Assembly (NCBI GenBank): GCA_028285065.1
Contig: JANQQG010000199.1
Location: 1 to 32,041, forward strand
Direction of reading: 5' to 3'
From: Phycisphaerales bacterium
GTDB lineage: Bacteria; Planctomycetota; Phycisphaerae; Phycisphaerales; UBA1924
Length of the DNA: 32,041 nt
A program made the position numbers and the translations under genes. A model generated the notes under the pieces. It saw only the letters and a program-made list of their open reading frames with translations. It was not told the origin of the DNA and made no database searches. Of this stretch, positions 1 through 32,041 are shown in pieces; position 1 is the stretch's first letter; every line of letters starts with the position of its first letter.

Positions 1-80
1 TCGCGCCACTGACGCCCGACCTGCGTGTAGATCGTGCCGACGAGCACGAACGCGGCGCCCCATCCGATCAGGTCGATCAT
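1..80 (-). CDS. N-terminal fragment of a small membrane protein (partial, runs off the left edge)
   Basis: Minus-strand ATG at 80 reads MIDLIGWGAAFVLVGTIYTQVGRQWR..., hydrophobic N-terminus, 14 bp downstream of the preceding minus-strand gene; no stop inside window. Confidence 0.45.
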   Translation of the reverse strand, partial: MIDLIGWGAAFVLVGTIYTQVGRQWR

Positions 81-94
81 CGCGAGGCTCCCGC

Positions 95-865
95 TCAGCC
101 CTTGCCGGCCGTCGAACCGGCGTCCGCCGAGTCGGCGTAGAGCAATCGCTGGTAGTCGGTGCCCTCGAGGGCCTTTTCGACCTCGTCGAAGTTCGCGATG
201 GCATCGCGAAGATCATCACTGGTGACCTTCCGGACCTCGCTGCGCTCCTGCGCGTCCTGGGTGAGCTCGAATCCGAGGAACGAGCCGACGCGCTCGAGCG
301 TGGCGCGCACGTCGGCGAGCAGGTCCTCGTACCAGATCTCGAGCGGCTCGGTCTCGAACTGCTCGCAGAACGCGCCGATGCGCTCCTCGGTGACGTCACG
401 ACGCCGGATCCGCGCCATCAGCTCCTCGACGTCGATCGTGATCGCGTCGGGCCGGTCGGCGTCGGACCAGATGTTCCAACGCCCCGTCTTCTCGTGCACG
501 CGCTTCGCGTTCATCGCGCTGATCGCGAGCTTGAGTACGTTGCGCCGACGCATGCGGATCAGGCGCACGCCCAGGTCGCGCAGCAGCGGGGCGAAGTCGT
601 CCCGGTCCACGATGTCGTACAGCTTGGTCTTGAACCCGACGGCGCGGCAGCCCTCGGGGATCTCGGTTGCGTAGAACCGCTCGGCGAACGCGCGCTGCTC
701 GCGGGCAGCCACCTCGGGCTCCTCGGCGTGCCGGTGCCGGTACCAGACCAGCTCCTCCATGCCCGCCTTCACGGCCGGCTGCTTCGCGAGGATGTCCATC
801 ATGAACGTCGAGCCGGTGCGCCCGGCGAACATCAGCAGGAAACGTGTCGGATCCATCCCGCTCAT
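95..865 (-). CDS. Sulfotransferase family protein
   Basis: MSGMDPTRFLLMFAGRTGSTFMMDIL (PAPS-binding loop-like RTGS) and RRRNVLKLAISAMNAKR motif; start ATG at 865 overlaps the upstream stop by 4 nt (ATGA). Confidence 0.8.
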   Translation of the reverse strand: MSGMDPTRFLLMFAGRTGSTFMMDILAKQPAVKAGMEELVWYRHRHAEEPEVAAREQRAFAERFYATEIPEGCRAVGFKTKLYDIVDRDDFAPLLRDLGVRLIRMRRRNVLKLAISAMNAKRVHEKTGRWNIWSDADRPDAITIDVEELMARIRRRDVTEERIGAFCEQFETEPLEIWYEDLLADVRATLERVGSFLGFELTQDAQERSEVRKVTSDDLRDAIANFDEVEKALEGTDYQRLLYADSADAGSTAGKG

Positions 866-1473
866 CGCTCCATCTTCTCCCCACCGGCCCCACGCCGAGC
901 CTCGAGTTCCTTGAGCGCGACCTCGAGCAGTTCTTCGGGCTCCACCATACGCCCCGGGCCGACGTGGCGACAGGCCTGCCACCCCTCGGCAGGCCCGACG
1001 AGCGCGAACCCGTCCTCCGCCAGGGTCACAGCGTTCCGCTCCGTGGACCGCTGGGCCCACATCGCGCTGTTCATCGCGGGCGCCAGGAGCACGGGCGTGC
1101 GCGAGCGATCGACGGCGCTGAGTATCAGCGTCACCACATCGTCCGTGCGCCCCGTCGCCAGCTTGGCCATCATGTCCATCGTGCAGGGCGCAACGATCGC
1201 AAGGTCGGCCCGCGTCGCGAGCGAGATGTGCTGCGGGTCCTGCGACTCGATGTGCTCCCACGCGCTGGTGTAGACCGGGCGCCCGGAGAGCGCCTGGAAC
1301 GTCAGCGGGGTCACGAACTTCGTCGCGGCCTCGGTCATCGCAACGGTGACGTCCGCGCCGGCTTGGGCCAGGCGGCTGACGAGGGTTGCTGTCTTGTATG
1401 CGGCGATCCCGCCCGCGACGCCGACGAGGACGTGCGCCCCCGAGGCCGCACTGGCGTCGTTCGCGTCGGTCAC
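862..1473 (-). CDS. coaC: Phosphopantothenoylcysteine decarboxylase / flavoprotein (CoaC domain only)
   Basis: VLVGVAGGIAAYKT, HISLATRADLAIVAPCTMDMMAKLATG, LLAPAMNSAMW motifs; GTG start at 1473 overlaps rpoZ stop (GTGA); no CoaB domain follows. Confidence 0.85.
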   Translation of the reverse strand: MTDANDASAASGAHVLVGVAGGIAAYKTATLVSRLAQAGADVTVAMTEAATKFVTPLTFQALSGRPVYTSAWEHIESQDPQHISLATRADLAIVAPCTMDMMAKLATGRTDDVVTLILSAVDRSRTPVLLAPAMNSAMWAQRSTERNAVTLAEDGFALVGPAEGWQACRHVGPGRMVEPEELLEVALKELEARRGAGGEKMER

Positions 1474-1739
1474 GCGTCGAGCGGCTTGGCGATGCGGTCG
1501 TGCATCTCGGGCGCGAGTGCGATCTTGACCTCTTCCTCGCTGGCGGGGTCGAAGTCGTAGGCGATCTTGCCCTGGACGATCTCCTCGATCACCAACTCGA
1601 GGTCGCTGCGACCCTCCCGCTCGACGAGCGGGCGCGCGCCATCCATCAACTGCACCAGGCGGCGCTGGATCAGCACGCACAGCTTGAAGCGACCGCCCAT
1701 GCGATCGACGATTTCGTCACTCTTGAGAGCTTCGATCAT
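1470..1739 (-). CDS. rpoZ: DNA-directed RNA polymerase omega subunit
   Basis: MIEALKSDEIVDRMGGRFKLCVLIQRRLVQLMDGARPLVE...LVIEEIVQGKI; classic rpoZ-coaC order. Confidence 0.82.
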   Translation of the reverse strand: MIEALKSDEIVDRMGGRFKLCVLIQRRLVQLMDGARPLVEREGRSDLELVIEEIVQGKIAYDFDPASEEEVKIALAPEMHDRIAKPLDA

Positions 1740-1926
1740 CCCGCCTGTGCTCCGGAGCCTCGCCCCCGACCCCGCACCGTCCCGACCCACCGTGGGCCCG
1801 ACGCCACGCATCCCCCGACTGACTCGAAGCGTATACTAGGCCGCACAAGGGGGAGGGAACAGCCGGGGGCGGCCCGACGATCCAGGCGCAGGACCCGCAA
1901 GCGGGCCCCAGAGGGGCTCCGGCGGG

Positions 1927-2610
1927 GTGTGGCGTTATCGATCATCCGCCTGTAGAACCACTCTGACCACCCTGATTGAGCCGGAGTTGTCCGTGGCGAC
2001 ATCCGATCCCGATCGACAATGGAGCTTTGGTGACAAGCTCGTCCACGCCGAGCGGCCCGAGTGGGGCGTCGGCGTCGTCACCGGGGCCGCGAAACAGGTC
2101 GCCGATGGCCGGCCCTGCCAGCGCCTGACGATCCGGTTCGACCGGGCCGGGATCAAGACGCTCTCGACCGCCCACGCCAAGCTGCGCGCGCCCGAGGACA
2201 CCCCGGCGATGGTGGCCGCCCAGACGGGCCAGGCCGGGACGTGGCTCGAACGTCTGGAGACCACGAGCCCCGAAGAGATCATGCTGGCGATCCCGGACGA
2301 GGCCACGGACCCCTTCACCCCCCTCGCCGACCGGATCGGCGCGACCCTCACGCTCTACCGCTTCGACGACTCCTCGGGCTCCCTCTTGGACTGGGCCTCG
2401 ATCCAGTCCGGGTTGGCCGACCCCCTGGCGGCCTTCAACCGGCACGAGCTCGAGCAGCTCTTTGGGCGATTCACGGTCGCCCTCGACAACCACCTCCGTG
2501 CCCTGACCGAGGAGGCCCGCCGGAAGATCCCGGGCGAGCTGCCCGGTCTGCTGGCCTCGGCGCCGGCGCGCGCCCGCAACGCGTTGCGTCGGATCGACGC
2601 CAGACGTTGA
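1927..2610 (+). CDS. DUF3553-like domain protein (true start possibly GTG at 1993)
   Basis: WSFGDKLVHAERPEWGVGVVTGAAKQ...RLTIRFDRAGIKTLSTAHAKL resembles DUF3553. Confidence 0.7.
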   Translation: MWRYRSSACRTTLTTLIEPELSVATSDPDRQWSFGDKLVHAERPEWGVGVVTGAAKQVADGRPCQRLTIRFDRAGIKTLSTAHAKLRAPEDTPAMVAAQTGQAGTWLERLETTSPEEIMLAIPDEATDPFTPLADRIGATLTLYRFDDSSGSLLDWASIQSGLADPLAAFNRHELEQLFGRFTVALDNHLRALTEEARRKIPGELPGLLASAPARARNALRRIDARR

Positions 2611-2902
2611 CCCCGGTCAACATCCGCGCCAGACGGGCGCGGGCCCTTCCCAGAGCCTGAACCTCGCGACAAGACGGAATCTCCGCCGCACGCGTGCGCG
2701 CGCCCGGTTCTTCTCGGACCAAGGGGGATCGGCTCGGGCCTGGCACGCCCACGCTGGCACAGGCGGCGCGCGAGTTGTTTCCCTGCTGGGACCAACTCGC
2801 CAGCGCCACGATACGCGCCGGCCCACCAACCCAGGCCGAGCCCCGTCTCTCTCTCACTTCCCAGGACGGCCTGCACAATCTCAGATTCGGAGGAATCCGC
2901 TC

Positions 2903-3175
2903 ATGAACGAGCAGGAGTTTCAGCAGCGTCTGTCGGAGCTGATGAACCAGATCGAGGAACTGCCTGGCCCCGCGCGCCAGACCCTCGAGAAGCTCGCGAC
3001 GGACACCCGTACGCGCCACGAGAAGATGCGCCGCACCGTCGGCGAACTCCAGGAGTCGCTGGACTACCTGCGCCTGAGCGTCAAGTACCTGGTCTTCGAC
3101 CTCGAGGCCACGCGACGCGAGAACCAGTACCTGCGCCGCCTGATCGAGAACGACTCGAAGCGCGACGAGGGCTGA
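2903..3175 (+). CDS. Small conserved coiled-coil protein of unknown function
   Basis: MNEQEFQQRLSELMNQIEEL...SLDYLRLSVKYLVFDLEATRRENQYLRRLIE; heptad-like pattern. Confidence 0.75.
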   Translation: MNEQEFQQRLSELMNQIEELPGPARQTLEKLATDTRTRHEKMRRTVGELQESLDYLRLSVKYLVFDLEATRRENQYLRRLIENDSKRDEG

Positions 3176-3276
3176 ACCGCCCTCCCCGGCCCGTCCCCAC
3201 CGTCCCTCCACCCCCGCTCGCCGCGGGGGATCTGTCCCTGTCCGACTGTCCGTCTTCTGACCGCCCAGCCCCCACT

Positions 3277-3425
3277 GCCGCCGGGCTCCAGACACCCGGC
3301 GGTAAGGAGTTTGCCCCCTGACGGCGTCCTTGCCCGGCGCCACACACGAACGGAACGTAACCGCAACACGTACACGCTCCTTGCCATAGGGCGGACCGGT
3401 TGGCTGAGCCGGTCCGCTCTTTTTC
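3277..3425 (+). ncRNA. Candidate structured RNA ending in an intrinsic terminator
   Basis: Hairpin CCGCCGGG(3278-3285)/CCCGGCGG(3295-3302), long-range helix TAAGGAG(3303-3309)/CTCCTTG(3377-3383), then terminator 3391-3425; no convincing ORF. Confidence 0.35.
3391..3425 (+). terminator. Rho-independent terminator
   Basis: GCGGACCGG-ttggctgag-CCGGTCCGC followed by TCTTTTTC. Confidence 0.8.
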
Positions 3426-3500
3426 GTGCGCCTCCAGCCTCGCAACGCCGTGCCCGATCGGGCGGGGCGGGGGCACGGTGGGCCATGCGAGGGGTGTGCC

Positions 3501-3506
3501 TATACT
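3501..3506 (+). promoter_or_regulatory. Putative -10 element (TATACT) for tRNA-Ser
   Basis: TATACT ends 9 nt before the tRNA 5' end; -35 not clear. Confidence 0.4.
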
Positions 3507-3515
3507 GGCCGCGAC

Positions 3516-3605
3516 GGACAGGTGGCCGAGCGGCTGAAGGCACCGGTTTGCTAAACCGGCGTATCGGTATTACCGGTACCGCGGGTTCGAATCCCGCCCT
3601 GTCCG
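3516..3605 (+). tRNA. tRNA-Ser (anticodon GCT)
   Basis: Acceptor GGACAGG/CCTGTCC, anticodon loop TTTGCTAAA, long variable arm, TTCGAATC T-loop, no encoded CCA. Confidence 0.95.
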
Positions 3606-3714
3606 CTTTCGTTCCTCCCTTCAGCACCCTCGCGGCTTCGAGCACAGAGCGGCGGCATCAGCCGACACGTGCGGGGCCCCGGTGACGCCGTACGCGGCGC
3701 AGCGCTCGCGACAT

Positions 3715-4071
3715 TCACTTGCTCGCGCGCGTTAGAGCGAACGTGGCTCCGTCGGGATCGCGCATGACGGCCATTGCGTCGCCGTCGGGCAGTTCTTGAG
3801 GTGGGATGATGGTCGTCGCGCCGAGTGATTCGGCACGCTTGACCTCGGTGTCGAGATCCTCGACTCGGATGAAGAGCTGCACGAACGCCGGCGCTCCCGG
3901 CGGCGCGGGCCAGACACCGCCGGTGATCCCCTCCTCCGAGCCCGTGTCGAACATGCGATAGCCGAGTGCGTTGTCGGCATCGACGGTCCAGCCGAACAAG
4001 GAGCTGTAGAACTCAGCGGCGCCGTCGGGGTTGGCGGTCACGATCTGGAAGTGGGTCACGGGCTGTCCCAT
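3715..4071 (-). CDS. VOC (glyoxalase/bleomycin resistance-like) family protein
   Basis: VTHFQIVTANPDGAAEFYSSLFGWTVDAD...VEDLDTEVKRAESLGATTI...MRDPDGATFAL. Confidence 0.88.
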   Translation of the reverse strand: MGQPVTHFQIVTANPDGAAEFYSSLFGWTVDADNALGYRMFDTGSEEGITGGVWPAPPGAPAFVQLFIRVEDLDTEVKRAESLGATTIIPPQELPDGDAMAVMRDPDGATFALTRASK

Positions 4072-4883
4072 GCGGGGTCTCCTTCGTCGGTGTGATTGGT
4101 GAGGGCGGTGATGGGCAGGAGTGTGAGCTGGACCTGATACACCTCGTCGCGGTGCTGGTCGAGTTCGACCAGGGTCGCGAGCTCGCGCCGGAAGCGGGCG
4201 ATCAGCGCGGCGACGTCAGGCAGGCGCGCGGTGTTCACCGCGAGCGTCATGACGACGTGATCGGCGAAGGCACGCTCGCGCCCCGGGCGGTTGCGGTGCA
4301 GATCGTGGAAGCGAGCGAGCAGGTGCTCGAGCGTCGCACGCGTGAAGGCCGCGTCACCGACCACGTCGGGCGACGAATCAACCCAGCGATCGGGCGCCTC
4401 CATGGTGAGCATGCCGAGACGGGCGAGGCGGGACAGCGCGATGTTCACCTCGTCCGTCGAAACACCGAGCACGCGAGCGATCCAGCGTGAGTCCGGCCGG
4501 AAGGACGCAAGACGCATCAGCTCGAGGATCGCGTGGTGGCACCACTCGTGCATCACGCGGGCCGCATCGTCCGTGAGGCGCACGACCTCGGGCTCGTCGC
4601 GTTCGCGAGGCCCACTAAACAGCCTCTCTCGCTCAAGGAGCTCGGCGACGCGATCGCTCGACCATCCGAGCGCCGCCCCGATGCGCCTGATCGACTCTTC
4701 CGTCACGACTCGACGACCGCTCAGCAACTGAGAGAGGGTCGCGTGATGCACACCGAGATCAAGCGCAAATGCGCGGAGCGAGTATCGCGAGTTGTCAGCG
4801 CACCGGCGCCCGAGCTCCTCGCGCAGCACGTCGCGAAACAAGAGGGGCGGGCGATCGGGACCGGACGCGTGGCTCGTCTTCAT
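4056..4883 (-). CDS. TIGR02147-like regulator-type protein (N-terminal HTH, DUF4423-like C-terminus)
   Basis: FRDVLREELGRRCADNSRYSLRAFALDLGVHHATLSQLLSGRRVVTEESIRRIGAALG...EWCHHAILELMRL...WIARVLGVSTDEVNIALSRLARLGML. Confidence 0.8.
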   Translation of the reverse strand: MKTSHASGPDRPPLLFRDVLREELGRRCADNSRYSLRAFALDLGVHHATLSQLLSGRRVVTEESIRRIGAALGWSSDRVAELLERERLFSGPRERDEPEVVRLTDDAARVMHEWCHHAILELMRLASFRPDSRWIARVLGVSTDEVNIALSRLARLGMLTMEAPDRWVDSSPDVVGDAAFTRATLEHLLARFHDLHRNRPGRERAFADHVVMTLAVNTARLPDVAALIARFRRELATLVELDQHRDEVYQVQLTLLPITALTNHTDEGDPAWDSP

Positions 4884-5058
4884 CGATCGCCATGGTAAAC
4901 GCGCAAGCAGTCTTCACCCGCCCGGGTGCGACCAAAACGTGGTGCAGAATGATGCACCGTTTCGCGCCGGTGCTCGCGCTCGATCGAGGAACGAACGGCA
5001 GCGCCGAGTACCCACGCGCACAACGACGCCCGCGGCGCGCGACAACACGGACGCCCCC

Positions 5059-6747
5059 CTACTCCCCAAACTGCTGCAGGAACTTCGTCTCCGACTCCTC
5101 GCTGCCCGCGACCACCATCTCCTGATCGGCACGGAGGACCGCGTCGGCGGGCGGGTTGATGATCAGTTCACCGTCCGGGTCACGCAGCGCGACGATGGTG
5201 CAGCCGGTGGCTTCCCGGACACCGCACTCGACGAGGGTCTTGTCGGCCAGCGAGGGCGGGACGCGGAGTCGGAAGATGTCGAGACCCTCGGTGACGGTGA
5301 CGATCCGGTCGCCGCGGATCTGGTTGAAGATGCTCACCGCGCCCATCGACGCGTAGGAGTGGACGAAGTCGGCACCGGCGTGGTGGAGCGTCTCGATGTT
5401 CTGCTCGAACGTCGCGCGGCTGATGATCTGGATGTCCGGGCGCACGCTGCGGCAGTAGATCGTCAGGTAGATGTTCAGCGGGTCGTCGTGCGTCGTGACC
5501 AGGACGGCCGGGGCGTCGAACAGCCCCGCCTCGCGCAGCACCTCCGGGTCGCGCGCGTCGCCGATCAGGCAACGCTTCGGGTCGGGAGCGTGCGCGGGAT
5601 CGAGCTCGACCATGCGCCACTCGACGCCGCGGGCCTGGAGCGCTTCGGCGGCCGCCCGACCCACGCGTCCGCCACCGATGATCAGGACCGGCTTGACGGA
5701 GACGTTGTAGATGACGAACGCCTCGTCGTAGTTGGCGAGCTGCTCGGCGGAGCCGGCGAGGACGAGGATCGTGTGCTCGCCGACGACGCTATCCGGAGTT
5801 GCGGGGTGGAAATCGCCCCGCTCCCAGAGACCGATGACCGTCACGCCCAGGTCGCGCACCCGGTTCTCGCGCAGCGACTTGCCGACCAGCGGCGTGCGGT
5901 GCGCGTTGGCCTCGGCGAGGATCAGCTTGTCGAGGCGTCCGACCTCGTGCGTGACGGCATCGCCACCGACCATGCAGCGCGCAAGCGAGCGCCCCATCAT
6001 CTCGCCCAGGCGCAGGATCTGCGTCGCGCCGGCGCGTTCGAGGATGAGGGTGGAGATCGGGTCGGTCGCCGTCGCGACGATCGGAACGTGCTCGGTGACC
6101 TGACGGACCATGAAGGCGACGTTTGTGTTGGCGACGTCGTCGTTGGTGGCCGCGACGAGAGCGGCCGACTGTGCGCGCGCAAGGCGGTAGGTCTCCGGAT
6201 CATCGAGCGCCCCGAACATCACCAGCAGGCCCATGTCGTGCAGGCGGCTGGCCTCCTCGAAGTCCGCGACGAGGAGCACGTACGGGTAGCCGGAGTACTC
6301 GAGCTTGCGGATCAGCGCCGTCGACACCGGGCCGTGCCGGGTCAGGATGACGTGGCCCGAAGTGGTCGGGGGGAGCTCGCGCGGCGTGCGGGCCGCGGCC
6401 TGCGCCTCGACCCACGGCGCGTAGAAGAACTGGATGATCGTGAACGGAAGCAGGATCAGCAGGAAGACGATGCCGGTGACGAGGACCAGCATCGAGAACG
6501 CCCGCCCTAGATCGCTCTCGAAGGTGATGTCGCCGAAGCCGAGCGTGGACATGACCGTGAGGGTCCAGTAGAAGCCCGTCATCCAGCTGTGGCTCTGACC
6601 CTCCTTCATCATGATGAAGTGGAAGAGGACGCTGTAGAGGACGACGAGGAAGACCAGCACGCCCGTGAACTTGAGCAGCGAGCGCATGTTCCGCTGGTTG
6701 GGGCGCTGGCGGAGGAAGGCGAGGATGTGCGAGGTGCTGAACTTCAT
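5059..6747 (-). CDS. Ion (K+) channel with tandem TrkA-N/TrkA-C (RCK) regulatory domains
   Basis: Pore helix/filter FYWTLTVMSTLGFGDITFESDLGR; second nucleotide-binding loop VLIIGGGRVGRAAAEAL; TrkA-C-like C-terminus. Confidence 0.87.
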   Translation of the reverse strand: MKFSTSHILAFLRQRPNQRNMRSLLKFTGVLVFLVVLYSVLFHFIMMKEGQSHSWMTGFYWTLTVMSTLGFGDITFESDLGRAFSMLVLVTGIVFLLILLPFTIIQFFYAPWVEAQAAARTPRELPPTTSGHVILTRHGPVSTALIRKLEYSGYPYVLLVADFEEASRLHDMGLLVMFGALDDPETYRLARAQSAALVAATNDDVANTNVAFMVRQVTEHVPIVATATDPISTLILERAGATQILRLGEMMGRSLARCMVGGDAVTHEVGRLDKLILAEANAHRTPLVGKSLRENRVRDLGVTVIGLWERGDFHPATPDSVVGEHTILVLAGSAEQLANYDEAFVIYNVSVKPVLIIGGGRVGRAAAEALQARGVEWRMVELDPAHAPDPKRCLIGDARDPEVLREAGLFDAPAVLVTTHDDPLNIYLTIYCRSVRPDIQIISRATFEQNIETLHHAGADFVHSYASMGAVSIFNQIRGDRIVTVTEGLDIFRLRVPPSLADKTLVECGVREATGCTIVALRDPDGELIINPPADAVLRADQEMVVAGSEESETKFLQQFGE

Positions 6748-7010
6748 ACCGCGTCGGTCGCTCCGTGCGAGATCGTCGGTTGGCCGACCCCCACCGGCTA
6801 CTTTCACTTCTTGGGGGTGGAGGGCACGTGTTTGTATCCGAATGGGGCCACCGACGTCGCCGGATCGCCCCTCCACACGTTTGGACGGGCGTCTGGCGCC
6901 CTGACACGCCTGGTGACGTCGGGGAGGAGCGAGGTGCCCGAGGCGGACGTGGCCCCGCGCGCCCCACGGCTCTATCCTCTCGACCGGGTCGCCTCGCGGC
7001 CCGCCCAGCC

Positions 7011-7083
7011 GGGGCGGTAACTCAACTGGTAGAGTGCCAGCTTTGCAAGCTGGAAGTTCGGGGTTCGAGTCCCCGTCGCTCCA
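7011..7083 (+). tRNA. tRNA-Ala (anticodon TGC)
   Basis: GGGGCGG/TCGCTCC acceptor with G3:U70, anticodon stem-loop CCAGC-TTTGCAA-GCTGG, T-arm CGGGG-TTCGAGT-CCCCG. Confidence 0.95.
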
Positions 7084-7212
7084 TTTCCCGGCCGACACCA
7101 AGGCGCAGCTCCCGCAACAGGATGCTCCCTGCCACGCCGGTAGACTCCCAATCCACGATCCGACCCCCCACCCGCCCGGTCGCACGCAAGTCGCGCCACG
7201 GAGGATCCACCC

Positions 7213-8622
7213 ATGCTGCGCCAGTTCGCTCTCCCCGTCATCCCCGCACTCTGCGTCACGCTCGCGGCTGATCACGCCGCGGCCCAGAACGTGCCCGAAG
7301 CGCCCGACCGCCCGAGCATCCTGCCGGGTGGCCAGCCGCGCCCCGTTGAGACGCCCGACGTGCGCATGCCCAGCGGCGACGACGCACGCGGGATCCCCAT
7401 GCCGACCGGTGAGCTAGGACCGGAGGTCTATCGCGAGCGCCGGCGGCGTCTCATGGAGGAGATGGGCGGAGGCGTCGCCGTGATCTTCAGCGCCGATCAC
7501 GTCGGCCCGGACGATCGGCAGGACCTGAACTTCTACTACCTAACCGGATTGGCGCACGAGGCGGGCGCCGCGCTGCTGCTCGCACCGGAGGATCCGGTCT
7601 CGCCCGAAACGCTCTTCCTAGCGGCCTTGGACGTCGAGGACAACCGTTGGCACGGCGAGCGCGCCATGCTCGGGCGCAAGATCGAACTGGGTACCGGGAT
7701 CGCGCGCGTGCGACGCATCGGGCGACTGCCCGGCTCGCTCGCGAGCGCCGTCACGAAGAGTGCCGATCGCGAGATGGTCAGCCTCGGGCCGATCGTCGGC
7801 TACACGAGCCCCGTGCCCAAGGAACTAGACGTGCTACGGAAGGCGAGCTCGCGCATCCCCGGCTCGCGGATCCGCCTCGCCCACGAGCTGCTCCCGGCGA
7901 TGCGACAGGCCAAGAGCGCCGATGAGATCGCGATCATGCAGCGGGCCGTGGACATCACGGGCGACGGGCACGTCGCCGCGATGCGCGCGGTCCGGCCGGG
8001 CATGACCGAGTTCGAGTTGCAGCGTGCGTTCGAACGTGCGTTCCGCGACAACGGCTCGCGCTTCAATGCGTACAACCCGATCGTTGCAAGCGGCCCCAAC
8101 TCATGCGTGCTGCACTACCAGCGCAACGACCGCGAGATGAAGGCGGGCGACCTGGTGCTCTGCGACGTCGGCTGCGAGTACGACATGTATGCCGCGGACA
8201 TCACACGGACGTTCCCCGTCTCGGGCCGTTTCACCGAGCGTCAGAAGGAGGTCTACGAGGTGGTGCTCGAGGCGCAGCGGGCGGCAATCGAAGCAGTCAA
8301 GCCCGGCGTCACTGTTTGGGAGGTGCACCAGGCGGCGCGCTCCGTCATCGAGCGAGCCGGGTTCACGGACGCCTACTTCCACGGCACCAGCCATTTCATC
8401 GGCCTGCACGTCCACGACTCCGGCCTGTACGACGAGCCGCTCACCCCTGGGAGCGTGATCACCATCGAGCCTGGCGTCTACCTCGCCGACGAGGAGATCG
8501 GCATCCGCATCGAGGACGAGGTGCTCGTCACCGAGGGCGGGGCTCAGGTGCTCTCGGCGTCGATCCCGAAGAGCATCGCGGAGATCGAGTCCCTGATGCG
8601 GGCCGGGCGCGGGCGGAGGTAG
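7213..8622 (+). CDS. Secreted Xaa-Pro aminopeptidase (M24B family)
   Basis: Signal peptide MLRQFALPVIPALCVTLAADHAAAQ; M24 motifs HYQRND, CDVGCEYDMYAADITRTFPVSG, HGTSHFIGLHVHD, ITIEPGVYL, GIRIEDEVLVT. Confidence 0.93.
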   Translation: MLRQFALPVIPALCVTLAADHAAAQNVPEAPDRPSILPGGQPRPVETPDVRMPSGDDARGIPMPTGELGPEVYRERRRRLMEEMGGGVAVIFSADHVGPDDRQDLNFYYLTGLAHEAGAALLLAPEDPVSPETLFLAALDVEDNRWHGERAMLGRKIELGTGIARVRRIGRLPGSLASAVTKSADREMVSLGPIVGYTSPVPKELDVLRKASSRIPGSRIRLAHELLPAMRQAKSADEIAIMQRAVDITGDGHVAAMRAVRPGMTEFELQRAFERAFRDNGSRFNAYNPIVASGPNSCVLHYQRNDREMKAGDLVLCDVGCEYDMYAADITRTFPVSGRFTERQKEVYEVVLEAQRAAIEAVKPGVTVWEVHQAARSVIERAGFTDAYFHGTSHFIGLHVHDSGLYDEPLTPGSVITIEPGVYLADEEIGIRIEDEVLVTEGGAQVLSASIPKSIAEIESLMRAGRGRR

Positions 8623-8733
8623 CCCTCGCGAGATCCCCGGAAGGCCAAAGCAAGGAAGATCCGCCAACATAAGGATGTGGGGAGAGGGCCCTTCCGTCGT
8701 ACACTTGCGTGGACCCGCCGGAGGAGCCCGAGG

Positions 8734-10662
8734 ATGTGCGCGATTGCCCACCACGCCAAGTGTGTCGTCGTATTGGTCGCCGCCCTCGCCTTCCCCGCCG
8801 CCGCCCAGGTCCAGGTCGGTGCCGGCGAGAACCTCGATGACACGTCGCTCAATGCGGGGCTGTTCATGGGACAGCCCTTCATTCTTGCACCGGGCACCGC
8901 GTTCGAGATCAACAACGCCGGAACGATCGGCAATCAGGTCGGCGCCTTCGACGTCGACTTCGCTGGCTCCACCGTCAACATCAACGACGGTGGTGCGTTC
9001 ATCGTCAACTCCGGCGGCGCCCGGGCCGAGGGGCTCATCCTCAACTTGCTCTCGGGCGCCTCGACTGACGGTCGCATCAACACGACCGACTGCGAACTCA
9101 ACATCCTCGGCGGCACCGCCGGCGCCCCAGGCGGGGTTTCCCACGCATTCGACCTGACGAACTGCGTGCTCGACATCCAGGCCGGGCGTGTCGGACGCGT
9201 CACCGGTTTCACGAACAACATGATCACGGTATCCGGCGGCACGGCCGAGCAGCTTCTCGGGCAAGACGCCACCATCGAGATCAGCGGCGGGATCGTCCGC
9301 AGCCTCGTCATCTCCAGGAGCACTCTCAATATCTCGGGCGGCTTCACAGAACGCGTGTCGCTCGGGTTCCAAACGCCGACCACCGTGACCGGTGGCGTCG
9401 TCGGGACCGAGCTCCATATCGCGCACACCGACATCATGACGCTCCACGCGACGGATCTGCGCCTCGACGGTGTCCCGATCGCGGATCTCGACGCCGGGCT
9501 CCCTCCCAACGCGACATTCACATGCACGCTCGCCGACGGAGCGGTGCAAATCATCGCCGAACACGTCGAGTCACACATCGTTCCGGACGCGATCACGATC
9601 GCCCCGATCAGCCTCGGGCCCATCGACACAGCGCCGATCGATCTCGCAGCCGGCATCGGGCCGCCCGGTCTCCGACCAGGCCAGATGCTCACGCTCAGCG
9701 GAACCGGCGAACTCCCGGACGCCTTCGGTGCCGCTCACGCCACGCTCGCGATCCACGCGGGTCAGGTCGGTGACTGGCTCCGTACCAGTTTCACCGACGT
9801 CACGATCGCGGGCGGCGTCATTGGTGACAACTTCCGAGCGCTCCCGGGAAGCAACGTGACCGTCAACGGCGGCGTCATCGGAAGCCAGTTTCAGGCCTTC
9901 CACTCGACCGTCGATCTCAACGCCGGGCATGTCGAGCAAGTCGTCGCCGGCCCGGGCGCCACCGTCAACATTGGTGCTGGCGCAACCACAGGTGCTTGTC
10001 ACGCTGGCAACGGCGGCACCTGCAATGTCGCGGGCGGTAGTCACGCCGAGGGAGGCACCTCGGCAGGCGGACTCCTCAACATCATGGACGGGACGTTCGG
10101 TCAGCCCGGCCAAGGGGGCCTACTCAGGGTCTGGGGCGGAAAGACAACGATCAGCGACGGGACGATTCACCTCCGGCTCGAGGCCATGTCTGGCGGCGCC
10201 ATCGACATCTCCGGCGGCACGATCGCCGGCGGGATCAACGCATGGGCGTCCAGCGCGATCAACCTCTTCGTCCAAGAGGCCAGCCTCGACAACGTGCCGA
10301 TGACGCTCACCCCGGGCGCCCCGACCATCATCGCGGACCGTTCCTCCGCTCCGCTGCGCGTCACGCTCGCCGATGGTTCGCCATTGGAGTTCACGCCGCG
10401 TGCGGCCCCCACGGTCGGCACTGATGAGGAGTTCATCTCACCCAGCGCGGTGCTGACGATCACCCTTGTCGAGACCTGCCCTTGCGATTGGAACACCGAC
10501 CTGTTCCTCAATGACACCGACTTCTTTGATTGGGTCAACGACTACTTTGCGCAGAGCGGGCCGCGGGAGGAGTCGGACTTCAACGAAGATGGATCCGAGA
10601 ACGCGCAGGACTTCTTCGACTTCGTCAACTGCTTCTTCACGCCGCCCGCCGTGTGCGAGTGA
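8734..10662 (+). CDS. Exported beta-solenoid-like repeat protein with C-terminal Cys-bracketed dockerin-like module
   Basis: Signal peptide ending AAAQ; repeats such as VTIAGGVIGDNFRALPGSNVTVNGGVIGSQF; C-terminus CPCDWNTDLFLNDTDFFDWVNDYF...CFFTPPAVCE; start ATG 8734 has an upstream purine-rich RBS. Confidence 0.85.
   Translation: MCAIAHHAKCVVVLVAALAFPAAAQVQVGAGENLDDTSLNAGLFMGQPFILAPGTAFEINNAGTIGNQVGAFDVDFAGSTVNINDGGAFIVNSGGARAEGLILNLLSGASTDGRINTTDCELNILGGTAGAPGGVSHAFDLTNCVLDIQAGRVGRVTGFTNNMITVSGGTAEQLLGQDATIEISGGIVRSLVISRSTLNISGGFTERVSLGFQTPTTVTGGVVGTELHIAHTDIMTLHATDLRLDGVPIADLDAGLPPNATFTCTLADGAVQIIAEHVESHIVPDAITIAPISLGPIDTAPIDLAAGIGPPGLRPGQMLTLSGTGELPDAFGAAHATLAIHAGQVGDWLRTSFTDVTIAGGVIGDNFRALPGSNVTVNGGVIGSQFQAFHSTVDLNAGHVEQVVAGPGATVNIGAGATTGACHAGNGGTCNVAGGSHAEGGTSAGGLLNIMDGTFGQPGQGGLLRVWGGKTTISDGTIHLRLEAMSGGAIDISGGTIAGGINAWASSAINLFVQEASLDNVPMTLTPGAPTIIADRSSAPLRVTLADGSPLEFTPRAAPTVGTDEEFISPSAVLTITLVETCPCDWNTDLFLNDTDFFDWVNDYFAQSGPREESDFNEDGSENAQDFFDFVNCFFTPPAVCE
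10477..10659 (+). other. 61-aa C-terminal double EF-hand (dockerin-like) module
   Basis: CPCDWNTD..LNDTD....SDFNEDGSENAQD...CFFTPPAVCE; aligns without gaps to those at 13970-14152 and 15763-15945. Confidence 0.75.
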
Positions 10663-10782
10663 CGAGCAGGGGGAGGATTGCCTTGATCGGTCGTGGTGGT
10701 AGGCTTGTGCCCCGGTCCCGCCATGCGCACCCGGCGCATCCTCGAGTCTCGGGCGTGGTTCCACGATCACACCCCCGGTAGC

Positions 10783-10818
10783 AAAAAGCGACGCACGGAC
10801 CAGAGGCCCGTGCGTCGC
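10783..10818 (-). terminator. Rho-independent terminator of the minus-strand operon
   Basis: GCGACGCACGG(10788-10798)/CCGTGCGTCGC(10808-10818), 11-bp perfect stem; T-tract TTTTT on minus strand (A-tract 10783-10787). Confidence 0.85.
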
Positions 10819-10860
10819 CGCAACGTCAAACAAATGGCACCCGCTCACGCGGGCGGTTGC

Positions 10861-11550
10861 TTACCCGTTCCGCCTGCGGCGTCCGCCGACGAGCGCGCCA
10901 CCGAACAGCAGCGATGCCACTGCGCCCGGGGCCGGCACGTTCGCCACGAGCCACTCGATCGACTCCTCGTGCGCCTCTTCCTCATCGCCGTTGTTGAAGG
11001 AGATCCAGAAGCTGCGCGAGTCGTCCAGCCCGCCGTTGTCGTCGACAAGGCGCATCTGTAGGGCGAAGATGCCGACGTCGTCACTGCCGAGGACGAAATC
11101 GAGGTGGGTGTCGAACGCACCACCGATGTTCTCGAAGACGAACCCGGCGACGTCGGACCCGTCGGAGGACGTGGTGACCGACGGGCCGAACTCGAGCTCG
11201 GCGTCCATGGTGTTCGTCGAGTCGACGAACTCGGTGCCGTTCCACTCGCGCAGACGCCCCTCGAGCACGAAGGAAAGGGCGACCCCATCGAGCCCGACGG
11301 CAGCGACGCCATCGGTGTAGAAGCCGGGGTCATCGATGCGCCCGCCGGGGCCCATCTCGACGCCGAAGACGCGCTCCGGCTCGGCGAAGATCTCGACGCC
11401 GCCGACCTCTTCGACGAGCCACGTGCTGAACGCGCCGCCGATGTTCTGCAAGCCGATGTCACCCTCGTGGGCGAGCGCCGGCGCGGCGCTGAGTCCGACG
11501 GCGCCAGCGGCACCAAGAAGCGAGAGTCCAGTGGTCTTGAAACGAATCAT
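10861..11550 (-). CDS. Exported protein with PEP-CTERM-like (VPAP-TM-RRRR) C-terminal sorting tail
   Basis: Signal peptide ...SAAPALA|HEGDIGLQ; C-terminus NVPAPGAVASLLFGGALVGGRRRRNG. Confidence 0.85.
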   Translation of the reverse strand: MIRFKTTGLSLLGAAGAVGLSAAPALAHEGDIGLQNIGGAFSTWLVEEVGGVEIFAEPERVFGVEMGPGGRIDDPGFYTDGVAAVGLDGVALSFVLEGRLREWNGTEFVDSTNTMDAELEFGPSVTTSSDGSDVAGFVFENIGGAFDTHLDFVLGSDDVGIFALQMRLVDDNGGLDDSRSFWISFNNGDEEEAHEESIEWLVANVPAPGAVASLLFGGALVGGRRRRNG

Positions 11551-11592
11551 CTCTTGAGTCCTTTCGCGGGCTCCGCCCGCGTGATGTCTGAG

Positions 11593-12426
11593 TCAGTTGC
11601 ACAAATCGTTCGCGAAAAACGCATTCACGAAATCAAAGAAATCCTGGTCGTTGGTGAACCCGTCGGCGTTGAAGTCCGCCGGGCCGGGTCCGAAGAAGGC
11701 GTTGACGAAGTCGAAGAAGTCCTGGTCGTTGGAGAATCCGTCCTCGTTGAAGTCCGCCGGGCAATCGTTCCCGGCGAGGTTGTCCTCGACCCACGCCGCC
11801 GCGTCGTCGAGCTGATCCGAGAGCCCCGCGCCGCCTTCGTCCTGGACGAAGATGATCCAGAACGGATCGGAACGGCTTGCGGCTGCCGGATCGACGAACA
11901 GCTCAAGCTCGAGCAGGTACAGCCCATCGGGCGCTGGTGCGTCCAGGCGGTACCCGGGATGCTCGTGCAGGCGACCATCGATCGGATCGGTCAGGCCGAT
12001 CGTCAACGACGGCCCGGCCGACGGATCGGCCGGATCCGAGGCCGGTGTGATCGCGTCGATCCCGTCCTGACGCACGGTCATGGTCACCGGCGCCAGCGTG
12101 TCGAAGTCCGATCCGTCCCAGACACGCAGGGCCGCGCGGATCGTGACACCGACGACGACGCTCTGCGGGAACTGATCCGGAAGGGAATCGAACCCGGGGT
12201 TGAAGGTAACGCCGGGGACGATGTCGCCCAGCTCGGTCCCGTTGGTGAAGACGCGCTTCGGGAACGTGAGCGCGCCGTCGGTGAACCCGCCGATGACGAG
12301 CGCCCCGTCTTCGGCGCGAGTGATGACGTCGACGGGATGGGTGCCGCCCTGTGCCAGCGCACTGGACGCAGGCGCGAGCAGCACCGCCAGGAGCGTGATC
12401 GAGCGCAGGTGCTTGCACATGCGCAT
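11593..12426 (-). CDS. Exported paralog of the 10861-11550 product, ending in two tandem EF-hand/dockerin-like repeats
   Basis: MRMCKHLRSITLLAVLLAPASSALAQ signal; RVF...NPGF...ALRVWDGSDFDTL...DPFWIIF...WVEDNL; tail CPADFNEDGFSNDQDFFDFVNAFFGPGPADFNADGFTNDQDFFDFVNAFFANDLCN. Confidence 0.85.
   Translation of the reverse strand: MRMCKHLRSITLLAVLLAPASSALAQGGTHPVDVITRAEDGALVIGGFTDGALTFPKRVFTNGTELGDIVPGVTFNPGFDSLPDQFPQSVVVGVTIRAALRVWDGSDFDTLAPVTMTVRQDGIDAITPASDPADPSAGPSLTIGLTDPIDGRLHEHPGYRLDAPAPDGLYLLELELFVDPAAASRSDPFWIIFVQDEGGAGLSDQLDDAAAWVEDNLAGNDCPADFNEDGFSNDQDFFDFVNAFFGPGPADFNADGFTNDQDFFDFVNAFFANDLCN
11623..11760 (-). repeat. Two-copy tandem repeat (78-bp period) encoding DFNxDGFxNDQDFFDFVNAFF
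   Basis: Copies at about 11623-11682 and 11701-11760 share long identical stretches (e.g. TCCTGGTCGTTGG, GTTGAAGTCCGCCGG). Confidence 0.85.
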
Positions 12427-12464
12427 GAGTGGGTCCTTTCTCTGAAACCCGGACGCAAGCGGAA

Positions 12465-13319
12465 TCATGGCGCAAAGTCCGGGATGAAACGGTTGGTTTC
12501 CTTGTCCGTGTAGACGTCCTCGAAAGTCAGCGTCTCTGCGTGCCCATCGAGGAACCCGTAGTTGGAGCGCGACCGGAACGAACGCGCCGGCCCGCCGTGG
12601 GCGTCGATCGCGCACTGACTGGCCGCGATCGCCGGGGCGCTCTCGGCGCCGAAGATCCCCCACTGCTCGACATGGACGTGATCACTCGTTGCGAACTGCT
12701 CGGAGGCCGAGTCGTTGCCCTCCGTGATCATCAAGAAGTGCACGGTCGTGCTCGGATTGGGCACGGCCGCCATCTTCATCCATGGACCCAGGAACCGGGA
12801 CGAGTCGTCCGGGTCCCGCACGTTCGGCCTTGCGAACCGCGTGAGCGCGTTGTTGAGCCCGTAGCTCGTCCACCGCGCGATGTTCGACGGCGGTGGTCCG
12901 CCCGACGCCAACGCCTCGATCAACTCATCCAGCGTGGCGCCGTCGCTCTGCCCACCGAGTGAACGAGGCCAGAACGGGCTGTCGTCCACCGGCGAACGCA
13001 GCACCAACTCGTTTCCGTAGTACTCGCCGAGCGTGATCGGCCATGCTCGATCGGGACTGGCAAGGCCGCCATGGCCCAACCCGGCGTCGATGAAGAACTC
13101 ATCGTGGTCGTCGAGGTAGAGGGTGTGAGCGATCTCGAGCTGGCGGATCTGGCTCAGGCACAGCGCCGTGCGCGCAGCCTGACGCGCCTTGCCGAGCGAC
13201 GGCAAGAGCAACGACACAAGCAACGCGATGATCGCGATCACGACCAACAGCTCGATCAGCGTGAAACCACGCAGAGCCGAGACGCCGGGCGTGCCACGAG
13301 CGCATGGATGTGCGCGCAT
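12465..13319 (-). CDS. Type II pseudopilin-like protein (prepilin-type N-terminal cleavage/methylation domain)
   Basis: [35 protein letters not shown]-terminal [14 protein letters not shown] motif typical of planctomycete pseudopilin-like proteins. Confidence 0.92.
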
Positions 13320-13420
13320 GGGCAGGCTCCCGTTCGGAGCCGGTCAGCGCAAGCGCAGCCGAGGCACGGACGCGGACCGGTCAGGATGTGAGTTGGGTAC
13401 GGAAAGAACCGAACGCGGGC

Positions 13421-13894
13421 TCAGGCCCGGATCGGCGGCCCGCGCGGGGCGCTCTCACGCGGTGGGGCACACGAGACGTGCACCCGCGGCTCGGCCAGCA
13501 CGACCACGACGCCATCGGAGGCGTCCGTGACCGCAGGGGGAGCGAGCGTGGTCAGCGCGAACGAGACACGAGCCGCGGCGAGCAACTCGCACAACGGGCA
13601 GTCGTGATCGTGATCATGATCCTGGTCGTCGCCGCTCTCGTCGGAAGCTGGCGTAGCCGGGGCGTGCCCATGCGGGCAGCAGGAGTGGCATGAGGGCTGG
13701 TGCCCATCAGCGGACGCCACGCCCACGGGCCCGTGGTCGTGGACCATCCCGTGGATCGGCGGCAGGAAGCCGAACGCAACCACTCCGAGCACGAGCAGCC
13801 ATGCGGCCGCACGGTGAGTGAGCGGAAGTGGGTCGGAAGTCCTACCCGAGATGGGGCGGAGCTTGAGCACGTGGCTGAACTGTACGCAGCTCAT
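13421..13894 (-). CDS. His-rich membrane/exported protein with CPLC motif (DUF2946-like)
   Basis: Hydrophobic segment AAAWLLVLGVVAFGFLPPIHGMVHDHG; SCHSCCPHGHAPATP...DDQDHDHDHDCPLCELLAAA; ATG at 13894 (ORF track starts at TTG 13909). Confidence 0.65.
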   Translation of the reverse strand: MSCVQFSHVLKLRPISGRTSDPLPLTHRAAAWLLVLGVVAFGFLPPIHGMVHDHGPVGVASADGHQPSCHSCCPHGHAPATPASDESGDDQDHDHDHDCPLCELLAAARVSFALTTLAPPAVTDASDGVVVVLAEPRVHVSCAPPRESAPRGPPIRA

Positions 13895-13966
13895 CGGGCC
13901 GGAGTTCAAGGCAGTGCCTGGGCAGAGAGTCGTGGCAACAAGGGCGATTCTGGAGAACTGGGGGCT

Positions 13967-15733
13967 CTATTGGCATTCAACAGGCGGGTTGAAGTAGCAG
14001 TTGACGAAGTCGAAGAAGTCCTGGGCGTTCTGGGAGCCGTCGGCGTTGAAGTCTGACCCTCCGCGCGGCCCGCTCTGCCCGAAGTAGTCGTTGATCCAGT
14101 CGAAGAAGTCCGTCGCGTTGAGGAACGAGTCGTTGTTCCAGTCGCAGGCACAGGGCGCGAGCGGATCGACCACCGCGAGTGTCAGTGTCGCGTCGACGTC
14201 GACGAAATCGGTGGTGAAGGCCTCGTCCGGATTGAGGAGCAACTGGAACGGCGTGCCGTCGAGAAGCGTGCCGGACAGTGTCTGCCCGTCGCGCTCGCCC
14301 ACGACGTACGGCTCTCCGGCGACAAGCCCGGTGATCGGCGTGCCGTCCAGGGAGAAGCCGCTGCCGACGATCTCAAGCTCGGCGAGTCTGTCCACGCCGA
14401 ACCGCGCGACCTGCCCGCCCGAGAGCACCGTCCTGGAGGAGAAGCGGAGGTCGAGAAACCCGATGTCCCCTCCCATGACGTCGGCCGCGCCTGGCCCACC
14501 AACGAGGAGCGTGTCGAACGCCCCGCCCGAGATCGATGCGGGAACTGACACCGACGCGCTGTAGATCTGACCTCCCGAGATGCTCACGCCGCCACTCATC
14601 TGGAAGGCAGTGACCTGAGACACCTCGCCGCCCGTCATCGTCAGGTACGCGCCGTCGACGAGACTGACGCTCGACGCGAGGCCCCCGGCGACGTTGATCT
14701 GGCTGTAACGCCCTCGGATGCTCCCCGCCGAGCCGCCGGTCAGCGTCAGGGTGCCCGCGGTGCTCCGGAACGCCTGGCCGAGCGTCCCGCCGGACATCGA
14801 GACGTCGGATCTGACGGCGTTCGAGAACTCGCCAACGCTGCCTCCCTCGAAGTTCAACGTTGCGCCGAGTGAGACAAATCCGTTCGGGACCGTCGCGTCG
14901 CCGGTGAGTGTCAGGGATTGACCGGGCGAGAGGCTGCCCGGCCCCATCCCTGTCGAGAGCGTGACTGGCGTGAGCTCGGCCGGTGGCGGAGCAGCCTCGA
15001 CGAGGAGGACCGTGCCGTCAAGCTCGGCCGAAGTACTCGGATCGACCACCAGGACATCCCCGCCCTCAAGGACACAGGAGAAGACGCTCGTCCCTGGGTT
15101 GCTGTCCAGAGTCGAGATGGGGACGCCATCAAGTCGGAAGTCGGTCCCGCGGATGGTCAGTTCGCCCTCGTTGGCCAGGCTCGTGATCCGGCCTCCGGCA
15201 AGCTCCACAACCGCCGGTTCGAGGACCTCCAGGATGGCAATCTCACCCGCCGAGATGCCGGCCGTTCCCTCCCACACCTGGACCTCATGCGTGGTCCCGC
15301 CCGTGACCGTCAGTGTTCCAGGCGAACCACGCGTTGCATGCGAGATCACCCTGTGCATGCTCCCGCCTGAGATCGACAGCACCCCGCTCGATCCGATCGT
15401 CCCGAGCACCCCACCGAGGATGTTGACCTCGCTGCCGGGAAATCCCTGGAACCACCACCCCACGCTGCCGGCGTAGATGTTCACCTCGATGTTCGTCTCC
15501 GAGCCGTTCGACGAGCCGGCCACGAAGTTCTGGGCAATCGCCCCCCCCTCCCATAGGTTCAGCTGTGTGTCGCCACCGATGGGACCCGCGATCGACGCCA
15601 CATCCTGCGGCACGTTGATCACCGTCGTGAAACCCGACGGATCCGACTGCGCAAGTGCAGCGCTCGCCGAGAGGCTCGCGCCGGCACAAAGTGCAAGGAC
15701 ACGGACGCGACGACCCACAGAGCGTGCATGCAT
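13967..15733 (-). CDS. Exported beta-solenoid-like repeat protein with C-terminal dockerin-like module
   Basis: Signal then AQSDPSGFTTVINVP; ISGGxxG repeats; C-terminus CACDWNNDSFLNATDFFDWINDYF...CYFNPPVECQ; RBS AAGGAGG 6 nt before ATG 15733. Confidence 0.85.
   Translation of the reverse strand: MHARSVGRRVRVLALCAGASLSASAALAQSDPSGFTTVINVPQDVASIAGPIGGDTQLNLWEGGAIAQNFVAGSSNGSETNIEVNIYAGSVGWWFQGFPGSEVNILGGVLGTIGSSGVLSISGGSMHRVISHATRGSPGTLTVTGGTTHEVQVWEGTAGISAGEIAILEVLEPAVVELAGGRITSLANEGELTIRGTDFRLDGVPISTLDSNPGTSVFSCVLEGGDVLVVDPSTSAELDGTVLLVEAAPPPAELTPVTLSTGMGPGSLSPGQSLTLTGDATVPNGFVSLGATLNFEGGSVGEFSNAVRSDVSMSGGTLGQAFRSTAGTLTLTGGSAGSIRGRYSQINVAGGLASSVSLVDGAYLTMTGGEVSQVTAFQMSGGVSISGGQIYSASVSVPASISGGAFDTLLVGGPGAADVMGGDIGFLDLRFSSRTVLSGGQVARFGVDRLAELEIVGSGFSLDGTPITGLVAGEPYVVGERDGQTLSGTLLDGTPFQLLLNPDEAFTTDFVDVDATLTLAVVDPLAPCACDWNNDSFLNATDFFDWINDYFGQSGPRGGSDFNADGSQNAQDFFDFVNCYFNPPVECQ
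13970..14152 (-). other. 61-aa C-terminal double EF-hand (dockerin-like) module
   Basis: Gap-free alignment with 10477-10659 and 15763-15945; four conserved Cys. Confidence 0.75.
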
Positions 15734-15759
15734 GACGAGCCTCCTTGGGTCCGTTCGTC

Positions 15760-18700
15760 CTACTGACATTCAACAGGCGGCGCGAAGAAGCAACTGATGA
15801 AGTCGAACCAGTCCTGGTCGTTCTCGAACCCGTCGTCGTTGAAGTCCGACTGCCCTTGCGGGCCGCTCTGCGCAAAGAAGTCATTCACCCAGTCGAAGAA
15901 GTCGGTGTCGTTCAGGACGTCGTCTGCGTTCCAGTCACAGGCACACGGGGGCGGTGGGCCAACCAGAGTGATGGTCACCGTTGCGTCCGGGTCGAAGTAG
16001 TCTTGGCTCGCGCTGTCCTCGGGACGCAACTCGAAGCTGAAGTCTGAGCCATCCGCGAGCACGCCGGACAGGGTGATCGAACGGTCAGTGATGGTCAGCA
16101 TTCCCGCACCGTCGAGCCCCTCAACCGGGACGCCGTCGATGAAAAACGTGCGCCCAGAGATGTTGAAGTTCGTCTGCGGACCGACCTCGATGAACGACCC
16201 GATCGACCCGCCCGAAAGGTTCACCGTGCTCCCGGAGTAAGCGCCGAACCACGGGCCGATCGTCCCCCCGCTGATGTCGAGGACGCTCCCGTCGTGCACA
16301 TGGAAGAAGTCGCCGATCGAGCCGCCGTCGACGGATACGCTCGACCCTGCGGCTTCGAGGCCGCTCCCGATCGTTCCGCCCTCGATGACGAGCGACGCGT
16401 TCGTGCAGCTGAAGTGATCCGCGAGCGTCGCGTCGCCGCCGATGTGCAGCGACTGCCCCGTGCGCAGTCCCGTTGTTGGGCCCGCTCCGGTGGTCACGCT
16501 CATCGGCGTCAGATCGGGCGAGGGGACGGGCACGCTTGTGAGCACCAAGGCATCTCCTAACCAATCGCTCGCCGGAGAGGAGAAGACGAAAGGCGAGCCA
16601 TCGGCGAGCGTGCCGGTGAAGAGGTACCCGGCCCCGAAGGACTCAACGGGAGGCGCCCCAGTCACGGGCGCGCCGTTGAGCATGAACTCACTCCCGATCA
16701 GCGTGACCTCGCTGCCCGACTCCGCCCAGAGACGCCCGACCGAACCACCGGAGATCTCGACGCGGCTGCCGGTCCCCGCGCGGTGCACGTCGGCCACGGC
16801 CCCACCCGAAATCACGATCGTGCTGTCGGCCTCTGGCCTCACACGGCTAGGGACTACTCCACCCTCCACGTTGAGCGTGCTGCCCGGATTTGCGACGATG
16901 GCCGACAACCCCGGCACCGGGACGATCGCTCCCCCCGAGATCGTCATCTCGCTCCCCGGCAAGAGCGTGACATCCGCACCCAAGGACCCCCCGGCGAGTT
17001 CCACGGTGCTCCCCTCGTACACCCGAAGGCCGGCGCCAACGGTCCCGCCCGAGATGGTCACATCCGAGCGAAGGGCCCTGAGATCGGCCCCGACGCTCCC
17101 GCCCTCGATGTTGAGCGTCGCATCGACGGCGGCGAAACTCGGATGAAGCGTTGCATCCCCCCCGAGCGTGAGCGACTGACCGACCCACAAGCCCCTGGGG
17201 CCCTCGCCAGTCAGCACCGTCATCGGCGTGGTGTCGATCGGCGGGAGCGGCATGGCCACGATGTTCGTGACCGGCTGCAACGGGGACGAGCTGCTCACGT
17301 CGTCAAAGAACACGCTCCCGTCCGCGAGAACGCCCGTGAGAAGGCCACTCAACGAGAACCCAAGCAGACCATTGGGCAAGGGGGAGCCGTCGAAGAAGAA
17401 GGAGCCTTCGAGAGTCAGATCGGCTGAAGCTACCCCGGAGACTCCACCGACCGAGCCGCCCCGGACCAGCACAGTACTGTCGGACGCGGCTCGAATGCCG
17501 CCTACCGAGCCGCCGGTGATCGTCACTTCGCTCCCATCGAACGCAACGGCGCCGACGCCCACCCAACCACCCGAGATCGCGACCTGACCATCGAACCAGG
17601 CGCGCGTGTCGACCTCGCCACCGGTGATGTTGAGAAAACTGTTCGGCTTCGTCTCGATGCCGTTCACCTGACCCCCCGCGATGGTCAGCGTCGCGCCAGG
17701 GTGCACGTACGTTTTTCCGACGGCCCCACCGGTCACGATCGCGGTGCTCCCGTTGACCACGTCGAAACCCTCGCCGACCGTTCCGCCCGAGATCGTGACG
17801 TCTGACCGGAGCACCTTGAGCCCGTCGCCGACGCTTCCACCGGCGATGTCCAGAGCAGCATCGATGGTCCCGAAGTTCCGGCGCAACGTCGCGTCCCCGC
17901 CGAGGGTCAGCGACTGTCCCGCGCGGAGTCCGGCGTCCGGACCGGGACCGGTCATTATGGTCATCGGCGTGGTGTCGATCGGCGGGAGCGGCCTGTTCAC
18001 GATCGTCACGCTCCCGGGCGCGAGCGCATCGCCCGCATGACCTGTCACGATGAACACGCTCCCGTCCACGAGAACACCCTCGAGAACCGATGGGATCAAG
18101 ATCTCGCCCAGCAAGGTCCCGTCGGGGACGGCAACACCGTCGACGGCGAACTCGCCTTCCAAGGTCAGGTCCGCGGCATCTGTTATTCGAACGCCCCTGC
18201 CCACACTGCCCCCGGTGATCGAGCCGGAACTGGAAATGTCCGCGTCGATCCCGATGGATCCGCCCGAGAGGTGCAGCGTGCTTCCCGAGTCTGCCCGAAA
18301 CTCGTCTCCGATGGTGCCTCCCTCCATGTTGAGGGTTGCGACCGGACCCAGCCTGAAGTCGGAGCCAACACGCCCGGCGAGGAGGTTTGCCACGCCATCG
18401 ACGCGCGTGCGCACCCCGATCTCGCCGCCGTAGACGTTGAGCACACCTGCCAAGCCTGCGTTCCGCCCGATCGATCCGGAGAAGAGGTTTACGACCCCGA
18501 GCGCATGCATACGAAACTGCGGGCCGACGACGCCTCCGAGCACATTCAACTCCGAGGTCGAGCCCGAACTCTCAAATCGCGCCATCTCAACGCGATCCCC
18601 GGTGCTCCCCCAGGGGTACACGTTCAGCTGTGTGTCTGGGCCGAGTTGCTGGCGGTCTTCCGGTGGATCATCGGACGGCACGTTGATCACCGTCGTGAAC

Positions 18701-18786
18701 CCCGAAGGGTCCGACTGCGCGAATCCCTGGCCGTAGCCCGCCGCGACCCCGACCACACCGACCAGCACGAACGTCCGGGCAGCCAT
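15760..18786 (-). CDS. Large exported modular beta-solenoid-like repeat protein with C-terminal dockerin-like module
   Basis: ~1008 aa; FAQSDPSGFTTVINVP N-terminus; three PxxTPMxxxTGxGPxxGLRxGQSLxxGGDATL modules each followed by ISGGxVG repeats; strong SD GGAGG upstream. Confidence 0.87.
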   Translation of the reverse strand: MAARTFVLVGVVGVAAGYGQGFAQSDPSGFTTVINVPSDDPPEDRQQLGPDTQLNVYPWGSTGDRVEMARFESSGSTSELNVLGGVVGPQFRMHALGVVNLFSGSIGRNAGLAGVLNVYGGEIGVRTRVDGVANLLAGRVGSDFRLGPVATLNMEGGTIGDEFRADSGSTLHLSGGSIGIDADISSSGSITGGSVGRGVRITDAADLTLEGEFAVDGVAVPDGTLLGEILIPSVLEGVLVDGSVFIVTGHAGDALAPGSVTIVNRPLPPIDTTPMTIMTGPGPDAGLRAGQSLTLGGDATLRRNFGTIDAALDIAGGSVGDGLKVLRSDVTISGGTVGEGFDVVNGSTAIVTGGAVGKTYVHPGATLTIAGGQVNGIETKPNSFLNITGGEVDTRAWFDGQVAISGGWVGVGAVAFDGSEVTITGGSVGGIRAASDSTVLVRGGSVGGVSGVASADLTLEGSFFFDGSPLPNGLLGFSLSGLLTGVLADGSVFFDDVSSSSPLQPVTNIVAMPLPPIDTTPMTVLTGEGPRGLWVGQSLTLGGDATLHPSFAAVDATLNIEGGSVGADLRALRSDVTISGGTVGAGLRVYEGSTVELAGGSLGADVTLLPGSEMTISGGAIVPVPGLSAIVANPGSTLNVEGGVVPSRVRPEADSTIVISGGAVADVHRAGTGSRVEISGGSVGRLWAESGSEVTLIGSEFMLNGAPVTGAPPVESFGAGYLFTGTLADGSPFVFSSPASDWLGDALVLTSVPVPSPDLTPMSVTTGAGPTTGLRTGQSLHIGGDATLADHFSCTNASLVIEGGTIGSGLEAAGSSVSVDGGSIGDFFHVHDGSVLDISGGTIGPWFGAYSGSTVNLSGGSIGSFIEVGPQTNFNISGRTFFIDGVPVEGLDGAGMLTITDRSITLSGVLADGSDFSFELRPEDSASQDYFDPDATVTITLVGPPPPCACDWNADDVLNDTDFFDWVNDFFAQSGPQGQSDFNDDGFENDQDWFDFISCFFAPPVECQ
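15763..15945 (-). other. 61-aa C-terminal double EF-hand (dockerin-like) module
   Basis: CACDWNADDVLNDTDFFDWVNDFFAQSGPQGQSDFNDDGFENDQDWFDFISCFFAPPVECQ. Confidence 0.75.
17219..17251. repeat. 33-bp exact direct repeat, copy 1
   Basis: GTCATCGGCGTGGTGTCGATCGGCGGGAGCGGC, identical to 17960-17992, 741 bp apart (in frame). Confidence 0.9.
17960..17992. repeat. 33-bp exact direct repeat, copy 2
   Basis: Identical to 17219-17251; encodes the LPPIDTTPMT junction of two modules. Confidence 0.9.
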
Positions 18787-18844
18787 CACGCATCACCTCC
18801 ACGGGTTCATGACGCAGGCCCGGCACACAGAACCGAGCCCTGGC

Positions 18845-18872
18845 ATCATAACTCGCACATGAGATGACACAA
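18845..18872 (-). promoter_or_regulatory. Putative sigma70-like promoter for the 18786->13967 gene pair
   Basis: Minus strand TTGTGT-16 nt-TATGAT, about 60 bp upstream of the start. Confidence 0.35.
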
Positions 18873-18949
18873 CAACGCCAGCGACAGGCGGGACGCCGAT
18901 CAGACTCCGAATGGGATTCCGGGGAAGAAGCCGGCCCCCATAGGAGACC

Positions 18950-20680
18950 CTACGACAGCACCCGATGGATCTCCGACTCCGTCGTCAGACCCTGTGCGCA
19001 CTTCTCACGCGCATCGTCCGCCATCGTCTTCATCCCGCCGGCGCGAGCCGCCTCCGAGATCGTCACGGCATCGGCGCGCTGCGCGGTCAGGCGGCGCAGC
19101 TCGTCCGTCATCAGCATGATCTCGAACACGCCGATCCGACCGCGGTAACCGGTGCCGAAGCACTTCTCGCAGCGCCCGTCGCGGCCGGCGGGGTCCTCGC
19201 CCGAGCCGCCGCAGGCCTGGCAAGTGCGACGCAGGAGTCGCTGGGCCATCGTTGCCAGCAGCGTCGACGTCACGAGGTACGGCTCCACGCCGATGTCCGT
19301 CAGGCGCGCGATCGCGCTCGGCGCATCGTTCGTGTGCAGCGTGGCGAGCACCAAGTGGCCCGTCAGCGATGCCTGCACGGCCAGGTTGGCCGTCTCCTGG
19401 TCGCGGATCTCGCCGACGAGGATGACGTCCGGGTCCTGACGCAAAAGTGATCGCAGGCCGGCGGCGAAGGTGACGCCGCGCTTGACGTTCACCTGCGTCT
19501 GGCTGATTCCCTCGAGGTGGTACTCGACGGGATCCTCGATGGTCATGACGTTTCGCGCGGTGCGATCGACGTTGCCGAGCGCCCCGTACAGCGATGTCGT
19601 CTTACCCGAACCGGTCGGGCCGGTGACGAGGATGATGCCGGTGTTCTTGTCCAGCAGGCGGAACAAGTCGTGCTGCATCCGCTCGCTCATCCCGATCTCG
19701 TCGAGGCTGAGGCGCGTCTGCGTCTGGTCGAGCAGACGCAGCACGATGCGCTCGCCGTAGACGGTCGGGATGACCGACAGGCGGATGTCGATCTTGCGGT
19801 TGCCGACGCGCACCGTCGAGTGGCCGTCCTGCGGGGAGTGCCGGTTGGCGATGTCCAGCTCCGTCATGACCTTCAGACGCGAGCTGATCGCCGGCGCGAG
19901 CGAGAGCGGCGGGCTGAACGCGTCCACCAGCATCCCGTCGATGCGGAAGCGGATGACCAGCTTGGTCTCCATGGGGTGGACGTGGATGTCGCTGGCGCGC
20001 TGGCGCAGCGCCTCGAACAGGATCATGTTCACCAACCGGATGACCGGTGTCTGGCGCGCAAGCTGCAGAAGGTCCGTGGAGTCGCGGATCGAGCCGGCGG
20101 CCGACTCGATCGCCGCGTTGTCGAGGGGGAGCTCCTCGACGATCTCGGTGACGAGGTCCTGGCGCTGCTCGTACCCGCGGTTGATCAGGTTGACGACCGC
20201 GGCGCGCGGGGCGAGCGCGACGCGGATGGGCATCTGCAGGTGGTCCTCGATGAGGCTGAAGGCCGCGGGCTGCATGGGCTGCGCGGTGACGACGCGCATG
20301 ACGTGCCCGTCGGACTCGAGCCCGGCGATGAGTCGCTCACGCGCGAAGTTCGCCGGCACGCTCTCGTAGAAACGCGCGGCGGACTCATGGAAGCGCGGCT
20401 CGGGCTCCAGCGGAAGGCCGGTGCGCTCGCTGAGGTTCTCGAGCGCCGCGTGCTCGTCCATCGCGAGCACGGACAGCAGCACGTCCCACGGTTCATCATC
20501 GGAGCCGGGCAGCTTCGGGAAGCTGGCGACCTGGTCGGGCTTGAGGGGGATCCCGCCGAAACGCCGCGCGATGCGCCCGGCTTCGTGCAGCGAGACCGCG
20601 CCGCCCCCGGGCTCGTCGGGCGCCGGAACGCCCCGTCCGCCGTGTCGCTTGATCGGAAGCAGGCTCCGCCGCTCCTTCAT
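18950..20680 (-). CDS. gspE: GspE/PulE/PilB-type secretion ATPase
   Basis: GIILVTGPTGSGKTTSLYGAL, RQDPDVILVGEIRDQETANLAVQASLTGHLVLATLHTND, CxxC zinc motif CQACGGSG...CEKCFGTGYRGR. Confidence 0.95.
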   Translation of the reverse strand: MKERRSLLPIKRHGGRGVPAPDEPGGGAVSLHEAGRIARRFGGIPLKPDQVASFPKLPGSDDEPWDVLLSVLAMDEHAALENLSERTGLPLEPEPRFHESAARFYESVPANFARERLIAGLESDGHVMRVVTAQPMQPAAFSLIEDHLQMPIRVALAPRAAVVNLINRGYEQRQDLVTEIVEELPLDNAAIESAAGSIRDSTDLLQLARQTPVIRLVNMILFEALRQRASDIHVHPMETKLVIRFRIDGMLVDAFSPPLSLAPAISSRLKVMTELDIANRHSPQDGHSTVRVGNRKIDIRLSVIPTVYGERIVLRLLDQTQTRLSLDEIGMSERMQHDLFRLLDKNTGIILVTGPTGSGKTTSLYGALGNVDRTARNVMTIEDPVEYHLEGISQTQVNVKRGVTFAAGLRSLLRQDPDVILVGEIRDQETANLAVQASLTGHLVLATLHTNDAPSAIARLTDIGVEPYLVTSTLLATMAQRLLRRTCQACGGSGEDPAGRDGRCEKCFGTGYRGRIGVFEIMLMTDELRRLTAQRADAVTISEAARAGGMKTMADDAREKCAQGLTTESEIHRVLS

Positions 20681-20720
20681 GGACTCTCTCCGTAGCGCCT
20701 TGGGCGCCGCAAGCTCAAAC

Positions 20721-23354
20721 TCATTCGCCCGACGCGTCAGGCGTCACCGGCTCTGTCTCCGACTCGATCGCGGGCACCGGCAGACGCAGCCCCGGCACCG
20801 GACCGGCCGGCACCGATTGCGCCGCGGCGAGGCCCATGCTCACCGGCTCGGGCGCCGGGTAGTCCGGGTCGTACTCGGCCGTCGCGAGCGCCGGCGCGGT
20901 GAAGATGCGCAGGTCGTCGAAGGTCTCGTCGCGCATGATGCGCGGGGTGATGAAGACGTACAGCAGGTTCTTGGAGTTGCTGTTGCGTGTGTCTCTGAAC
21001 AGCGCGCCGGCCAGGGGGATGTCGCCCAGGAACGGGATCTTGACGATCGTGTCGCTGTCGGTCGTGAAGGTCAGTCCACCCACGATGATCGTCGAGTCCG
21101 ACGGGATCTGCACGTTCGACGAGATGCTGTCCGTACGACGCGCGGGCGGGATGCCCGGCTCCGTCGAGTCGCCCTGGAACGAGCTGATCGAGACGTCGTA
21201 CGACAGCGAGACGTACCCGCCCTCGCTGATCTGCGGCGTCACACTCAACTCGGGGCCCGCCTCGACGAACCCACTGAACGTCCGCTCCGTCGTCGCGTTG
21301 CCCTGGCTCGTCGTCGTCGTCGGCTCTTCGTCGACCGACGTGATCTCGGCCGTCTCGTTGTCGTTGACCAGGATCCGCGGCTCGGCGACGACGCGCGTGT
21401 CCGTGTTGGACTGCAGCGTGTTGATGATGAACGGGACGTAGTCGCTCTTGACCAGCGATGCCGTCAGACCTGACAGCGAGGTCGAAACGTTCCTTGGCGT
21501 GAGGAAGTCGGTCCCCGCGCCGCTGAGCCCGTAGTTCGTATTGATCCCGAACTGGCCCGAGATGAGCTGGCTCTCGACGGTGAAGCGGAAGTCCTCGTCC
21601 GTCGTGAGGGTGACGATCTTGACGTCCAGGTACACCTGCGGACGGCGGAGGTCGAGCTTGCGGATGACGCGTTCGAACTGCGGCTGCAAGCGAGCCGGCG
21701 CCTTGATCACGATCTGGTTGTTCGCCTCGTCCGCGTGAACGGAGATGTCGTCCGTCAACTCGATCGCGCCGAGTTCGCCGGACCCCGAGGGCGTCGCATC
21801 CGCCGCCGGCGGCGCATCGGCCGTCCGCGTCGGCTGGCGCCGGTTCAACCCACCATCGATCAGATCGGATGTTGCGCCTGAGACCTGACCCGAGATCAGA
21901 TCCTGGAGCAGGCTCGCGATGTCGGCGGCCGTGCTGTGCTCGACCTTGTAGAACTCGTACACAGGATCGGCGCCGCGCGCCAGTTCACCGAGGCGTTCGA
22001 TGAGCTCATCGACGCGCGTGTGCTGCTCGGGTGTCCCGCGGTAGATGAACCCGCCGGACTCGGGGTAGATCGTGAAGCCGGGACCACTGCCGGTCTCGGT
22101 CAGGCCCGCGATCACCGAGCTCGGTCGCGACGAACGCGGCGTGCCTCCGGCGCTCGCCCCGCTGAAGACCTCGACCTCGCCGAGCCCCTCGCCGCGCCCC
22201 GCTTCCGCGACGGCCTCAGCCTGCGGGCCGATGGGGTACCACTCGGCCTTGAGCCGGTTGGGCACGTCGCACAACGCGAGCACCTTCTCCAGCAGCACCG
22301 CCTCGGACGGGCGACCGCGGAAGACCAGCGAGTTGCTCTGGGCCGCGACACTCAGGCGACGCTCCAGGTTCGGCAGCCCCCCTCCCGCGCCGGCCGCGAC
22401 GATGCGTTCGGCCTCGCCCGCCGGGGCGCTGCGCGGGGTTCGCCCGCTGGACGCGCCGATCGCGAGCTGCTCGATGATCCGATCACGCGCGACCGACGCG
22501 GCGATGTGGCGGACCTCGAACTCGATGTACTCCTGGGCCTCCCACTCCTCGCTGAGGCGCTCGATCAGACGCTCGACCTGAGCGGCCTCGATCCGAGACG
22601 CGGTCACCATCAGGATCCCGAGCTCGTCGATCGCGACGATCGTGTTCTGCGCGCGTCCCGCGCCCTGGAGGAGGATGTTGTCCGCGTACCCCTTGACGAC
22701 CGACGGCGTCAGCGGGCCCGTGGACATCACACGCACATTCTGATCGAGGATGCGCTTCTGGTCCGCCAGCGCCATCACGGTGTACCGATCGAACGTCGGA
22801 TCCGGCGCGAGCGAGAAGCCCTGCTGCTCGAGCAACTGGCCGAGGAACTCCATCACGAGCTCGGACTCGACCTCCACCTTCTGGTTCAGCACGATCTCGC
22901 GCGAGTTGATCTCGGGGTCCGTGAACAGGATCTGCTCGCCGGTCTGCACCGAGATGAAGTTGATCAGGACCGACAGGGAGACCGGCTCGGCGAACGGGCC
23001 GATCACGAACGTCCCCTCTTCCAGCCCGCCCTCCTCGATGGCCGTGCCCGGGCCCGGGTTGGCTGGCGCGACCGGGTCACCCAGGAGGTGCCCGACGATC
23101 CGCATCAGCTCACCGGACCGGTACAGGTCCTCGAACCGCTCACGCTCTTGGACGAGTTCCTCGACGTCGACGAGTTCCTCGTTGAGATCGATCGCCTGCT
23201 TGTACGTCTCCCACAGCGTGTCGACGTCGTACTCGTACTCCGGCGGGTCACCCGCCTGGGCCAACGCCACGTCAGCCAGTCCGAACGCCATCCCGGCGCC
23301 GGCCAGCAGGGCAAGGAGTCCATTCCGTCTCTTCGAGGTTCGACGCATCCGCAT
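20721..23354 (-). CDS. gspD: Type II secretion system secretin (GspD family)
   Basis: Signal peptide after ATG 23354; N-domains; VYLDVKIVTLTTDEDFRFTVESQL, RVVAEPRILVNDNETAEI, STIIVGGLTFTTDSDTIVKIPFLGDIPLAGALFRDTRNSNSKNLLYVFITPRIM. Confidence 0.95.
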   Translation of the reverse strand: MRMRRTSKRRNGLLALLAGAGMAFGLADVALAQAGDPPEYEYDVDTLWETYKQAIDLNEELVDVEELVQERERFEDLYRSGELMRIVGHLLGDPVAPANPGPGTAIEEGGLEEGTFVIGPFAEPVSLSVLINFISVQTGEQILFTDPEINSREIVLNQKVEVESELVMEFLGQLLEQQGFSLAPDPTFDRYTVMALADQKRILDQNVRVMSTGPLTPSVVKGYADNILLQGAGRAQNTIVAIDELGILMVTASRIEAAQVERLIERLSEEWEAQEYIEFEVRHIAASVARDRIIEQLAIGASSGRTPRSAPAGEAERIVAAGAGGGLPNLERRLSVAAQSNSLVFRGRPSEAVLLEKVLALCDVPNRLKAEWYPIGPQAEAVAEAGRGEGLGEVEVFSGASAGGTPRSSRPSSVIAGLTETGSGPGFTIYPESGGFIYRGTPEQHTRVDELIERLGELARGADPVYEFYKVEHSTAADIASLLQDLISGQVSGATSDLIDGGLNRRQPTRTADAPPAADATPSGSGELGAIELTDDISVHADEANNQIVIKAPARLQPQFERVIRKLDLRRPQVYLDVKIVTLTTDEDFRFTVESQLISGQFGINTNYGLSGAGTDFLTPRNVSTSLSGLTASLVKSDYVPFIINTLQSNTDTRVVAEPRILVNDNETAEITSVDEEPTTTTSQGNATTERTFSGFVEAGPELSVTPQISEGGYVSLSYDVSISSFQGDSTEPGIPPARRTDSISSNVQIPSDSTIIVGGLTFTTDSDTIVKIPFLGDIPLAGALFRDTRNSNSKNLLYVFITPRIMRDETFDDLRIFTAPALATAEYDPDYPAPEPVSMGLAAAQSVPAGPVPGLRLPVPAIESETEPVTPDASGE

Positions 23355-23605
23355 GTCGCTTCTCTCAATCTTCGTTCGTGCCCGATTGGGCGCAGTTCGC
23401 TCGCCCCCGACTTCAAACGCACGCCGCGACGACCACCGTGGGCCGCACGCACGAGCGGAGGGACGTTCCCGGAGCTTCCGGGGCGGGGGGGTCGGATGAA
23501 CGGGTGACCCCCCTGCGGACGAACGATCCGCGCGGGCACATAGTGCAGGGGGATCATCGGTTTGTCGAGCCCGCCGACCGCACGAATCCACCTACGATCC
23601 CCACC

Positions 23606-24568
23606 ATGCGAGTCGTCAGCCTCCTGCCCTCCGCCACCGAGTTGCTCTGCGCCGCCGGTGCGGGCCACCTGCTCGTCGGGCGGAGCCACGAGTGTGACTT
23701 CCCCGCCGAGATCACCGACCGCCCGGTTCTGACTGCCCAGCGGACGCTCGCGGCGACCCCGAGCGAGATCGACAAAGAGGTCCGCGACCACCTCGAGCGT
23801 GATCAATCGCTCTACGACCTGGACGAGGGCCTCCTGGCCGACCTCGAGCCCGACATCGTCCTCACGCAAGACCTCTGCGAGGTCTGCTCGGTCGACCTGG
23901 CACAGGTCCGACGCGCCTGCGCCGGGCTGCCGACCCGGCCGGAGATCGTCTCCACCAACCCAGAGACCGTCGAGGACGTCCTGGACGACCTGATGCGGAT
24001 CGGGCGTGCCTGCGGCGTCGAGGCCCATGCGCACGAGGCGCTCATGGCGCTGCGCGCACGCTTCTTCCGGGCCGCCGACTACGTCACGCCATTTGCCGAC
24101 GGCCCCGTGGTCGCCTTCCTCGAGTGGACCGACCCGATCTTCGTCGGGGGGCACTGGACCCCACAGCTGATCGAGCGCGCCGGCGGACGACACCCCCTCA
24201 ACGAGACCGTCCCCCTCGAGGGCGCGGGGGCCGGCGCCGGACACCAGGGCGGCTTCCGCAAGGCCGGCAAATCGATCGCCGTCCCGCCCGAAGCGGTCGC
24301 GGCCATCCGACCCGACTTCGTCATCATCTCGCCGTGCGGGTTCGACCTCGAGCGCACCCGAGCCGAGGCGCGATCGCTGGCCGAGCAAGACTGGTTCCGC
24401 GACCTGCCCGCGCTCAAGAGCGGACGCGTCGCGCTCGTCGACGGCAACCAGATGTTCAACCGACCCGGCCCGCGCCTCGTCGACGCCTACGAGTGGCTCG
24501 TCGGATGGCTCAACAACCGACCGGAGCTGATCCCCGACGGGTTCCCGTGGGAAACACTCGGCAGCTGA
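23606..24568 (+). CDS. BtuF-like cobalamin/ABC substrate-binding protein (no obvious signal peptide)
   Basis: MRVVSLLPSATELLCAAGAGHLLVGRSHECDFP...PDIVLTQDLCEVCSV...FLEWTDPIFVGGHWTPQLIERAGG...PDFVIISPCGFDLERT. Confidence 0.88.
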   Translation: MRVVSLLPSATELLCAAGAGHLLVGRSHECDFPAEITDRPVLTAQRTLAATPSEIDKEVRDHLERDQSLYDLDEGLLADLEPDIVLTQDLCEVCSVDLAQVRRACAGLPTRPEIVSTNPETVEDVLDDLMRIGRACGVEAHAHEALMALRARFFRAADYVTPFADGPVVAFLEWTDPIFVGGHWTPQLIERAGGRHPLNETVPLEGAGAGAGHQGGFRKAGKSIAVPPEAVAAIRPDFVIISPCGFDLERTRAEARSLAEQDWFRDLPALKSGRVALVDGNQMFNRPGPRLVDAYEWLVGWLNNRPELIPDGFPWETLGS

Positions 24569-24574
24569 ACACCC

Positions 24575-27034
24575 TTACTTGCGCTTCTTGCCCTTGCCCT
24601 TCCGACCCCCACCCTGGGCTTCCTTGCGGTAGTCGGTCTTGCTGCGCTCGCGGCTCTTGGACCGAGCGGCACGCTTGTCCTTGCCGGTGCGCGGCTTGAT
24701 GTCGTCGAGCTGGATGTTCAGCCCGCCACCGACGCCGCCCCCCTCGTTGAGCGCGGGTCCCTTTTTCTTGCCCTCGTCGCGTCCCTTGGGATCCGCGACA
24801 GCCAGGTTCATCTGCCGACGCGCCAGATCGATCTCGACGATCACGACCTGGAGCTTGTCACCGATGTTGAACGAGCGCCCCGTCTGCGTGTTCACCAGCG
24901 CGCCCGTGCGTCGATCCATCTGCCAACGCCCGCCGGGGCGCCCCGACGACGGGAGGTCCGCCGTCTTGATCATCCCCTCCGCGAGGTACTTGTCGAGCTG
25001 GATGAACACGCCCGAGTTGGTCACGCCCGTGACAACGCCCTCGAGCGTCGCCCCGATGTGCTCGACCAGGAACTGAAGGACCAGGAACTGACGGAGCTCA
25101 CGCTCCGCCTCCGTCGAGTTCTGCTCGCGGGCACTGCACTGGCGACCCACCACCTTGAGGTCTTCGACGTGCGGCACCAACTGATCGTGCTTGAGCCGGC
25201 GCCCGAGCTTGACCTTCTCCTCGTCCGTCTTCGGGCGCTCGTGCCCGTTGGCAGTCAGGCGCAGGTACTCCGCGAGCGTGCGATGCACCGTTACGTCCGC
25301 GTACCGCCGGATCGGGCTGGTGAAGTGCGCGTAGGCCGTGGACGCGAGCGCGAAGTGACCGATCAGCGCCGGCGAGTACTCCGCCTTCGTGAGGGTGCGC
25401 AGGACGGCCATGTGCACGGGGCGTGCCGCCGGCGTCCCCGCGGTCGCGTCCAGGAGGCTCTGCAGTTCCTCGCGCGTCGGGTTCTTCGGGATCGTGAACC
25501 CACTGACCTTCGCGGCCGAGCGCAGCTCATCGACGTCACCCGGCGTGGGCTCGGGGTGGATCCGTCGGATCAGCGGGACGTCCAGGTCCTCGAAGAGGCG
25601 CGCCAAGACCTCATTGGCCTCGACCATGAACATCTCGATCACCGTGTGCGTGAACGCGTCGTCCTCGGGCTCGACATCCACGACGTGCCCCAGCTCGTCG
25701 AAGCGCAGCTCCGCCTCGGGCAGATCCAGGTGGATCATCCCCTGGCTGCGCCGGCGTGCGCGGATCGCGCGGGCGCACGTGTTCATCTCCTTCAGCGTCG
25801 CAATGAGCTGCTCGGAGTACTTCGGCTCCGTCTTCGCGTGCTTGCGTGCCTCGGCGACATCGCCATCGATCAAGGCCTGCGCTTCCAGGTACGTCAGACG
25901 CTTGGCCGACTTGATCACCGTAGCCGCGGCACCCTGTTTCTTGACGTTGCCGTCACGGTCGTACGTCAAGAACGCGCTCTTGCAGAACCGCGTCACGCCC
26001 TCCGCCAGCGAGCAGATCCCGTTGGACAGGATCTCCGGAAGCATCGGGATCACAAGACGCGGCAGGTACGTCGAGTTACACCGGCTCGACGCCTCGTCAT
26101 CGAGCGCCGTCCCGGGCGTTACGAAGTGCGTCACGTCGGCGATGTGGATGCCAAGCTCCCACCCGCCGTCGTCGGTGCGTGTGATCGAGATCGCGTCGTC
26201 GTAGTCCTTGGCGTCCGGCGGGTCGATCGTGATGATGAACTGCTCGCGCAGGTCCAGACGCACGTGCGGATCAAAGCCATCGCCGTTGTCCGCGTCATCG
26301 AGCTCGGCCTCGAACCGAGCCGCCGCCTCGCGCGCTTCCTTCATGCAGCCCGGCGGGAAGTCGCCGGGCAGGTTGAACGCCTCGATGATCGCCTGCGTCT
26401 CGACGTTGGGCAGGCCAGCCTCGCCGAGCACCTTGGTGATCACGCCCTCGCCAAGCAGGTCGCCCTCGGGGTAGATCACGAGCTCGACCGCGACCTTGTC
26501 GCCGAGGTTCGCGTTCTTCGCCTCCGCGTCCTTGACGATGATCGGCGTTCGGATCTCCGATCCGTCCGGGTGGACCAGCCACTCGCCCCCGCGTCGGTCC
26601 AGCTCGCCCGTGAACGTCGAGCGCCGGCGCGTGATGACCTCGATGATGCTCCCGACGACGTCTTCCTCGCCGCGGCGCATCCGACGGATGACCTCGGCGC
26701 GCACGACGTCGCCAGTCAACGCATCGAGCGCCTCACCCGGCGGGATGAACACGTCCCCCTCGCGCACCGGCGACTCGGGGATCAGGAACCCGAACCCGCG
26801 CACGTTCTTGCGGAACACGCCGACGACCTCGTCGCCGAGTGACGGGAGCGACGCACGCCCGTGCTTGTCACGCGTCAGGGCGCCATCCGCCTCCAAACGC
26901 TTGATCGCCTGGTCGAACAGCTCGTGCTCGTCGGCGGCGACGCCAAGGTCGTCGCGCAGGCGATCGTCGCTCGCCGGCTCGTACGACGAGTGGCGCAGAT
27001 GGTCGAGAATCCGACGCGCGAAACGGTCCGGCAT
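24575..27034 (-). CDS. rnr: Ribonuclease R (RNB family 3'-5' exoribonuclease)
   Basis: TIDPPDAKDYDDAISITR, HIADVTHFV, FTSPIRRYADVTVHRTL; S1 domain; Lys/Arg-rich C-terminal tail. Confidence 0.95.
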   Translation of the reverse strand: MPDRFARRILDHLRHSSYEPASDDRLRDDLGVAADEHELFDQAIKRLEADGALTRDKHGRASLPSLGDEVVGVFRKNVRGFGFLIPESPVREGDVFIPPGEALDALTGDVVRAEVIRRMRRGEEDVVGSIIEVITRRRSTFTGELDRRGGEWLVHPDGSEIRTPIIVKDAEAKNANLGDKVAVELVIYPEGDLLGEGVITKVLGEAGLPNVETQAIIEAFNLPGDFPPGCMKEAREAAARFEAELDDADNGDGFDPHVRLDLREQFIITIDPPDAKDYDDAISITRTDDGGWELGIHIADVTHFVTPGTALDDEASSRCNSTYLPRLVIPMLPEILSNGICSLAEGVTRFCKSAFLTYDRDGNVKKQGAAATVIKSAKRLTYLEAQALIDGDVAEARKHAKTEPKYSEQLIATLKEMNTCARAIRARRRSQGMIHLDLPEAELRFDELGHVVDVEPEDDAFTHTVIEMFMVEANEVLARLFEDLDVPLIRRIHPEPTPGDVDELRSAAKVSGFTIPKNPTREELQSLLDATAGTPAARPVHMAVLRTLTKAEYSPALIGHFALASTAYAHFTSPIRRYADVTVHRTLAEYLRLTANGHERPKTDEEKVKLGRRLKHDQLVPHVEDLKVVGRQCSAREQNSTEAERELRQFLVLQFLVEHIGATLEGVVTGVTNSGVFIQLDKYLAEGMIKTADLPSSGRPGGRWQMDRRTGALVNTQTGRSFNIGDKLQVVIVEIDLARRQMNLAVADPKGRDEGKKKGPALNEGGGVGGGLNIQLDDIKPRTGKDKRAARSKSRERSKTDYRKEAQGGGRKGKGKKRK

Positions 27035-27072
27035 GCTCCTCCGCCCTCCTCACCCATGTCCCGTTGGAACGA

Positions 27073-28062
27073 TCAGTGCGCCGCCGCAAACCGCGACGCG
27101 TACCCACGCATGGACGCACGCAAGCCAGCGGGCTCCACACCCAGGGACGCGACCATCTTCGACGTCGATGCCGTCGAATCCTCGCAGCCCATCAGCGCCT
27201 GACCCGCATCGAACGGGAGCGCCCACCCCATGCCGACGAGCTTGGCCGCACGCGCGATCACAGCGGCATGCTCGCCCGGGATGTGGAACGGCTGAATCCC
27301 ATCGCGTGCGCCCGGGAGCATGTCGCGCATCACGCACAGCATCTCAGGCCAGCTCATCGACTCGGAGCCGACGACCGGGTAGATCTCCTCGACGGTGTCT
27401 GCGTTGCCGAGCGCCGCGACGAAGCAACGCGCGACATCCTCGACGTACACGGGCTGCACCATCGGGTCAACGAAGTCCACGCTCCCGCACGCGAACGACG
27501 CGTCGACGCTCGTCCGAGAGAAGTACGGCATGAACAGCCACGGCGCCGCTTCCCCCGCCGCGATCGCGTGCATCATCTGCACGAACTCGCCGTCCGGCCC
27601 ATGGATCAGCCCGGGACGGAAGATCGTCCAGTCCAGACCCGACCGGCGAACGATCTGCTCCCCCTCCGCCTTGGTCTTCGAGTACGGCGCACGAGAGTCG
27701 ATCAACGCGCCAAGCGCAGACATGTGCAAGTAACGCTTCACGTCTCCCTCGCGGCACGCCTCGGTGATGGCACGGACCGCCTCGACATGCATCCGCTTGA
27801 AGCTCTGCCCGTGGGCCGCCTCGCGGATGATCCCGATCAGGTGGATGCAAGCGCTGGCCCCGTCGACCAGGCGCGCGGGGCTCGAGCCGTCGAGGATCGA
27901 ACCCTCGATGAGCTCCACGCCCTCCGGCAGGACTTCCGACGCCTTCTCGCGGCTGCGCACCAGCGCCCGGACCGCGTACCCTGCCTCGATCAGGTGCCGC
28001 ACAACGGATCGACCCACGAACCCCGTCGCCCCGGTGACAGCCACCACGCCTCGTTCGCTCAT
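27073..28062 (-). CDS. NAD(P)-binding epimerase-like protein (complex I NDUFA9-like)
   Basis: GVVAVTGATGFVGRSVVRHLIEAGYAVRALVR...GSILDG...YLHMSALGA...YSKTKAEGEQIVRRSGLDWTIFRPGLIHGP. Confidence 0.9.
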   Translation of the reverse strand: MSERGVVAVTGATGFVGRSVVRHLIEAGYAVRALVRSREKASEVLPEGVELIEGSILDGSSPARLVDGASACIHLIGIIREAAHGQSFKRMHVEAVRAITEACREGDVKRYLHMSALGALIDSRAPYSKTKAEGEQIVRRSGLDWTIFRPGLIHGPDGEFVQMMHAIAAGEAAPWLFMPYFSRTSVDASFACGSVDFVDPMVQPVYVEDVARCFVAALGNADTVEEIYPVVGSESMSWPEMLCVMRDMLPGARDGIQPFHIPGEHAAVIARAAKLVGMGWALPFDAGQALMGCEDSTASTSKMVASLGVEPAGLRASMRGYASRFAAAH

Positions 28063-28191
28063 GTGCCGGTCGTCCTCTCGCCCCCTCCGGCGCATCCGCA
28101 CAGCGCCAGCCCACCCGATGAGGCCAAGCGTACGACGCCAGCCACCCACCTTCCAACCCCACTCCCCCTCGCCTCCCCCACCGCCCCACCA

Positions 28192-29037
28192 ATGGCCCAC
28201 GCCCCAACACCCAACCCGACGCAGGCCGACCCCGCGTTGGCGGCCCACGCCCTGTCTTTCTTCTACCACCGGGGCAGTCCCGTCCTGCAGGGTGTCGATG
28301 CAGCCTTCGAGCCCGGCGCCGTGACCGCCATCATCGGACCCAACGGCGCGGGCAAGTCGACACTCATCCGCCTTCTGGCCGGACTGCTCCGACCCACCGG
28401 GTCCGACTCCCGCGTCCTCCTGCACGAAAGGCCGCTCGAGGACCACAGTCCGCGCGACCTGGCCCGCTCGATCGCGTTCCTACCCCAGAGACCGAGCCTG
28501 AGCGCGCCGTTCAGCGTCGAGCGATACGTCGGCCTCGGCCAGTTCGCCCTGACGCCGAGTGCCGAGGGGGTCCGTGCCGCGCTTGAGCGCCTCGACCTGG
28601 CCGATCTCGCCGAGCGCCCGTTCGCGGAGCTCTCCGTTGGTCAGCAGCACCGAGCAGCGCTGGCCCGTGTCCTCGCCCAACTCACCGCCTCCCCCGACCC
28701 AACCGCACGCCAGATCCTGCTCGCCGATGAGCCCGTCGCGGCCTTCGATCCGCGCCACACGCTGGACGCGATGGCCCTGATGCGCGAGCAGGCCGACGCC
28801 GGGCGCTGCGTCGTCCTCGTCATTCACGACCTCAACCTCGCCTCTCGGTTCGCCGACCACGTGCTCGTACTGGACTCGACAGGACGCGTAGCCGCCTCCG
28901 GCCCGCCCGACGCAGCGCTGGCCGACGACGTCCTCGACGAGGTCTTCGACACCCGATTCGTCCGTCTGACCGATCCCATCACGGGGCGACCGGTCCTCCT
29001 CCCCGCCTCACCAACCCCATCCCCCCAGCGAACGTAG
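28192..29037 (+). CDS. ABC transporter ATP-binding protein (FecE/BtuD type)
   Basis: IIGPNGAGKSTLIRLLAGLL (Walker A), LSVGQQHRAALARVLAQL (signature), ILLADEPVAAFDP (Walker B), VIHDLNLASRFAD. Confidence 0.93.
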   Translation: MAHAPTPNPTQADPALAAHALSFFYHRGSPVLQGVDAAFEPGAVTAIIGPNGAGKSTLIRLLAGLLRPTGSDSRVLLHERPLEDHSPRDLARSIAFLPQRPSLSAPFSVERYVGLGQFALTPSAEGVRAALERLDLADLAERPFAELSVGQQHRAALARVLAQLTASPDPTARQILLADEPVAAFDPRHTLDAMALMREQADAGRCVVLVIHDLNLASRFADHVLVLDSTGRVAASGPPDAALADDVLDEVFDTRFVRLTDPITGRPVLLPASPTPSPQRT

Positions 29038-29048
29038 AATCCGACGCA

Positions 29049-29834
29049 ATGGGCTCGAACATCCAACTCATCGTCGTCCTGATCTTCCTCGCCTTCAGCG
29101 GGATCGCATGGGTCGTGCGCAAGTTCCGCGAGCAACGCGAGATGCAGCGCCTCGAGCAGCAGCGAGCACGCATGCGCGACGAGATGCTCCGCACCGGACG
29201 CGTCCCGGAGGGCGCCGACCTCGGCCCCCAGCAGCCCACCGCCGCACCTGTGGCCGCCCCGGTCGCCTCCGACCCCAAGGCGCGCCTCCGCGAACTCGCC
29301 GAGAAGCGGCGGGCACAACTGCAAGACCTCAAGCAGCGCCAAGCCGCACGCGGGACCGGTGGGACAACCATCCAGACCCCGCGCCCCGCACCGGCTCGCC
29401 CCGTCGGACCACGAGGTGCGCCCGTGGGTGGACGCCCCGGAACAGGCGCTCGCCCCGTCCCGGTCTCACCGCGCCAATCCACGCCAAGGCCCACGCCCCG
29501 CCCACGCCCACAATCGCCGGTCCAGGGCACAACAACCCGCCGTCAGGTCCCCCCTGCTCCCCCGGCGCAGCGCCCGCCAGCCCCGGCGCGCCCGCGACCG
29601 ACCACGCGGCGCGAGGTGCCCGCCCGCCCCGCGCGGCGCACCGAAACGAAGCGACCGCTCACCAGCCCGCTCCACCAGCCCACCAGCCAGCAGCAACCCC
29701 GCGCACCCCGGAGCGTGCCACAGGGCCAGCGCGTGCTCAACCTCCGCGGCACCAACCTCCGCGACGCCATCATCCTGAGCGAGCTGCTCGCGCCCCCCGT
29801 CGGCACCCGCCCACCCGGCGAGCGCTCCTTCTGA
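29049..29834 (+). CDS. Single-pass membrane protein with long Pro/Arg-rich disordered tail
   Basis: MGSNIQLIVVLIFLAFSGIAWVVRKFREQREMQRLEQQ then Pro/Arg/Thr-rich region and conserved-looking end LNLRGTNLRDAIILSELLAPPV. Confidence 0.75.
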   Translation: MGSNIQLIVVLIFLAFSGIAWVVRKFREQREMQRLEQQRARMRDEMLRTGRVPEGADLGPQQPTAAPVAAPVASDPKARLRELAEKRRAQLQDLKQRQAARGTGGTTIQTPRPAPARPVGPRGAPVGGRPGTGARPVPVSPRQSTPRPTPRPRPQSPVQGTTTRRQVPPAPPAQRPPAPARPRPTTRREVPARPARRTETKRPLTSPLHQPTSQQQPRAPRSVPQGQRVLNLRGTNLRDAIILSELLAPPVGTRPPGERSF

Positions 29835-30701
29835 TCAGTCGTCGTCCTGATCGGACGCGCCCGACGCGTCTCTCTCCGCCACGACCCACGATGAGTGGTT
29901 CTCGCGGATCGGGATCCCCAAAACGGTTGTGAGCTCCGAGCGCACCTCGCCGATCAGCCCGAGTTCCGGCGCGATCCACAAGTCCGTCAGGTTCTTCACC
30001 CGCGAGCCGCTCAGATTCGCGCGCAGCGTTGCGCGCACGTGAGCAGCGTCGAACTCACCCAGCGGCGTCGTGACCCGCTCCCACCCAACAAGCTCGACCG
30101 TCGAACGCGCAGGCCCCTCGGCCACCCTCCGCGACCGATCCGGCGTCGCACCCGGGTGCACCCACATCCGAAGACGCTGGTCGACCGGCTCTCCGAGCGT
30201 CAGTCGCGACGGGACCGTCACCAGCGGGGGATCGAACACCACCGTCACATCCTCCGCCACCTCCGTGATCTCCCCGAGCGCGACCGACCCGTCCTCAATC
30301 CGCAGGAAGTGCTCCCGACGCACCAGTTCTGCGTCTACCAGCCGATCAACCGTCCACCAAGCGCCGCGATGGCCGTTCTTGTGGGCCATCCGTTCGTAGG
30401 TCAAAACTCCCTCGTTGGTCGAGGCGCCATCCCCAACCTCCCAGGCGGCGAAGCGTGTCTTCAGCGGGATGCGGGTCAGGCCCGGGGCCTCGTCGACCAG
30501 CAGGTCGCCCATCCCCTCGATCGCCGGACCGCCGGGGCCGGCGTGTTTCGGGGCGGTCGCGCAGCCGGATCCGACGACTGATCCCGCTCCGAGCACGCCG
30601 GTCACGAGTGCGGAGCACAAAGCCCGTGCTCGTCGCGGGCGTTGCGTGAGCCATCCGCCCGATAGACTCCGAATCACGATGCGAATCAGCAGCACAACCA
30701 T
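29835..30701 (-). CDS. Putative lipoprotein of unknown function (start may be internal)
   Basis: Signal with GSGCATAPKH lipobox-like segment; no recognised domain. Confidence 0.7.
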   Translation of the reverse strand: MVVLLIRIVIRSLSGGWLTQRPRRARALCSALVTGVLGAGSVVGSGCATAPKHAGPGGPAIEGMGDLLVDEAPGLTRIPLKTRFAAWEVGDGASTNEGVLTYERMAHKNGHRGAWWTVDRLVDAELVRREHFLRIEDGSVALGEITEVAEDVTVVFDPPLVTVPSRLTLGEPVDQRLRMWVHPGATPDRSRRVAEGPARSTVELVGWERVTTPLGEFDAAHVRATLRANLSGSRVKNLTDLWIAPELGLIGEVRSELTTVLGIPIRENHSSWVVAERDASGASDQDDD

Positions 30702-31521
30702 GGGACTCCTCGTCGCCCCACTCGTGGGGACGCTCGCCGCGTGCAGCGGGGTTCAGCTTGCCGGCGGGAACACCAGCGGCAACCAGTCGATCCTCACCAT
30801 CGTCCCCACCGGTCCCTCGCCGACACAGGCAATTCAATGGGCCAACAACCCCTACGACGCAGACCAGCGGGCGCGGGGCGTCGGGGCCGTCGCCAACGCA
30901 ACCTTCGGCGGGCAGGAGATCTTCGTCGAGGAGTTGTACCGACCCTACCTCGAAGATGACGACGCCGCCGTTCGAGCTGCGGCCGCACGCGCCCTCGGGC
31001 GTCATGGCTCGCCTTCCGACGCGATCGGCCTGGCAACACTCCTCCGCGCGGATGAAGACACGAATGTCCGCCAAAACGCTGCGCTCGGGCTCCAACGCGT
31101 CCACAACCCCGAAGTGATTGACGAACTCATCCAGGCCATTTCCCTGGACAACGAAGAGGATCCCGCGGTTCGTGCGGCGGCCGCCGATGCACTGGGGCAA
31201 TACGCCGAGCGCCGTGTGCTCGACTCGCTCGCTGCGACGCTCGACGACCCCGACCTGATCGTCACGCACAACGCGCTCGGCTCGCTCCGCCTGTTGACCG
31301 GCCAGGACATGACCGACGACCGACGCGAGTGGGTCGCCTGGCTCCGCGATGCCGACGAGCCCTTCGCCGGGCGCGGGATCTACGAGTACCCGATCTTCCG
31401 CCGCGGGAAGTTCTGGGTGGAGTACCTCCCGTTCTGGCCAGCTCCGCCGAACGAGAACCCGGGGACCCCCACCGGCCTGCCGATCACCGGCGAGACCGCC
31501 CCAGGCTCTCCGGACGCATAA
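30679..31521 (+). CDS. HEAT-repeat lipoprotein
   Basis: Lipobox GTLAACSG; repeats DDDAAVRAAAARALGRHG, DEDTNVRQNAALGLQRV, EEDPAVRAAAADALGQY, DPDLIVTHNALGSLRLLTG. Confidence 0.85.
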   Translation: MRISSTTMGLLVAPLVGTLAACSGVQLAGGNTSGNQSILTIVPTGPSPTQAIQWANNPYDADQRARGVGAVANATFGGQEIFVEELYRPYLEDDDAAVRAAAARALGRHGSPSDAIGLATLLRADEDTNVRQNAALGLQRVHNPEVIDELIQAISLDNEEDPAVRAAAADALGQYAERRVLDSLAATLDDPDLIVTHNALGSLRLLTGQDMTDDRREWVAWLRDADEPFAGRGIYEYPIFRRGKFWVEYLPFWPAPPNENPGTPTGLPITGETAPGSPDA

Positions 31522-31560
31522 GCCGCCCCGATCGGGCTCCCCCCCGCATCAAGCCACCCC

Positions 31561-32041
31561 ATGGCGCCAACCGATAAGCGCCTAATGCGCGCGCTCAAAC
31601 GCCTCGACGACCGCCTCGTGCTCGATCGCGACGCCCGCGAGCCCGCCTCCGAGCCGGGCGAGGGGGCCGTCACGCCCACCAAGATCGCACTCAGCCCCGA
31701 CGACTTGGCCGCCAGCGGCGAACCCGGCGTCATCATGGGACGCGACTTCGTCGGCACGCTCATCAAAGCGAGCGTCCCCGAGGACGCATCGAGCGCACTC
31801 CGGTCTCGCGCCGCCCTGCAGGGCAAGCGCGTCGTCGTGACGCCGACCATCTCCTGTGGGCACTGCGACATGTGCCGCAGCGGGCTCCCGCGCCACTGCC
31901 GCACGCGCAGTGTGCTCGGCCTGCACGGGCGCGACGGCGCCGCCGCAGACCTGCTCTGCGTCCCGCTGCTCAACACGCACCCCGTCCCCGACGACCTCGA
32001 CGACGACCACGCGGCCTTCGCACCGCTCGTTGCGCGCGCAC
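31561..32041 (+). CDS. Zn-dependent (MDR) alcohol dehydrogenase-like protein, partial at right edge
   Basis: Translation includes GRDFVGTL, GKRVVVTPTISCGHCDMCRSGLPRHCRTRSVLGLHGRDGAAADLLCVP; no stop before window end. Confidence 0.85.
   Translation, partial: MAPTDKRLMRALKRLDDRLVLDRDAREPASEPGEGAVTPTKIALSPDDLAASGEPGVIMGRDFVGTLIKASVPEDASSALRSRAALQGKRVVVTPTISCGHCDMCRSGLPRHCRTRSVLGLHGRDGAAADLLCVPLLNTHPVPDDLDDDHAAFAPLVARA

Follow-up and report, generated by a model that had tools for sequence, protein, structure and literature searches.

The window, by which we mean the whole 32,041-nt stretch of Phycisphaerales bacterium DNA that was analysed, encodes three paralogous proteins (P1, P2 and P3) that are probably secreted and surface-exposed and that would each consist of independently folding β-solenoid beads. 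We consider it fairly probable that they are capped β-solenoid surface proteins, arranged as beads on a string and serving as an adhesin or a matrix scaffold of adjustable length. The source genome assembly amounts to 2.8 Mb in 262 contigs and is 87% complete.

Table 1. Features of the window, with the basis for each assignment (residue numbers refer to P1).
Feature	Position	Strand	Basis
P1, 1008 aa	15763-18786	minus	all motif strings quoted in the earlier note found in the translation
P1 signal peptide (residues 1-24, MAARTFVLVGVVGVAAGYGQGFAQ)	18715-18786	minus	hydrophobic N-terminus, read from the sequence without a signal-peptide program
P1 N-terminal unit M1 (residues 25-266)	17989-18714	minus	homology to M2 and to the N-terminal unit of P2
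P1 module M2 (residues 267-513)	17248-17988	minus	N-cap HMM 68.6 bits; module alignment
P1 module M3 (residues 514-753)	16528-17247	minus	N-cap HMM 75.3 bits; AlphaFold2 model
P1 module M4 (residues 754-947)	15946-16527	minus	N-cap HMM 64.9 bits
P1 dockerin-like C-terminal tail (residues 948-1008)	15763-15945	minus	two DxNxDxxxNxxD loops
P2, 600 aa	13967-15769	minus	N-terminal unit, one module (14153-14986) and 61-aa tail (13970-14152)
P3, 661 aa	8677-10662	plus	N-terminal unit, one module (9613-10476) and 61-aa tail (10477-10659)
GspE-type ATPase (type II secretion / type IV pilus system), upstream of P1	18950-20680	minus	Pfam T2SSE, 429 bits
GspD-type secretin, upstream of P1	20721-23591	minus	Pfam Secretin, 134 bits
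Pseudopilin-like gene, downstream of P1 and P2	12465-13319
Protein with two dockerin-like loops	11593-12663		NF041540, 18.5 bits
Small protein with PEP-CTERM motif	10861-11550		PEP-CTERM, 16.2 bits (cut-off 16)

Modular architecture of the three paralogues

Each of the P1 modules M2 to M4 opens with an N-cap (PxxTPM...GQSLT..GDATL), continues in coils of 17-19 residues and closes with an F-x-DG-x-P...L-G-x-L-x-DG-S-x-F cap. When module pairs were aligned and set against 100 composition-preserving shuffles each, z reached 34 for M2-M3 (109 of 229 residues identical), 33 for M2-M4 and 30 for M3-M4. Their lengths are 247, 240 and 194 aa (M4 measured before the tail), M4 having fewer coils and a C-terminal type of cap that ends in ATVTITLV. 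Ahead of them stands M1, a diverged homologous unit (z 15.7 against M2 and 21.5 against the N-terminal unit of the 13967 gene, P2), made up of an INVP/TQLNV type N-cap, then coils, then a FAVDGVAV...LEGVLVDGSVF cap. Over 21 proteins or fragments, coil spacing had its mode at 19 residues (100 cases), followed by 18 (47), and no tandem repeats were found at the DNA level in the genes of the window.

An earlier note on this DNA had described P1 as three units of ~240 aa with repeats of 18-20 residues, each unit closed by an FxxDGxPx...LxGxLxDGSxF cap. The strings it quoted do begin at residues 267, 514 and 754, the coils are regular and the closing cap is present on every module; the lengths are not uniform, however, the spacing is 17-19 residues, and to the three modules with z of at least 30 a fourth, diverged unit has to be added at the N-terminus. 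The same note had assigned single copies to the 13967 and 8734 genes (P2 and P3), and their modules indeed align with P1 M3 in the shuffle control (z 33 and 37, respectively), but both proteins have the N-terminal unit as well, which brings the count to two each, against four in P1. This N-terminal unit of all three proteins, and the 61-aa two-loop tail with which they all end, were absent from the note. A stretch of the P1 signal peptide (...AQSDPSGFTTVINVP) is also found in the P2 gene, with 88% DNA identity over 52 nt. P2 shares 10 nt with the end of P1, and an alternative start of P2 at 15733 is plausible, as is one at 8734 for P3.

Predicted fold and competing readings

Modelled alone with AlphaFold2 from ten aligned modules, M3 was predicted with high confidence to be a capped β-solenoid (pLDDT 88.8, pTM 0.86), in keeping with the solenoid fold proposed beforehand. 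The model has short N-cap strands at residues 9-41 and regular solenoid strands at 44-190; beyond a short linker, the LxGxLxDGSxF cap is made by strands 209-214 and 219-223. For full-length P1, pLDDT lay at about 80-93 over much the greater part of M2 and M3 and pTM at only 0.53, so that this model does not fix the arrangement of the beads.

Fold searches of the PDB with the full-length model and with the module yielded no match below E 0.001, nor did a search of viral structures, and the P1 sequence had no match in the PDB. The best weak matches of the module were mainly β-helices (FwdC, TibA, yeast Awp adhesins and Ag43b, with TibA and Ag43b above E 0.1), a module profile matched Antigen 43 weakly (E 0.001 over 150 positions), and the full-length model gave weak matches to autotransporters, PL6 alginate lyases and pectate lyases. 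As far as the models go, the general β-solenoid fold class is supported and a particular structural relative is not.

These weak lyase matches, and another to the polysaccharide-lyase-like protein 4peu, speak for modules that are polysaccharide-active enzymes or carbohydrate-binding solenoids (β-helices like those of polysaccharide or pectate lyases) acting on algal or matrix glycans. We find this unlikely: no lyase family of Pfam or NCBIfam was matched, and both a profile match to the PL6 and PL1 β-helices and their catalytic residues are absent from the module. The coils of lyase β-helices usually have 22 or more residues, and those seen here, at 18-19, are below that length. Moreover, the ten-module alignment is invariant at P, G, Q, F, A and the cap's D-G pair; along the coils, neither acidic nor basic residues are conserved, nor is there a conserved polar or charged cluster such as a catalytic site would have.

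Since solenoid-rich prediction extends over most of P1, the beads and the N-terminal unit might instead form a single continuous solenoid, with the N-caps and C-caps only decorations and the units not independent. This seems quite improbable to us, given that a module modelled in isolation folds confidently and has ends that are not solenoid, that junctions are Pro-rich and inter-module confidence is low, and that proteins with a single unit exist among the relatives (L052, L054 and L056). Less probable still, in our estimate very much so, is a ligand- or ice-binding array in which flat faces with rows of Thr/Ser or Asn bind ice or crystal; the short regular coils are rich in T/S, which speaks for it, but no TxT row recurs on one face when read by eye, and the distant fold match to the ice-binding protein 4nuh (E 9.5) is at noise level and not significant. 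Finally, low-complexity glycine/serine drift without real module structure, for which one could argue in that repetitive composition can inflate alignment scores, is refuted by the z of 30 or more that M2-M4 pairs retain against composition-preserving shuffles, by the recurrence of the non-repetitive 52-aa N-cap in other genera at E down to 1e-26 and by the confident single-module fold. We rate all of these readings below that of P1 as a string of capped β-solenoid beads.

Distribution and growth of the family

No family in Pfam or NCBIfam covers the module, and its relatives were traced with a profile of the 52-aa N-cap, built from a 22-row alignment and found once per unit. Its distribution is sparse: the N-cap is present in 9 of 163 genomes of the family, in 13 of 397 sampled genomes of the class Phycisphaerae (strong matches in families f1, f6, f8 and f19) and in 4 of 392 sampled genomes of the phylum, all inside the order. 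At least four families of the class contain homologues in which the module boundaries recur, and the number of units ranges from one to four per protein, which bears out the earlier suggestion that length varies by gain or loss of whole modules.

Among proteins with at least two internal modules, 9 of the 24 such modules find their best match in their own protein and the remaining 15 elsewhere; with shuffled labels (2000 trials, a control that does not preserve phylogeny) the mean was 1.3 and the maximum 7. Three within-protein pairs, L041.1/.2 (99/99), L049.1/.2 (95/91) and L053.1/.2 (97/83), are supported in a tree that as a whole is weak. Repeated whole-module duplication thus appears to shape the family, middle modules often being nearest to adjacent modules of their own protein. 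The final module of P1 (M4) and that of L041 are reciprocal best matches (P1.3 and L041.3) and look positionally orthologous, and the data fit a history in which middle modules were amplified and the first and last units on either side stayed conserved. By eye, two relatives (L055 and L057) have two N-terminal-type units in tandem ahead of the internal modules, and N-terminal units may also be able to duplicate. Two further relatives, L048 (G015:C157) and L049 (G015:C153), lie at contig ends and are apparently halves of one gene broken in the assembly.

Recent module duplication in P1 was ruled out by its codons. In the stretches M1-end/M2 and M2-end/M3 the same codon is used at 64 of 144 identical residues, about 0.44, and 0.44 is expected from codon usage; because the two agree, the duplication is judged to be old, with synonymous sites saturated. 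Growth at the level of coils looks more recent in L058, a single-unit relative with a 57-bp (19-codon) tandem array of 12 copies at 25-671, than the module duplication in P1.

C-terminal tags and gene neighbourhood

The 61-aa tail shared by P1, P2 and P3 has the consensus CxCDWNxDxxLNDxDFFDW...DFNxDGxxNxQDWFDF...C and about 70 matches in the source genome. Like a dockerin, it has two Ca-binding DxNxDxxxNxxD loops, and a helix, predicted at low confidence in the full-length AlphaFold2 model, comes after each of them. Positions 1, 5, 9 and 12 of loop 1 are invariant in 31 copies and position 3 is conserved in 30 of the 31, and in 29 copies of loop 2 the ligand positions are invariant for all but one residue. 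Scores stay below the curated dockerin cut-offs, at 12.7 bits against 22.9 for PF00404 (P2) and at 12.2-15.8 bits against 29 for NF041540 (dockerin_GC; window proteins and tail). No match to cohesin PF00963 was found in the 87%-complete source genome; a cohesin that has diverged, or that lies in the absent 13%, could have escaped this search.

Relatives end differently. PEP-CTERM-like ends were seen by eye in L041, L044, L045, L046, L050, L052, L054, L105 and L109, with no hit at E 0.1 or better when L041, L044, L045, L047 and L105 were scanned with PEP-CTERM models. GC-type dockerins end L042 and L110, both scoring over the NF041540 cut-off, and, by eye, L053 and L055; other dockerin-like tails were read in L049, L051, L057 and L104, and a dockerin-like tail together with a PEP-CTERM-like end in L047, L056 and L108. 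Judged from these ends, the C-terminal tag is interchangeable on one solenoid body. Such tag swapping suggests that the proteins are probably located at the surface or in the matrix, and one body with differing surface tags would point to an extracellular role independent of any single anchoring system.

PEP-CTERM-like and dockerin-like tags occur side by side in the source genome, which also encodes an exosortase (G000:C20:12100-12879). Elsewhere in it, about nine secreted proteins that bear the tail are clustered at locus L111 (G000:C211:25500-45000), and most of them have DDSxCAxxDTIDEWxxYT-type repeats. Within the window, a small protein has a PEP-CTERM motif just above cut-off and a separate one has two dockerin-like loops (Table 1).

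The GspE and GspD genes directly upstream of P1 raised a link to type II secretion, which was rejected because this adjacency is not a conserved one: when the surroundings of twelve homologous loci were searched by tblastn for GspE, GspD, the M24 peptidase and the RNase, none of the four turned up, and there was just one weak pseudopilin match. A pseudopilin-like gene is also present in the window.

Discussion

Each bead of P1, P2 and P3 would run from a ~45-residue N-cap through a stack of ~19-residue ISGGxVG coils to a two-strand cap (LxGxLxDGSxF) and a Pro-rich linker. Because every bead has both caps, the fold could survive the duplication or loss of a whole bead, and a bead could also gain coils internally. 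The signal peptide would export the protein and the C-terminal tag would hold it at the cell surface or in the matrix, the tag being a dockerin-like EF-hand pair here and a PEP-CTERM-like or another dockerin-like one in relatives. The likeliest job would be that of a non-catalytic adhesive or matrix-scaffolding rod, its length set by the number of beads and coils and perhaps itself a selected property.

Long surface proteins of repeated solenoids are a familiar idea. The autotransporters Ag43, AIDA-I and TibA have a long β-helix of short repeated coils with SGG-type motifs, which the predicted solenoid of P1 may resemble, and self-association of Ag43-type passengers is described in PMC6668479. 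Membership of P1 in the Ag43-type family fails because P1 has no autotransporter β-barrel (Pfam), its C-terminus being the dockerin-like tail; relatives, too, end in dockerin-like or PEP-CTERM-like tags, unlike Ag43 and AIDA-I, and the chain of P1 is cut into separately capped modules, unlike the Ag43, AIDA-I and TibA passengers. The best fold match of the module, to the GXGXG right-handed β-helix of FwdC and glutamate synthase (5t5i_C, probability 0.85, E 0.08), shares its Gly-rich short coils, but these are cytoplasmic enzyme subunits without such caps, the TM-score is only 0.38 and there is no sequence match. GC-type dockerin (NF041540) and PEP-CTERM proteins are tag classes and not a solenoid family. 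A parallel for the tail is the planctosome of freshwater Planctomycetes, a cohesin/dockerin proposal in which planctomycete dockerins have no cellulose-degrading role (PMC6461901). There as here dockerin-like domains occur on planctomycete proteins, though the cargo is peptidase there and solenoid here, and unlike the planctosome the source genome gave no PF00963 cohesin.

A bolder reading, which we regard as doubtful, is that the solenoid proteins form an undescribed bead-like, doubly capped surface family of Phycisphaerae with exchangeable tags; it would imply that the tail, present on about 70 proteins, serves to sort and anchor them independently of any cohesin, as an equivalent of PEP-CTERM. 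For the beads themselves, a family that is missing from Pfam and NCBIfam gains a testable domain definition in the 52-aa N-cap, which occurs once per module, and it offers two levels of length change, by whole capped modules and by single coils. The swapping of tags on one body, in turn, provides a natural comparison for the role of the dockerin-like tails that are abundant in planctomycetes without apparent cohesins.
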